DNA from: Brytella acorum
GTDB taxonomy: Bacteria; Pseudomonadota; Alphaproteobacteria; Acetobacterales; Acetobacteraceae
Direction of reading: 5' to 3'
Length of the DNA: 64,000 bases
Assembly: GCF_029309905.1 (NCBI RefSeq)
Contig: NZ_JARBJP010000001.1
Coordinates: 620,001-684,000 of the forward strand
The first letter of the stretch is position 1, and the number at the start of each line of letters is the position of its first letter. Shown in pieces: positions 1 through 64,000 of the stretch. The position numbers and the translations under genes are program-made. The notes under the pieces were generated by a model. That model was not told the origin of the DNA. It saw only the letters and a program-made list of their open reading frames with translations, and did not search any database.

Positions 1-19
1 AGATCAGGAGACGAGCACC

Positions 20-1012
20 GTGCTGCGTCCCCGCCGATCTGACGAGCGGCGCTTTCGCCAGGCTTTGGGCGCGTCCGTCGGCGCCCATATCATGGCGCTG
101 GTGCTGGTCTGTCTTGGACTGCCAACAAGCAAACCTCCCGAGCCGCCTGAGCCTCCACCGGTCGAAGTCGCGTTCGAGACGGGCACGCCCGCGCAGTCGC
201 ACAAAGCCGAGAAGCCTGCGGAAAAACCCGCCCCGGCTCCGGCTCCTACACCTACAGACGCTCCCCCCGCGCCGACGCCACCGACGCCGGAGCCGGTAGA
301 GGAAACACCCCCGCCGCCTCCGCCGCCGCAGCCTATTCCGCCGCCGCCCGAGAGCAAGACGCCGCCTCTGCCGGACGTCAAGGTGCCGCCCAAGGTGGTG
401 GATGATACGCCCGCGCCGATCAAGGCTGCGCCCGCGCCGCCATCTCCGCCTTCGGAGTCGCGCGAGGTTTCGCCGCCCTCACCGCAGACGGATCCCATGG
501 ACAAGCTGCCGGACACGCCGGAGTTCTCGCACGTGACACAGCCCAACAAAGCGAAGGTCACAGCGCCTGAATCCCACTCGCTGCTGGCGACGCTCGACAA
601 GTTCCGGGCTGACCAGAAGCAGACGCATCCGCCGAAAGCGCGCGCCAATCCCCAGCAGGGCGGCGCTCCGAACGGCGGGGGTTCGCCTGATGGCGATATC
701 ACCAATGCGATGAGTGCGGCCGAACAGAAGCAGATCGGCGGTTCCGTTCGACGTTGCTACAGCGAGGACACGGCGGCGCGCGATTATGCAAGCTTCAGTG
801 CCCATCTGATCGTAACCGTCGATGCAACAGGCGAGGCCCGGATCGCGAAATTCGCTCCCGATACGCAGGCGCGCGCCAACAGCGATCCGGCGTATCGCGC
901 CCTTGCGGAAAGGGCTCGCGCCGCGGTGCTGAGCCCGACCTGTTCGAAACTGCCAATTCCGAAGCAGCTTCTTGGTCAGACGCGTGAATTGCGTTTCGTA
1001 TTCCGGCCATAA
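20..1012 (+). CDS. tolA: TolA-like cell envelope integrity protein
   Basis: The 330-residue product has the TolA layout: a short basic N-terminus, one membrane segment at about residues 18-36, a long Pro/Ala/Glu-rich linker to about residue 160, and a globular TonB/TolA-like C-terminal domain from about residue 225 with two cysteines (in RRCYSED and PTCSKL). TolA bridges the inner-membrane TolQR motor and the TolB/Pal pair during envelope constriction. The GTG start at 20 follows an AGGAG at 6-10. The next genes are tolB, pal and cpoB, which fixes the assignment better than the low-complexity linker does. tolQ and tolR presumably lie upstream, outside the window. The linker is Pro-rich rather than the long Ala/Lys helix of the enterobacterial protein. 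Confidence 0.85.
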   Translation: MLRPRRSDERRFRQALGASVGAHIMALVLVCLGLPTSKPPEPPEPPPVEVAFETGTPAQSHKAEKPAEKPAPAPAPTPTDAPPAPTPPTPEPVEETPPPPPPPQPIPPPPESKTPPLPDVKVPPKVVDDTPAPIKAAPAPPSPPSESREVSPPSPQTDPMDKLPDTPEFSHVTQPNKAKVTAPESHSLLATLDKFRADQKQTHPPKARANPQQGGAPNGGGSPDGDITNAMSAAEQKQIGGSVRRCYSEDTAARDYASFSAHLIVTVDATGEARIAKFAPDTQARANSDPAYRALAERARAAVLSPTCSKLPIPKQLLGQTRELRFVFRP

Positions 1013-1056
1013 TCTCTGGCTACATGACCCGAGATTGAAAATAGAGAGTCCTCTGC

Positions 1057-2430
1057 ATGCGTTTCGACGTTCAGCCTCTTATCGACGACAACCAGGCGCA
1101 GGAACTGCGCAACCTGTTCTCGCGTCGTGCGCTCATCGGCGGCGCCGTGGCGACGGGCGTTCTGGCGCTTCCCCTGAGCGCCAGGGCCCAGACGACACCG
1201 GCCACGGGTGGTGGCGAAGCGGAAATCACCGTGGATCAGGCCCGCACCGCGCCGATTCCCATCGTGATTCCAAGCTTCGGGGCAGGTCTCGGTGACCAGA
1301 TCTCGGGTGTGGTGATATCGGATCTCGAGGGCACCGGGCTTTTCAAAGTCATGTCCGGACAGGTGGGAGTTGGCGGAACGCCTGATTTCGCTTCTCTGAA
1401 AGCGCAGGGAGCCCGGGCCGCTGTCGGCGGGCTGGCGAGTGGCTCGGGCAGTGTGCGGGTCGAGATGCGGCTGTGGGATGTGCTTGCCGGAGAGCAGTTA
1501 CAGGGCACCGCTTACACCGCTTCGAGCGCCAACTGGCGCCGTATCGCCCATATCATCGCTGATGTCATTTACGAGCGGATGCTGGGCGAAAAGGGCTATT
1601 TCGACACGCGTCTGGCCTATATCGCCCGCACGGGCGCACGTCATCGGCAGACGACTCGCCTGGCCATCATGGATTATGATGGCGCGAACTCTCGTATGCT
1701 GACCTCGGGAGAGTGGCTGACCCTGATGCCGCGTTTCAATCCGACGCGTGATCAGATTGCTTTCCTGTCTTACGCCAATGACCGGCCCCGCGTGTATGTG
1801 TTCGACCTTGCGTCGGGACGGCAACGTATCCTTGGTGAATTCCAGGGCATTTCTTTCGCGCCGCGTTTCTCGCCCAACGGTTCGCAGATCGTGCTGTCGG
1901 CGACACGCGGAGGCGGGTCGGATCTCTTTCTTGTCGATCTCGGTTCGGGTTCCAAGCGTCAGATCACGTCGTCGGGCGCCATTGATACCAGCCCGTGTTT
2001 CAGCCCCGATGGCAGCCAGATCGTGTTCGTCTCGGATCGTGGCGGCACGCCCCAGCTCTATCTGATGAGCGCGTCGGGCGGCGGGGCGAAGCGCATCTCT
2101 TACGGACAGGGCACCTACGGGTCCCCGGTCTGGTCGCCGCGTGGCGATCTGATCGCCTATACCCGTCTTTCCGGTGGTCGTTTCGCTCTGGGGGTGATGG
2201 GACCGGACGGAACCGGGGAGCGCATCCTTACCGAAGGCTTCACGGTCGAAGGGCCAACGTTCTGCCCCAATGGGCGGGTCATCGCGTTCTGTCGCCAGTC
2301 GGCAGCCGGCGCGGGCGGCGCGGGGTTCGCGTCGGGAATCGGCACGATCGATATTACGGGCTTCAACGAACGTCCCGTCCAGACGGGCACCGGGGCTTCC
2401 GATCCGGCATGGTCGCCCCGCGACGTCTGA
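1057..2430 (+). CDS. tolB: Tol-Pal system beta-propeller protein TolB
   Basis: The 457-residue protein has an N-terminal TolB domain (about residues 50-190) followed by a six-bladed propeller of PD40/WD40-like repeats. The repeats show as recurring motifs such as PRFNPTRDQIAF, PRFSPNGSQIVL and PCFSPDGSQIVF from about residue 225 onward. TolB is periplasmic and binds Pal and TolA. The N-terminus carries SRRALIGG at residues 22-29, then a hydrophobic stretch and SARAQ. That resembles a twin-arginine signal, although a Sec signal is not excluded. It lies 44 bases after tolA in the same direction, so the two are probably cotranscribed. An AGAGAG-like ribosome site precedes the ATG. Confidence 0.95.
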   Translation: MRFDVQPLIDDNQAQELRNLFSRRALIGGAVATGVLALPLSARAQTTPATGGGEAEITVDQARTAPIPIVIPSFGAGLGDQISGVVISDLEGTGLFKVMSGQVGVGGTPDFASLKAQGARAAVGGLASGSGSVRVEMRLWDVLAGEQLQGTAYTASSANWRRIAHIIADVIYERMLGEKGYFDTRLAYIARTGARHRQTTRLAIMDYDGANSRMLTSGEWLTLMPRFNPTRDQIAFLSYANDRPRVYVFDLASGRQRILGEFQGISFAPRFSPNGSQIVLSATRGGGSDLFLVDLGSGSKRQITSSGAIDTSPCFSPDGSQIVFVSDRGGTPQLYLMSASGGGAKRISYGQGTYGSPVWSPRGDLIAYTRLSGGRFALGVMGPDGTGERILTEGFTVEGPTFCPNGRVIAFCRQSAAGAGGAGFASGIGTIDITGFNERPVQTGTGASDPAWSPRDV

Positions 2431-2440
2431 AAACTGTGTC

Positions 2441-2478
2441 CGCGGCAGCAGGAACTGTTGCCGCGAAAGCACTATTTT
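2441..2478 (+). terminator. Probable terminator after tolB
   Basis: Bases 2441-2450 pair with 2456-2465 (ten pairs including one G-T, loop of five). A run of T residues begins 8 bases further on, at about 2474. The offset T run makes it a weaker intrinsic terminator than the one after pal. It may separate tolAB from a separate pal transcript. Confidence 0.45.
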
Positions 2479-2590
2479 TGAGCCTGCAATGAAATCCCTG
2501 TTAAGGTGCGCTTGCGGCCAACTATAACGCTTGACCTGTGATCCTCCGCATGAGTAATGCCAGCCGTGGTCCCGACATTCGCGAGCGGTG

Positions 2591-2635
2591 AGTGTTCTTC
2601 TCAAGAACGCTGATGCAAACCGGTGGTCGCGACCA
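2591..2635. promoter_or_regulatory. Paired inverted repeats upstream of pal
   Basis: Two palindromes lie 63-107 bases before the pal start. One is AGTGTTCTT-CTC-AAGAACGCT at 2591-2611, nine pairs with one G-T. The other is the perfect 12-base palindrome TGGTCGCGACCA at 2624-2635. A possible promoter with TTGACC at 2531-2536 and AGTAAT at 2553-2558 (16-base spacer) sits just upstream. The symmetry suggests protein binding or RNA structure in the leader. The cognate factor is unknown. Confidence 0.35.
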
Positions 2636-2697
2636 GTAATTACAATATGTTCTAGCTTCCTCAGTTCCAGATGGAACTGTACACAGGGTTGGCAACG

Positions 2698-3174
2698 ATG
2701 AAATTCAAGCTTTTTGCCGCGCTTGGTCTGGCAGTCGCTCTTGCGGCCTGCTCCAGCGACAAGAATACAGGCGCTTCGACAGGTGCCGGCGCGACGGCAC
2801 AGGAAACCGGTCCGGCTCCCGGTAGTGAAGCAGATCTGGTGGCCAACGTCGGCGACCGTATCTTCTATGCCCTGAACGAGAGCGGCCTGGCCGACGACGC
2901 CAAGGCAACCCTGGACAAGCAGGCGGCGTGGCTTGCGCGCTACCCGCAGGTCAGCGTTCTGATCGCCGGCAACTGCGACGATCGTGGAACGGAAGAATAC
3001 AACATCGCGCTGGGTCAGCGTCGTGCCAATGCGGCGCGTGACTACCTCGTCGCCAAGGGCGTTGCTGCTTCGCGCATCAGCACGATTTCCTACGGCAAGG
3101 ACCGTCCGACAGCGGACGGCGATAATGAGGAAGCCTGGAGTCAGAACCGTAACGCGATCACGTCGGTCAAGTAA
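2698..3174 (+). CDS. pal: Peptidoglycan-associated lipoprotein Pal
   Basis: The 158-residue product begins with a lipoprotein signal whose lipobox is LAAC, with Cys at residue 18, followed by a Ser/Thr/Gly-rich linker and an OmpA-C-like peptidoglycan-binding domain (about residues 50-158). That domain carries the typical NCDDRGTEEYNIALGQRRA block with the Asp and Arg that contact meso-diaminopimelate. Pal anchors the outer membrane to peptidoglycan and cycles between TolB and the cell wall. The ATG at 2698 is preferred over an upstream in-frame ATG at 2671, because the lipoprotein signal then starts directly with MKFK and the upstream one has no visible ribosome site. It is followed by a strong terminator. 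Confidence 0.95.
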   Translation: MKFKLFAALGLAVALAACSSDKNTGASTGAGATAQETGPAPGSEADLVANVGDRIFYALNESGLADDAKATLDKQAAWLARYPQVSVLIAGNCDDRGTEEYNIALGQRRANAARDYLVAKGVAASRISTISYGKDRPTADGDNEEAWSQNRNAITSVK

Positions 3175-3212
3175 GACCTTTCGTTTCGCAGACGCGTTCT
3201 GACGCATTATGG

Positions 3213-3250
3213 AACCGGCCAGCGCTTATGCGCTGGCCGGTTTTGTTTTA
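3213..3250 (+). terminator. Intrinsic terminator after pal
   Basis: A perfect 13-base-pair hairpin (3213-3225 with 3230-3242, loop TTAT) is followed by TTGTTTTA. This is a clear rho-independent terminator ending the pal transcript, so cpoB probably has its own promoter. Confidence 0.9.
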
Positions 3251-3351
3251 TCTAGCGACATAGATGATTTCCTGCTTGTTCAGGCATGACAATGATCTGC
3301 CGCATCGTGAGGCAGGTGGTGACAGGAATGGTTCGGGGAGAACGCGGGTCC

Positions 3352-4215
3352 ATGCGACGTAAGACTTCTGATCGCTTCCGTTTTCTGGCATCGGCGTGTT
3401 TGGCCGTTGCCCTTTCGGTTCTGGGGGGCGGAGCCGCAGATGCTCAGGTGACAAGCCGCGAGGGAATCGCGTTGCAGGATCAGATCCAGCAGCTCAATCA
3501 GCAGCTCAATCAGCTCCAGGCCAGTTCCGGGGGCGGCGTTTCTCTGGCTGCGCCTGCCACTTCGGGGGGCAACGGTGCGGGGAACAGCGACCTGACGACT
3601 CAGCTTCTCGAACGTGTCTCGACGCTTGAGGGGCAGGTGCGCACCATGCGGGGCGAACTCGATCAGTTGACCAACCAGGTCCAGCAGCAGAACGCGACCC
3701 TCTCCAAGCAGCTGGCCGACATGCAGTTTGCCAGTCAGAACGGGGGGGGGGCAGCCGCTCCGGTGACGAACGGTCCGTCACCGCCGACGCAGGGCGCGCA
3801 CGATGTCGCCAGATCCGAAACGAAGGCGAAGCCCGCGATCGAACTGCTGACGGACGGTCGCGCGGCGCTCAAGAGCGGAGATTACGCGGCGGCCCAGAGT
3901 GCCGCGCAGCAGGCGCTCAAAACGGCCAAAAGTCCTCAAGGCAAGATGGACTCGCAGATCCTGTATGCCCAGTCGCTGGCCGGTCAGAAGCAATATAAAG
4001 ACTCGGCGCTTGCTTATTATGACGCCTATCAGCGCCTCCCGAGTTCACCGCGTGCGCCCGAAGCGCTGCTGGGCGTGTCGGCATCCATGCTGGCTGTCGG
4101 AGATAAAGGGGCGGCCTGTGAGGCCCTCGGCAAGTTGAAAGCCGATTTTCCTCACCCATCCGACAGGGTCAAAGCCGCGTCGGCCTCTTTTTCCAAGCGC
4201 GCTGACTGTCATTGA
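3352..4215 (+). CDS. cpoB: Tol-Pal associated periplasmic protein CpoB (YbgF)
   Basis: The 287-residue product has a basic N-terminus and a signal peptide ending near ADAQ (about residue 32). A Gln/Asn/Leu-rich coiled-coil segment follows (repeated QLNQ), with a second coiled coil at about residues 80-120. TPR-like repeats come from about residue 160, including LKSGDYAAAQSAAQQAL and YKDSALAYYDAYQ. CpoB modulates peptidoglycan synthesis in step with Tol-Pal during division. The start at 3352 has GGGGAG 11 bases upstream and puts the signal peptide at the N-terminus; in-frame ATGs at 3286 and 3328 are possible but would bury it. Its end overlaps tilS by four bases. Confidence 0.88.
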   Translation: MRRKTSDRFRFLASACLAVALSVLGGGAADAQVTSREGIALQDQIQQLNQQLNQLQASSGGGVSLAAPATSGGNGAGNSDLTTQLLERVSTLEGQVRTMRGELDQLTNQVQQQNATLSKQLADMQFASQNGGGAAAPVTNGPSPPTQGAHDVARSETKAKPAIELLTDGRAALKSGDYAAAQSAAQQALKTAKSPQGKMDSQILYAQSLAGQKQYKDSALAYYDAYQRLPSSPRAPEALLGVSASMLAVGDKGAACEALGKLKADFPHPSDRVKAASASFSKRADCH

Positions 4216-5483
4216 CGCTGGCGTTGCCCATCCAGGCGGAGGAGTTTTCCTTATGGATGGATGCGTTCGGACCGTTTCCGCCGGATTGTCCTGATTACAC
4301 GGTCGGGCTTGCGATCTCGGGCGGCGCAGACAGTCTGGCTCTGGCCTGGCTGGCGCGAGGCTGGCGTCGACATGTGGTGGCTTTCGTCGTTGACCATGGG
4401 TTGCGCGAGAGCGCCGCGGACGAGGCCCGGCAGACCATCCGCACGCTCGCCTCGTTCGGCGTATCGGCTCATCTGTTGACTCTTCAAGGTTTGAGACGCG
4501 ATGCGCGTCTCCAGGAAGCAGCGCGCTCGGCGCGCTATGCCGCATTGATCGAAGCCTGCGTCTCGTTCGGCTGTCTCGATCTGATGGTTGCCCACCATGC
4601 CGACGACCAGATCGAAACCGTGGCCATGCGAAGCGCGGCCGCGAGCGGACCTGCGGGGCTTGCTGGCATGGCGGCAAGCCGGGAGCTGAGTGGCATCAGG
4701 CTGCTCAGGCCGTTGCTCTGTGTCCGGCGCGATCGTCTGAGGGCGACGCTCGACGCGCACGGGATCCGATGGATCGAGGACCCGTCCAACGATAACCGGC
4801 GTTTTGAAAGGGTTCGTTTTCGACAGGATCTGTCCGATGCCGACGGCCTGAAGCTATGGACGCAGGCGAACGCGTTCGGTGGCCTGCGTGACGAGCGCGC
4901 GGCGTCTCAGGTGCGCGTCCTCGTTACCGACGTCCTCTGGCATCCGTCGGGATTTTTTATTTTCCCACAGAAGCTTCCCCCCGCAGATCTGCTGGCGACC
5001 CTGTGGCGGGTGATATCCGGACGCGCCTATGTGCCGGGAGTCGACGTCATCCAGAAATTGCTTGAGGGTCCGGGAGCGGTCACGCTGCATGGTGTATTGC
5101 TGACCCGAACGTCCCCATGGGGATGGATTCTTGTTCGCGAGCCCGCTGCGGTTGGGAAGAGTATCCGAGCGACATCCGATGGGGCGTGGGACGGTCGATG
5201 GCGTCTCGCGCACGCGGCCGGGACGTCGATCGAAGGCTGCACGATCGCCGCGATCGGGACTGCGGCGGCGGCGTGGGCGCGCGACGTGCCCGGCGTGGTT
5301 CGCCGCTCCTTACCCGCCTTATGGCGCGATGGACGGCTTGAAGCCATTCCGGATATCTGTCGATTGCGTGGCGGCAACTTCCGTCGCGTGTCGTTTCAAT
5401 GGAGCGGTTCGCATAGGGCGTCAGAGGGTTCCTTCTGGCGCCATGATCCTTTTTCGACCGGAAAATGCGGCTGGAGGCTGTGA
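4212..5483 (+). CDS. tilS: tRNA(Ile)-lysidine synthase
   Basis: The N-terminal domain carries the PP-loop ATP-binding motif SGGADS near residue 36, within an N-type ATP pyrophosphatase fold. TilS attaches lysine to C34 of the AUA-decoding isoleucine tRNA, giving lysidine. At 423 residues the length is normal for the family. Supporting blocks include VDHGLRESAADEA, AHHADDQIET and the LLRPLL region that precedes the C-terminal domains. The proposed start is the TTG at 4212, which overlaps the stop of cpoB (TTGA) and suggests translational coupling. tilS followed by ftsH is a widely conserved order in Proteobacteria. Confidence 0.9.
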   Translation: MTLALPIQAEEFSLWMDAFGPFPPDCPDYTVGLAISGGADSLALAWLARGWRRHVVAFVVDHGLRESAADEARQTIRTLASFGVSAHLLTLQGLRRDARLQEAARSARYAALIEACVSFGCLDLMVAHHADDQIETVAMRSAAASGPAGLAGMAASRELSGIRLLRPLLCVRRDRLRATLDAHGIRWIEDPSNDNRRFERVRFRQDLSDADGLKLWTQANAFGGLRDERAASQVRVLVTDVLWHPSGFFIFPQKLPPADLLATLWRVISGRAYVPGVDVIQKLLEGPGAVTLHGVLLTRTSPWGWILVREPAAVGKSIRATSDGAWDGRWRLAHAAGTSIEGCTIAAIGTAAAAWARDVPGVVRRSLPALWRDGRLEAIPDICRLRGGNFRRVSFQWSGSHRASEGSFWRHDPFSTGKCGWRL

Positions 5484-5571
5484 AGGCGGCCAGGAATGCT
5501 TATGTTAGACCGAGAGCCACGATGCGAGATGGCCGGTCCGGTATTTCGCGCTGAAAGCTATAGAGATCGAG

Positions 5572-7494
5572 ATGAATAATTTTGGCCGGAATCTGGCACT
5601 CTGGGTAATCATCATCGTTCTGCTGGTCCTGCTTTTTACGGCCATGCAGCCCGGTGGTGGGACGCAGACGACACCCCAACTCGCCTATTCCGACTTCGTG
5701 TCGGATATCGATCAGGGGCGCGTTCGCTCCGTCGTGATCCAGGATCAGAACATCTCGGGTACCCTGACGGATGGCACGGCGTTCGATACGATCGCGCCCT
5801 CTGACCCGACACTGGTCGGTCGGCTGACCGATCATCATGTCGAGGTCAAGGTCAAGCCGCTCGAAGCCGAAGGTAGCCCGCTTCTGCGCTATATCTTCAA
5901 TTATCTGCCCATCCTCGCCATGCTCGGGTTCGGCGTGCTGTTTTTCCGTCAGATGCAGTCGGGCAGCGGTCGTGCGATGGGTTTCGGCAAATCGCGCGCG
6001 CGTCTGCTGACCGAAAAGCAGGGGCGTATCACGTTTGATGATGTCGCCGGCATCGATGAAGCGAAATCGGAACTGCAGGAAATCGTCGAGTTCCTGCGCG
6101 ATCCGCAGAAGTTTACCCGTCTTGGCGGCAAGATACCGAAAGGCGTCCTGCTCGTCGGCCCTCCCGGAACGGGTAAGACTCTTCTGGCGCGGGCCATCGC
6201 CGGTGAGGCGAACGTGCCGTTTTTCACGATTTCCGGTTCGGATTTCGTGGAGATGTTCGTGGGCGTCGGCGCATCGCGTGTGCGCGACATGTTCGAACAG
6301 GGCAAGAAGGCGGCGCCCTGCATCATCTTCATTGACGAGATCGACGCTGTCGGTCGTCATCGCGGCGCCGGTCTCGGTGGTGGGAATGACGAGCGTGAGC
6401 AGACGCTCAATCAGATGCTCGTCGAGATGGATGGGTTCGAGAGCAATGAGGGCGTGATCCTGATCGCGGCGACGAACCGCCCCGATGTGCTGGATCCGGC
6501 GCTGCTGCGTCCCGGTCGTTTCGATCGACAGGTCGTGGTGCCCAATCCGGACGTCGTAGGGCGCGAGCGCATTCTCCGGGTGCACATGCGCAAGGTGCCT
6601 CTGGCAAGCGATGTCGATCCGCGTGTGATTGCCCGTGGCACGCCAGGATTCTCAGGTGCGGATCTTGCCAATCTCGTCAATGAAGCCGCATTGCTTGCCG
6701 CCCGTCTCGGCAAGCGCACGGTGGCGATGCTCGAATTCGAAAACGCCAAAGACAAGGTGTTGATGGGAGCCGAGCGCCGCTCACTCGTCATGAGCGACGA
6801 CGAAAAGCGCATGACGGCGTATCATGAGGGTGGACATGCGCTTTGCGCGATCCTCACGCCGGGTTGCGATCCGGTCCACAAGGCGACGATCATTCCACGT
6901 GGCCGGGCGCTGGGACTGGTGATGAGCCTTCCGGAAGGGGACCGTTACTCCAAGAGCAAATCCAAATGCGTCGCCGAACTGGTGCTGGCGATGGGTGGAC
7001 GTGCGGCGGAAGAGATCGTGTTCGGCGCTGAGAACGTCTGCACGGGCGCTTCGGGCGATATCAAGATGGCGACCGATCAGGCGCGCCGGATGATTACCGA
7101 ATGGGGCATGAGTGATAAGCTCGGCATGATCGCTTATGGCGATAACGGCCAGGAGGTTTTTCTTGGCCACTCCGTGACGCAGAACAAGAATGTTTCGGAG
7201 CATACGGCCCGGGAGATCGATCGCGAGGTCAAGCAGCTGATCGATCGCGCTTACGATACCGCCCATTCTCTTCTGCTGGCTCATATCGACGAACTGCACC
7301 GTCTGGCTCATGCTCTTCTGGAGCATGAGACGCTATCGGGCGATGAGATCAGGCGGATTTTGCGCGGTGAGACGATCGAGCGCGTTGTGGTCGATGATCT
7401 CGCTCCCGAGAACCGGCGGGCTTCCGTGCCCACGACCCGCGATGACGCGGCCAAGGGGAACGGTGGTCTGGATCCATCTCCGGCGGTCGGGTGA
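5572..7494 (+). CDS. ftsH: ATP-dependent zinc metalloprotease FtsH
   Basis: FtsH is the membrane-anchored AAA+ protease that degrades misfolded membrane proteins and short-lived regulators. Two N-terminal membrane segments (about residues 8-25 and 106-124) flank a periplasmic domain. The Walker A motif GPPGTGKT starts near residue 196, Walker B is IIFIDEIDA, and the second region of homology contains [19 protein letters not shown]. The zinc site is HEGGH at residue 418. The length of 640 residues is typical. An AGAGATCGAG stretch precedes the ATG. It lies 88 bases after tilS and is followed by a strong terminator. Confidence 0.98.
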
Positions 7495-7505
7495 GACGAT
7501 CGGGG

Positions 7506-7530
7506 AAAGGGGGCTTCGGCCTCCTTTTTC
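7506..7530 (+). terminator. Intrinsic terminator after ftsH
   Basis: A nine-pair stem (7506-7514 with 7519-7527, one G-T pair) is closed by a TTCG tetraloop and runs into TTTTT. This is a typical rho-independent terminator directly downstream of ftsH. Confidence 0.85.
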
Positions 7531-7611
7531 GTTTGTGAGTTACGCGTTCGCCATCCTTTCGCCTCTGCGGGGATGCGTATAGATAGCGGCATCGAATCGT
7601 GATTTGGAGTG

Positions 7612-8982
7612 ATGGCCGAGATGAATGCGAGCAGGCCCAGGAAGCTCTTTGGAACCGATGGTATTCGCGGCACCGCCAATACGGCGCCGATGACGGTGGA
7701 AATCGCGCAGCGTCTCGGTCAGGCGGTCGGTGTGCGTTTTCGCCAGTCCCAGCATCGTCAGCGGGTTATCCTGGGCAAAGATACCCGTCTTTCGGGTTAT
7801 ATGATCGAGTGCGCGCTGGTCTCTGGTTTTTTGTCCGCAGGGATGGATGTAACGCTCGTGGGGCCACTGCCGACACCCGCTGTGGCGATGCTGACGCGTT
7901 CTCTTCGGGCCGATCTCGGTATCATGATTTCCGCGTCACATAATCCGTATGAAGACAACGGAATCAAGATTTTCGGTCCAACGGGTTTCAAGCTCTCGGA
8001 TCATGACGAGCGCGAAATCGAAGCGCTGATGGAGACGGATCTTTCACCTCATCTCGCGGCGCCTGCCGATCTCGGACGTGCTTCCCGGCTTACCGATGCC
8101 GCCGGTCGTTACGTTGAAAATGCCAAGGCATCCTTCCCCCGTGGATTGCGGCTGGACGGTCTGAAGATCGTGATTGATTGCGCCAATGGTTCGGCTTACC
8201 GTGTCGCGCCGACAGCGCTTTGGGAATTGGGCGCCGAGGTGATCCGCATCGGTTGCGATCCGGACGGCGTTAACATCAATGCGGATTGTGGCTCGACGCG
8301 TCCGGAAAAGCTTTGCGCCGCGGTCGTTGAGCATAATGCCCAGCTCGGGATCGCGCTCGACGGTGATGCGGATCGCGTCATCATCAGTGACGAGCAGGGG
8401 CAGATCGTTGACGGCGATCAGATTCTCGGTCTGATCGCGCGTTCCTGGCAGCAACGCGGCGCTCTGAGTGGAGACGTGGTGGTTGCGACGGTGATGTCCA
8501 ATCTGGGGCTGGAGAAGCATCTCGCGAGTCAGGGGATCACCCTGTTGCGTACCGCGGTCGGGGATCGCTACGTTGTCGAGAAAATGCGTGAGATTGGCGC
8601 CAATCTGGGCGGCGAGCAGTCCGGACATGTGGTGTTGTCGGATTATGCGACGACTGGCGATGGACTGGTGGCCGCCTTGCAGGTTCTTGCCGTTCTGGTG
8701 GAATCCGGGCGCCCGGCAAGTGAAATTTGTCGCGTCTTCACGCCTTATCCGCAGTTGCTTCGCAACGTCCGTTATAGCGGATTGAGTCCGCTGGGAACGC
8801 CAGCGCTCGAGCGTGCAAGGCAAGATGTGGAGGCGCGGCTGGAAGGCCACGGTCGACTGGTGTTGCGTGCCAGCGGCACCGAACCTTTGATCCGGGTTAT
8901 GGTGGAGGCCAATGACGAGGCACTCGTTGAAAGCTGCGTCTCGTTCATGTGCGAGACCATTCAGGAATTGGCGGTCGTCTGA
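7612..8982 (+). CDS. glmM: Phosphoglucosamine mutase
   Basis: GlmM converts glucosamine 6-phosphate to glucosamine 1-phosphate on the route to UDP-GlcNAc. The start block [10 protein letters not shown], the active-site loop [12 protein letters not shown] (phosphoserine near residue 109), the metal loop DGDADRV and the C-terminal phosphate loop [12 protein letters not shown] are all present. The length of 456 residues is standard. The start is uncertain: in-frame GTG 7609, ATG 7612 and ATG 7621 follow a GGAG at 7605-7608, and 7612 or 7621 are about equally plausible. thiD follows after three bases and is probably cotranscribed. The order ftsH-glmM is common in Alphaproteobacteria. Confidence 0.96.
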
Positions 8983-8985
8983 ACG

Positions 8986-9813
8986 ATGCATGGGCGTGTG
9001 CTGATTGTCGCGGGCAGTGACTCGGGCGGCGGAGCCGGTATTCAGGCGGATATAAAAACCATAACCGCTCTCAACGGCTTTGCCATGACGGCCATTACGG
9101 CGCTGACCGCCCAGAATACGATTGGCGTTCAGGATATCTATCCGGTCCCGGCCGCCTTTGTGGCGCGACAGATGGCCTCTGTTTTTGATGATCTGGGTAT
9201 CGATGCCGTCAAGACGGGCATGCTTCCGTCTGCCGACATCATCACGGCGGTTTGCGATGTTCTGGATGACCGGACAGTGGCAGCCTGCGTCGTAGATCCC
9301 GTGATGGTGGCATCCAGCGGAGCGTCTTTGATCAAAGGCGACGCTGTGGCCGCGATGAAAGAGCGGCTTTTTCCTAAGGCTACCGTTTTGACCCCCAATA
9401 TCCCGGAAGCCGAAATCCTGACGGGCGCGCGCATCACGGATGTCGAGGACATGGTCGAGACCGCCCGGCAACTCCGACATGACGGTGCCGCCGCAGTCTT
9501 GGTGAAGGGTGGTCATTTGTCGGGGGGACGTCTGACCGATGTTCTGGCGACGGAGAATGGTATTCGACTGTTTGAAGGCGAACGGATCGAGTCACGAGCG
9601 ACCCACGGAACGGGATGTTCGCTGGCCAGTGCGATCGCGACCGGGCTGGCGCAGGGACAGCCGCTTGAGGCAGCCGTCGAGCGAGCGCGTCGTTTTGTCC
9701 GCTTGGCGATTATCCATGCCATCGAGCTTGGATCCGGGCCTTCGGGGCCGATGAACCATGCTGTTACGGTTACATCGGCCGGGGAATGTCGAGCGGAACC
9801 CCTTAAGCGGTGA
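8986..9813 (+). CDS. thiD: Hydroxymethylpyrimidine/phosphomethylpyrimidine kinase
   Basis: ThiD phosphorylates HMP and HMP-phosphate for thiamine synthesis. The 275-residue protein begins with the ribokinase-fold block VAGSDSGGGAGIQADIK and contains TALTAQNT, VVDPVMVASSGA and the anion-hole/catalytic block THGTGCSLASAIAT. It starts three bases after glmM. Its 3' end overlaps the convergent ctrA gene by 11 bases (9803-9813), so there is no room for a terminator between them. Confidence 0.95.
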   Translation: MHGRVLIVAGSDSGGGAGIQADIKTITALNGFAMTAITALTAQNTIGVQDIYPVPAAFVARQMASVFDDLGIDAVKTGMLPSADIITAVCDVLDDRTVAACVVDPVMVASSGASLIKGDAVAAMKERLFPKATVLTPNIPEAEILTGARITDVEDMVETARQLRHDGAAAVLVKGGHLSGGRLTDVLATENGIRLFEGERIESRATHGTGCSLASAIATGLAQGQPLEAAVERARRFVRLAIIHAIELGSGPSGPMNHAVTVTSAGECRAEPLKR

Positions 9814-10528
9814 GGCTTTCCGGTTCCGAGGGCATGACCCTTTCGACGCGCCCGGTCTGATCCTCACGCAGGATATAACCCCGTCCCCAGACCGTCGTGA
9901 TCAGATTGCCAGCGCCTTTTTGCTGGAGCTTCCGACGGAGCTTGCAGATGAAGACATCGATGATCTTCATTTCCGGCTCGTCAATGCCGCCATACAGATG
10001 GTTGAGAAACGCATCCTTGGTGAGAACGCTGCCCCGGCGCAGGACAAGCAGTTCGAGGATCGCGTATTCCTTGCCGGTGAGATGGACGGCATCCCCGCTG
10101 ACATAGGCCTGTTTCGCGTTAAGATCGATCTGTAGCGGGCCGATATGAACCTGCGCCGTGCTGAGGCCGCGTGAGCGGCGCAGAATGGCCTGTAGACGCG
10201 CAATCAGTTCAGCCGTGTCGAAAGGACGCGTCATGTAGTCGTCCGCGCCCACGGCGAACGCCTTGATCTTGGCCTGGGGCCGCGAAAGACTCGTCAGGAC
10301 AAGAATTGGCGTGTTGACGCGTGCCTGACGGACTTCCCGGATGACGCTGTAACCTTCGATATCGTCCAGCGTCAGCTCAAGGATGGCGACGTCGTAATCG
10401 TAATGCCGGAGAATTTCGACGGCTTCACGTCCCGAGGTTGTATGATCAACCGTGAAACCATTGTTACGCATGATCTGAAGAAGATTGGTGGCGGCACGGA
10501 GATCGTTATCGACGAGAAGAATGCGCAT
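9803..10528 (-). CDS. ctrA: CtrA-type response regulator with altered receiver
   Basis: The 241-residue OmpR-class protein matches CtrA, the alphaproteobacterial regulator of cell cycle and motility. The winged-helix half (about residues 125-232) keeps the CtrA hallmarks LTGKEYAILELL, FLNHLYGG, DVFICKLRRKL and TVWGRGY. The receiver does not keep the phosphorylation set. Residue 51, normally the phosphoacceptor Asp, is Glu (codon 10376-10378). The conserved Lys before Pro-Phe is Arg101 (10226-10228), and the second acidic-pocket residue is Asn8 (10505-10507); Asp7 and Thr79 remain. I infer a regulator that is constitutively active or controlled without phosphate. It is divergent from fliI, with CtrA-like sites between. 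Identity is firm from the DNA-binding half; the regulatory inference needs testing. Confidence 0.9.
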   Translation of the reverse strand: MRILLVDNDLRAATNLLQIMRNNGFTVDHTTSGREAVEILRHYDYDVAILELTLDDIEGYSVIREVRQARVNTPILVLTSLSRPQAKIKAFAVGADDYMTRPFDTAELIARLQAILRRSRGLSTAQVHIGPLQIDLNAKQAYVSGDAVHLTGKEYAILELLVLRRGSVLTKDAFLNHLYGGIDEPEMKIIDVFICKLRRKLQQKGAGNLITTVWGRGYILREDQTGRVERVMPSEPESLTA

Positions 10529-10581
10529 TTCGGCAACCCCAGAGTTCGTTGATGATTAGTTACCACCCAGGGTTGTGCTTA

Positions 10582-10589
10582 TCAACCAT
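10582..10589 (+). promoter_or_regulatory. CtrA half-site-like octamer
   Basis: TCAACCAT differs by one base from the CtrA half-site TTAACCAT. It lies 54 bases upstream of the ctrA start, in the shared ctrA-fliI promoter region. A single octamer is weak evidence alone; the second near-match 42 bases away raises its value. Confidence 0.35.
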
Positions 10590-10630
10590 AAATATCTTAT
10601 GGGATGCAACTTTGTGAATTTCCGCATCTG

Positions 10631-10645
10631 TTAACCCTCTGGTAA
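10631..10645 (+). promoter_or_regulatory. CtrA-box-like site before fliI
   Basis: TTAA-N7-GTAA matches the CtrA consensus TTAA-N7-TTAA at seven of eight specified positions. It ends 23 bases before the fliI ATG. Its position in the ctrA-fliI intergenic space fits direct control of flagellar export genes, autoregulation of ctrA, or both. Confidence 0.45.
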
Positions 10646-10668
10646 GTGCTCGGGGATAGCTTCTCATC

Positions 10669-12060
10669 ATGGAAAATGCCGATCCCGTCTCTTCTGAAAT
10701 CGACCCTCTGGAGGCGCTTCTCATTGAGGTTCAGGCGTTCAGTCCCTGCGATATCATCGGAAATGTCCATGAAATATCAGGGCTTTGCGTCTCTGTTCGC
10801 GGGTTGAACGCCTTCGTGACCATTGGCGACCGTGTAACGCTCAACCCGAGTGGAGGAGAGCCTGTTCGCGCGGAGGTTGTGGGATTTAAGGACGACGAGG
10901 CGCGCCTGATGACGTTTAGCACGCTGGATGGTGTCGGGCCGGGCACGGAAGCTGTTTTCCCGTTTCGCAAGGAACGCGGTACAAGATCACTGAACGTCGA
11001 TGACACATGGTTGGGACGGGTCATCGACCCGCTGGGCAAACCGATTGACGGGCGCGGCCTGCTCGTGCCCGGGCTGTATCCGAAGCCTCTGAGGGCGGCG
11101 CCGCCCTTGGCGACGCAGCGTGCGAGGCTTGGGCCGCGCATCAGTCTTGGAGTACGCGCGCTGGACGTTTTTACGACCTGTCGCGAAGGACAGCGGCTTG
11201 GACTTTTCGCGGGATCCGGCGTTGGAAAATCAACATTGCTTTCAATGCTCGCACGGCAGGCCGATTGCGATGTCGCCGTGATCGCGCTTGTTGGAGAACG
11301 AGGACGTGAAGTTCGCGAGTTCATCGAAGACGATCTGGGGCCTGAGGGACTGAAGCGAAGCGTTGTCGTGATCGCCACGTCGGATACGCCACCGCTTATG
11401 CGCCGCGAGGCGCCTTACGCGGCGATGACGATTGCCGAATATTTTCGCGATCAGGGAAAATCCGTCCTTCTCCTGATGGACAGCGTCACGCGTTTTTGTC
11501 TCGCATTGCGCGAAATCGGTCTATCCGTGGGTGAGGCTCCCGCGACCAGGGGATATCCGCCTTCGGTTTTTGCTGAACTTCCGATGCTGCTGGAACGTGC
11601 TGGACCGGGCGCCGTGATGCCGGAGACGGGAAAAGCCGGTTTCATCACGGCGTTGTTTACAGTTCTCGTCGAGGGAGATGATACAAACGAGCCCGTCTCG
11701 GACGCCGTGCGCGGGATTCTGGACGGACACGTGGTGATGGATCGGCGTATCGCCGAAGAAGGGCGTTATCCGGCGATAGACGTGTTGCGGTCGCTCTCCC
11801 GTGCGGTGCCAGGATGTAACTCCGCGCAGGAAAATGCCCTGACCAGACGAGCGCGGGCTTTGATGGCCAGCTATGAGGGTATGATCGATATGATTCGCCT
11901 GGGCGCCTACAAGCAGGGAACAGATCCGTCGGTCGATGAAGCCATACGTTTGATGCCCGGTCTTACGGCACTTCTCAGCCAGGAGAAAACGGAGGCGTCG
12001 ACGCTTGTGGAAGGATTTGCAAAACTGGGCGCTTTATTCGGTGAGGAACTGCCGTTGTGA
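10669..12060 (+). CDS. fliI: Flagellar type III export ATPase FliI
   Basis: FliI is the ATPase that helps feed flagellar substrates into the export gate. The 463-residue protein has the F1-like Walker A block AGSGVGKSTLLSML near residues 181-194, ALVGERGREVREF, the Walker B segment VLLLMDSVTRFC and the ATRGYPPSVF motif characteristic of FliI/SctN ATPases. This separates it from F1 beta subunits. It shares four bases (GTGA) with fliJ. No other flagellar genes are in the window. The divergent ctrA gene and CtrA-like sites suggest where it is regulated. Confidence 0.95.
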   Translation: MENADPVSSEIDPLEALLIEVQAFSPCDIIGNVHEISGLCVSVRGLNAFVTIGDRVTLNPSGGEPVRAEVVGFKDDEARLMTFSTLDGVGPGTEAVFPFRKERGTRSLNVDDTWLGRVIDPLGKPIDGRGLLVPGLYPKPLRAAPPLATQRARLGPRISLGVRALDVFTTCREGQRLGLFAGSGVGKSTLLSMLARQADCDVAVIALVGERGREVREFIEDDLGPEGLKRSVVVIATSDTPPLMRREAPYAAMTIAEYFRDQGKSVLLLMDSVTRFCLALREIGLSVGEAPATRGYPPSVFAELPMLLERAGPGAVMPETGKAGFITALFTVLVEGDDTNEPVSDAVRGILDGHVVMDRRIAEEGRYPAIDVLRSLSRAVPGCNSAQENALTRRARALMASYEGMIDMIRLGAYKQGTDPSVDEAIRLMPGLTALLSQEKTEASTLVEGFAKLGALFGEELPL

Positions 12061-12479
12061 CACGTTCTCCGCTACAGACGCTTCTGAGGTTGCGTCGACA
12101 GGAACAGGAAGAAGCGGAGCGGGGACTGGCTGCCGCGATCGCACGGGAACGGGAGGCGAGTGAAGCCGTCCGCCATGCCGAGCGATATTTCCTCGAACAG
12201 GAAAATTTTGTTTCGAGCCCAGAATGTGACGATCTGGCTGTCGAGGCATTTGCCCGCTGGATACCGCGCGGTCGCGCGGCGATCCAGGCTGCACAAACCG
12301 AGGAAGAGCGGGCGGGTCTGGATCGCGCTGTCGCACAGGCTGCCATGATCAGTGCGCGCGCAGCATTCAAGGCGGTCGAGACGCTCGACGCACGACGTCA
12401 GAAGGAAGCGCGTCTGGAAGCCCAGAGGCGTGAGCAGAACGAGAACGACGATCTGGCGAACAGGCCGCCGCCCTTCTGA
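12057..12479 (+). CDS. fliJ: FliJ-like flagellar export chaperone
   Basis: The 140-residue protein is almost entirely charged helix (Glu/Arg/Ala/Gln rich) and is predicted to form an antiparallel coiled coil, as in FliJ, which sits in the FliI hexamer and escorts export chaperones. The N-terminal SPLQTLLRLRRQEQEEAE fits the weakly conserved FliJ start. The main evidence is its position: the GTG start overlaps the fliI stop, so the two are translationally coupled. Sequence conservation in FliJ is low, so the call rests on size, helix pattern and context. Confidence 0.75.
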   Translation: MTRSPLQTLLRLRRQEQEEAERGLAAAIAREREASEAVRHAERYFLEQENFVSSPECDDLAVEAFARWIPRGRAAIQAAQTEEERAGLDRAVAQAAMISARAAFKAVETLDARRQKEARLEAQRREQNENDDLANRPPPF

Positions 12480-12507
12480 AAGACGGCCGTGAACCGGAAA
12501 AGGGCGC

Positions 12508-12930
12508 TCAGCTTTCCTCCGGCTCTGTAATGCTCAGTATATGCCGGATGTGCTCCCGAGTGCCGATAACGGCGCAGACGACCGGATGCGCGATATCGCG
12601 CACAAATACGATGTGGACGTCGCCGTTCTCCTCGAAAAAATCGCTGGGACAGATGAAGAGGCCGGGAGCCGCGTCGGGCTTTTGAGTGGCGACCGTCTCT
12701 GCCGCATGCGTCATGAGATGACGTGTCGCCTTTTCAACGGCGAGTTGAAGTTCTGGGAGTCCGAGTGAAGGATGGCATTCATGTAAGTCCAGCCATCCTT
12801 CCTGCGTCAGGAAAACCGGCACGCCGTCAGGCGATGTTTCACGTTCCGCGCGCACCAGAACGCCGCTTTGTGCCAGCGTGATGATATCAAGGGCGGGAAG
12901 GCGCGTGGGATCCAGAGTGAGCGCGTTCAT
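12508..12930 (-). CDS. Uncharacterised 140-residue protein
   Basis: I do not recognise this protein. It has no signal peptide or membrane segment and looks soluble, mixed alpha/beta and acidic (ends ITEPEES). One Cys lies in the segment GLFICPSDFFEENG, with another in HPVVCAVIG. The ATG at 12930 overlaps the stop of the upstream gene in an ATGA, making it the last gene of a three-gene minus-strand unit that begins with an M29 aminopeptidase. It is convergent with fliJ, 28 bases away. Coupling and normal base composition argue that it is a real gene. Confidence 0.65.
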   Translation of the reverse strand: MNALTLDPTRLPALDIITLAQSGVLVRAERETSPDGVPVFLTQEGWLDLHECHPSLGLPELQLAVEKATRHLMTHAAETVATQKPDAAPGLFICPSDFFEENGDVHIVFVRDIAHPVVCAVIGTREHIRHILSITEPEES

Positions 12931-13493
12931 TGTGCAGGTTGCTGCCCCTGCTGTTGAGGTGGCGTTCCCATCGCTTCCATCAGCTTCGTGACGTCTTCGG
13001 GATGCTCATGAAACAGCTTCACGTTTGCAGGATCCGGAGACGGAATTTCGGCTGGAAGCTTCTGTCCGTTCGTGGCGGCGAGTGTCATTCCGAAGGCTGT
13101 CATGCCCATGACGAATGTTTCTGGCGTAAAGCCCTGTTGCGACAGGATCTGTTCGACGCCGGGCGTGTCGCGCATGGCCGCGATAGTTTGCTGAAGGGAC
13201 AGACCCGTGGAATTGGGAGGCTGGATACCAGCTTCAGAGAGGTTTTGCAGGGTTTGGCGGGCGCGGGGCATGAAGTTCGCAGGCAATGGATAACGCATGC
13301 CCGCCGTGATGTCCGCGCGCATCTGAGGCGGTATCTGTTGTGCCGGCGCCTGTTGCTGCGGCATGCCTCCGGGGGGTGGAGCCTCTGGATAGCCGGTTGT
13401 CGGGTAGCCGTTAACGTCCTGCGCAAAAGCTGGCGTGACCAGCGTCGTCGGCGTGAGCGCCGCGCACAGCCACAGGATTCTCTTTATCGTCAT
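12927..13493 (-). CDS. Uncharacterised Pro/Gln-rich exported protein
   Basis: The product, about 188 residues, starts with a Sec-type signal peptide (basic MTIKR, hydrophobic core, cleavage near AFAQ). Next come a Pro/Gln-rich stretch (APPPGGMPQQQAPAQQIPP) and a helical domain, ending in a Gln-rich tail. I cannot assign a function. The ATG at 13493 is chosen because it overlaps the aminopeptidase stop (ATGA at 13490-13493); an in-frame ATG at 13502 is the alternative. It is coupled in turn to the downstream 140-residue gene. The export signal suggests a periplasmic or surface role. Confidence 0.7.
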   Translation of the reverse strand: MTIKRILWLCAALTPTTLVTPAFAQDVNGYPTTGYPEAPPPGGMPQQQAPAQQIPPQMRADITAGMRYPLPANFMPRARQTLQNLSEAGIQPPNSTGLSLQQTIAAMRDTPGVEQILSQQGFTPETFVMGMTAFGMTLAATNGQKLPAEIPSPDPANVKLFHEHPEDVTKLMEAMGTPPQQQGQQPAQ

Positions 13494-14743
13494 TTGACCC
13501 ATTCTCCACCGCGCATGAGCGGCGTTTCGTTTCCGTCGCGATCCCGTCCGTCGACCGATATATCACCCGAGCCAATCATCCAGTCGATATGGATGAGACT
13601 CTCATTGGCGCCGCGTGCGTTCAGACCCACGGCGTCCAGACCCTCGGTGTCGAACATGCATTTGGAGTAAGCCTGCCCCAGCGCGATATGGCTTGCGGCG
13701 TTCTCATCAAACAGCGTGTTGCGGAACAGGATGCCGGTTCGGGAAATCGGAGACGAATGCGGCACCAGGGCGACTTCGCCAATGCGTGCGGCGCCTTCAT
13801 CCGTATCCAGAATACGGCGGAGTACGTCTTCGCCCTTCGAAGCATGCGCTTCCACGATCCGACCGCCTTCGAACCGTACCTGAATATCGTCGATCAGGGT
13901 GCCCTGATGGAAAAGCGGCTTCGTGCTGCGCGCCGTGCCTTCGACACGGCGGCAATGCGGTGTCGTGAAGACTTCTTCGGTCGGAATGTTCGGATTGCAT
14001 TCGATGCCGCTGGTCGTCAGTTCCGAACCTCCCGCCCACGCGTGGCCGTCCGCGAGACCGACGACCAGATCCGTGCCCGGCCCGCTGAAATGCAGGGCGT
14101 GGAAGCGCGCATCGTTAAGATATTTCGAAAAGGTATGAAGGCGGGCGTTATGAGCCTGCCATTCTGCGACCGGATCCGGGGCTTTGACCCGGGAAGCTTC
14201 GAAGATTGCATCCCATAAGCGTCTCTGAGCTTCCTCGGGAGATAATGCGGGAAAGACCTGCTGCGCCCATGCGGCGCCCGCATAGGCGACGATGTTCCAG
14301 TTGGTGGCGAAAGCCGTGATGACTTCCATTGCGGGCCGGCCCGCAGCGGAGGCCGAACGATTCGCCCTCGCAACGCGCGCGGGAGCCTGGTCTTTCAGCA
14401 GTGTCGGATCGGCGCCCGTGATGGCCATTCGGGCCGCACCGTTTCGGTAGGCGTGCGCCATACCGTCCGACAGCCACCCGGTCGCCGTATCAAGAGCTGC
14501 GTCGGACGCATGCTGGAATCGCAAGAGCGTGGTCTCGTCGTCTGTATAAAACGGACTGACGAGGCTCGCGCCACGGCGATAGGCATGTTCGGTGATGCGT
14601 CGCACGAGCGGGACCGCTTCAAGCGGGGCGGTGATGATGAGTTGCTGGCCTTCTTGCAGATTCAGGCCGACCTGAACGGCGACTTGCGCCAGTTTGTCGA
14701 GCAGATCAGCATTCGGACTTATGGGCGGCAGGTGAGGGGACAT
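13490..14743 (-). CDS. M29-family aminopeptidase
   Basis: The 417-residue protein matches the M29 (AmpS/thermophilic aminopeptidase) family of dinuclear metallopeptidases, which remove N-terminal residues from peptides in the cytoplasm. Recognisable blocks are the LNLQEGQQLIITAP start, CNPNIPTEEVFTTP with metal-binding Glu, IGEVALVP with a second Glu, HIALGQAY and the C-terminal SLIHIDWMIGS with His and Asp ligands. It heads a unit with two uncharacterised genes, each overlapping the previous one by ATGA. No signal peptide is seen. Confidence 0.88.
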   Translation of the reverse strand: MSPHLPPISPNADLLDKLAQVAVQVGLNLQEGQQLIITAPLEAVPLVRRITEHAYRRGASLVSPFYTDDETTLLRFQHASDAALDTATGWLSDGMAHAYRNGAARMAITGADPTLLKDQAPARVARANRSASAAGRPAMEVITAFATNWNIVAYAGAAWAQQVFPALSPEEAQRRLWDAIFEASRVKAPDPVAEWQAHNARLHTFSKYLNDARFHALHFSGPGTDLVVGLADGHAWAGGSELTTSGIECNPNIPTEEVFTTPHCRRVEGTARSTKPLFHQGTLIDDIQVRFEGGRIVEAHASKGEDVLRRILDTDEGAARIGEVALVPHSSPISRTGILFRNTLFDENAASHIALGQAYSKCMFDTEGLDAVGLNARGANESLIHIDWMIGSGDISVDGRDRDGNETPLMRGGEWVK

Positions 14744-14882
14744 GAACGGCTTCCCGGAAAAGAACGTTCTCTCAACCTGTTACGGTTGAGGGAACGTTGC
14801 AAGAGGTGGCCAATGGCAGATCGCGAAACTGGATGGAGTTCCATCCCTCTGTTTGCGACATCTCCTGCACGAGCCACGGAAA

Positions 14883-15170
14883 TCAGGTGTGAAAACTTGT
14901 GACGCGGCGGGGGCGGCGCGAAGCGGACGGCCTCTCGTTCTCGGTTCGCGAAGGCGCTTCGGTCGCTGCCTCGGCCTTTTTGCGGGCGGCGATGCGCAGT
15001 TCGGTCTGCAATTCCGTGATCCGGCGCTGCACGCTTTCACGCAGTGCCGGTGCCGTATGCGACTTCATGTTCGCAAGTGTTTCCTTGAGGTCGCGAAGCT
15101 GTTTCTCTTTTTCCGCAAGATTGCGGCGGATCGGCTGGTTGTCGGAAATCTGTCCGTGAAATGCACGCAT
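14883..15170 (-). CDS. Small coiled-coil protein, uncharacterised
   Basis: This is a possible 95-residue gene. The central part (about residues 18-70) is a heptad-like Leu/Glu/Lys/Arg-rich helix, for example NLAEKEKQLRDLKETLANMK; the tail is basic and disordered. There is no signal peptide and no family I recognise. The ribosome site is weak (GGA about nine bases before the ATG). It lies alone between the aminopeptidase and hisC. The coiled-coil pattern favours a real gene, but other frames are also open in this GC-rich stretch. Confidence 0.45.
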   Translation of the reverse strand: MRAFHGQISDNQPIRRNLAEKEKQLRDLKETLANMKSHTAPALRESVQRRITELQTELRIAARKKAEAATEAPSRTENERPSASRRPRRVTSFHT

Positions 15171-15283
15171 GTTTCTGGTCCGTTAGGGGAGACGATAAAA
15201 TGGGCCGCACATCGTCCCCGGCAGGAGAGATGTCTCAGGGATGCTTCGCGGTGATGGCGCAGCGTCTGGCCTGATGGCCCGGT

Positions 15284-16345
15284 TCAGTTGGCGCGGATAT
15301 CGTCGATCGCCGTCAGCAGACGGTCGGAATCGCGATCCGTACCAATGGTGATGCGCAGCCAGTCCTCGATGCGCGGATGACTCAGGCGACGGACGATAAT
15401 GTCGCGTTCGCGCAGAAGTCGCTGCAGATTCACGGCTGAGTGGTCTTCATGATGCACGAGGATAAAATTCGCGCAAGATGGAAGCACCTGAAAGCCGCGG
15501 TCTTTCAGCGCTTCTGCCAGGGCATCGCGCGTCGCAACGACTCGCGCCGTTGTTTCCATGAGCCATGCCGCATCCTCGATGGCGGCTGCGGCGCCGGCCT
15601 GGGCGAGCCGATCAAGCGGATAGGAGTTGAAGCTGTCCTTGATCCGGGTCAGGCCATCGATCAGATCGGGATGGCCGACGGCATAGCCGACGCGCAGGCC
15701 CGCAAACGCACGCGATTTGGAGACGGTCTGGACGACGAGGATATTGTCATGGCGTTCCGTAAGGGACATGGCCGAACTGGCGCCAAAGTCGACATAGGCT
15801 TCGTCCACGATGATCGTGCAGTCCGGCTGAGACCGTGCCAGCCATTCGATCTGCTCGAGTGGCAGCGCAATGCCGGTGTTGGCGTTGGGATTGGCAATCG
15901 CGATGCCGCCACATGGCGCTACATAATCCCGTACGTCGATCGTGAAATCCGACCTGACCGGGATGTTCTGATAGGGTTGGTCGAAAAGCTCGCAATACAC
16001 GGGATAGAAGCCGTATGTGACGTCCGCGAACAGGAGGGGCGCGTCGTCGCGGACCAGGCCACGAAAAGCGTGGGCGAGGACTTCGTCCGAACCGTTTCCA
16101 ACGAAAACACGATCGATCGTCGTGGCGTAACACGCCGCGATCGCCTCTCTCAACGTCAGCGAGGTCGGGTCTGGATAGAGGCGCAGACTGTCGTCGCACA
16201 GGGCGCGCATCGCGTCGAGCGCGCGCGGACTCGGGCCGTAGGGCAACTCGTTGGTGTTGAGTTTCAGCAGGTCCAGCGCTTTGGGCTGCTCGCCCGGAAC
16301 GTAAGGATCGAGCGCCGCGACCCGGCGGTTCCATAGGCGACTCAT
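15284..16345 (-). CDS. hisC: Histidinol-phosphate aminotransferase
   Basis: HisC is a PLP-dependent fold-type I transaminase that converts imidazole acetol phosphate and glutamate to histidinol phosphate. The 353-residue protein carries LNTNELPYGPSP, FVGNGSDEVL (phosphate contact), IANPNANTG, DEAYVDFG and the Schiff-base lysine in TVSKSRAFAGLRVGY. Length is normal. Some AAB homologues also accept other imidazole or aromatic substrates, so physiological specificity is inferred. Its ATG overlaps the stop of the upstream ankyrin gene, so the two are translationally coupled. No other his genes are nearby. Confidence 0.93.
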   Translation of the reverse strand: MSRLWNRRVAALDPYVPGEQPKALDLLKLNTNELPYGPSPRALDAMRALCDDSLRLYPDPTSLTLREAIAACYATTIDRVFVGNGSDEVLAHAFRGLVRDDAPLLFADVTYGFYPVYCELFDQPYQNIPVRSDFTIDVRDYVAPCGGIAIANPNANTGIALPLEQIEWLARSQPDCTIIVDEAYVDFGASSAMSLTERHDNILVVQTVSKSRAFAGLRVGYAVGHPDLIDGLTRIKDSFNSYPLDRLAQAGAAAAIEDAAWLMETTARVVATRDALAEALKDRGFQVLPSCANFILVHHEDHSAVNLQRLLRERDIIVRRLSHPRIEDWLRITIGTDRDSDRLLTAIDDIRAN

Positions 16346-16851
16346 GATGCGAGGCGAGCGACCAGCAGATCGGCGCGGCCCTGACCTTCGGCGACGTCGC
16401 GCGGCGACTGACCTTCGGTGTCGATGAAGTCCGGGTCCGCGCCCAGTCGCAGGAGCAGACGCACCATGTCGTCCCGACCGAACATGACGGCAAACATCAA
16501 CGGTGTGCGGCCAACGAGGTTAGGCGCATCAATGGTGGCGCCGAAGCTGGCCAGAAGCCGGGCCAGCTCTTCATTGCCCTTGAAGGCGACGCCCGAGAGC
16601 GCGGTGGCGCCCTTCAGGTCGCGTATGTCCGGGTTCGCGCCGCGCTCGAGGAGCAGGCGTGCCGCATCGATGTTGCCATTATACGTCGCGATGAGAAGTG
16701 CTGTGTAGCCGCGACTGTCCTGCGCATTGATGGCCATATCGGCATCGAGGAACTGGTTGATCAGGTCCAGATCGTTCCGACGCGCGGCATCATGAAACAG
16801 AGATGTAATCTGTTCCTGCGTAAAGGTGCCGGAAGGAGCGGTGTCAGTCAT
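16342..16851 (-). CDS. Ankyrin-repeat protein
   Basis: The product, about 169 residues, consists of about four ankyrin repeats, seen as recurring GYTALLIATYNGNIDAARLL, GATALSGVAFKGNEELARLL and GRTPLMFAVMFGRDDMVRLL units with the TPLxxA and LLLxxGADP signatures. No signal peptide or membrane segment is seen, so a cytoplasmic protein-binding role is likely; the partner is unknown. The stop overlaps the start of hisC (ATGA at 16342-16345). The ATG at 16851 has GAG upstream; an in-frame ATG at 16863 would add four residues. Confidence 0.85.
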   Translation of the reverse strand: MTDTAPSGTFTQEQITSLFHDAARRNDLDLINQFLDADMAINAQDSRGYTALLIATYNGNIDAARLLLERGANPDIRDLKGATALSGVAFKGNEELARLLASFGATIDAPNLVGRTPLMFAVMFGRDDMVRLLLRLGADPDFIDTEGQSPRDVAEGQGRADLLVARLAS

Positions 16852-16905
16852 GGCGCATCTCATGGCGGGTCCGGTGTGGGACGTTTTTACAGAATGGGGG
16901 ATGGT

Positions 16906-17931
16906 TTAGCCGCTCTTTTTGTCATGGCATATGGTCGCTTCTGTAATGGTTCGGGATTCTCCGTTTTCGAGGCACTCGAAAGTCTCGTCCGGCAGCCCGG
17001 CGGCTCGGGTGGCGAGGCGAAGGCGCGCCGCTGGTTCGTCGATACCCTCCTCACTGAGCTGGAACGTGCCGTAATGCATGCCGAACGCATGGCGGGGTGC
17101 GAGGGTCTGGTAGGCTGCGAAGCCTTCTTCGGGATCGGTGTGAGCCCGTCGCATGATCGGGCGCGGCGCATAGGCACCGATCGGCAAAATGGCGATATCG
17201 GGAGAGCCGAGGCGATCGCGGATCATCTGCCAATGGGTGCCGTGTGCGGAATCGCCGGAGAAATAGAGAGTTCCGGCGGGTGTGGAGAAATGAAAGCCGC
17301 CCCACAGCGCCCGGTTGCGGTCGAAGGGTGTGCGGGCGCTGTTGTGGCGCGCGGGCGTGACGGTCACCGTGAGGTCATCGCCGCACATGTGGTTTTGCCA
17401 CCAGTCGAGTTCCACGATCCGCTTCATTCCAGCTTTCCGCAGGAAGCGGGCATTGCCGAGTGGCGTGACGCAGAAGGGAGAATCGCGTCTGGCAAGAAAG
17501 CGCAGTGTGGGAAGATCCAGGTGATCGTAATGGCAATGCGAAATTGCCACGATATCGATCGGTGGCAGATCCGCGAGAGGGATTCCCGGCGGAGTCACGC
17601 GGCGCGGTCCAAAATTGCGGAAGGGAGAACAGCGCTCCGAGAAAACGGGATCCGTCAGAATTCTCAACGGCGGTTTTGCTATGCGTCCAATGCAAAGCAG
17701 GAATGTCGCGTGGTTGATGAAAGTGACGGTGACGGTGCCCGGCGCAGGTGGCGGCGGCAGGGCATGAACGCGCTGCGGGCGGGCGTCCGGCCAGCGAAAG
17801 CGCAGACTGAAAAGCCAGCGCAGGATCGTAAATCGCCGTCGATTACCTGGGGCGGGTTCGTCGGGGAAGGAAAACTGCGGGGGGTTGAAAAACTTCTTGC
17901 CGTCAAAGTGGTTCGGGGCGGGAAATGTCAC
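16906..17931 (-). CDS. Metallo-beta-lactamase-fold hydrolase (NAPE-PLD/UlaG-like)
   Basis: The 341-residue protein contains the metal-binding HxHxDH motif as SHCHYDHLD near residue 135, preceded by TVTFINHATFLL and LTDPVFS. FSGDSAHG and the C-terminal GMHYGTF supply further ligands. The pattern is that of the NAPE-PLD/UlaG (lactonase or phosphodiesterase) branch of the MBL superfamily, commonly found next to an RFxxPxG-like N-terminus. No secretion signal is apparent. The substrate cannot be deduced. It is transcribed divergently from tkt across a 396-base space. Confidence 0.85.
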   Translation of the reverse strand: MTFPAPNHFDGKKFFNPPQFSFPDEPAPGNRRRFTILRWLFSLRFRWPDARPQRVHALPPPPAPGTVTVTFINHATFLLCIGRIAKPPLRILTDPVFSERCSPFRNFGPRRVTPPGIPLADLPPIDIVAISHCHYDHLDLPTLRFLARRDSPFCVTPLGNARFLRKAGMKRIVELDWWQNHMCGDDLTVTVTPARHNSARTPFDRNRALWGGFHFSTPAGTLYFSGDSAHGTHWQMIRDRLGSPDIAILPIGAYAPRPIMRRAHTDPEEGFAAYQTLAPRHAFGMHYGTFQLSEEGIDEPAARLRLATRAAGLPDETFECLENGESRTITEATICHDKKSG

Positions 17932-18327
17932 GAGAATGCCTCTTGAGGAAAATGCGGTTTGAAAATGGCACTGCGACGTGCCTTCCCGCTGACCGATCGA
18001 GCAGACGTGAAGGCGTCGGCTATGGAACAGAATGTGGGTTCGTCGCTTTATGGCATCGCAACGTGTAGCGAAATTGCTACGGGTCGGTGCTTGTTCTGCG
18101 CAATGTCACATGAGAATGTGATGCTGTTGAGGCGGATGGCGTTGGCACTGAGCGCGGTGCGCGTGCGGTCGTGGCCTCGGAGTGCCCACGACAGGAGTTC
18201 CAACGGTGGCGATCCCCCGTGGTGTCTCCTGCTCTGTGGTCTGTCTCTCATCCGTCGGACTTATGCCCGCATCGCATCTCAGCGTTTTTCGTTAGACGTG
18301 GTGGCCCATTTCGGAGGTTGGAAATTA
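17932..18327. promoter_or_regulatory. Intergenic leader of the pentose phosphate cluster
   Basis: This 396-base space between the divergent hydrolase gene and tkt holds no gene I can support. The tkt frame stays open upstream to about 17959, but that extension looks unlike any transketolase N-terminus. Two inverted repeats stand out: GTAGC-N6-GCTAC at 18065-18080 and TCACAT-GAGA-ATGTGA at 18106-18121. They are candidate operators or leader hairpins for the long downstream operon. I could not identify a convincing promoter. Confidence 0.4.
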
Positions 18328-20442
18328 ATGCGTTCGATCAGCAACCATGCGGTTATGGCCGCCGAGGCCGGGGGCGCGCGCGTGAACGACGTCGCGCGAC
18401 TGAGCATCGACACGATCCGCACGCTCTCCATGGATGCTGTCCAGAAGGCCAATTCGGGTCATCCGGGCACGGCCATGGCGCTGGCGCCGGCGATGTATAC
18501 CCTTTGGCAGAACGAGCTGAGATACGATCCGGCCAATCCGATCTGGCCCGCCCGTGACCGTTTCGTTCTGTCGATCGGTCATGCGTCCATGCTCCTTTAT
18601 TCCACGATCTTCCTCACTGGCGTGAAGAACGTGGTGAACGGCAAGGTCGTGAACGAGCCTTCGCTGACGGTCGAGGATCTCAAGCAGTTCCGCCAGATTG
18701 ATTCCAAGACGCCGGGGCATCCGGAATACCATCATACCGCCGGTGTCGAGACGACGACGGGTCCGCTAGGCGCTGGTTGCGGCAATTCGGTCGGCCTGGC
18801 CATGGCCGAGAAGTGGCTCGCGGCCCACTACAACCGCCCCGGCTTCGATCTGTTCGATTATCACACCTACGTGTTTTGCGGTGACGGCGACATGATGGAG
18901 GGTGTGTCTTCCGAAGCGGCCTCCACCGCCGGACATCTCGGGTTGGGGAACCTGACGTGGTTCTATGACAGCAACCGCATCTCCATCGAGGGCTCGACGG
19001 ACCTCGCCTTCACGGAAGACGTGGGCAAGCGGTTCGAGGGCTATAAGTGGCATGTTCAGGTCGTCAAGGACGTCAACGATCTCGAAGCGGTGACGGCTGC
19101 GATTCATGAAGCGCATCGCGTCAAGGATCGTCCGAGCCTCATCATCCTTCACACGGTGATCGGTTATGGCGCGCCGAAGAAGGCGGGCACCGCCTCCGCG
19201 CATGGCGAGCCGCTGGGTGCCGAGGAAATCAAGGGCGCGAAGGCTTCCTACGGCTGGCCGTCTGATGTGCCGGATTTCTATGTTCCCGAGGGCGTTCAGG
19301 CGCACTTCCAGGACGGTCTGGGCAAGCGCGGCGCGCGCGACAGCGCCGAATGGTACCGGAAGTTCGACGCTTATTCGAAGGAATATCCGAAGGAGGCCGC
19401 CGAACTGAAGGCGATCTTCGAGAATCGTCTGCCTGAGGGTTGGGACAAGGATATTCCGACGTTCGACGCTGACCCCAAGGGTCTCGCGTCGCGGGCCAGT
19501 TCGGGGAAGGTCATCAACGCGGTTGCGAAAAACCTGCCCTGGATGCTCGGTGGTTCGGCGGACCTGTCGCCTTCGACGAAAACCAATCTCACCTTCGAGG
19601 GTGCGGGCATCTTTCAGCCGCCCCAGTGGAACGGCAGCTATGGTGGTCGTAACATCGCGTTCGGCGTGCGCGAGCATGCGATGGGCGCGATCAGCAACGG
19701 TCTCGCGCTGAGCGGGTTGCGGGCTTACTGTTCGGGCTTCCTGATCTTCTCCGATTACATGAAGGCGCCCATCCGCCTGTCGGCGCTGATGAAGCTGCCC
19801 GTCACCTATATCTTTACCCACGACTCCATCGGCGTGGGCGAAGACGGTCCCACGCATCAGCCGATCGAACAGCTCGCGCAGCTTCGTGCCACTCCGGGGA
19901 TCGTCACCATTCGGCCGGGCGATGCGAACGAGGTTTCCGAGGCGTGGCGTTTCCTCGTGCCGACGCTTCATGAGCCCGTGGCCCTGATCCTGAGCCGTCA
20001 GGACCTGCCGACCCTGGATCGCTCGAAATACGCGCCCGTTTCGGGACTCGCCAAGGGCGCTTATGTGCTGGCCAGTTGTGAAGGCAAGCCGGACGTCATC
20101 CTCATGGCATCGGGTTCGGAAGTCGGGCTCGTGGTCGCCGCATACGAGCAGTTGGTGTCCAAGGGCGTGAAGGCGCGCGTCGTATCCTTCCCCAGCTTCG
20201 AGTTGTTCGAACGCCAGGATCAGGCTTATCGCGACAGCGTTCTGCCACCCGATGTCAAGGGCCGCGTCGCTGTCGAGCAGGCATCGCCGTTCGGCTGGGA
20301 TCGCTATGCCGGCTTTGGCGGCGCGATGATCGGGATGAACGATTTCGGGGCTTCGGCGCCCCTGAAGGATCTGCTCGTGAAGTTCGGTTTCACGGTTGAG
20401 CACGTCGTCAGCGAAGCCCTGAAGCAGGCCGAACGCAAGTAA
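18328..20442 (+). CDS. tkt: Transketolase
   Basis: Transketolase moves two-carbon units between ketose and aldose phosphates in the non-oxidative pentose phosphate pathway, using thiamine diphosphate. The protein has about 704 residues. It shows ANSGHPGTAMALAPAMYTLW near the N-terminus, the TPP/Mg motif GDGDMMEGVSSEA with the NLTWFYDSN partner, and GVREHAMGAISNGLAL plus THDSIGVGEDGPTHQP in the pyrimidine domain. The ATG at 18328 follows GGAGG at 18313-18317 and gives a normal N-terminus. It heads the cluster tkt-tal/pgi-gnd-zwf-HAD-pgl-rpiA-gntK. Confidence 0.97.
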   Translation: MRSISNHAVMAAEAGGARVNDVARLSIDTIRTLSMDAVQKANSGHPGTAMALAPAMYTLWQNELRYDPANPIWPARDRFVLSIGHASMLLYSTIFLTGVKNVVNGKVVNEPSLTVEDLKQFRQIDSKTPGHPEYHHTAGVETTTGPLGAGCGNSVGLAMAEKWLAAHYNRPGFDLFDYHTYVFCGDGDMMEGVSSEAASTAGHLGLGNLTWFYDSNRISIEGSTDLAFTEDVGKRFEGYKWHVQVVKDVNDLEAVTAAIHEAHRVKDRPSLIILHTVIGYGAPKKAGTASAHGEPLGAEEIKGAKASYGWPSDVPDFYVPEGVQAHFQDGLGKRGARDSAEWYRKFDAYSKEYPKEAAELKAIFENRLPEGWDKDIPTFDADPKGLASRASSGKVINAVAKNLPWMLGGSADLSPSTKTNLTFEGAGIFQPPQWNGSYGGRNIAFGVREHAMGAISNGLALSGLRAYCSGFLIFSDYMKAPIRLSALMKLPVTYIFTHDSIGVGEDGPTHQPIEQLAQLRATPGIVTIRPGDANEVSEAWRFLVPTLHEPVALILSRQDLPTLDRSKYAPVSGLAKGAYVLASCEGKPDVILMASGSEVGLVVAAYEQLVSKGVKARVVSFPSFELFERQDQAYRDSVLPPDVKGRVAVEQASPFGWDRYAGFGGAMIGMNDFGASAPLKDLLVKFGFTVEHVVSEALKQAERK

Positions 20443-20580
20443 GTCGCGTCCGCGGTCCGCTTGGCGGGCAATCCGCCGGGCAGACCGCGCTTTGCACGCC
20501 GGAATGTCGCGGCCTGGAGAACAGGTCACAACGCAGGTGGCGGGCTCCAGGCCCGATCTGCGGATTACGAGGAGGATGTC

Positions 20581-23460
20581 ATGGACGTCGATCACAAGTC
20601 ACACGACCACAAGTCGGACGGCAGAGGTGCCAATCCGCTTGTCGCCCTCAGCAAGCACGGCCAGTCACCCTGGCTGGATTTCATTCAGCGTTCGTTCACG
20701 GAAAATGGCAGCCTGAAGAAACTCGTCGATGAGGACGGGCTTCGGGGCGTAACGTCCAACCCGGCCATTTTCGAAAAGGCGATGGGGGCCGGCACCGAGT
20801 ACGATCCTCAGATGAAGGAACTGCTGGCGCACGAAACGTTGTCGGCGGGCGAACTCTACGAGAAACTCGCCATTACCGACATCCAGGCTACCGCGAAGGT
20901 CATGCACCCTGTGTTCGTGGAGACGAAGGGGCTTGATGGCTATGTCAGTCTGGAAGTTTCGCCTTATCTGGCTTTCGACACCGTAGGTACGACGGAAGAG
21001 GCGCGCCGTCTCTGGAAAGCCGTCCACCGCGAAAACCTGATGATCAAAATTCCCGGCACGAAGGAAGGCATTCCGGCCTTCGAGACGGTGACGTCCGAAG
21101 GAATTAGCGTCAACGTGACGCTGCTCTTCTCGCTTGATGCGTATAAGAATGTGCTCGAGGCCTATATCAAGGGGCTCGAAGCGCGTCATGCCAAGGGACA
21201 GGACATCTCGAAGATCGCGAGTGTCGCCTCGTTCTTCGTCAGCCGTATCGACGGAAAGATCGATGCCGAGATCGACAAGCGTGTGGCGGCGGGCGACAAG
21301 GACGCCGACGCCCTGAAGGCGCTGCGCGGCAAGGTCGCGATCGCGAATGCGAAAATTGCTTACCAGCACTATCTGGACGTCACGAAGTCCGCGCGCTGGC
21401 AGAAGCTCGCCGCTGCCGGTGCGAACCCGCAGCGTCTGCTCTGGGCTTCGACCGGCACGAAGGACAAGGCGTATTCCGACGTCCTCTACGTGGACTCTCT
21501 GATCGGTGCGGACACGGTCAACACCATTCCGCCCGCGACATTCGACGCTTTCCGCGACCACGGTAAAGTCAGCGACAGCCTCACGCATGATGTCGCTGGC
21601 GCGACGCATGTGATGGCGGAGCAGAAGCGCCTGGGTCTCAACCTCGATGCCGTCACCGAAACGCTGGTCACCGAAGGGTGTGCCTCGTTCTGCGATGCGT
21701 TCGACAAGCTGCTCGGGGCGGTAGCCAACAAGCAGAGGACGTTTCTCGGAGACAAACTGATCGCGCAGGAGGCGCATCTGCCGGGGGAGTTCGCAGCGGC
21801 CGTTAAGGCCGAGGTCGAGAACTGGCGCAAGCACGGTAAGCTCCGCAAGCTCTGGGCGCGCGATCCTTCTGTCTGGACAGGTGGTGAAGAAGCGAAATGG
21901 CTGAAATGGCTCGATATCGTCGACGAGCGTCTGGCGCATGTCGACGAGCTTGAAGCGTTCGCGAAAGAGGTCAGGGCCAAGGGTTTCACCGATGTCCTGT
22001 TGCTGGGCATGGGTGGTTCGAGCCTCGGGCCGGAGGTGATCGCCGAGACGTTCGGTCGGCATGAGGGCTTTCCGACGCTGCATGTCCTTGACAGCACGGA
22101 CCCCCAGCAGGTCGTGACCTACGAGAAATCGGTCGATCTGAAGAAGACGCTGTTCATCGTCTCGTCCAAGTCGGGCGGCACGCTGGAGCCGAATATTCTC
22201 AAGGCCTATTTCTTTGCGGCTGCCGAAAAAGCGCTGGGTCATGCGCCCGGATCGCATTTCGTGGCGGTGACCGATCCCGGTTCGCACATGGAAGCGGTCG
22301 CCAGGAAAGACGGCTTCTGGAAGATCTTCTACGGCGAAAAGGAGATCGGCGGTCGGTTCTCGGTCCTGTCCAATTTCGGTCTGGTCCCGGCGGCGGCGAG
22401 TGGCCTGAACGTCCGTCACTTCCTGCATTCCGCGCTCCATGGGGTCCGGGAAGCCGCGGCGAGCGTGCCTCCGGAAGAGAATGACGCGCTCAAACTCGGC
22501 GTCATTCTTGGGGTTGGCGCGACCACGTTTGGGCGCGACAAGGTCACGATCGTGGCGTCGCCCGCGATTTATGACCTCGGTGCGTGGCTTGAGCAGTTGA
22601 TTGCCGAGTCGACCGGCAAGCGCGGCAAGGGTCTGATTCCCATTGACGACGAGACGCTCGGCGCCGCGTCAGTCTATGGCAAGGACCGCGTTTTTGCCTA
22701 TCTGCGCTTGAAAGATGCGCCTTGTCCCCATCAGGAGAAGGCCATCAAGGCGCTCAGGGATGCGGGCGAGCCCGTTGTCACCCTCGATCTGGCCGACAAG
22801 ATCCAGGTTGCGCAGGCCTTCTTCCACTGGGAGTTTGCCACGGCGGTGGCCGGTTCCGTTCTGGGCATCGATCCGTTCGATCAGCCCGATGTCGAGGCCA
22901 GCAAGGTCGAGACGAAGAAGCTGACCAATGCGTTCAATGAAACGGGAGCTCTGCCGCCGGAAACACCGTTCGCCAAGGATGGTCCGTTTGCCTTCTATGC
23001 GGATGGCACGAACGCCAAGGCGCTTGGCACAGGGGACGTGGTTGCGATCCTCAAGGCGCATTTCGGTCGTGTAAAAGCGGGCGACTATGTGGGTGTGCTT
23101 GCCTATGTCGAGCGCGATACGGCGACGCGGGAATGGATTCAGAAAGTGCGCCTGGGACTGCGGGACGCCCTCAAGGTTGCCACGGCGGCCGAGTTCGGTC
23201 CCCGCTTCCTCCATTCGACCGGACAGGCGTACAAAGGCGGTCCTGATACCGGCGTTTTCCTGCAGATTACGGCGGATGACGTGGCGGATCTCGGTGTTCC
23301 GGGTGAGAAATACACGTTCGGCGTGGTGAAGGCAGCTCAGGCGCGTGGTGATTTCGATGTTCTGTCGGAGCGTCACCGGCGCGCCCTGCGCGTCCACGTC
23401 AGCGGCTCACTGGATGTCGGGCTGAAGTTGCTGGCCGAGGCGATCGCCAAGGCTGTTTGA
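20581..23460 (+). CDS. Bifunctional transaldolase/glucose-6-phosphate isomerase
   Basis: The protein has about 959 residues and two enzymes in one chain. The N-terminal transaldolase (about residues 15-380) shows [13 protein letters not shown] and the Schiff-base Lys156 in [11 protein letters not shown]. The C-terminal glucose-6-phosphate isomerase (about 400-959) shows [13 protein letters not shown] near residue 477, [10 protein letters not shown] and SDPGSH-like blocks, and the catalytic region near TGKRGKG. It links fructose 6-phosphate formed by transaldolase and transketolase directly to glucose 6-phosphate, which helps cyclic pentose phosphate flux. The fusion is known in acetic acid bacteria and some other lineages. 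The ATG at 20581 follows GAGGAGG; an upstream in-frame ATG is unlikely. A stable hairpin follows. Confidence 0.95.
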
Positions 23461-23468
23461 AGACAGAC

Positions 23469-23496
23469 GGACGGTCCCGCGTTTTCGGGACCGTCC
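23469..23496 (+). terminator. Hairpin after tal-pgi, no U tract
   Basis: A perfect 11-pair stem (23469-23479 with 23486-23496, loop CGTTTT) lies eight bases after the stop codon. No T run follows, so it could be a partial terminator or an RNA-processing/stability hairpin inside the operon rather than a full stop. Confidence 0.5.
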
Positions 23497-23551
23497 ATCC
23501 CTCTCTGGGAAGCAGTGCGCCTGTAAATCCGGCGTACGGGAGAATGAAGAT

Positions 23552-24547
23552 ATGCAGATCGGTATCGTCGGCCTCGGCCGCATGGGCGGGAATATCGCGG
23601 TTCGCCTAAGTCGTCACGGCCATGACGTGGTGCTGTTCGACCGCGATCCCGCCGTCGTGGCGAAGGTTCATGATCGTGCCGAGGGCGGTCGGGCGATCCA
23701 GGCGAGCAGCGTTGCGGATCTTGCGAACAAGATCACGGCGAAGCGCAAGATCGTATGGGTCATGCTGCCCGCGGGCGAGATCACCGAAGCCTGCGTGCAG
23801 GAACTCAAGGGTCTGCTCGGCGAGGGTGACATCGTCATCGACGGCGGCAATTCCTATTACAAGGATGACGTGCGGCGCGCGAAGGAACTTGCGGAAAAGG
23901 GTATTCACTACGTCGATGTCGGCACGTCCGGCGGCGTTTGGGGCCTCGAGCGCGGCTATTGCATGATGTATGGCGGCACGAAGGATGCGGCCGATCATAT
24001 CGACCCCATCCTCAAGGCGCTCTCACCCGGAAAAGGCGATGTCCCGCGTACGCAGGATCGCGACAGGGAAGGTCTCGATCCACGTGCGGAGGAGGGATAT
24101 CTCCACTGTGGTCCCGCGGGTTCGGGACACTTCGTGAAGATGGTCCATAATGGTATCGAATACGGCATGATGCAGGCCTTTGCCGAAGGCTTCGACGTCA
24201 TGAAGAGCAAGAATTCGCCGGTTCTGCCGGAAGGCGAGCGTTTCGATCTGAACATGGCTGACATCGCTGAAGTCTGGCGCCGCGGCAGTGTCGTTTCGTC
24301 CTGGCTGCTCGATCTGACCGCGGATGCGTTGGCGAAAAACGGCGAACTGTCCGAATTCTCGGGACAGGTTGCCGATTCCGGCGAAGGTCGCTGGACGATC
24401 GAGGCGGCCATTGAGGAAAGTGTTCCGGTGCCCGTCATGACGGCGGCGCTGTTCACCCGTTTCCGGTCGCGGACGGGCAATAATTATGCCGAGAAGGTTC
24501 TCTCGGCGATGCGCTTCGGCTTCGGCGGACACGTCGAGAAGAAGTAA
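23552..24547 (+). CDS. gnd: 6-phosphogluconate dehydrogenase, decarboxylating (short type)
   Basis: Gnd converts 6-phosphogluconate to ribulose 5-phosphate and CO2. The 331-residue length marks the short GndA type rather than the roughly 470-residue enterobacterial type. The Rossmann motif is GLGRMGG, with Asp30 at the end of the second strand (VLFDRDP). An acidic residue there usually favours NAD+ over NADP+, which fits published NAD preference of acetic acid bacterial enzymes. Substrate blocks are [10 protein letters not shown] and the catalytic Lys/His region [16 protein letters not shown]. It lies between tal-pgi and zwf, bounded by hairpins on both sides. The start has a GGGAGAATGAAG ribosome region. 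Confidence 0.96.
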
Positions 24548-24562
24548 GGCAGCGACGCCCGT

Positions 24563-24614
24563 CCCGCCACGTGCTGGCGGGCGTACCCTGCGCCCTGTCC
24601 TGCCTCGGGACAGG
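24563..24614 (+). other. Two hairpins between gnd and zwf
   Basis: CCCGCCA pairs with TGGCGGG (24563-24569 with 24575-24581) and CCTGTCC pairs with GGACAGG (24594-24600 with 24608-24614). There is no T run. Tandem GC-rich hairpins between cotranscribed genes often mark processing or differential mRNA stability; that role is inferred. Confidence 0.4.
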
Positions 24615-24640
24615 ACAGTCAGCTGCAGAGGTCAGAAGAC

Positions 24641-26191
24641 ATGGTTGAAGTTCTCGCTACGGCGAAATCGTCACTCCCCACGACAAAAGAGCAGACTCAG
24701 GGTCTCGAACCGGCGCCTCCGGGCACATTCGTGATCTTCGGCGGCGGCGGTGATCTGACGCGGCGCCTGCTGATGCCGGCACTCTATAATCTCGCCTGTT
24801 CGGGGCTTCTCAATGAGGATTTCTCGATTGTCATTGTCGATTGGGCCGAACTGAGCGACGAGGATCTGATCACTCAGTTCCGTGCGTCCATCGACGATTT
24901 CGTCAACAAGCGCGGCACGACGGCCACCGAACTCCAGCACCAGGTCTGGGAGCGTCTGACGGCCAATACCAGCTATCTGCGCGGTTCGTTTGAAGATGCG
25001 GCGACCTATCATGCGCTGGGCGAGCGAATCTCCGGACGCAACGCTGTGTTCTACCTCGCGGTCGCGGCACGTTTCTTTGGCACCATCGTCGACAATCTCG
25101 GCGAGAGTGGACTGGCGCGGGAGGAAAACGGTGTTACGCGCCGGGTCATCATCGAGAAGCCGTTCGGTTCCGACCTGGCTTCCGCGCGAGCCTTGAATGT
25201 GCGGCTTCAGCGATCACTCGATGAAACCCAGATCTATCGGATCGATCATTATCTCGGAAAAGAAACGGTCCAGAACATCCTGGCGCTTCGTTTCTCGAAT
25301 GGCATCTTCGAGCCGCTCTGGAACCGCCAGAATATCGATCACGTGCAGATTACCGCCGCTGAAACGGTCGGTGTCGAGAAACGGGGGCGTTTCTACGAGC
25401 AGACGGGGGCGACGCGTGACATGGTGCCGAACCATCTCATGCAGCTTCTGACCATGGTTGGCATGGAGGCTCCGACTTCCTTTGACGCCGACGCCGTTCG
25501 TGATGAAAAAGCCAAGGTTCTGGCGGCCGTTCAGCCGGTCAAGATGGAAGACATGGTGCGCGGGCAGTATGTCAGCGGGTCTTTCGGTGTTGGTGACGAG
25601 GCCGAAGCCCTGCGCGGATATCGCGAAGAGCAGGACATCGCGCTTGGCAGCCAGACTGAAACATACGTCGCCATGAAGCTCGGCATCGACAACTGGCGCT
25701 GGGCTGGCGTTCCGTTCTACCTGCGTACCGGAAAGCGTCTGCGGGTTCGCAAGACCGAGATCGCCATTCATTTCAAGCAGGCGCCCTTTGCCCTGTTCCG
25801 CGATACGCCGGTCGACAAGCTGACGCCTAACATTCTCGTTCTGCACATCCAGCCGACGGAAGGCGTGACACTTCAGTTTTCGGCCAAAGTGCCGGGGCCT
25901 GCGGTTCGGCTCGGTGGCGTGCGCATGAAGTTCGATTATTCCGACTGGTTCAGTGATGGACCGAGTACGGGCTACGAGACGCTCATTTACGACTGTCTGA
26001 TCGGTGACCAGACGCTCTTCCAGCGCGCCGACAATATCGAGGGTGGCTGGCGTATCGTTCAGCCCGCTCTGAGCGCGGCCGCGGGAGATCATGCGCCGCT
26101 TTCTTTCTATCCCGCCGGGCTTGACGGCCCCCGCGATGCGGACGAATTGCTGGCAAGGACGGGTCGTCGCTGGCTTGAACTATCGCGGTAA
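24641..26191 (+). CDS. zwf: Glucose-6-phosphate 1-dehydrogenase
   Basis: Zwf oxidises glucose 6-phosphate to 6-phosphogluconolactone with NAD(P)+. The 516-residue protein starts with a roughly 25-residue extension, then the nucleotide motif FGGGGDLTRRLLMPALY and the active-site signature YRIDHYLGKETVQN, with catalytic His near residue 203. EKPFGSDLASA and VPFYLRTGKRL are further family blocks. Length is normal. AGAGG precedes the ATG. Its position directly after gnd and before pgl keeps the three oxidative pentose phosphate steps together. Confidence 0.97.
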   Translation: MVEVLATAKSSLPTTKEQTQGLEPAPPGTFVIFGGGGDLTRRLLMPALYNLACSGLLNEDFSIVIVDWAELSDEDLITQFRASIDDFVNKRGTTATELQHQVWERLTANTSYLRGSFEDAATYHALGERISGRNAVFYLAVAARFFGTIVDNLGESGLAREENGVTRRVIIEKPFGSDLASARALNVRLQRSLDETQIYRIDHYLGKETVQNILALRFSNGIFEPLWNRQNIDHVQITAAETVGVEKRGRFYEQTGATRDMVPNHLMQLLTMVGMEAPTSFDADAVRDEKAKVLAAVQPVKMEDMVRGQYVSGSFGVGDEAEALRGYREEQDIALGSQTETYVAMKLGIDNWRWAGVPFYLRTGKRLRVRKTEIAIHFKQAPFALFRDTPVDKLTPNILVLHIQPTEGVTLQFSAKVPGPAVRLGGVRMKFDYSDWFSDGPSTGYETLIYDCLIGDQTLFQRADNIEGGWRIVQPALSAAAGDHAPLSFYPAGLDGPRDADELLARTGRRWLELSR

Positions 26192-26281
26192 AAGATCGGA
26201 AAATGGCGGGGCCGCGATGGGAGCGGTCAGGGCGCGAAGCGCCCGCCGCCCCAACAGGTGCGGGAAAAGGTCAAGGCGCTC

Positions 26282-27169
26282 ATGAAGGTCGATTTTGAAG
26301 CAACACACAGCGCGCTGAAGCCGCCTGCCACGCGGATAGGGCTGGTGGTGTCCGATATTGACGGCACACTGATCGGACCGGACAAGAAACTCACGCCCGA
26401 AACAATCAGCGCCGCACGCGCGTTGCGGGAGGCTGGAATTGCGCTGTGCCTCGTGAGTTCGCGGTCTCCGGAGGGAATGGTGGCGTTCCGTGGACCGCTG
26501 GGGCTCGACACACCCTATGCGGGGTTGAATGGCGGCATGGTCGTGTCGGCCGATGGCGACATCGTGGCCAGCCTCTCGCTTCCCGCGCAGGCGGCCTCGG
26601 ACGCGTATGACATGCTTCATGTCCATCACGTCGATGCTTGGCTGTTTCGAGGCCATGACTGGCTGATCCGGGATGCCGGAGCTCCTTATGTGGCGCATGA
26701 GGAGCGTGCCGTTGGCATCAAACCGACTGTCGTTCCTGACTTTCGCCCGTATTTCGAAGGTGTTGGCAAGATCATGGGATCAAGCGCCGATTACCCGCTG
26801 CTTCAGCGTATGGAAGTCGAGATCGGGGCCATGCTTGAAGGCGTGGCCAGTGTTCATCGGTCTTCTGACTACTATCTCGACATCACCCACCATGACGCCA
26901 ACAAAGGTTACGCGGCCCGGATGCTGGCGAAAACGCTCGGCGTCGACATGGGAGAGGTGGCCTGCATCGGCGACATGACGAACGATATTCCCATGCTCAA
27001 GGTTGCGGGTCTCGCGATCGCGATGGGGCAGTCCAGCGAAGCGGTTCGTGCATGGGCGCATGAAGTGACCGCGGCGAATGACCAGAACGGATGGGCCATG
27101 GCCATGCGTCAGTTCGTGTTGCCGCGCGCGCCCGTCGCGACAGGCACCAAGGAAGGAGAAGCGCCGTGA
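26282..27169 (+). CDS. HAD-superfamily (Cof-type) phosphatase
   Basis: The product, about 295 residues, is a HAD hydrolase of the Cof/IIB type, with motif I VVSDIDGTL, motif II LVSSRS, a C2B-type cap and motifs III/IV in the C-terminal GYAARMLAKTLGV and CIGDMTNDIPML. These enzymes dephosphorylate sugar phosphates or other small phosphates; the substrate here is unknown. The GTG of pgl overlaps its stop, and zwf lies upstream, so it sits in the middle of the oxidative pentose phosphate genes and may act on a pathway intermediate or damaged by-product. The ATG at 26282 (AAGG upstream) is preferred to a GTG at 26258. Confidence 0.88.
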   Translation: MKVDFEATHSALKPPATRIGLVVSDIDGTLIGPDKKLTPETISAARALREAGIALCLVSSRSPEGMVAFRGPLGLDTPYAGLNGGMVVSADGDIVASLSLPAQAASDAYDMLHVHHVDAWLFRGHDWLIRDAGAPYVAHEERAVGIKPTVVPDFRPYFEGVGKIMGSSADYPLLQRMEVEIGAMLEGVASVHRSSDYYLDITHHDANKGYAARMLAKTLGVDMGEVACIGDMTNDIPMLKVAGLAIAMGQSSEAVRAWAHEVTAANDQNGWAMAMRQFVLPRAPVATGTKEGEAP

Positions 27170-27942
27170 ACGCGCATGATGTAAAGAGCGCCGATGTGGT
27201 GATCCTGCCCGACGCGGAAGCTGTCGCTCATCACGTGGCGCACTGGCTTTTCAAGCTGGCGCTCGCCAAGACAGATGGGCCGTTCTCCATCGCCCTGTCG
27301 GGCGGGTCGACGCCCAAGCGGCTGTTCGAACTTCTCGCCCAGCGTTATATCGCGAGTCGTTTCCCCTGGCAGAACGTACATTTCTTTTTCGGCGACGAGC
27401 GGCATGTGCCGGTTGACGATCCGGCCAGCAACTACGCGATGAGCCATGCCGCGCTGTTCGAGCATGTGCCGGTGCCGCCCGAAAATGTGCATGCGATGCC
27501 GACCATGGGAACGCCGGAGGAGGATGCGGCGCGCTACGAACGCGAACTCAAGACGTTTTATGGCGCTGACACCCTGCAAGCCGGAAGACCGCTCTTCGAT
27601 GTCGTTCTTCTCGGCATGGGTGCCGATGGTCATACGGCGTCGCTTTTTCCTCGCCAGCCCGTTTTGAAGGACATGACGCACTGGGTCTCGACCTGCGTGC
27701 CGGACGATGCGCCGCATACGCGCCTGACGCTGACCTATCCCGCGATTCACTCCAGCCGACATGTCGTTTTCATGCTGGCCGGTGAGGCCAAGGCGGACAT
27801 GTTTGCTCGTGTGCGTCGCGGAGACGATGCCAGCCTGCCTTCAAGTCATGTGACGAGCGAAGGCGATATCTCCTTCGTCGTCGATCAGGCCGCCGCCAGG
27901 GATGTCGTGTCCGAGGATCTCGTGTCCAGGGATGTCGTGTGA
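27166..27942 (+). CDS. pgl: 6-phosphogluconolactonase
   Basis: Pgl hydrolyses 6-phosphogluconolactone to 6-phosphogluconate. The 258-residue protein has the DevB/Pgl blocks ALSGGSTPKRLFELL, VHFFFGDERHVP and LLGMGADGHTASLFP. The GTG at 27166 is preceded by GGAAGGAG and overlaps the stop of the HAD gene (GTGA); a longer in-frame reading from 27091 would overlap that gene by 79 bases and is less likely. The last 14 residues are encoded by a 15-base tandem repeat. The stop shares bases with the rpiA start. Confidence 0.95.
   Translation: MNAHDVKSADVVILPDAEAVAHHVAHWLFKLALAKTDGPFSIALSGGSTPKRLFELLAQRYIASRFPWQNVHFFFGDERHVPVDDPASNYAMSHAALFEHVPVPPENVHAMPTMGTPEEDAARYERELKTFYGADTLQAGRPLFDVVLLGMGADGHTASLFPRQPVLKDMTHWVSTCVPDDAPHTRLTLTYPAIHSSRHVVFMLAGEAKADMFARVRRGDDASLPSSHVTSEGDISFVVDQAAARDVVSEDLVSRDVV
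27901..27940 (+). repeat. 15-base tandem repeat at the pgl 3' end
   Basis: Three consecutive 15-base units start at 27901, 27916 and 27931, each beginning GATSTCGTGT. The first two differ at three positions; the third keeps the first ten bases and then enters the stop codon and the rpiA start. They encode DVVSE, DLVSR, DVV at the Pgl C-terminus. Copy number change would lengthen or shorten the tail in frame without breaking the gene. Confidence 0.7.
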
Positions 27943-28670
27943 TGAGCAGTGATCTGGAAACGGACAAGGCCCGGGATGTGGCGGCGATCGAGCGTCTGAA
28001 AGATCAGGCGGCGCGCGAAGCGGTCCGCTATATCGAGGACGGCATGGTTGTCGGCCTTGGCACGGGCAGCACGGCGCGCTTCATGATCCAGGCGCTGGGC
28101 GAGCGCGTCCGCGATGAAGGACTGCGTGTCTGGGGACTGCCAACCTCCGAAGCCAGCACCATGCAGGCGCGGGAAGTCGGCATTCCGCTGACGAATTTCG
28201 CCGCGCACCCGGAATTGGATATCGCCATCGACGGCGCCGACGAGGTGCTGAACGGCACGCTGTTTCTGGTCAAGGGGCTGGGTGGAGCACTGCTGCGGGA
28301 AAAAATCGTCGCTTCAGCCGCAAAACGTTTCGTCGTTATCGTCGATGAGAGCAAGCTCGTCGACCATCTGGGGACGAAAGCGCCCATTCCAGTGGAAGTC
28401 GTTTCGTGGGGGTGGGAGCGCGCGGTCCACCTTTTGAACAAAACAGGGTCCATCGGCTGCAAACCCAGGATGCATCGGGATGGAACGTTATTCGTGACTG
28501 ACAACGGCAATATGATCATCGACTGTCACTACCCGAGCATCGAGGATCCGCATGCGCTCAGCGAGGCGATTTACGATATCGTCGGTGTGGTCGATCACGG
28601 GATGTTCCTGAACCTCACCTCCGAAGTGCTCGTCGCCGGGCATGGCGGCGTGCGGCGGATGGTGCCATGA
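27942..28670 (+). CDS. rpiA: Ribose-5-phosphate isomerase A
   Basis: RpiA interconverts ribulose 5-phosphate and ribose 5-phosphate. The 242-residue protein shows VVGLGTGSTARF, AIDGADEV and LVKGLGGALLREK, the phosphate- and substrate-binding segments of the RpiA family. The C-terminal GMFLNLTSEVLVAG is also typical. The ATG at 27942 overlaps the pgl stop (TGATG); a GTG one codon earlier is possible. It is coupled to gntK by an ATGA overlap. Confidence 0.96.
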   Translation: MSSDLETDKARDVAAIERLKDQAAREAVRYIEDGMVVGLGTGSTARFMIQALGERVRDEGLRVWGLPTSEASTMQAREVGIPLTNFAAHPELDIAIDGADEVLNGTLFLVKGLGGALLREKIVASAAKRFVVIVDESKLVDHLGTKAPIPVEVVSWGWERAVHLLNKTGSIGCKPRMHRDGTLFVTDNGNMIIDCHYPSIEDPHALSEAIYDIVGVVDHGMFLNLTSEVLVAGHGGVRRMVP

Positions 28671-29215
28671 ACGCGCCCTCAGGAAACGCCGCAGTCGCGG
28701 CCGACCAGCCTCATGAGCCGCGTCTGCTCATCGTGATGGGCGTGTCCGGGGTTGGAAAAACCACCATTGCCATGGACCTCGCGAAGCATTTCGGCTGGCC
28801 GTTCCAGGAGGGTGACAACCTGCATCCGCCGGAGAACGTCGCGAAGATGGCGAGCGGCACGCCGCTGACGGATGAAGACCGCGGACCATGGTTGCGCAAG
28901 TGTCACGCCTGGCTCGAGGACCACGCACGGACGGGCGGGGTTCTGACGTGCTCGGCTCTCAAACGGGCCTATCGCGATATGTTACGCGATGGACTGCCGG
29001 TCGTGTTCGTCTATCTTTATGCCCCCACGAGCATCATTCAGGACCGGCTGGTTCATCGCAAAGGGCATTACATGCCGGCAAGTCTTCTCAAGAGCCAGCT
29101 CGATACGCTGGAACCGCCGGGAGCGGATGAGCCGGTCATCACGATCGACAGCGAGAATGGAGAGGCGTATTCGGTCGAGGCTGTGATCGCCCAACTGGCG
29201 ATGCGCCCCGCATGA
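28667..29215 (+). CDS. gntK: Gluconokinase
   Basis: GntK phosphorylates gluconate to 6-phosphogluconate, feeding sugar acids into the pentose phosphate pathway. The 182-residue length, the P-loop VMGVSGVGKTTIA, the EGDNLHPPENVAKM segment and LTCSALKRAYRDMLR define the GntK family. In an acetic acid bacterium, gluconate formed by periplasmic glucose oxidation is a likely source of substrate. Both ends overlap neighbouring genes by four bases (ATGA), indicating translational coupling to rpiA and the YaiI-family gene. Confidence 0.96.
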   Translation: MNAPSGNAAVAADQPHEPRLLIVMGVSGVGKTTIAMDLAKHFGWPFQEGDNLHPPENVAKMASGTPLTDEDRGPWLRKCHAWLEDHARTGGVLTCSALKRAYRDMLRDGLPVVFVYLYAPTSIIQDRLVHRKGHYMPASLLKSQLDTLEPPGADEPVITIDSENGEAYSVEAVIAQLAMRPA

Positions 29216-29694
29216 CGGAGCGGGCCGTCCGTATTCTCGTCGATGCCGACGCCTGCCCTGTCAAGGACGAAATCTACCGGGTTGCCGGGCGTTACGGACT
29301 TCAGGTGTTCGTCGTTTCGAATGGCTGGCTGAACGTGCCCCAGACGCCTCTCATCCAGCGCATCGTGGTTGAGGCCGGTCCGGATGTCGCCGATGACTGG
29401 ATCGCGGAACAGGCGACGGACAGGGATATCGTGGTGACGGCGGACGTCCCTCTGGCGGCGCGATGCGTCCCCAAGGGCGCGCGCGTCATCCGTCCGGATG
29501 GGCGCGTATTCGACGAGGATGCGATTGGCGAGGCGAAGGCGATGCGCGACCTCATGACCTCGCTGCGCGAGACGGGCGTGATGACGACCTATAATGCGTC
29601 TTTCTCGAAAAAGGACCGCAGCGCTTTTCTCAGCGCTCTTGACACCCAGGTCGTCAAGCTGAAGCGCCCGGCGATGCGAACAGTGGGCGGATAA
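29212..29694 (+). CDS. YaiI/YqxD (DUF188) family protein
   Basis: The 160-residue product matches the DUF188 family by RILVDADACPVKDEI, the VVSNGWLNVP block and the C-terminal NASFSKKDRSAFLSALD. The fold is PIN-like, and conserved acidic residues suggest a nuclease, but biochemical function is not established. It overlaps gntK by ATGA and is therefore the last gene in the coupled pentose phosphate run. The relation to carbon metabolism may be only genomic. Confidence 0.88.
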   Translation: MTERAVRILVDADACPVKDEIYRVAGRYGLQVFVVSNGWLNVPQTPLIQRIVVEAGPDVADDWIAEQATDRDIVVTADVPLAARCVPKGARVIRPDGRVFDEDAIGEAKAMRDLMTSLRETGVMTTYNASFSKKDRSAFLSALDTQVVKLKRPAMRTVGG

Positions 29695-29737
29695 GATCGC
29701 GAGTCCTCCCGGTCATCCCGTCATCATGCACAGGGTG

Positions 29738-29768
29738 ATCCCCAGCTTTATGCCTCGAATCTGGGGAT
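29738..29768. promoter_or_regulatory. Inverted repeat before the MFS gene
   Basis: ATCCCCAG (29738-29745) and CTGGGGAT (29761-29768) form an eight-base inverted repeat with a 15-base spacer in the 197-base space before the transporter gene. It could be an operator or a terminator stem for the upstream operon; there is no T run. The rest of the space is AT-richer than its surroundings, as expected for a promoter. Confidence 0.35.
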
Positions 29769-29891
29769 AAGTGCTCCCCGTCCTCAAATATCATTGTAAC
29801 GATCGAAATATCACATATTAAGGTTGCGACGGAACGCCCGTCTGTGCGTTGTGTGTCTCATGTCCTTTCATTTTCGGGATTTCGAGGTGGC

Positions 29892-31385
29892 ATGAACGTG
29901 CAGAACTTTGTCCGACAGACAGTATCACCAACCGAGAGGGCTTCACGCGCAGCTCCGCTGCGGACGGAAATTCCGGCGCGACTCGACCGTCTGTCGTGGT
30001 CGCGCTTCCATATGATCGTCGTGGTCGCGCTGGGGATTACGTGGATCCTGGATGGCCTCGAAGTCACGGTGATCGGCTCGCTCGGACCGGTGCTCCAGCG
30101 TCATGATACGCTGGGTCTGACGGATGAGGGGGTGGGGCTCGCATCGTCCGCCTATGTGACGGGAGCGGTGCTGGGAGCGCTGCTTTTCGGGTGGATGACC
30201 GATCGTCTCGGGCGGCGACAGATCTTCTTTCTCACCCTCGCCCTTTACATTCTCGGTGTCGGCTTTTCGGCGATGTCGTGGAATCTGCCCAGCTTCGCTC
30301 TCGGACGCTTCATTACGGGGATGGGCATTGGCGGGGAATATGCCGCCATCAATTCCGCGATCGACGAACTCGTGCCCGCGCGTCTGCGTGGGCGCGTGGA
30401 TCTGATGGTCAACGGGACGTTCTGGGCGGGGGCGGCCATAGGCGCGCTTGGCTCGGTCGCGCTGATGAATAACAGCATGGTGTCGGTCGCGGTCGGCTGG
30501 CGCGTGGCGTTCGTCATCGGCGCGCTGCTCGGCACCGGCGTCCTGCTGCTGCGTCGCTATGTGCCCGAGAGTCCGCGCTGGCTCATGACGCATCGGCGGG
30601 TCGCGGAAGCCGAGGCGATCGTCAAGGATGTCGAGTCCCATTGCGCCGAGCCGGAAGGCGGGTGGAACGCGCCGCTGCGGTCGGTTCTGATTTATCCGGC
30701 TGGATCCTTCGGACTGAAGGACTTCCTGCGCTACATGGTCACGACCTATCGCACACGGACTTTCTATGTCCTGACCCTGATGATCGCGCAGGCTTTTCTC
30801 TATAACGCCGTTTTCTTCACGTACGGCCTCGTCCTGACGGAATATCTGGATGTGCCTGCCCGGAGCGTGGGGCTCTATATCCTGCCCCTGGCTTTGGGCA
30901 ATCTGTGTGGACCCATGCTGCTGGCGCGCTGGTTCGACACGATCGGACGACGCGTCATGATCGGCTCGACCTACGCTATTTCGGGTACCCTGATGTTTCT
31001 GGTGGCGCTCGCCATGCAGGCGCATCTCCTGACCGCGACGACGCAGACGATTGCATGGAGCGTGATTTTCTTCTTCGCCTCGGCGGCGGCGTCGTCAGCT
31101 TATCTGACCGCCAGCGAGCTTTTTCCGCTGGAGATGCGGGCACTGGCGATCGCGCTGTTCTATTCGCTGGGAACCCTGTTCGGCGGCGCCGCGGCGCCCG
31201 CGATCTTCGGCGAGCTGATCGGCACGAAAAGCCTTTCGATGCTCGTGCTGGGCTATGTTTTCGCGGCTCTTCTGATGGGATTTGCGTCCTTCGTCGCCTT
31301 CAAATGGGGCGTCGATGCCGAGAACAAGTCTCTTGAGGACATCGCCCCGCCACTTTCCGGGCTTCAGCCGGGGATGGAACGATAG
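29892..31385 (+). CDS. MFS transporter, metabolite:H+ symporter type
   Basis: The protein has about 497 residues and 12 predicted membrane segments. The MFS signature GWMTDRLGRRQIF lies in the loop between segments 2 and 3, with ITGMGIGGEYAAINSAIDE in the next helices. The acidic first helix (LDGLEVTVIG) and overall pattern place it in the sugar or aromatic-acid:H+ symporter-like group. The substrate is not deducible. The ATG at 29892 follows GAGGTGG; an upstream in-frame ATG at 29844 would add 16 unlikely residues. It lies after the pentose phosphate cluster but across an intergenic space with its own probable promoter. Confidence 0.88.
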   Translation: MNVQNFVRQTVSPTERASRAAPLRTEIPARLDRLSWSRFHMIVVVALGITWILDGLEVTVIGSLGPVLQRHDTLGLTDEGVGLASSAYVTGAVLGALLFGWMTDRLGRRQIFFLTLALYILGVGFSAMSWNLPSFALGRFITGMGIGGEYAAINSAIDELVPARLRGRVDLMVNGTFWAGAAIGALGSVALMNNSMVSVAVGWRVAFVIGALLGTGVLLLRRYVPESPRWLMTHRRVAEAEAIVKDVESHCAEPEGGWNAPLRSVLIYPAGSFGLKDFLRYMVTTYRTRTFYVLTLMIAQAFLYNAVFFTYGLVLTEYLDVPARSVGLYILPLALGNLCGPMLLARWFDTIGRRVMIGSTYAISGTLMFLVALAMQAHLLTATTQTIAWSVIFFFASAAASSAYLTASELFPLEMRALAIALFYSLGTLFGGAAAPAIFGELIGTKSLSMLVLGYVFAALLMGFASFVAFKWGVDAENKSLEDIAPPLSGLQPGMER

Positions 31386-31401
31386 GACACCCGTTTTGGC
31401 T

Positions 31402-31871
31402 TCAGAGGTGAATATAGGCAAAGCCGATCGACTGAAGATGCGTGATCTCGGCGACCGCGCTGGGAACGATGTCCTGTTCGGCGACGCCATAAAGCTGCTC
31501 GCGCCGGAGGTGACGACCTTTCATGGTATTGGCGCAGACTGCGAACTGAACGCCGTCGGCTTTCAGCATGTCGATCTGCGAGGCCAGAGCCCGATCCGTC
31601 TGGGCCTGTATCAGAAGATCGACCCCCGCTCCGAAATTGACGACGACGATTTTCACGTGATCCTTGCCAACGGCGGTGATCTGGTTGCGCAGGCTGTGTA
31701 GCAGCATCGTGAAATACACGGGCTGGTTCACTGGCGCGCCGTTATTCTGATAGACGGTTTTCTGATCGCCGTAGGTCGTCGCCTGCGCTGGCTGGGCCGA
31801 CGGCGCGGCCTGTGTCGTGGGCGCGATCATTGCGGTGCCGAGCAGGAGGCAGAGCAGGGGACTGCGTAAGG

Positions 31872-31875
<4 letters not shown>
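31402..31875 (-). CDS. Exported DsrE-like protein
   Basis: The 157-residue product has a signal peptide ending near TQAA and a DsrE/DsrF-type alpha/beta domain, seen in HVKIVVVNFGAGVDLL and FAVCANTMKGR, with a single conserved Cys in the latter. DsrE-family proteins bind or relay sulfur, or act as structural subunits; periplasmic members are poorly characterised. The ATG overlaps the stop of the nucleoside deoxyribosyltransferase-like gene (ATGA at 31872-31875). It is convergent with the transporter gene, 16 bases away. Confidence 0.8.
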
Positions 31876-34172
<2,297 letters not shown>

Positions 34173-34263
34173 TCTTTCCGGGTCCGGACGTTCCTGATCC
34201 GGCTTTCCCGGCTGGTCGGTACGGCTATCGTCACGGCGGCGAAAAAACGCTAGGTGGCAGGGC

Positions 34264-35556
34264 ATGACACCTGCTGCCCGCCTTTCCGCCGCCATCGACC
34301 TCCTTTGCGCGATCGAAAATGTGCCCCGCCGACCGGCGGACGCGACCGCGAATGCGTTCTTTCGAGAACGTCGTTATATCGGTGGCGGTGATCGGCGCGC
34401 CATTTCCGGCCTCGTATGGGACGTGTTGCGCAGCTGGCGTCGCCTGCACTGGCACCTTCGCGACGTTCCGGGCGGCGCTTCGCCGCGTCTCCTGTGCGGC
34501 GCCTCCCTGATTCTTGGCGGCCAGCCGATGGAGCATGCGCGCACGCTCTATACGGGCGAACGTTATGCGCCGGACCTGTTGAGCTCACGCGAGGATATCG
34601 CGCTGAAGGCTTTGGCGGGCCGGGAACTGACGGATGCCGCCATGCCGCGTGCCGTGAGGCTTGAATATCCGGACTGGCTGGACCCGCGCCTTGAGGCCAG
34701 TTTCGGGGACGCTCTTGAAACGGAAATGGCCGCGATGGAGGGCAGCGCCCCGCTCGACCTGCGGGTGAACCTGCTGAAGGGTACGCGGGAGAAGGCGCTG
34801 GCTGCCTTGCGCCGCGAGTCGCTCCTGGCGAACCCGACGGAGCTTTCGCCATGGGGCCTGCGTCTCGACGGCCGCCAACCGGTGACGGCGGCCGAACCGT
34901 TTCGTACCGGCCTGATCGAAATCCAGGATGAGGGCAGTCAGCTCGTTGTAGCGGCCATGAACGCGCAGCCCGGTGAGCGCGTGCTTGATTTCTGTGCCGG
35001 AGCGGCGGGCAAGACGCTCGCGCTGGCCATGACCATGGAAAATCGCGGGCAGATCGTGGCCTGTGATGTTTCGGCCCAGCGGCTCGAAGGCGCGGTCAAG
35101 CGTCTGCGTCGGGCCAGCGTTCATAATGTCGAGCGTCACCTGCTCGTCAGTGGCGACAAATGGATCAAGCGGCGGGCGGGAACGTTCGACCGGGTGCTGG
35201 TGGATGCGCCGTGTTCGGGAACAGGGACGTGGCGTCGCAACCCGGATGCGCGCATTCGCCTGACGGAACAGGACATCCGCGAGTTGACCTTCAAGCAGGG
35301 CGAGATCCTCGATCGCGCCGCAACACTGGTCAAGCCCGGCGGTCGTCTCGTTTATGCCACGTGCTCGATCCTGTCGGACGAGAACATGCAGCAGATCACG
35401 GCATTCCTGGCCCGGAACACGGGTTTCGAACTCGTTCCCGCGGGCGGGGATGTGCTTCCCGAGACATTGCGCGAGCAGTCACATTTCGCTCTGACGCCGT
35501 ATCGTAACGGGACGGACGGTTTTTTTGCTGCGATCATGCGCCGTCATCCGGCATGA
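34264..35556 (+). CDS. rsmB: RsmB-type 16S rRNA (cytosine-C5) methyltransferase
   Basis: The 430-residue protein has an N-terminal NusB-like helical region and a C-terminal SAM-dependent domain. SAM motif I is VLDFCAGAAGKTLAL, motif IV with the release Cys is VDAPCSGTGTWRRNP, and motif VI with the catalytic Cys is VYATCSILSDEN. This two-Cys pattern marks the RNA m5C methyltransferases of the RsmB/NOL1 family. Exact target position is inferred from family. The AGGGC before the ATG is a modest ribosome site. guaB-rsmB adjacency recurs in Alphaproteobacteria, often with guaA next, but here an antiporter gene follows instead. Confidence 0.88.
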   Translation: MTPAARLSAAIDLLCAIENVPRRPADATANAFFRERRYIGGGDRRAISGLVWDVLRSWRRLHWHLRDVPGGASPRLLCGASLILGGQPMEHARTLYTGERYAPDLLSSREDIALKALAGRELTDAAMPRAVRLEYPDWLDPRLEASFGDALETEMAAMEGSAPLDLRVNLLKGTREKALAALRRESLLANPTELSPWGLRLDGRQPVTAAEPFRTGLIEIQDEGSQLVVAAMNAQPGERVLDFCAGAAGKTLALAMTMENRGQIVACDVSAQRLEGAVKRLRRASVHNVERHLLVSGDKWIKRRAGTFDRVLVDAPCSGTGTWRRNPDARIRLTEQDIRELTFKQGEILDRAATLVKPGGRLVYATCSILSDENMQQITAFLARNTGFELVPAGGDVLPETLREQSHFALTPYRNGTDGFFAAIMRRHPA

Positions 35557-35611
35557 TCCGAGCTTCTGAAATTCCTGAACAGCGGCAATCGGACGGAAAA
35601 TATCTGACTCC

Positions 35612-37489
35612 ATGACCATCAGCATCCTGATCGGACTCCTGTCCTCGCTCGGCGCCGGTACGGCTGCTCAATGGGTCGCATGGCGCATGCGCGTCCCGGC
35701 GATCGTTCTGCTGTTCGCGCTCGGCCTGATTCTGGGGCCGGGGCTTCACGTCATTCATCCTTCGGCCTCGCTGGGGTGGATTTTCCGTCCGATGGTTTCT
35801 CTCGCGGTGGCGATCGTCGTGTTCGAGGGCGGGTTGCTGCTGGATTTTCGCCAGCTTCGGGAAGCGGGCGAGGGCGTCATACGCCTGACGATGCTGGCGC
35901 TGCCGATCAACTGGGTGCTTGGGCTGCTGGCAGCGCATTATGTCGGACATCTGGAATGGGCGACCGCCGCGCTGTTCGGCGCCATCATCACGGTGACCGG
36001 CCCTACCGTCGTTCTGCCTCTTCTGCGACACAACAAGCTCAAGCCCCGTGTGGCGGCATTCCTGCGATGGGAAGCGATCGTCAATGATCCCGTCGGAGCG
36101 ATTCTTGCCGCCGTCGTGTTGCAGGTTGCGACGCGGAGCGCCCATGAAGGTCCGGGCACCCTTCTGACCGAAGTGTTGCCGGACATGCTCGCCTCCTCTT
36201 TCGAGGCGCTGGTCGCGGGTATCGTGCCCGCCTATCTCGTGAACTACCTGTTTCGGCGCGATATGATGCCCGAGACGCTCAAAACGCCTTTGCTGCTCTC
36301 GATCACGCTCATCATTTTCAGCCTGTGCAATCTCAGCATGGAAGGCGCGGGCCTGATCGCGGCTACCGTGTTCGGCATGGCTTTAACGAACCTGCACGTT
36401 CCGGGTATGGCGGAACTCCGGCGCGTCAAGGAAGGGCTGGTCGTTCTGATCGTGTCCATTCTTTTCATTCTTCTCACGGCGGATCTGCAGCGTGAGGTCC
36501 TGGCGCAGATTTCACTGGCGGTTCTGGCGCTCACGCTGGTCGTGCTGTTCGTCGTGCGGCCGCTCGCCATATTCTTTTCCACGCTCGGCACCGACCTCTC
36601 GTGGCGTGAACGAAGCTTCGTGGGATGGATCGCTCCACGCGGTATCGTTGCCGCGGCCGTCGCCGGTGAGTCCGGCTATCACATGGTGTCCGCGGGTTTT
36701 CCCAGCGCCGCGCTGGTCGCACCTGCCGTTTTCGCGGTAATCGCGACCACGATGATCCTGCATGGGTTTTCCATGCGTCCGCTGGCGCGGCGTCTTGGAC
36801 TGACGTTGTCCGACCAACCGGCTCTGGCGCTCGTCGGCGCCTCGGCATGGACGATCGATCTCGCGGCGCAACTGCACAGGGAAGGTGTGCCTGTTCTGCT
36901 GGTGGACAGTCGCTCCGGCGCGCTGATGCCGGCGACGCGGTCGGGTATTCCCGTGCTGAGGGCGGAACTGCTTTCGGTTTATGGCGAAGAGGCGCTGGAA
37001 GAGCGTCCTGCGGATTATCTGCTCGCCCTGACGGCGGACGCCATTTACAACGGTATGGTCTGCGCGCATCTGGCGCCGCATATGGGACGCCAGCGCGTCT
37101 ATCAGGTGAGTCCCGGGATTGCGCGGCTGGACCTCTATCACGGGCTTTCCCGTGACGCGCGGGGCAAGCTGCTTGGCGAACCCTCGTGGAACTACACGCT
37201 GTTCGACACGCTCTATGGCCGGGACTGGCGCTTCGTCGCGTATCCGGGCAATGAGGACAATCTGGCGGATTTCGGGAAACGACCGACCCGGCTTGACCTG
37301 ATGGTCATACGGCGCGGTCTGTCGATCATGGTCGTATCAGCGGAAGATCCCGACGGCGTCGTGCCGCAGGTGGGAGATCTGGTGATTTCACTTGCCGAAC
37401 CCGCGGAGCGCGCCGCGTTGCTGGCGACCATGCCCAGCCGATCAGGAGTCCCGACTGTCAATGGCGGTGAGTCCACCCTTCAGCAGTGA
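35612..37489 (+). CDS. CPA1-family cation:proton antiporter with C-terminal RCK-like domain
   Basis: The 625-residue protein has about 12 membrane segments in the first 410 residues with antiporter-core motifs TVTGPTVVLPLL and VNDPVGAIL, and a soluble C-terminal half beginning ALVGASAWTIDLAAQL and LLVDSRSG. That half resembles a TrkA-N/RCK nucleotide-binding domain. It probably exchanges Na+ or K+ for H+ at the inner membrane, gated by a ligand in the cytoplasm. Ion selectivity is unknown. The 3' end overlaps the convergent L,D-transpeptidase gene by 48 bases. Confidence 0.88.
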   Translation: MTISILIGLLSSLGAGTAAQWVAWRMRVPAIVLLFALGLILGPGLHVIHPSASLGWIFRPMVSLAVAIVVFEGGLLLDFRQLREAGEGVIRLTMLALPINWVLGLLAAHYVGHLEWATAALFGAIITVTGPTVVLPLLRHNKLKPRVAAFLRWEAIVNDPVGAILAAVVLQVATRSAHEGPGTLLTEVLPDMLASSFEALVAGIVPAYLVNYLFRRDMMPETLKTPLLLSITLIIFSLCNLSMEGAGLIAATVFGMALTNLHVPGMAELRRVKEGLVVLIVSILFILLTADLQREVLAQISLAVLALTLVVLFVVRPLAIFFSTLGTDLSWRERSFVGWIAPRGIVAAAVAGESGYHMVSAGFPSAALVAPAVFAVIATTMILHGFSMRPLARRLGLTLSDQPALALVGASAWTIDLAAQLHREGVPVLLVDSRSGALMPATRSGIPVLRAELLSVYGEEALEERPADYLLALTADAIYNGMVCAHLAPHMGRQRVYQVSPGIARLDLYHGLSRDARGKLLGEPSWNYTLFDTLYGRDWRFVAYPGNEDNLADFGKRPTRLDLMVIRRGLSIMVVSAEDPDGVVPQVGDLVISLAEPAERAALLATMPSRSGVPTVNGGESTLQQ

Positions 37490-37951
37490 CCGCCACAAAG
37501 CTTCAGGCAGTGCGATACAGCCTTCTGTGGATCCGCCGGGCGTCGGAAGATGCATGAAAATGGCGGAGCCGCGTCCCGGGGTTGCCGGATCGTCGTTCCA
37601 GCCGAGCACGGCTATCAGATCGTAGGCATGATCGTCGCGCCACAGCCGCTCATGGCGTGATCCGCAGGGGAGCGTGACGGCCTGGTTGTAGCGTGCGTCC
37701 GACGGGTCGTCGCACCAGCCGTCATGGGGCGACAGGGGTTCGCAGGGCAGGAACGTCTCGGGACGTGCGACACGGTCGGCGCGATAATAGATCCGTCGTA
37801 GAGGCATCAGCGCGCGAGGTGTGGCCATGTCGCCTTCCTGCTTGTCGGCTCGCACACCGCCCGGACCTATGGCGACGGGAATTCGATCCTGCCGGAAGAT
37901 CAGCTCGGAACGACCATCAGAAGAACGGCGCAGAAAGGCAATGGAGGACAT
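37442..37951 (-). CDS. YkuD-family L,D-transpeptidase, no signal peptide
   Basis: The product, about 169 residues, carries the YkuD catalytic signature as FMHLPTPGGSTEGCIALP, with the conserved His and nucleophilic Cys. IGPGGVRADKQEGDMATP and the WCDDPSDARYN block mark a short subfamily common in Alphaproteobacteria. Such enzymes make L,D crosslinks in peptidoglycan; a subfamily reported from Gluconobacter joins L-Ala to mDAP (1,3-type), and this may be its relative. No signal peptide or membrane segment is visible from the ATG at 37951, which has GGAA upstream. A longer reading frame to 38344 is unlikely. The end overlaps the antiporter gene. Confidence 0.85.
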   Translation of the reverse strand: MSSIAFLRRSSDGRSELIFRQDRIPVAIGPGGVRADKQEGDMATPRALMPLRRIYYRADRVARPETFLPCEPLSPHDGWCDDPSDARYNQAVTLPCGSRHERLWRDDHAYDLIAVLGWNDDPATPGRGSAIFMHLPTPGGSTEGCIALPEALWRSLLKGGLTAIDSRDS

Positions 37952-38096
37952 GAATGGATTCCGGCCCGAAATATCTTCGATTTTAATGCAAGACCAAGAT
38001 CCTGTCATATAACGGAGAAGGGTGAAGAGGACCCGGGTGGTCTTCGTGCGTGAACGGGCGTATGGTCCCTGCAACAAAGTCAGAGAAGAGTAACCG

Positions 38097-38813
38097 ATGG
38101 CTGGCCCACGCCCTGTTCTGATCGTCGATGACGACGATACGCTCCGGCGCCTTCTTGTTGAGCAATTGCAGATTGAAGGTGAATTCGAGCCCATAGAGGC
38201 GGTTTCCGTCGCCGACGCTCGTACCAAACTTGCCGCGCCCGGAGCGCGGGTCGACGCAATTCTGCTGGATGTCACCCTGACCGACGGCGACGGGCGCGAT
38301 TTCTGTGCGGAATTACGCCGACAGGGCATAAGATTGCCCATCATTATCCTGACCGGATCGGACGACGAAGCCGATGTCGTGCGCGGCCTTGATGCGGGGG
38401 CGAATGATTATGTCGCCAAACCGTTCAGGATCGCCGAACTGCTGGCGCGTCTGCGTGCCCAGCTGCGGATTTTCGAAAATAGCGAGGACGCGGTCTTTAC
38501 GATCGGTCCCTATCTGTTTCGCCCGTCTTCCAAGCTTCTGCAGGAGCCCGCGCGCAACCGCCGCATCCGCCTGACGGAAAAGGAAGCGGCGATCCTGAAA
38601 TATCTCTATCGCGCGGGGCATCGTCCCATCGCCCGTCAGGTGCTGCTCAACGAGGTCTGGGGCTACAACGCCGCCGTGACCACGCACACGCTCGAGACGC
38701 ATATCTATCGACTGCGTCAGAAGATCGAGCCGGATCCGGCGAATGCATGCCTGCTTCTGACCGAAGGCGGGGGCTATCGTCTGGACCCGGAAGGCTCGCC
38801 GTTCCGCTCCTGA
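38097..38813 (+). CDS. OmpR-family response regulator
   Basis: The 238-residue protein has a canonical receiver: acidic residues in LIVDDDDT, the phosphoacceptor Asp in AILLDVTL (near residue 60), Thr in IILTGSDD and Lys in YVAKPFR. The OmpR-type winged helix is seen in RIRLTEKEAAILKYLY and the C-terminal THTLETHIYRLRQKIE. No histidine kinase gene is beside it, so it is an orphan in this window. Target genes are unknown. Unlike CtrA in this window, all phosphorylation residues are intact. An AGAGAAGAGTAACC stretch precedes the ATG. Confidence 0.92.
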   Translation: MAGPRPVLIVDDDDTLRRLLVEQLQIEGEFEPIEAVSVADARTKLAAPGARVDAILLDVTLTDGDGRDFCAELRRQGIRLPIIILTGSDDEADVVRGLDAGANDYVAKPFRIAELLARLRAQLRIFENSEDAVFTIGPYLFRPSSKLLQEPARNRRIRLTEKEAAILKYLYRAGHRPIARQVLLNEVWGYNAAVTTHTLETHIYRLRQKIEPDPANACLLLTEGGGYRLDPEGSPFRS

Positions 38814-38891
38814 CGGCGTCGAAGCGTCGCGTCATGCATCGCTGCGATCTCGCGGTGCGGAGGCGTCAGACGACGTTTTGCGCGGGACGGA

Positions 38892-38927
38892 GCTCGCCTG
38901 ATCCGGCCATTGCCCGATCAGGCGAGC
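38892..38927. terminator. Hairpin between convergent genes
   Basis: A perfect 12-pair stem (38892-38903 with 38916-38927, 12-base loop) lies between the response regulator gene and the convergent xth-like gene. Being symmetric it could act on both transcripts. There is no T run on the plus side, so termination efficiency is uncertain. Confidence 0.55.
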
Positions 38928-38936
38928 GACATGGCT

Positions 38937-39731
38937 TTATAAATTCAGATCAACGATGACCGGGACGTGATCCGAGGGGCTGCTCCAGTCCCGCACGTCT
39001 TTCAGGACGCTCATGCCCGCGAGGCTGGGGATCAGGTCCGGCGTCAGCCAGACGTGATCGAGGCGGCGGCCACGGTTGGACGCGCGCCAGTCGCGGTTCC
39101 GATATGACCACCATGTGTAAAGTTTTTCATCCGGCGGCACGATCTGGCGCATCGCGTCAACAAATCCCGTGCGGAGCCATGCTTCCATGCGAATGATTTC
39201 TGGCGGGGTGTGACTGACGATCTTGAGGAGTTGCTTGTGACTCCAGACGTCATGCTCCAGCGGAGCGATGTTGAGATCGCCGACAAGAACACTGCGCTCC
39301 GGCGGCGTCGTGGTGAACCACCGGGTGACCTCATCCACGAAGTCGAGTTTGTGGGCGAATTTTTCATTGGCTTCCCGGTCCGGAATGTCGCCGCCGGCGG
39401 GAACATAAAAGTCATGAAGCAGGACTGGACCTGACGACATATCGAGGCGAACCGCAATATGACGGCAGTCGGTGCGCGCACACCATGAGGGCAGGCCATC
39501 GAGGGGAGCGAAAGGCACGCGCGACAGCACGGCGACGCCGTTATAGCCTTTCATTCCGGCGAAATGGATGTGTGGGTAGCCGAGTTCCCGTATCGCCCCG
39601 ATCGGAAAAAGCGGATCGGGAACCTTCGTTTCCTGCAGGCAGATCACGTCGGGGTTCTGTTCATCGACGAGTCGTTTGAGCAGCGGCAGCCGCAGGCGGA
39701 GCGAATTGATGTTCCAGGTCAGCAGTCGCAT
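38937..39731 (-). CDS. xth: Exodeoxyribonuclease III-family AP endonuclease
   Basis: The 264-residue protein belongs to the ExoIII/APE exonuclease-endonuclease-phosphatase superfamily acting in base-excision repair. It begins MRLLTWNINSLR and has ICLQETKVPD with the metal-binding Glu, LVGDLNIAPLEHDVW with the active-site Asp/Asn, RLDHVWLTPDL, and the terminal WSSPSDHVPVIVDL with catalytic Asp-His. The ATG at 39731 is chosen because it gives the usual N-terminus and has GGAA just upstream; an ATG at 39740 would add three residues. Family members vary between xthA and exoA types, so the symbol is left general. Confidence 0.93.
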   Translation of the reverse strand: MRLLTWNINSLRLRLPLLKRLVDEQNPDVICLQETKVPDPLFPIGAIRELGYPHIHFAGMKGYNGVAVLSRVPFAPLDGLPSWCARTDCRHIAVRLDMSSGPVLLHDFYVPAGGDIPDREANEKFAHKLDFVDEVTRWFTTTPPERSVLVGDLNIAPLEHDVWSHKQLLKIVSHTPPEIIRMEAWLRTGFVDAMRQIVPPDEKLYTWWSYRNRDWRASNRGRRLDHVWLTPDLIPSLAGMSVLKDVRDWSSPSDHVPVIVDLNL

Positions 39732-39845
39732 AGTTTCCATCGATCAGGCGGGACAGGACGGGGTGGAGGCGTGTGATGCCGGTTGCCCCTTGTCCGCGGC
39801 ACCGCGCATCGCCATTTCGGGTTCAATGCCTTTTTCGACGGTACA

Positions 39846-40853
39846 ATGACAGACAGCAATCTTTCGCACGACGCGTTTCTCACTTTCGATAGCCATATCG
39901 ATATCCCCTGGCCGGATCGGGATGACTTCGGCGACGATACGCTGATGCGGCAGGTCGATCTTCCCAAGCTGAGACGTGGCGGGTTGAAGGCTGTCTGTCT
40001 GGCTGCCTACATCCCGCAGGGACGGCGCAACGCGCTGGGTCATCAGGAGGCCTGGATACGCGTGCAGGCGATGCTGGAGGCGATTGGCGCGTTGCGCGGA
40101 GTTGCGGGCACGCGTGTCTGTGACAATGCCGCCGCCGTGCGCTCCGCTGTTTCCAGCGGAGCTGTCGCGGTCGTTCCCGCCGTGGAGAACGGCTATGCGA
40201 TCGGGGAGGACGTGTCGCGGATAGCGGTCCTGCGCGGCCTCGGCGTTCGCTATATGACGATGACCCATAACGGGCACAACATGCTGGCCGACGCAGCCAT
40301 TCCTCGCGCGGATCTCGACGATCCGGTGAAACTGCACGGTGGACTGTCGGCGCTCGGTCGCGAGGCGATCGCGCGCATGAATGATTGCGGCATGCTGGTC
40401 GATGTCTCGCATACGTCCAAAGACTCGATGTTGCAGGCGGTGGAGTGTTCCCGTGTGCCGGTCGTGGCTTCGCATTCCTGCGCGCGTTCGCTCAGCGATC
40501 ACCCGCGCAATCTCGATGACGAGCAGCTCGATCGCCTGGGAGAAAGCGGTGGCGTCGTGCAGGTGACGGCCATGTCGAGCTTCCTGAAGCCTTCCGCGCA
40601 TGGCCGGGCGACGGTCGACGATATGGCTTTCCATGTCGCTTACATCGCCCGGCGGATTGGTATCGGGCATGTCGGCGTATCGTCCGACTTCGATGGCGGT
40701 GGCGGTATCGAAGGGTGGTCCGATGCCAGTCAGACGGCGAACGTGACGGCCGCTTTGCTGCGGCAGGGCTTTTCGGCATCCGACATGGCGGCCATCTGGG
40801 GCGGTAATTTTCTGCGCGTCATGGAGCAGGCGGAAGCCGCTGCACGAGCCTGA
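39846..40853 (+). CDS. M19 membrane-type dipeptidase
   Basis: The product, about 335 residues, is a renal-dipeptidase-like (M19) zinc peptidase. The metal ligands are visible as DSHIDIPW (HxD), the bridging Glu in PAVENGYAIG, the His in VASHSCARSLSDHPRN and the Asp in GVSSDFDGGG. M19 enzymes split dipeptides, including D-amino-acid-containing ones, and are often cytoplasmic in bacteria; no signal peptide is seen here. The ATG at 39846 (GACGG upstream) is preferred to the start at 39783, which would add 21 residues without family support. Confidence 0.9.
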   Translation: MTDSNLSHDAFLTFDSHIDIPWPDRDDFGDDTLMRQVDLPKLRRGGLKAVCLAAYIPQGRRNALGHQEAWIRVQAMLEAIGALRGVAGTRVCDNAAAVRSAVSSGAVAVVPAVENGYAIGEDVSRIAVLRGLGVRYMTMTHNGHNMLADAAIPRADLDDPVKLHGGLSALGREAIARMNDCGMLVDVSHTSKDSMLQAVECSRVPVVASHSCARSLSDHPRNLDDEQLDRLGESGGVVQVTAMSSFLKPSAHGRATVDDMAFHVAYIARRIGIGHVGVSSDFDGGGGIEGWSDASQTANVTAALLRQGFSASDMAAIWGGNFLRVMEQAEAAARA

Positions 40854-41168
40854 AGGACGCGCGAGAGAACGAAACGGGACCTGTCGACGGAAGGGAGCAC
40901 GGAAATTGTCCACCTTCCCCCGATGCACGGCATTGACTTCGTTTGATTCCAACGTTTTGCGTCGTCGCCATGTAAATTTGCCTCAATTGCCCTCTTGTTT
41001 ATTATATTTTTCAATGACTTAACGATTTATGCCTCTTTTTTGGGCAAATCAAGGGAAGTAAAGGAAAAGCGCGCCTGTCATGGATCTGTCACGAGGTCTC
41101 CCACAGAGTTATCCACACGATCGGTGGATGAACCGGCTGGCACCGTTTCCTGAAGCGCGTTCTTACGC
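40854..41168. other. 315-base intergenic region with an AT-rich core
   Basis: No gene is seen here. The middle (about 40965-41060) is unusually AT-rich, with TTATTATATTTTT and TTTATGCCTCTTTTTT. A perfect DnaA box follows at 41109-41117, and TTAACGAT at 41019-41026 is one base from a CtrA half-site. The region probably holds the uvrC promoter. Confidence 0.5.
41109..41117 (+). promoter_or_regulatory. DnaA box
   Basis: TTATCCACA is an exact match to the high-affinity DnaA box. It lies 52 bases upstream of uvrC, beside an AT-rich stretch. One weaker inverted candidate (GGTGGATGA, two mismatches) is at 41123-41131. One strong box alone does not define an origin; it may regulate transcription or titrate DnaA. 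Confidence 0.6.
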
Positions 41169-43088
41169 ATGAGCGATTCGATCAACGACGCAGGTTCGAC
41201 CGTGGAAGCGGCGGATCGTTCGTCGGCGCCTCCTCATGGTGTCGAGGCGATCCGGCATGCGCTGAAGACCATTCCGCTTTCTCCAGGCGTCTATCGGATG
41301 CTCGGTGCGAAGGGGGAGGTTCTGTATGTCGGCAAGGCGCGCAGCCTGAAGAAGCGGGTAACGTCCTATACGCGGCTGCAACAGTTGCCGGAGCGCATCC
41401 GCCTGATGGTGAGCCTGACGGCGTCCATGGAGGTCGTCACGACGCGTACGGAGGCGGAAGCGCTCCTGCTTGAGGCGAATTACATCAAGCGGATGAAGCC
41501 GCGCTACAACATCCTCCTGCGGGACGACAAGTCGCTGCCGTGGCTGATGCTGACCGAAGATCACCCGTTTCCGCAGATCACCAAGCAGCGCGGCAAACCC
41601 GTCAAGGGCGCGACCTACTGGGGGCCGTTCGCTTCGGGGTGGGCGGTCAATCAGACGATCAATCTGATCGAGCGCAGCTTTCTCCTGCGGTCATGCAGCG
41701 ATGCCGTTTTCAGCAGCCGGGCGCGACCGTGTCTGCTGTTCCAGATCCGGCGCTGTTCGGGCCCCTGCGCCGATCGCATTTCACCGGAGGATTACGCCCA
41801 GCTTGTCGGAGAGGCGAAACGTTTTCTGTCGGGAGAAAACAAGGCGTTGCAACGCGAGCTGGCGGAGCAGATGGAAGCGGCGTCCGAAGCTCTCGCGTTC
41901 GAACGGGCGGCCATGATCCGTGATCGCATCCGTGGCATCGCGAGCATGCAGGACTCGACGGTAATCAATCCGGCGTCGATCGACGATGCCGATGTCGTGG
42001 CGGTGTGGCAGGTGGCGGGGCAGACCTGCATCCAGGTTTTCTTCATCCGGGGCAGTCGCAACAACGGCAACCGGCCGTTCTTCCCCGCTCAGGTCGAGGG
42101 GGAAAGCCCCTCCGAGGTTCTGGCTGCCTTCCTTTTACAGTTCTACGACGACAAGCCGCCCCCACCCCTGATCCTCGTGAACGCTGAGATTCCGGAGCAG
42201 GAGTTGATCGAGGAGGCCCTGACGCTGCGGCGTGCGCGCAAGGTCGAAATTGTTCTGCCGCGTCGAGGGGAGAAAAAAGAGGTCGTCGATCATGCGGCGT
42301 TGAATGCGCGTGAGGCGTTGGAGCGGCGCCTGGCCGAAAATGCCGGCCAACGTAAGCTGCTGGAGGGCGTTGCTTCCGTTTTCGGCCTGTCACGCACGCC
42401 TGAGCGCATCGAGACCTACGACAATTCGCATATCATGGGGCAGAACGCCTATGGCGTGATGATCGTGGGGGGGCCTGAAGGTTTCAACAAACGCGCCTAC
42501 CGCAAATATGGCATCAAGGGCCCCATCACCCCGGGCGATGATTTCGCCATGATGCGGGAGGTCATGGAGCGCCGGTTTGGCAAATCCGCGCGGGAAGACG
42601 GCGCTGAACGCCCGGAAGACTGGCCGGACGTCCTGTTGATCGACGGCGGGCTTGGGCAATTCAATGCCGTGCGTGAGATTCTTGAAGAGCTAGGAGTTCA
42701 TGATGTGAAGCTCGTGGCCATAGCCAAGGGACCGGACCGCGATGCGGGGCGCGAATGGTTCCATACGGCGGAGGGACCTCCGTTCCAGTTGCCGCCGCGC
42801 GATCCGGTTCTGTATTATCTCCAGCGGCTCCGTGATGAAGCGCACCGCTTCGCCATCACCACCCATCGCAACAGCCGCTCCAAAGGGCTTCGTCGTTCCG
42901 AACTCGATGACGTGCCCGGTGTCGGGGCGGTTCGTAAACGCGCACTTCTCAACCATTTTGGTTCGGCGCGCGGCGTACGGGATGCGGGCATTCAGGAATT
43001 GACGGAGGTCGCGGGAATCAATCAGGAAACGGCACGCGGGATTTACGGTCACTTTCATCCGGAGTGGGTCCGAGACGCGGAAAATTGA
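41169..43088 (+). CDS. uvrC: Excinuclease ABC subunit C
   Basis: UvrC makes both incisions in nucleotide-excision repair. The 639-residue protein has the GIY-YIG nuclease at the N-terminus (SPGVYRMLG and EVLYVGKA), a UvrB-binding UVR motif near residues 225-260, the C-terminal RNase H-like endonuclease ([17 protein letters not shown] and [13 protein letters not shown]), and tandem helix-hairpin-helix motifs in [20 protein letters not shown]. Length is normal. No lexA box is evident in its upstream region. pgsA follows 91 bases downstream. Confidence 0.97.
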
Positions 43089-43179
43089 GAGCGACGTCTG
43101 TCAGAGTTTCGTCGCGCCACCTTCTTTTCGCGGTAAACCATGGTATCGGGTTATACAGGTTGTGCGATAGGTTGAGGCC

Positions 43180-43785
43180 ATGCTGACGGATTTGCCGAAC
43201 GTCCTGACATTGCTCCGGATTGGATCCATTCCTGTCCTTGTGGCGCTGGTAGCGATTCGTCTGCCAATGGCGGATCTGGCAGCCTCACTTCTCTATATCG
43301 CCGCGTGCGTCACGGATTATCTCGACGGGATGCTGGCACGTCGGCGCAAGCAGAATTCCGAACTCGGCCGCATGATGGATCCGATCGCCGACAAGCTTCT
43401 TGTCGGCGCTCTTCTGCTGGCGTTGGCGGGGTATGGGCTTCTGGTTCAGGGGTCTCTGTTTGCCGCCATCATCATCATGTTGCGTGAAATTCTGGTCAGT
43501 GGTCTGCGTGAGTATATGGCGTCCCAGCGTGCGACTCTGCCATCGACACGGCTCGCCAAGTGGAAGACCGGGATTCAGATGGTCGCCATCGGTTTTCTGC
43601 TGGCTGGAGATAGTACGGCGCGTCTGCTGGGCATGCCCTGGTTGCCTGCGGGAACGATCGGTGCCGTTCTGTTGTGGATTTCCGTGGTCCCGACGCTCAT
43701 GAGCGGCTGGGGGTATCTTGTTGTCGGGTTTGCCCGCATGACTGGGCGTGTGCCTCCGACGGAAACGATCAACAGCGCGCTGTGA
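43180..43785 (+). CDS. pgsA: CDP-diacylglycerol-glycerol-3-phosphate 3-phosphatidyltransferase
   Basis: PgsA makes phosphatidylglycerophosphate, the first step to phosphatidylglycerol and cardiolipin. The 201-residue membrane protein has about six hydrophobic segments and the full CDP-alcohol phosphatidyltransferase motif (D-x2-D-G-x2-A-R-x8-G-x3-D-x3-D) starting at residue 47 (DYLDGMLARR). The start MLTDLPNVLTLLRI is typical for PgsA. uvrC-pgsA adjacency is widely conserved, though moaD/moaE, which often follow in Alphaproteobacteria, are absent here. Confidence 0.95.
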   Translation: MLTDLPNVLTLLRIGSIPVLVALVAIRLPMADLAASLLYIAACVTDYLDGMLARRRKQNSELGRMMDPIADKLLVGALLLALAGYGLLVQGSLFAAIIIMLREILVSGLREYMASQRATLPSTRLAKWKTGIQMVAIGFLLAGDSTARLLGMPWLPAGTIGAVLLWISVVPTLMSGWGYLVVGFARMTGRVPPTETINSAL

Positions 43786-43880
43786 CGGGCTCATGGCGCG
43801 CCGGGGAAGATGAAACGGCGCTCTGGTGTAATACGGCGCATCCCGATAAGAAGTAGAAAGCCGTCTTGTGGGAGTTTGAG

Positions 43881-44474
43881 ATGCGGAAGGCCGCTCTGCT
43901 GGCATTGCCTTTATTGTTGAGCGGATGTTCCGGTTTCGGAAAATTCATCGGAGAGACGGCGACGCTTCCAGGGGCGAATCCCAATGCACCACAGGGTGAC
44001 TCGGAGAATCTGGAGCGCGCGCGCGGTCGCAATCCCCAGGCACTCCCCATTCTCGCCGAACCAGGCAATATCTGGCCCGATGCGCCACCACCTCTGCCGA
44101 CCCTCAAGGACGTCGTGAGCGGCAAGGCTGACATGATGGGTGGTCTGGGTGACCCGGCATCCTATTATGGCGGTCTGACGGCTGGCGAAACTCCTGCGGG
44201 TGAGGCAGGGCGCCAGATGAGTGAAGGCGATTCCATGAGCGCGGGTGAAGTCCAGGACGTCCATACGGGCGTCCGCGTTGCAGAACCGCCGAAATCACGT
44301 GAGACGCTTGATAGCGCTCAAGGTGTGTCACCCAAGACCAGAGAACCCGAAAGCGGGCGGGAGACCATCATTATTCCAAACGGCGACGGGACCAGCACCT
44401 ACATTACGCCTGAAGGCGATGTGTCCATTCGCAAAGATCCAGCGGGAGCGTCCAGGACGGCTTCGCCGCATTAG
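43881..44474 (+). CDS. Uncharacterised lipoprotein
   Basis: The product, about 197 residues, has a lipoprotein signal MRKAALLALPLLLSGC with the lipobox LSGC and no inner-membrane-retention Asp after Cys. The mature part is Pro/Gly/Glu-rich and probably largely disordered, ending in a short block IIIPNGDGTSTYITPEGDV that looks beta-structured. I do not recognise a family, though such lipoproteins occur next to pgsA in related genomes. The ATG at 43881 follows GGGAG; an upstream ATG at 43866 adds five residues and spoils the signal. Convergent with lexA. Confidence 0.75.
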   Translation: MRKAALLALPLLLSGCSGFGKFIGETATLPGANPNAPQGDSENLERARGRNPQALPILAEPGNIWPDAPPPLPTLKDVVSGKADMMGGLGDPASYYGGLTAGETPAGEAGRQMSEGDSMSAGEVQDVHTGVRVAEPPKSRETLDSAQGVSPKTREPESGRETIIIPNGDGTSTYITPEGDVSIRKDPAGASRTASPH

Positions 44475-44656
44475 GAAGCGCTCATAGAGACGCGTCCTCT
44501 CGCCAGGGAGGGCTGAATGAAGGGGCATTCTTTTCGCGGCGGCGGGGATTTTGCGTTTGTGTTCCGGCTTCACCAATCGGTTTTTTTAACGCGAACGGGA
44601 CGTGATACTGGAAGAAACGGGCTATGCAGCCGCCCGTGATCATCGCTCCTGTATTG

Positions 44657-45349
44657 CTACTCGTAGCGTCGGTAAAGACCCGCAAGTGTGCCCTGAATGC
44701 GGACCTGGTCTGCCGGAACGATCCGCGTTTCGTAAGCCGAGTTGGCGGGCTCGAGCGCGATCGTATCGCCACGTCGCCTCAAACGCTTGAGCGTGACTTC
44801 GTCGCCGTCGATGAGAGCGACAATGATCTGTCCTGTTTCGGCGATGTCACCGCGGCGGATGATCGCCGTGTCGCCGTCGAGAATACCCGCTTCGATCATG
44901 GAATCTCCCGCGACCTCAAGAGCGTAATATTCGCCGTTACTCAGCATGGATGCAGGGACGTCGATTCGCGCCGAGACGTCGCGAAGAGCCTCGATCGGCA
45001 GACCCGCAGCAATTCGTCCGTAAAGCGGCAGCGAGACGATAGCGGCACTTTGGATCTGGTGAGCGGGAGGTGCGGCTGAGGGCTTGAAATCATTATGAAT
45101 GACGTTGGAGATTTCCGGCACGCCGACAGATCCCACATTGGGAAGGCGCAGGACTTCAAGGGCGCGGGCCCTATGGTGGTGCCGGCGAAGAAATCCACGC
45201 TCTTCAAGGGCTGAAATGAGTCTGTGAATGCCGGACTTCGAACGCAGATCCAGCGCATTCTTCATCTCATCGAAAGAGGGCGAAAAGCCCGTGCGTTTGA
45301 GATGGCTGTCGATGTAGAGAAGCAGCTGATGCTGTTTGCGGGTCAGCAT
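44657..45349 (-). CDS. lexA: SOS repressor LexA
   Basis: LexA represses DNA-damage genes and cleaves itself with RecA help. The 230-residue protein has the N-terminal winged helix ([39 protein letters not shown]), the cleavage site Ala115-Gly116 in YGRIAAGLP, the nucleophile Ser150 in [10 protein letters not shown] and the Lys188 base in EVTLKRL. Length is normal. A perfect GTTC-N7-GTTC SOS box 54 bases upstream indicates autoregulation. It is divergent from rpmG and convergent with the lipoprotein gene. Confidence 0.97.
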
Positions 45350-45402
45350 GAAGACTCCTGCGGCGCCGAGGACGAGTCGAAGCGGCGCTTGAGAGCCGCT
45401 TT

Positions 45403-45417
45403 GTTCTACATAAGTTC
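45403..45417. promoter_or_regulatory. SOS (LexA) box
   Basis: GTTC-TACATAA-GTTC is an exact match to the alphaproteobacterial SOS box GTTC-N7-GTTC. Its end is 54 bases upstream of the lexA start codon, consistent with negative autoregulation. It could also touch the divergent promoter side, but rpmG starts 169 bases away. Confidence 0.85.
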
Positions 45418-45585
45418 ATGTTTCGGTCCGAGCAAGTCGCTTTTCGCTCCGAAAAGTAGGAATTGTCACCTGCAGGGCGTGGAAACACTTGACCTTCGGG
45501 GCAGGGATCAGCATTTTGCGCCCCGATCATCATTTACGCTGCCGTCCTCGTCGCGCGCAGCGACGTCAGCAGCTTCGAGGTTCTT

Positions 45586-45753
45586 ATGGCCAAGACCAAT
45601 GTTATCCAGATCCGTCTCGTTTCGACGGCCGAAACGGGTTATTTTTACGTGACGAAAAAGAATGCGCGTTCAGCGCAGGGCAAGATGGAAGTCCGTAAAT
45701 ACGATCCCGTCGTGCGCAAGCACGTCACGTTTCGGGAAGCGAAAATCAAGTAA
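45586..45753 (+). CDS. rpmG: 50S ribosomal protein L33
   Basis: This short gene encodes a 55-residue basic protein that begins [20 protein letters not shown] and ends with [12 protein letters not shown], the L33 pattern. L33 sits near the E site of the large subunit. The zinc-binding Cys pairs of C+ L33 are absent, so it is the C- type. A GAGG lies six bases before the ATG. A strong hairpin terminator follows the stop by 21 bases. Confidence 0.96.
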
Positions 45754-45774
45754 TCAGCCTTTCGTTTGGTTACG

Positions 45775-45814
45775 GACACAAAAAAGGCGGCCTGTGGGCC
45801 GCCTTTTTTGTGTC
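45775..45814. terminator. Bidirectional intrinsic terminator after rpmG
   Basis: A perfect 18-pair stem (45775-45792 with 45797-45814, loop TGTG) is GC-rich in the middle with six A and six T residues placed symmetrically, giving a T run on either strand. It would end both rpmG and the convergent FtsB-like gene. Confidence 0.93.
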
Positions 45815-45856
45815 TGACTGGGCGGAAACCATCGCCATGCCCGGCCCGTCAGGGGC

Positions 45857-46186
45857 CTAATAAAGTTTCTCGTCCGCTTTGTAGGGGATCACGATATCGC
45901 CGCTGCGTGCGAGGTTCAGCATCGCCCGTGTCCGTTCATCCAGCATGTCGCCATCAAGCGCGTGTTCGTTCAGGCTGGCGACGCGACGGCGCCAGACAAT
46001 TTGCTCTTCGTTGGCGTCCTGCTGCGCCTGTAGCGCCTGATCACGAATTTTAAGTTGGTCATGGTAAGCGCGAATACCATGATCTCCATGGACGGCATTC
46101 CAGCCAAAATAAGCCGTGAGGCCGAGGAAAACCACAGACGGCGCTACACTGCGTACAAACCTGCGGACATGGCGGATAAACGACAC
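45857..46186 (-). CDS. ftsB: FtsB/DivIC-like cell division protein
   Basis: The 109-residue protein has one membrane segment (about residues 15-33), then a coiled coil (IRAYHDQLKIRDQALQAQQDANEEQI) and a short C-terminal domain with the RTRAMLNLARSGDIVIPY motif typical of the FtsB/DivIC septum-formation family. It probably works with FtsL and FtsQ at the divisome. Related genomes place it between eno and pdhA; here eno is nearby but pdhA lies 15 kb away. The gene ends near the shared terminator. Confidence 0.85.
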   Translation of the reverse strand: MSFIRHVRRFVRSVAPSVVFLGLTAYFGWNAVHGDHGIRAYHDQLKIRDQALQAQQDANEEQIVWRRRVASLNEHALDGDMLDERTRAMLNLARSGDIVIPYKADEKLY

Positions 46187-46415
46187 GGTAATTCAGTTTC
46201 CTATGAGGTCGTATGTTCGGAACAGACAATTAACTTTTGCATGCGGACGGGGCATGAGCATAGTTCTAATTCGTGGCTAGTGGTCGCATGTCGTTATGAA
46301 CAAAAAATTTATGACCCCAAAAAGGCGGACAGTGCATCAGGATTGCGAGCCTGTCTCTCGAGTGTGATTCGGGAGTTTCGGCGTGTTGCAGGATCTGTCC
46401 TCGAAAGAGAAACAT

Positions 46416-47264
46416 ATGAAGCCGCATTTTCTTCTCGTCGATCCTGCGCATTACGATGTTTCCTACGTCATCAATCCGTGGATGGATCCTGAAATCTGGG
46501 CTTCTGATTCCGAGCGCCTCGCGCGGCAGGCGCGTGAGGGGTTCGATACTCTCGTAGAGGTTCTCGAAAAAGCCGGGGCCCGCACGACGATCGTTGCAGG
46601 TCAACCCGGTCTTCCAGACATGGTTTTTCCGGCCAATGCGGGAATCGTTCTGGATCGGCGGGTCATTCCGTCACGTTTTCTCCGTGCGGAACGTCAGGGC
46701 GAGGAACCGTGGTTTCAGGATGTATTTCGACAGTTCATCGTGGGCGGCATTCTGGATGAGATTGTCGAACTCCCCGACACCATGCGGCAGGAGGGAGCGG
46801 GAGATTGCCTCTGGGATGCGACACGCAGGCTCGCCTGGGTCGGGTACGGTCAGCGCTCCGATGAGGGGAGTGCTGCTTTCATTCGCGATGCATTCGATAT
46901 CGAAATCGTCTCGCTCCGCCTGGCCACGCCCCGTTTTTATCATCTGGACACCTGTTTTCATGTCCTGCCACGTGGCGAGGTCCTGTATTTTCCTGATGCC
47001 TTTACAGAGCACGGGCGATCCCGGATCGAGGCCCTCGTGCCCGCCCATCAGAGGTTGGTCGCCTCGGAAGAGGAAGCGCGGCAGTTCTGCGTCAATGCGG
47101 TCGCTTTCGGCGATGACGTCATCATGGCCGAGCCGCCCGAATCGCTGCTTCGGCAGCTTCAGGCCCGAGGCTACCGGGTGACGGGAGTGCCGCTGGCTCC
47201 ATTCATTCTTTCGGGGGGAGGCGCCTATTGCATGACGCTTCGACTGGACAACGTGACGCGCTGA
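46416..47264 (+). CDS. Amidinotransferase-fold hydrolase (DDAH/arginine deiminase-like)
   Basis: The product, about 282 residues, belongs to the guanidino-group-modifying superfamily: LPDMVFPANAGIVLD near residue 67, RFYHLDTCFHVLP with the catalytic His176, and a C-terminal SGGGAYCMTLRLDN with the nucleophilic Cys272. Relatives hydrolyse dimethylarginine or arginine or transfer amidino groups. Which substrate is used cannot be told. The ATG at 46416 follows AAAGAGA, and the upstream in-frame ATG at 46383 is unlikely. A 229-base promoter region separates it from the divergent FtsB-like gene. Confidence 0.82.
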   Translation: MKPHFLLVDPAHYDVSYVINPWMDPEIWASDSERLARQAREGFDTLVEVLEKAGARTTIVAGQPGLPDMVFPANAGIVLDRRVIPSRFLRAERQGEEPWFQDVFRQFIVGGILDEIVELPDTMRQEGAGDCLWDATRRLAWVGYGQRSDEGSAAFIRDAFDIEIVSLRLATPRFYHLDTCFHVLPRGEVLYFPDAFTEHGRSRIEALVPAHQRLVASEEEARQFCVNAVAFGDDVIMAEPPESLLRQLQARGYRVTGVPLAPFILSGGGAYCMTLRLDNVTR

Positions 47265-47299
47265 ACGTGTCGAAAAAAGACTGAAAGTCAGGAGAGACG

Positions 47300-47482
47300 A
47301 TGGACGAGAAATATGACATGGCCGACGCTCTGGCCGATAGCGAGGCCGACGCGATTTCGGACGACGTTTCCGATGAAAGCGTTCAGCCACGCAACAAGCG
47401 GGCCTGGCTGACCGTGTGGCTGCCGTTGGCCGTTGCCGCGGTCGTGCTTTTCGGCTTTTATTTCGTCGGGCTGTATAGCTAG
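47300..47482 (+). CDS. Small tail-anchored membrane protein, uncharacterised
   Basis: This 60-residue gene has a strong AGGAGA ribosome site six bases before the ATG. The N-terminal half is acidic (DEKYDMADALADSEAD), a basic RNKR turn follows, and one C-terminal membrane helix (about residues 36-58) ends in GLYS. By the positive-inside rule the N-terminus is cytoplasmic. I know no family. It lies 35 bases after the amidinotransferase-fold gene and is followed by a hairpin, so it may be cotranscribed. Confidence 0.68.
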   Translation: MDEKYDMADALADSEADAISDDVSDESVQPRNKRAWLTVWLPLAVAAVVLFGFYFVGLYS

Positions 47483-47510
47483 GGACCGGGAGCCTATGCC
47501 ACCGGTCCCT
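47481..47510. terminator. Hairpin between small protein gene and eno
   Basis: AGGGACCGG (47481-47489) pairs with CCGGTCCCT (47502-47510), loop 12 bases. It lies between the ends of two convergent genes. The T content after it on the plus strand is slight, so termination may be modest. Confidence 0.5.
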
Positions 47511-47517
47511 TTGACCT

Positions 47518-49424
<1,907 letters not shown>

Positions 49425-49478
49425 CCCGGAATGGGTCGTCCCGGGAGAGCGAATCGCAAAAGCCGCGACCCGGCGCGC

Positions 49479-50666
49479 TCAGTGTCCGGGAGATGCGGGG
49501 AGCGCAACCGGCTTTCTCGACGACACGAAACTGACAGCCAGAAAGACGAACGTTTCGCAAAAGGCCAGTTTCCATAGGACCAGGTCCTGACCCATGATGC
49601 CGACCAGAGCCAGGACAATGATCCCTCCAAGCTGGATTTTCGCCAGCCGTCGGGTTGCGACCCAGCGATAGACGAGGCTGCCAAGGAGATAGATGGCCGG
49701 GCCCAGAGTCAGGACCAGGGTGGGTGCCCCTCTCGCCGGTATCATCGGGTCTTCGAGCAGGATATCCATCGCGACGGCGGTCACGATGATGCCGCCGATC
49801 AGAACGACGTGAAGGTAGTGGATGTAGGCTCCCATGCGTCCGGGATCGGATGAAGCGGCGATTGCGTGTTCCGCTTCTTCGCTGGACGTCTCGAAATAGA
49901 GCCACCACATCGCGATCGTGCACAGGAAGCTAACCGCGAAGCCGCCCAGTTCGCTCGATGACCACTCCGTGCTCTCCGCGAGAGACAGTCCCGACGCCAT
50001 GATCGTTTCGCCAAGTGCGACAATGACGAAAAGCTGGCAGCGTTCCACGAGATGACGGCCCGAAATCGTCCAGTCGGATGTGCGCGAGCGGCCGAGACCG
50101 GGAAGGCGGAACCCGAACATGGGGGAAATGTATTCGCACGCGACCCCCGCAGCCCAGAGCGGAAGGCGCCATGCGGGCGTCGTCAGCCCTCCGGCGATCC
50201 AGAAAATGGAGGCAATGATATTCCATCCGAGGATGCGACGGTAATTGGGCGCGAGAGGATGATCCGCAGGCAGACTCGCGACGATGAAGGCCGAACGTCC
50301 GGTCTGCATGACGCAGTAAGCAAGGGCAAAAGCCAGTCCACGGGGGCCGAAAGCCTCAGGAACGGCAGCCCCGCAAAGCAGTGCGAGCGCCATGGTGCCG
50401 AACAGGAGGCCACGCAGGGCCGGTACGCGCGGGTTGAACCAGTTGGTGACCCATCCGGTATATTGCCATCCCAGCCAAGCCGCGAACCAGAGGACCGATG
50501 TCTGTGCCGCGCCGAGCCAGGTCAGGTGATGCAGAAGGCCATGGCTGATCTGGGTGACGAGGAACACATAGACCAGGTCGAAAAACAGCTCTTCGTTCGT
50601 GACTTTCGTGTTCTGTGTGCCGCCGGGGCGCATCAGGGGATGGAGCGCGAAATCTCGATCAGACAT
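49479..50666 (-). CDS. LtrA-family membrane protein
   Basis: The 395-residue protein matches the low-temperature-requirement A family by VTNEELFFDLVYVFLVTQIS near the N-terminus, followed by about ten membrane segments and the central ERCQLFVIVALGETIMASG block. The name comes from Listeria growth at low temperature; transport or signalling function is not established. It stands alone between the DUF3429 gene and the kdsA-pyrG pair. Confidence 0.88.
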   Translation of the reverse strand: MSDRDFALHPLMRPGGTQNTKVTNEELFFDLVYVFLVTQISHGLLHHLTWLGAAQTSVLWFAAWLGWQYTGWVTNWFNPRVPALRGLLFGTMALALLCGAAVPEAFGPRGLAFALAYCVMQTGRSAFIVASLPADHPLAPNYRRILGWNIIASIFWIAGGLTTPAWRLPLWAAGVACEYISPMFGFRLPGLGRSRTSDWTISGRHLVERCQLFVIVALGETIMASGLSLAESTEWSSSELGGFAVSFLCTIAMWWLYFETSSEEAEHAIAASSDPGRMGAYIHYLHVVLIGGIIVTAVAMDILLEDPMIPARGAPTLVLTLGPAIYLLGSLVYRWVATRRLAKIQLGGIIVLALVGIMGQDLVLWKLAFCETFVFLAVSFVSSRKPVALPASPGH

Positions 50667-50754
50667 GATGGCTCCGTCTCCGGCGATGACCGTTGTTATT
50701 TTGGCTCAGGGCTTGGAGATATGAAACGCGAAAGCCGGGTCCGGGCCGTGTCGA

Positions 50755-53730
<2,976 letters not shown>

Positions 53731-53783
53731 GGCAGGCTTTCAGCGAAATAACGGCACGGATCGAGCGCGACGGATCGTCAATG

Positions 53784-54560
53784 TCAGGAAAGGGCTTCGA
53801 CCGCCCCTTGCGCGATGGCAAGGAAGGAGTCCGCCTTGAGGCTGGCACCGCCGACGAGGACGCCGCCGACCGTCTCGATCGCGAGGATCGACGCGGCGTC
53901 GCGGGCCGTCACGGAGCCGCCATAGAGGATTGGCGGGAGATTGTCACCTGTCTGGAGGTGCGCGGCGAGGGAGTCGCGGATGTGGGCTGTGGTCTGCGCG
54001 ATGTCGTCGGACGAGGCCGTGCGGCCCGTTCCGATGGCCCAGACGGGCTCGTAGGCGATGACGCCGCGAAAGCCCGCCGGAACGCCCCGCGCGATCTGGT
54101 TGCTCAGGGTTTCGTAGGCGCGGCCGCTATCGCGCTCTTCGGCCGTCTCGCCGATGCAGAGCACGGGCACGAGACCGGCCTCGAGAGCCGCCTCGGCCTT
54201 GGCGCTGATGATCTGATCCGTTTCATCGTGATAGCGACGGCGTTCAGAATGGCCCAGGATGACGTGCGTGACGCCCAGATCGGCGAGCATGGGGGCGGCG
54301 ATATCGCCGGTGAAGGCACCGGATTTTTCCGAACGGCAATCCTGCGCGCCAAGGCGAACGGGGCTGTCGGTCAGGAGAGCCCCGATCTCCGCCGTCAACG
54401 TGAAGGGTGGAAAGACAGCCAGTTCCACCGAGGCGGGCAGGGCTTTGGCCCCCTCGACGATCGCACGGGCCAGGGCCTGCGACGAGGCGCGGAGGCCGTT
54501 CATCTTCCAGTTGCCCGCGATCAGCAGTCGGCGACCGGTTTCGGAGGAATGCGCGTTCAT
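53784..54560 (-). CDS. tpiA: Triose-phosphate isomerase
   Basis: TpiA interconverts dihydroxyacetone phosphate and glyceraldehyde 3-phosphate. The 258-residue barrel contains AGNWKMN (catalytic Lys), VILGHSERR (catalytic His) and the signature AYEPVWAIGTGRTAS with the catalytic Glu. The last helix ends in ALS. It is divergent from ppiD over a 247-base space in which I see no further gene. Confidence 0.97.
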   Translation of the reverse strand: MNAHSSETGRRLLIAGNWKMNGLRASSQALARAIVEGAKALPASVELAVFPPFTLTAEIGALLTDSPVRLGAQDCRSEKSGAFTGDIAAPMLADLGVTHVILGHSERRRYHDETDQIISAKAEAALEAGLVPVLCIGETAEERDSGRAYETLSNQIARGVPAGFRGVIAYEPVWAIGTGRTASSDDIAQTTAHIRDSLAAHLQTGDNLPPILYGGSVTARDAASILAIETVGGVLVGGASLKADSFLAIAQGAVEALS

Positions 54561-54807
54561 CCTGTGTCCTCATATAGCGTACGGCGATGGCGTTCAGCGG
54601 TGAAACCTGCCGCGCCGCGTCTCTTCAGCCCAGTGTGGGTGCCACGGTCCGGCCCTTCGGTTCAAGTCGTGTACAAGGAAGTCGTGGGGCGGATATGTTG
54701 GGTTCTGGCCAATCCGTTTCGCTGAATCTATGGTGCGCCGCTTGTTCATGCGTCCACGAGACGCATGACATCGTTTCTGATCGCCCTGCTGCCGGACCCA
54801 TAACCGC

Positions 54808-56730
54808 ATGATTTCCACCCTGCGCCACGTGCTTGTCGATTCCTGGATCGGCCGCGTCCTCGCCTTCCTGATTTTCGCGGCGTTCATCGCCTGGGGCGTG
54901 GGAGATATCTTCACCAGCATTGGAGCGAGCAACGCGGATGCGGTGGTGCGGATCGGGACGCATCGTATTACGGCGCAGGCCCTGTCGGAAAGCATCAACC
55001 AGACGCTGCCGCGCGCCGCGCAGCAGATGGGCCTGAATGATCCGAGCCAGGTGCCGCAGGCTGAACGCGTGGAAATCGCCCATGAAGCGCTCCAGCATCT
55101 GGTCACGCAGGAAGAAGTGCTCCTTTTCGCCGAGCGCAACGGCATGGTGGCACCGGACGGGCTTGTGCGGGATTCGATTTTTGCGATCCCGGCTTTCCAC
55201 GACAAGAACGGTCAGTTCGACCGTGCGAAGTTCAACCAGCTTCTGGCCCAGCGGCGTCTGACCGAGGCGCGCGTGCTCGATATGGCGCGCTCGGATATCG
55301 TCGCGCAGGGAGTCATGGCGGGGCTGGGTGACACGATGAAAGTGCCGCCCTCGATCACCCAGCGGCTCATCGATTTCAACGCTCGCGAACGCGTTCTGGA
55401 CGTCGTGCGGATCAATGCGGGCGCGATGCCCGCGCCGACGGCGCCCACCGACGCGCAGCTGCATCGTTACTACGACAATCATCAGGAGACCTTCCGCACG
55501 ACGGAATATCGTCATGCGAAGATCGTCGTCCTGTCGGCTGACACGGTCGAACATGCGCTGGAGGTGCCCGATGAGCAGCTCAGACGGTATTACGATTTCC
55601 AGTCGGGCCGCTTTCACGTTCCCGAAACCCGCAGCCTTCAGGTTCTGACATTCCAGGACGAAGCCAAAGCCAACGAAGCGGCGGCATTCTGGAAGAGCGG
55701 GCAAAGCTGGGACGCCATGCAGGCGAAATATACCGACGCCGCCGCCGTCTCCCTGCCCGAGACACGGCAGAGTGACGTTCCCAACCCCGAACTGGCGAAG
55801 GCGGCGTTCTCCGCCCAGTCCGGCACGATCGAGGGGCCGCTCAAGACCGAAACGGGATGGGTTCTGTTCCGGGTGCTCGATATCAAGGCGCCGCACGATA
55901 CGCCTTTCGAGGCGGCCCGCGAGGATCTGCGGCGCGAGGTCGCCCACCAGCAGGCGCCAGCGCTCGTCGCCGCTCGCATGGCGCGGTTCCAGGATGTGAT
56001 CGCGGGCAGTTCGGATCTCGAACATATTCCCGCCGATCTCGGTGCCGCGCCTGCGGCGGGAACGCTGGACGCGCAGGGCATGACGCATGACGGTGTGCCC
56101 GCGCCCATTCCCGGCGATCCTGTTCTGCGTCAGGCCATCATCGCGCGCGTGTTCTCGCAATCCGTCAAGGACAAGCCGTCGGTCGTCAAGGGACCGAAGG
56201 ACGGCGCTTTCGCCGTGCTCGTGGACACGATCGAGCCTGGCAAGGTTCAGCCATTCGACGTGGTCAAGGCGCGCGTCGCGGACGCCTGGACCGCCGAGCA
56301 GAAGCGCCACGCCGCCGATGTGCAGGCAACGGGCCTTCTGACGAAAGCCAAGAGCGGCGGCGGCGTGGCGAAAGCCGTCGTCGGCACGCCGGATGCCGTG
56401 CGGCTTCAGTCGGGCATGACGTTTTCGCGGGTGCGTCCCGCGGCGTTGCCGGACGGGGTCGCGACGCAGGCTTTCGGTGCGAAGATCGGCGAATCCTTCA
56501 TGCTGAATGTCGGTGACGACTATTATGTCGCGACGCTGACCGGCGAGCGCGCCGCGGACGAAAAGGTCGTGAGCGACCTGCGACAGCGGATGGAGCCGCA
56601 ACTGACAGCGACGATGCGTGACGATGTGGCCGCGACCTTCGTGCGTGGGCTTGAGCAGCGCGCCAAACCGGTTCCGAACATGGCGCTGCTCCAGCAGGTC
56701 ATCGATTCCACGGGCGGCGGAGCGCCATGA
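54808..56730 (+). CDS. ppiD: Peptidyl-prolyl cis-trans isomerase PpiD-like (SurA-N/rotamase)
   Basis: The 640-residue protein has one N-terminal membrane anchor (about residues 17-36), a SurA_N-like chaperone region (about 40-170) and a parvulin-like isomerase domain (about 240-370) with ETRSLQVLTFQDEAKANEAA, FSAQSGTIEGPLKTETGWVL. It probably folds outer-membrane proteins in the periplasm. The ATG at 54808 is the first after the divergent space. Its stop overlaps the trpE start (ATGA at 56727-56730), so it heads the trp operon. ppiD-trpE adjacency is common in Alphaproteobacteria. Confidence 0.92.
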   Translation: MISTLRHVLVDSWIGRVLAFLIFAAFIAWGVGDIFTSIGASNADAVVRIGTHRITAQALSESINQTLPRAAQQMGLNDPSQVPQAERVEIAHEALQHLVTQEEVLLFAERNGMVAPDGLVRDSIFAIPAFHDKNGQFDRAKFNQLLAQRRLTEARVLDMARSDIVAQGVMAGLGDTMKVPPSITQRLIDFNARERVLDVVRINAGAMPAPTAPTDAQLHRYYDNHQETFRTTEYRHAKIVVLSADTVEHALEVPDEQLRRYYDFQSGRFHVPETRSLQVLTFQDEAKANEAAAFWKSGQSWDAMQAKYTDAAAVSLPETRQSDVPNPELAKAAFSAQSGTIEGPLKTETGWVLFRVLDIKAPHDTPFEAAREDLRREVAHQQAPALVAARMARFQDVIAGSSDLEHIPADLGAAPAAGTLDAQGMTHDGVPAPIPGDPVLRQAIIARVFSQSVKDKPSVVKGPKDGAFAVLVDTIEPGKVQPFDVVKARVADAWTAEQKRHAADVQATGLLTKAKSGGGVAKAVVGTPDAVRLQSGMTFSRVRPAALPDGVATQAFGAKIGESFMLNVGDDYYVATLTGERAADEKVVSDLRQRMEPQLTATMRDDVAATFVRGLEQRAKPVPNMALLQQVIDSTGGGAP

Positions 56731-58217
56731 GCGTCATTGACACCGAACACCTTGTCTATGCGATCGAAGCCGCTGATCTTCTGACGCCCGTTGGCGCGTT
56801 CATGCGCCTTTCGGCGCTGGCCACGCGTCCGGACGGCACGCGCCCGTATCGGCTGTTGCTGGAAAGCGTCGAGGGCGGTGCCGCGCGCGGACGATACTCG
56901 GTCATCGCCATGCTTCCCGATCTGGTCTGGGAGTGCCGCGACGGTGTCGTTTCCATGGATCGTGCGCCGGGACGGCCGGAATCCCGATTCGATGTGATCG
57001 AGGACGCGCCGCTCGCCTCATTGCGCTGTTTGCACCAGGACAGCCGGATGGTGCTTCCAGCCGGTATTCCTCCGATGATCGCCGGTCTGTTCGGTTATCT
57101 GGGCTACGACATGGTGCGTCAGATGGAGCATCTGCCGCATGCGCCCGATGATGACGCGGGTTTGCCCGAGGGCGTGCTGATCCGCCCTGGACTGTTTGCG
57201 GTCTTCGATTCGGTGCGGGATGAACTGTTCCTCGCGGTTCCGCTGCGCGGGGACGCGGGGGAGGCGGCGCGGGCAGCGGCTCATGCGCTGATCCACAAGG
57301 CGCGCGAGGCGCTGGTTTCAGCGCCTGTCGTGGAGACGCAGGATCTTCCGGCCGATTACGTGCTCGAAGAGCCGCGTTCAAACATGTCGCGCGCGGTTTT
57401 CGAAGAGGCGGTGCGGCGTGCGCAGGATTACATCGCCGCGGGCGACGCTTTCCAGATCGTGCCGAGCCAGCGATTCGACGCGGCTTTCCCGCTCCCGGCT
57501 CTGGCGCTTTACCGTGCGCTTCGACGGGTGAACCCGGCGCCGTTTCTTTTTCTGATCGAGATGGACGGGTTCTCGCTGGTTGGCTCGTCCCCGGAAATTC
57601 TCGTGCGCCTGCGCGAGGGTGTCGTCACGGTCCGGCCTCTCGCGGGAACGCGTCCGCGAGGTGCGACCGAAGCCGAGGATCTGCGTCTGGAAGCGGAACT
57701 GCTTGCTGACGAGAAGGAGCGCTCCGAGCATCTGATGCTCATCGATCTGGGACGGAACGACGTGGGACGCGTGGCGGTTCTCGGGTCCGTCGAGGTGCCC
57801 GACCGGTTTGTGATCGAGCGCTATTCGCACGTCATGCACATTTCCTCGACGGTTGTCGGACGCTTGCGTCCCGACTGCGACGCGGTCGACGCGCTCAAGG
57901 CGGCTTTTCCCGCCGGCACGCTGAGCGGCGCTCCCAAGATCCGCGCCATGGAAATCATCGACGAGCTGGAGCCGACGCGGCGCGGTCCCTATGCGGGGTG
58001 CATCGGCTATTTCGCGGCCGACGGGGAAATGGACACCTGCATCGGTCTGCGGATGGCTGTGCTGCGCCAGGGGCGCATGTATGTCCAGGCCGGGTGCGGG
58101 GTCGTTGCCGAGAGCGTCCCGGAGGCCGAAGAAGCCGAGACCAGGCAGAAGGCCCGCGCCCTCTTTCGCGCTGCTGAACTGGCGGTCGAGCAGGCGCGTT
58201 CGAGGGCGGGACGGTGA
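56727..58217 (+). CDS. trpE: Anthranilate synthase component I
   Basis: TrpE makes anthranilate from chorismate, using ammonia from TrpG. The 496-residue protein has the chorismate-binding core with FQIVPSQRFD, LVGSSPEILVRL, TRPRGATEAEDLRLEAELL, LIDLGRNDVGRV and PAGTLSGAPKIRAMEIIDELE. The N-terminal domain contains LLLESVEGG with the tryptophan-feedback Ser expected in LLES. It is coupled to ppiD upstream and trpG follows after 75 bases. Confidence 0.97.
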   Translation: MSVIDTEHLVYAIEAADLLTPVGAFMRLSALATRPDGTRPYRLLLESVEGGAARGRYSVIAMLPDLVWECRDGVVSMDRAPGRPESRFDVIEDAPLASLRCLHQDSRMVLPAGIPPMIAGLFGYLGYDMVRQMEHLPHAPDDDAGLPEGVLIRPGLFAVFDSVRDELFLAVPLRGDAGEAARAAAHALIHKAREALVSAPVVETQDLPADYVLEEPRSNMSRAVFEEAVRRAQDYIAAGDAFQIVPSQRFDAAFPLPALALYRALRRVNPAPFLFLIEMDGFSLVGSSPEILVRLREGVVTVRPLAGTRPRGATEAEDLRLEAELLADEKERSEHLMLIDLGRNDVGRVAVLGSVEVPDRFVIERYSHVMHISSTVVGRLRPDCDAVDALKAAFPAGTLSGAPKIRAMEIIDELEPTRRGPYAGCIGYFAADGEMDTCIGLRMAVLRQGRMYVQAGCGVVAESVPEAEEAETRQKARALFRAAELAVEQARSRAGR

Positions 58218-58292
58218 TGCGCAACCCCATGGATGGGTTGTGCGTTTGTAACGGCATTTGACCTGCGCCGTTTCCGACGCCATCCTACCGCC

Positions 58293-58889
58293 ATGATTTT
58301 GCTGATCGACAATTACGACAGCTTCACGTTCAACCTCGTTCATCATTTCGGAACGCTGGGCGCGGAGTGTGACGTGCGCCGCAACGACGCGCTCGGCGTC
58401 GAGGCGGCGCTGGCGCTCGAACCGGAAGCGATCGTCATTTCTCCCGGCCCCTGTTCGCCCAATGAGGCCGGGATCTGTTGCGATCTGATTGCCCGGGCTG
58501 CTCCCCATATTCCGCTGCTGGGCGTCTGTCTCGGGCATCAGGCGATCGGACAGGTGTTCGGCGCGAAGGTCGTGCGCGCGCCCATGCCCATGCACGGCAA
58601 GGTGGACCGCATGCTGCACGATGGCACCGGCGTGTTCCGCGATCTGGACGATCCGATGGAGGCGACGCGCTATCACAGCCTGACCCTGGCGCCGGAGACG
58701 ATTCCCGACGCCCTGATCGTGAACGCGCGCAGCGCCGATGGCGTGATTCAGGGCGTGCGGCATCGCCATCATCCGACGCATGGCGTGCAATTTCATCCGG
58801 AGAGCATCGCCTCGGTGGAAGGGCGGAAGCTTCTCGCCAATTTCCTTGAGATCGCCCGCGCCTTTCATGCCACGAAACTGGCGGCCTGA
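58293..58889 (+). CDS. trpG: Anthranilate synthase component II
   Basis: TrpG is the glutamine amidotransferase partner of TrpE. The 198-residue protein begins MILLIDNYDSFTFNLVHHF and has the catalytic Cys79 in LLGVCLGHQAIG and the His-Glu pair in GVQFHPESIASV. The same chain may also serve aminodeoxychorismate synthase, which is common in this class, but no pabB is in the window. An ATG at 58293 is preferred to an upstream in-frame start at 58233, which lacks homology. trpD starts two bases after its stop. Confidence 0.95.
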   Translation: MILLIDNYDSFTFNLVHHFGTLGAECDVRRNDALGVEAALALEPEAIVISPGPCSPNEAGICCDLIARAAPHIPLLGVCLGHQAIGQVFGAKVVRAPMPMHGKVDRMLHDGTGVFRDLDDPMEATRYHSLTLAPETIPDALIVNARSADGVIQGVRHRHHPTHGVQFHPESIASVEGRKLLANFLEIARAFHATKLAA

Positions 58890-58891
58890 GC

Positions 58892-59956
58892 GTGGGCATT
58901 CAAAGCCCGGTGAGTGAAGACATCCGGTCTCTCCTGCGGCATGTGATTTCAGGACAGACACTCGACGAGGTCGAGGCGGAACGCTTTTTTTTCAGCGTGA
59001 TGGCGGGATCTGTTCCGCCGGTGCAGCTGGCGGCTGTCCTGACGGCTCTGCATATGCGTGGCGAAACCGAGGGGGAGCTTCTCGGCGCCGTTCGTGCCGC
59101 GCGGCGTTACATGCTCGCGGTCGAGGATGCGCCGGAAGATGCGATCGACGTGTGCGGGACTGGCGGGGATGGCCTCGGAACGCTCAATATCTCCACGGCG
59201 ACAGCGTTCGTCCTGGCGGGAATGGGTATCCCGGTTGCCAAACATGGAAACCGTGCCCTGTCTTCACAGTCCGGCGCGACGGATGTGTTGCAGGTTCTCG
59301 GCATCGAGCCGGAGATGGACCCCGCGCGTCAGGGGCGCCGTCTGGCGGAAGACGGGCTGGCTTTTCTGGTGGCTCCGGCTCATCATCCCGCCATGCGGCA
59401 TGCCGCCGAGGTGCGTCGCGCTCTCGGTTTCCGGACCCTGTTCAATCTCGTCGGACCTTTGTGCAATCCTGCGCGGGTGAAGCGCCAGGTCATCGGCGTG
59501 TTCGACGCAAGATGGCTCGATACGGTCGCGCGCACTTTGGGAAATCTTGGCTCGGTATGCGTGTGGGCGGTGCACGGCACGACCGATCAGGGTGGCGCCG
59601 ACGAGTTGACACTTGCCGGTCCGAGCCAGATCAGCGCATGGGAGGGCGAGACCCTGCGGCGCTACGTGATCGAGCCTGCCATGGCCGGGTTGAAGGAGTG
59701 CGCGATCGGCGCGATCGCGGGCGGCGATCCGGCTTACAATGCCGACGCCTTGCGCGCTCTTCTGGATGGGGCTCCCGGTGCCTATCGCGACACCGTCCTT
59801 TTAAACGCGGCCGTCGCGCTGCACGTCGCGGGGCGGTTCTCCATTCTTGAAGGTGAGCGGATTTCGACGGCTCGCCTGACTGAAAACGCGGCGTTTGCAG
59901 CGCGCGCGCTTGATAGCGGCGCGGCGCTTGAAGCCTTTCGGAAGGCGTCGTCGTGA
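58892..59956 (+). CDS. trpD: Anthranilate phosphoribosyltransferase
   Basis: TrpD transfers phosphoribosyl from PRPP to anthranilate. The 354-residue protein has the PRPP-binding block DVCGTGGDGLGTLNIST, AKHGNRALSSQSGATDVL and NLVGPLCNPARVKRQVIGVF, all typical. The GTG start at 58892 lies two bases after trpG, in the same operon. Confidence 0.96.
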   Translation: MGIQSPVSEDIRSLLRHVISGQTLDEVEAERFFFSVMAGSVPPVQLAAVLTALHMRGETEGELLGAVRAARRYMLAVEDAPEDAIDVCGTGGDGLGTLNISTATAFVLAGMGIPVAKHGNRALSSQSGATDVLQVLGIEPEMDPARQGRRLAEDGLAFLVAPAHHPAMRHAAEVRRALGFRTLFNLVGPLCNPARVKRQVIGVFDARWLDTVARTLGNLGSVCVWAVHGTTDQGGADELTLAGPSQISAWEGETLRRYVIEPAMAGLKECAIGAIAGGDPAYNADALRALLDGAPGAYRDTVLLNAAVALHVAGRFSILEGERISTARLTENAAFAARALDSGAALEAFRKASS

Positions 59957-60008
59957 TGTCTTCCGGTTCCCACGATTTTGAACACATGAAGCAGCGATCA
60001 GGAAGACG

Positions 60009-60896
60009 ATGAACGAAATTCCATCTCACTCCGAAGTCACGGCTCTGGGCGATGACATACCAGTGACTCATCTTGGCGAAGGCGGATCGCCTGTGGATAT
60101 GCCGGACGTGCTGGCGCGCATCTGCGCCCGGACGCGCGTTGATATCGAACAGCGCTCCCAGATCATGACGCTGAAGGAGATTACAGCGCGTGCGCGGGAG
60201 GTGAAGACTCCGACGCGGGGTTTCGGCGAGGCTCTCAAACAGATGACGGCCGACCGGCAGGTAGGGCTCATCGCCGAGATCAAGAAGGCCTCGCCATCCG
60301 CGGGCGTGCTGAGGGCTGATTATGACCCCGTGGGAATTGCGCGTGCCTATGAAGCCGCGGGGGCGATCTGCCTTTCCGTTCTGACCGAAGGGTCGTGCTT
60401 TCATGGCAGTCCCGACGATCTGACGGCTGTGCGTGAAAGCTGTTCGCTGCCGATCCTGCGCAAGGATTTCATTCTCGATCCCTGGCAGGTTCATGAAAGC
60501 CGCCTCATCGGCGCGGACGCGATTCTGCTGATCATGGCCGCGCTGACCGATGTTCAGGCGGCTGAACTGGTGGCGCTCGCGCGCGGTCTCGACATGGACG
60601 TGCTGTGCGAGATCCATGACGAGGCTGAACTGAACCGTGCGCTTGGACTCGATGTCCTGCTGATCGGCATCAACAACCGCAATCTCCGGACGTTGAAGAC
60701 GGATATCCAGACGACGCTCGATCTGGCCCCGCTCGTGCCGCCTGATCGCATAGTTGTGTCCGAGAGCGGTATCCGCACGCAGGACGACGTTCATCGTGTC
60801 GGTGAGGTCGGAGCGAGTGGTGTGCTGGTGGGCGAAAGCCTGCTGCGTGAGGCCGATCCCGGCCTGGCGGCCCGAAGGCTGCTCGGCTTTTTCTGA
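60009..60896 (+). CDS. trpC: Indole-3-glycerol phosphate synthase
   Basis: TrpC closes the indole ring from 1-(2-carboxyphenylamino)-1-deoxyribulose 5-phosphate. The 295-residue barrel shows LIAEIKKASPSAGVLR, LSVLTEGSCFHGSPDDL, PILRKDFILDPWQVHE, LIGINNRNLRTLKTD and VSESGIRTQDD. The first 30 residues precede the usual MPDVLARIC start at 60099. I keep the ATG at 60009 because AGGA lies six bases before it, but the shorter start is possible. It ends the trpEGDC run. Confidence 0.93.
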   Translation: MNEIPSHSEVTALGDDIPVTHLGEGGSPVDMPDVLARICARTRVDIEQRSQIMTLKEITARAREVKTPTRGFGEALKQMTADRQVGLIAEIKKASPSAGVLRADYDPVGIARAYEAAGAICLSVLTEGSCFHGSPDDLTAVRESCSLPILRKDFILDPWQVHESRLIGADAILLIMAALTDVQAAELVALARGLDMDVLCEIHDEAELNRALGLDVLLIGINNRNLRTLKTDIQTTLDLAPLVPPDRIVVSESGIRTQDDVHRVGEVGASGVLVGESLLREADPGLAARRLLGFF

Positions 60897-61106
60897 CATT
60901 TTCGTTAGATCCCCGACCGACTGGTGGGTGTGTCGACGTGGGCCTTCAACTGGTTGTCAGCCCAGGGCTTATGGACAGCCGGGCGTCGATCGGTGAAAAA
61001 TTCACACGGATGCGACAAACGATCGAACATAAAAGTGGCAACGTGCGCGCCAACATGACAGGCCGTCGCGCGTTCTTTCATGCATTCTGATCCTGAAAGG
61101 CTAACC

Positions 61107-62126
61107 ATGTCAGCAGAGAACACTGGAGAGGCTTCCGCCGTCCCTCCCGATCACAACGGTCCGGCCCTGCCGATGGATGTGGTGCGCAAGGCCTATCGGG
61201 ACATGCTGCTGCTGCGCAGGTTCGAGGAAAAGGCCGGACAACTTTACGGCATGGGTCTGATCGGCGGTTTCTGTCATCTCTATATCGGTCAGGAAGCGGT
61301 CATGGTCGGCCTCGCCCTGTCGCTGAAGGAAGGAGACAAACTCGTCACGTCCTACCGCGACCATGCCCATATGCTAATGATGGACATGACGCCGCGCGGC
61401 GTCATGTCCGAGCTGCTCGGGCGCCGGGACGGGTATTCCCACGGCAAGGGCGGTTCGATGCATATGTTTTCGCGTGAGAAGAACTTCTATGGCGGCCACG
61501 GTATCGTGGGAGCCCAGGTTTCGATCGGCACGGGCCTGGCCTTCGCGAACCAGTATCGCGGCACGGATGAGGTGGCTCTGGCATTTTACGGCGAGGGTTC
61601 CGCCCAGCAGGGGCAGGTCTACGAGAGCTACAACTTTGCCGCTCTGCACAAGCTGCCCTGCATCTATGTCATCGAGAACAATCGCTATGGCATGGGCACG
61701 AGCCTGGATCGTGCCTCAGCCGTGAAAGATCTCTCGAAGATTGGCGAGCCATGGGGCATTCCGTGTCTCAAGGTGAACGGGATGGATCTGTTCGCCGTCC
61801 ACGAAGCGGCGCAGCGGGCCGTCGCGCATTGTCGTGCGGGCAAGGGGCCGTTCCTGCTGGAAATGGAAACCTATCGTTATCGCGGGCATTCGATGTCCGA
61901 TCCGGCGAAGTATCGGGATCGCGCCGAAGTGGATGAAATCCGCAAAAATCATGATCCGATCGATGCGATCCGTCGTGTCCTTGAAAAAGGTGGCGTGAGC
62001 GAAGACGAGTTCAAGGATATCGAGAAGGACGTAAAGGCGGTCGTCGCCGATGCCGCGGAATTCGCGCAGGCCAGTCCCGAACCCGACCTCTCGGAGCTTT
62101 GGACCGACGTGCTGGTGGAGGGCTGA
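61107..62126 (+). CDS. pdhA: Pyruvate dehydrogenase E1 subunit alpha
   Basis: PdhA with PdhB forms the E1 component that decarboxylates pyruvate with TPP. The 339-residue protein contains [20 protein letters not shown], the TPP/Mg motif [17 protein letters not shown] with [10 protein letters not shown], and the phosphorylation-loop-like [15 protein letters not shown]. The ATG at 61107 follows AAAGG; the frame is open upstream from 61080 but without support. pdhB starts four bases after its stop. Confidence 0.96.
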
Positions 62127-62130
62127 TCTC

Positions 62131-62385
62131 ATGGCGACTGAAATTCTGATGCCCGCGCTTTCGCCGACCATGACGGAAGGCACGCTGGCGCGCTGGACCC
62201 GCAAGCAGGGAGATCACGTGTCTCCGGGTGACGTGATCGCCGAGATCGAAACCGACAAGGCGACGATGGAGGTGGAAGCCGTCGAAGCCGGTATTCTGGG
62301 ACGCCTCCTGATCGAGGAAGGCACGGAAGGCGTGGCCGTCAATACGCCGATTGCGATCCTCGTCGAGGAAGGCGAGGAGGTGAGC
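62131..62385 (+). repeat. Lipoyl-domain DNA repeat, copy 1 (pairs with 63495-63749)
   Basis: The first 255 bases of pdhB and of pdhC are closely similar at the DNA level, including identical runs such as GCTTTCGCCGACCATGAC and ATCGCCGAGATCGA. The two copies are 1,364 bases apart in direct orientation. They reflect domain duplication, perhaps kept similar by gene conversion. Confidence 0.7.
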
Positions 62386-63483
62386 GTAGCGCCAGCAGCC
62401 AAAGCGGTTGCGCCCGACGAGGCCACAACGCCATCGCCGCAAGTGGATGCTCCGAAGCCAGGCGCTCCCAAGGGCGCTGAAGTCGCGCCGGAGCCCGAAT
62501 GGGGCGAGACGGCCGAGATCACGGTCCGTGAGGCGCTGCGCTCGGCGATGGTGCTGGAAATGCGGCAGGACGACGATGTGTTCCTGCTCGGTGAAGAAGT
62601 CGCGCAGTATCAGGGCGCCTACAAGGTCAGCCAGGGCATGCTCGAGGAGTTCAGCGCGCGCCGCGTGATCGACACGCCGATTACGGAACACGGCTTCACG
62701 GGCATGGCCGTCGGCGCGGCGATGACGGGGCTGAAGCCGATCGTCGAGTTCATGACCATGAATTTCGCGATGCAGGCGATCGACCATATCGTCAATTCGG
62801 CGGCCAAGACGCTCTATATGTCCGGCGGCCAGCTTGGCTGTTCGATCGTGTTTCGCGGCCCCAACGGCGCGGCGGCGCGTGTCGGCGCGCAGCACTCCCA
62901 GTGTTATGCGAGCTGGTATGCCCATGTGCCGGGACTGAAGGTGCTGGCCCCCTGGTCGGCGGCGGATGCGAAGGGGCTCCTGCGCGCGGCGATCCGCGAT
63001 CCGAATCCCGTCGTGTTCCTTGAGAACGAAATCCTCTACGGGCAGAAATTCCCGTGTCCTGTGGACGACGATTTCATCCTTCCGATCGGCAGGGCGAAGA
63101 TCGAGCGCGCGGGCACGCACGTCACGCTGGTGGCTTTTTCGATCATGGTGGGTGTGGCGCTCGAGGCCGCGGACATGCTCGCGGTCGAGGGGATCGAAGC
63201 CGAGGTCATCAATCTGCGTTCCATCCGCCCGCTCGATACCGAGACGATCATCGGCAGCGTTCGCAAGACGAACCGGGTGGTTTCCGTCGAGGAAGGCTGG
63301 CCGGTCGCGGGCATTGGCGCGGAGATCTGCGCGATGGTCTGCGAACAGGCTTTCGATGATCTTGATGCTCCGCCGGCGCGCGTCTGCGGGCTCGATGTCC
63401 CGCTGCCTTATGCCGCCAATCTTGAAAAACAGGCCCTTCCGAAACCCGACTGGGTGGTGGATGCGGTCCGCAAGCTCTTCTGA
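62131..63483 (+). CDS. pdhB: Pyruvate dehydrogenase E1 subunit beta with N-terminal lipoyl domain
   Basis: The 450-residue protein has an N-terminal lipoyl domain (about residues 1-80) with the lipoylated Lys43 in [11 protein letters not shown], then an Ala/Pro-rich linker and the E1 beta body (about 125-450) with [30 protein letters not shown]-like blocks and YGQKFPCP. A lipoyl domain on E1 beta is known in Alphaproteobacteria. It helps hold E1 on the complex. GGAGGG precedes the ATG at 62131. Its lipoyl DNA resembles that of pdhC. Confidence 0.96.
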
Positions 63484-63494
63484 GGTTCGCAGAG

Positions 63495-64000
63495 ATGGCC
63501 ATTGAAATCCTGATGCCGGCGCTTTCGCCGACCATGACCGAAGGCACGCTTGCGCGCTGGCTCAAGAAGGAAGGCGAAGCCGTTTCGGCCGGTGATGTGA
63601 TCGCCGAGATCGAGACCGACAAGGCGACCATGGAGGTCGAGGCCGTCGATGAGGGCATTCTCGGTCGCATCTTCGTGCCGGAAGGCACAGAAGGCGTGGC
63701 GGTGAACGCGCCGATCGCCGTTCTTGTCGAGGAAGGCGAGGCGGTGCCGGAAGCCTCCGGTTCTGCCGGGGCGGCTCCGAAAAAAGCGGAGGCGCCCGTC
63801 GGCACCGATGCTGTTTCCACCGGGACCGTTGCGGACACATCGAAGGCGAAGCCTGACGTCAGCGAGGGCGGGCGAGTGATCGCATCGCCTCTGGCTCGAC
63901 GCATCGCCCGCAAGGCGGGGCTTGCGCTGGAGACGCTGAATGGTTCCGGTCCACGGGGGCGGATCGTGCGCCGTGATGTCGAAAAAGCGCTCGAAGCCGG
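63495..64000 (+). CDS. pdhC: Pyruvate dehydrogenase E2 (dihydrolipoamide acetyltransferase), 5' part
   Basis: Only the first 168 codons are in the window; the frame is open to its edge. The N-terminal lipoyl domain has Lys43 in [11 protein letters not shown], then an Ala/Glu/Pro-rich linker and the start of the peripheral subunit-binding domain ([37 protein letters not shown]). The acetyltransferase core lies beyond the edge. It starts 11 bases after pdhB with GAGATG context. The gene is intact as far as seen. Confidence 0.95.

Follow-up and report, generated by a model that had tools for sequence, protein, structure and literature searches.

Within the window, a stretch of 64,000 nucleotides from Brytella acorum (contig NZ_JARBJP010000001.1, positions 620,001 to 684,000), the gene at 9803..10528 on the minus strand runs from ATG to TAA and specifies a 241 amino acid CtrA orthologue, the only CtrA of the genome. 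Pfam recognises a Response_reg domain at residues 3–112 (79.8 bits) and a Trans_reg_C domain at residues 146–220, both above cut-off; the top NCBIfam model is NF045991 (CtrA) with 312.5 bits against 175 for the runner-up, a score that the curated cut-off of 350 exceeds. The receiver half (residues 1–118; 10175..10528, minus strand) is altered at its Mg2+ ligand, its phosphoacceptor aspartate and its lysine. Codon 8 is AAC (Asn; 10505..10507), codon 51 is GAG (Glu; 10376..10378) and codon 101 is CGT (Arg; 10226..10228), all on the minus strand, where intact CtrA has Asp, the phosphoacceptor Asp and Lys, respectively. These codons confirm the three substitutions listed in the initial annotation, which had described Asn8 as replacing one acidic-pocket residue. 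The substitution is real and the description understates it: in an alignment to solved regulators, residue 8 aligns with the second of the paired acidic residues in DrrD and PrrA, a position which we take to be a direct Mg2+ ligand, so the change is the graver one. Since the receiver is recognised and yet carries Glu51 in place of the phosphoacceptor, it is a pseudo-receiver. The AF2 model of the protein (mean pLDDT 82.6, pTM 0.63, tail unstructured) has ten-residue pLDDT means of 83–95 across residues 1–110, and the receiver is accordingly predicted to fold normally. The winged-helix DNA-binding core (residues 146–221; 9866..10093, minus strand) is strongly conserved.

The genome comprises 3.32 Mb in 42 contigs, is 99.8% complete and contains 23 receiver matches. 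A second, intact CtrA, which the annotation had said would refute its reading, was searched for in this genome and none is present; the other regulators are at most 36% identical to the window protein.

Divergent from ctrA lies a gene for a fliI-type export ATPase (10669..12060, plus strand), an arrangement that relatives share whether or not they have the relay, and adjoining it is fliJ (12057..12479, plus strand). On its other side ctrA meets a thiD-type kinase gene (8986..9813, plus strand), and the stop ends of the two genes overlap tail to tail by 11 bases (9803–9813). Beyond it are a glmM-type mutase gene (7609–8982) and an ftsH-like ORF (5572–7494). Pfam families were seen for the thiD- and glmM-type products, and all three gene names are our presumptive assignments. 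These genes occupy the side of ctrA on which three inspected relay-bearing relatives (G003, G126 and G021) have a chpT-cheA-cheW-cheY-cheB-cheR run leading to ctrA, again with fliI divergent. The three were picked for having chpT and ctrA on one contig, and the Pfam scan covered the genes of G003 and the ChpT of G021. In the relay-bearing Acetobacteraceae stretches L273 (6023–12305), L274 and L276, chpT is the first gene of the che run adjoining ctrA, and lists inspected by eye place chpT less than 10 kb from ctrA in at least 30 genomes. In B. acorum the loss of chpT coincides with loss of the che run from the ctrA locus. The ctrA-fliI pair with thiD-glmM-ftsH as the other neighbour is kept in the window, in Acidomonas, in genome G025 and in a Gluconobacter. 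Unlike the window, Acidomonas and Gluconobacter, the stretch from Asaia krungthepensis (L047, 1–4900) has no fliI match adjoining ctrA.

A candidate CtrA box, TTAACCCTCTGGTAA (10631..10645, plus strand), lies 23 bases 5' of fliI and has one mismatch to TTAA-N7-TTAA, which we take to be the consensus. In the same gap a perfect box is found in G025 and a box with one mismatch in one of the three relay-bearing relatives; between ctrA and fliI there is none in Acidomonas and none in the other two. One-mismatch boxes occur elsewhere in the inspected stretches too. Genome-wide, B. acorum has 14 boxes as compared to 25 for the reversed pattern, and with no enrichment such boxes were rejected as proof of a regulon. 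The earlier suggestion that the neighbouring flagellar export genes are a plausible target is correct as regards adjacency, which is real; the box is imperfect and has no genome-wide excess behind it. CtrA is unlikely to serve motility alone, since 22 of 72 genomes without a clear ChpT match keep CtrA without flhB above cut-off.

The relay proteins were sought throughout the B. acorum genome. It contains no PF10090 (ChpT) match, a search in which the Caulobacter control was detected, and no match to a family profile built from seven Acetobacteraceae ChpTs. This profile detects all eight control genomes (E 5e-44 or better), none of which contributed a row to it. In 72 genomes chosen for having no clear PF10090 match, it gave either no match or E ≥1.8e-10 in every case; weak matches at 1e-3 occur in 46 of the 72, all inside frames of at least 385 aa, which suggests kinases. 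ChpT looks to be really gone from the acetic-acid-bacterial lineage.

The Caulobacter CckA model was discarded as a presence test because none of 299 Acetobacteraceae genomes reaches its cut-off, and the CckA of the family itself was used as query instead. Acetobacteraceae CckA was taken to be the kinase of about 550 aa with PAS, HisKA, HATPase and receiver domains, which scores highest with the CckA models though below their cut-offs; four candidates per genome were scored against a threshold set by us. In five of eight control genomes a cckA match is found no more than 100 bases from flhB, and where several relatives have cckA, B. acorum has flhB followed directly by recA (L283, 1489–3763). 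No kinase grouping with Acetobacteraceae CckA was found in B. acorum among the longer receiver-bearing proteins scanned, four of the 41 candidates having been scored, and the best B. acorum kinase matches CckA at 7.6e-80, the level of a paralogue. The receiver-bearing kinases of the genome are those of L015, L017, L016/L021 and L022, with no further hybrid kinases among the longer receiver-bearing proteins. The L017 protein was rejected as CckA, being closer to CckA paralogues (43–47% identity to those of G078 and G063 and 42% to a third) than to CckA (37–39% to four). The L016/L021 protein was set aside as about equally distant from everything compared, and that of L022, judged by eye, is a phytochrome-like kinase with a C-terminal receiver. 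The annotation had proposed that this CtrA is uncoupled from a CckA-ChpT relay and that the presence of cckA, chpT and cpdR be checked. Neither cckA nor chpT was found, and the uncoupling is supported by a 99.8% complete genome with no ChpT, no kinase grouping with CckA and no second CtrA. For CpdR the result is less clear-cut: the two stand-alone receivers scanned reach at best 48 bits against a cut-off of 180, with a Brucella model that may not fit the CpdR of Acetobacteraceae.

Whether the altered residues are lineage-wide was a question the annotation had raised. A scan of contigs with peptides of the window CtrA yielded 64 loci; as the queries derive from the window protein, divergent genera would escape, and Acetobacter, Komagataeibacter and Gluconacetobacter are absent from the named loci. 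In four of the 64 the frame is cut or broken and residue 51 unreadable. Among the named acetic-acid-bacterial genera reached, Glu51 is found in 43 loci, Ala51 in three and Asp8 in none. Glu51 occurs in all 21 Gluconobacter, three Neokomagataea and two Saccharibacter loci, in five of eight Bombella and six of eight Asaia loci (the remaining two Asaia being unreadable there), and also in Acidomonas, Tanticharoenia, Swaminathania and three further Acetobacteraceae loci. The Ala51 loci belong to two Bombella and Parasaccharibacter. Plastoroseomonas has Gly51 and one alphaproteobacterial MAG Ser51. Asp51 is present in 12 of the 64 loci, including L087, which is not a CtrA, and eight loci from MAGs catalogued under Acetobacteraceae, Rhodospirillales, Proteobacteria or Acidobacteria, with CtrAs 57–63% identical; these eight deeper relatives retain Asp8, Asp51 and Lys101. 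Residue 8 is Ser, Asn or Thr throughout the Glu51 and Ala51 rows of the named scan. Lys101 is mostly kept, and Arg101 among the named Glu51 loci occurs only in one Gluconobacter and in Acidomonas; Acidomonas methanolica has the closest named relative of the window CtrA (82% identity). On the loci read, loss of residues 8 and 51 is thus lineage-wide across the named genera scanned, and Arg101 is local and no part of a package with them. The three changes that the annotation had grouped together consequently come apart: residues 8 and 51 hold across the lineage, and Arg101 is rare among Glu51 loci.

The association between relay genes and intact CtrA was followed across 299 Acetobacteraceae genomes, of which 266 show CtrA at 1e-40; ChpT is matched in 185 at 1e-3 and in 174 above the Pfam cut-off. 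ChpT was called clear in 167, seven fewer than pass the cut-off, and the 18 genomes with E between 1e-4 and 1e-3 were scored as lacking it; 12 of these 18 are in the table, six with intact and six with altered CtrA. One CtrA was read per genome, second CtrA-like copies being left out, and "intact" was defined as Asp or Glu at 8, Asp51 and Lys101. CtrA was read in 243 genomes. Excluded were eight in which ctrA is truncated, frameshifted or at the end of a contig (G085, G246, G280, G032, G108, G216, G274 and G062), and a further 48 lie outside the table: nine with a known ctrA place, G233, G251, 15 without clear ChpT and with no CtrA match better than about 1e-37, 17 without a match at 1e-42, and five with weak matches only. 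The first genome batches were chosen by closeness to the window CtrA and lack of ChpT, and relay-bearing genomes were added later; in the clear ChpT bearers so added, CtrA is intact wherever the site is readable.

CtrA is intact in 153 of the 243 genomes and altered in 90. ChpT or CckA was found with 141 of the 153 intact CtrAs versus two of the 90 altered ones. Asp51 is present in 142 of the 143 genomes that have a relay gene; the 100 without one show Glu in 52, Asp in 27, Arg in 11, Ala in four, His in three, and Asn, Gly or Ser in one each. Because the rows are related, a raw Fisher test (5.5e-50) was dropped as evidence of significance. On the CtrA tree, which has long branches and many open forks, the intact state changes 11 times and relay presence 14 times. 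Supported branches provide six independent pairs, in about two of which the relay differs the same way and in about four of which there is no difference (sign test, p 0.5). Most of the co-loss of relay and intact site goes back to a single old event, with a few further ones besides. Twelve genomes have an intact CtrA with no relay detected, several of them being fragmented assemblies. The two altered CtrAs accompanied by a relay gene are those of G132 (L213/L278; Glu51 with Asp8 and Lys101 kept, ChpT) and G102 (L246; Asn8, ChpT and CckA). Each of these genomes has a second CtrA-like match, and it may be that a duplicated copy was the first to be released.

Retention was scored at positions where 154 canonical CtrAs show 90% conservation or more, excluding the class-defining residues 8, 51 and 101. 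The 43 Glu51 CtrAs retain 86% of the receiver positions and 94% of the DNA-binding core; by region the figures are 87% (b1-a1), 74% (b2-a2), 77% (b3), 92% (a3-b4) and 92% (a4-b5-a5). When the three residues are counted they become 76, 74, 66, 92 and 91%, with 94% for the DNA-binding core; dropping them thus narrows the contrast between pocket and dimer face (b1-a1 from 0.76 to 0.87 and b3 from 0.66 to 0.77, against 0.92 for a4-b5-a5). The window CtrA itself retains 86% of the receiver and 96% of the DNA-binding core positions, in keeping with the earlier observation that its DNA-binding half has the hallmarks of CtrA. Twelve CtrAs from genera g69 and g96 are eroded, keeping 50% of the receiver (44–50% in four regions and 82% in b2-a2) and 86% of the DNA-binding core. 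Their receivers are 73–80% identical within a genus, from which it follows that something constrains them, and this conservation of remodelled sequence hints at a new function. The proteins concerned (L163, L165–L168, L171–L175, L347 and L348) have Arg or His at 51, lack Lys101 and possess a near-normal DNA-binding half.

Among the 70 altered CtrAs that are not eroded, residue 51 is acidic in 63, residue 101 basic in 66 and residue 79 Ser or Thr in 68; residue 8 is acidic in only four, and nine different residue types occur there. Counted on the tree for the altered CtrAs, there are 23 changes at residue 8 and 12 at residue 51, with medians of 12 for receiver and 2 for DNA-binding positions. 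Intact CtrAs have corresponding medians of 13 and 2.5, with only 0–1 changes at residues 8, 51 and 101. By these counts the receiver as a whole evolves no faster in the 70 altered CtrAs than in intact ones, although residues 8, 51 and 101 do evolve faster. The retained charge at 51 and 101 was considered as a sign of selection for a salt bridge, an idea abandoned since the change count leaves position 51 unremarkable.

CtrA is a textbook cell-cycle regulator under phosphorelay control. The window protein shares with canonical CtrA its best family model, the conserved winged helix, the flagellar neighbour and single copy; it departs from the CckA-ChpT-CtrA phosphorelay in its altered phosphoacceptor, Mg2+ ligand and lysine, and in that ChpT and CckA were not found. 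Its three changes (DD2 to Asn, D to Glu and K to Arg) are named as common among pseudo-receivers in the available part of one survey (PMC12632262). Unlike the cases treated in the accessible portions of that paper and of PMC4395418, neither of which mentions CtrA in its main text, the protein converted here is orthologous to a well-known output of a phosphorelay, with relatives at several stages. ChxR of Chlamydia and HP1043 of Helicobacter are OmpR/PhoB-type regulators like CtrA for which, according to the available excerpts, phosphorylation is unneeded (PMC3960148, PMC8345958); HP1043 is described there as having a degenerate receiver, and ChxR, like the window CtrA, has Glu at the phosphosite (PMC4395418). 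They differ in not being CtrA and in that their activity has been demonstrated, the window CtrA being known here from its sequence.

The accessible parts of Brilli 2010 (PMC2877005) and Tomasch 2021 (PMC8116508) report many ctrA-bearing Rhodospirillales without chpT, the latter finding cckA and divL too in only 27–36%, and leave undecided whether homologues were missed or replaced. Neither mentions the state of the CtrA phosphosite in those parts, and among the literature matches listed, judged by titles and the beginnings of abstracts, no report describes phosphosite loss from CtrA in acetic acid bacteria or Rhodospirillales. Brilli 2010 gives cckA as present in Rhodospirillales that lack chpT (PMC2877005, in the part available), unlike the B. 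acorum result; as a guess, its cckA was perhaps drawn from CckA paralogues. The present findings bear on the published difficulty of locating chpT and cckA in Rhodospirillales. Industrially used, easily grown bacteria that have kept CtrA, and have seemingly lost both relay and phosphosite, constitute a natural experiment on which functions of CtrA never needed phosphorylation, how a switchless response regulator is controlled and in what order a receiver decays.

In B. acorum three receiver residues of CtrA are altered, the relay genes are not found and the DNA-binding half is kept. The protein is probably a phosphorylation-independent pseudo-receiver CtrA, CtrA by descent, which would have lost its relay and be controlled by amount. 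The acetic-acid-bacterial lineage would have lost ChpT and, as far as is visible, CckA, and the phosphorylation chemistry of the receiver would have gone along with the relay. Without the Mg2+ ligand and Asp51, normal aspartyl phosphorylation is not expected; another phosphodonor may exist, B. acorum having other kinases. DNA binding by what remains of CtrA is probably independent of phosphorylation. The Glu51 class, which includes the window protein, has kept the dimer face and the DNA-binding half, so that CtrA probably dimerises and binds unaided there; Glu51 and Lys/Arg101 may help to keep it in an active-like conformation. We infer that such a CtrA is constitutively active and that control lies in its synthesis or degradation. 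Erosion of most of the receiver would have followed in some genera.

A sequencing error, a pseudogene or a paralogue with the true CtrA elsewhere is a most improbable source of these observations. Glu51 in 43 of 64 loci makes a sequencing error unlikely, the frame is open with its DNA-binding half conserved and the ctrA-fliI arrangement kept, and the genome has one CtrA, far from any other regulator at ≤36% identity. It is conceivable, if doubtful, that Glu51 is a selected phosphomimic, a D-to-E change having locked CtrA on first and thereby made CckA and ChpT dispensable. The largely acidic position 51 and basic position 101 beside a residue 8 acidic in only four of 70, the kept dimer face of the Glu51 class, and G132, with Glu51, ChpT, Asp8 and Lys101 together, all suit this reading. 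D51E of Rhodobacter capsulatus CtrA is called phosphomimetic in the part of PMC6363796 available, and receivers without the Asp most often have Glu in its place according to the accessible portion of PMC4395418, which also states that Asp-to-Glu changes often fail to activate alone. Position 51, however, changes no more often than the receiver median, and 16 of the 70 keep Asp51 with an altered Mg2+ ligand. The ligand (altered in 66 of 70) is thus a commoner loss than Asp51 (54 of 70). Ala, His, Gly and Arg are found at residue 51 in some relatives, moreover, and two genera have lost the pocket entirely.

The receiver may instead be merely decaying, with residue 51 irrelevant and CtrA acting through the basal affinity of its unphosphorylated form, a reading we regard with about as much reserve as the last. 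It agrees with the eroded genera, in which half of the conserved receiver positions remain as against 86% of the DNA-binding ones. It also agrees with a model for R. capsulatus, in the available part of PMC6363796, where gafA is activated by CtrA in its unphosphorylated state, and with the increase in gene transfer on overexpression of D51A. Simple decay fits poorly with an a4-b5-a5 face 92% kept in the Glu51 class, with Ser/Thr79 in 68 of the 70, and with eroded receivers that are still 73–80% identical within a genus. That constraint within genera, together with the predicted normal fold of the window receiver and the other hybrid kinases of B. acorum, would accord with control of the receiver by another kinase or partner (a small ligand, a protein or another modification). 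We consider this unlikely, as both residues that aspartyl phosphorylation relies on, the Mg2+ ligand and Asp51, are altered and no candidate partner was found in this analysis. Loss of the relay with control by amount is the reading retained here. We give an even chance to a fuller account, in which the relay was deleted, CtrA was kept phosphorylation-free, and living genera record the steps around the same DNA-binding half, even where flagella are gone. The recorded steps would run from loss of the Mg2+ ligand, through replacement of Asp by Glu in a receiver that keeps its dimer face, to a remodelled receiver that may serve a new partner or ligand.

No flhB above cut-off was detected in four tested genomes of genus g41. 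The CtrAs of this genus (L152, L156, L157, L159, L162, L169 and L170, from genomes of 2.0–2.6 Mb) form another eroded class, with an altered acidic pair and without Lys101.
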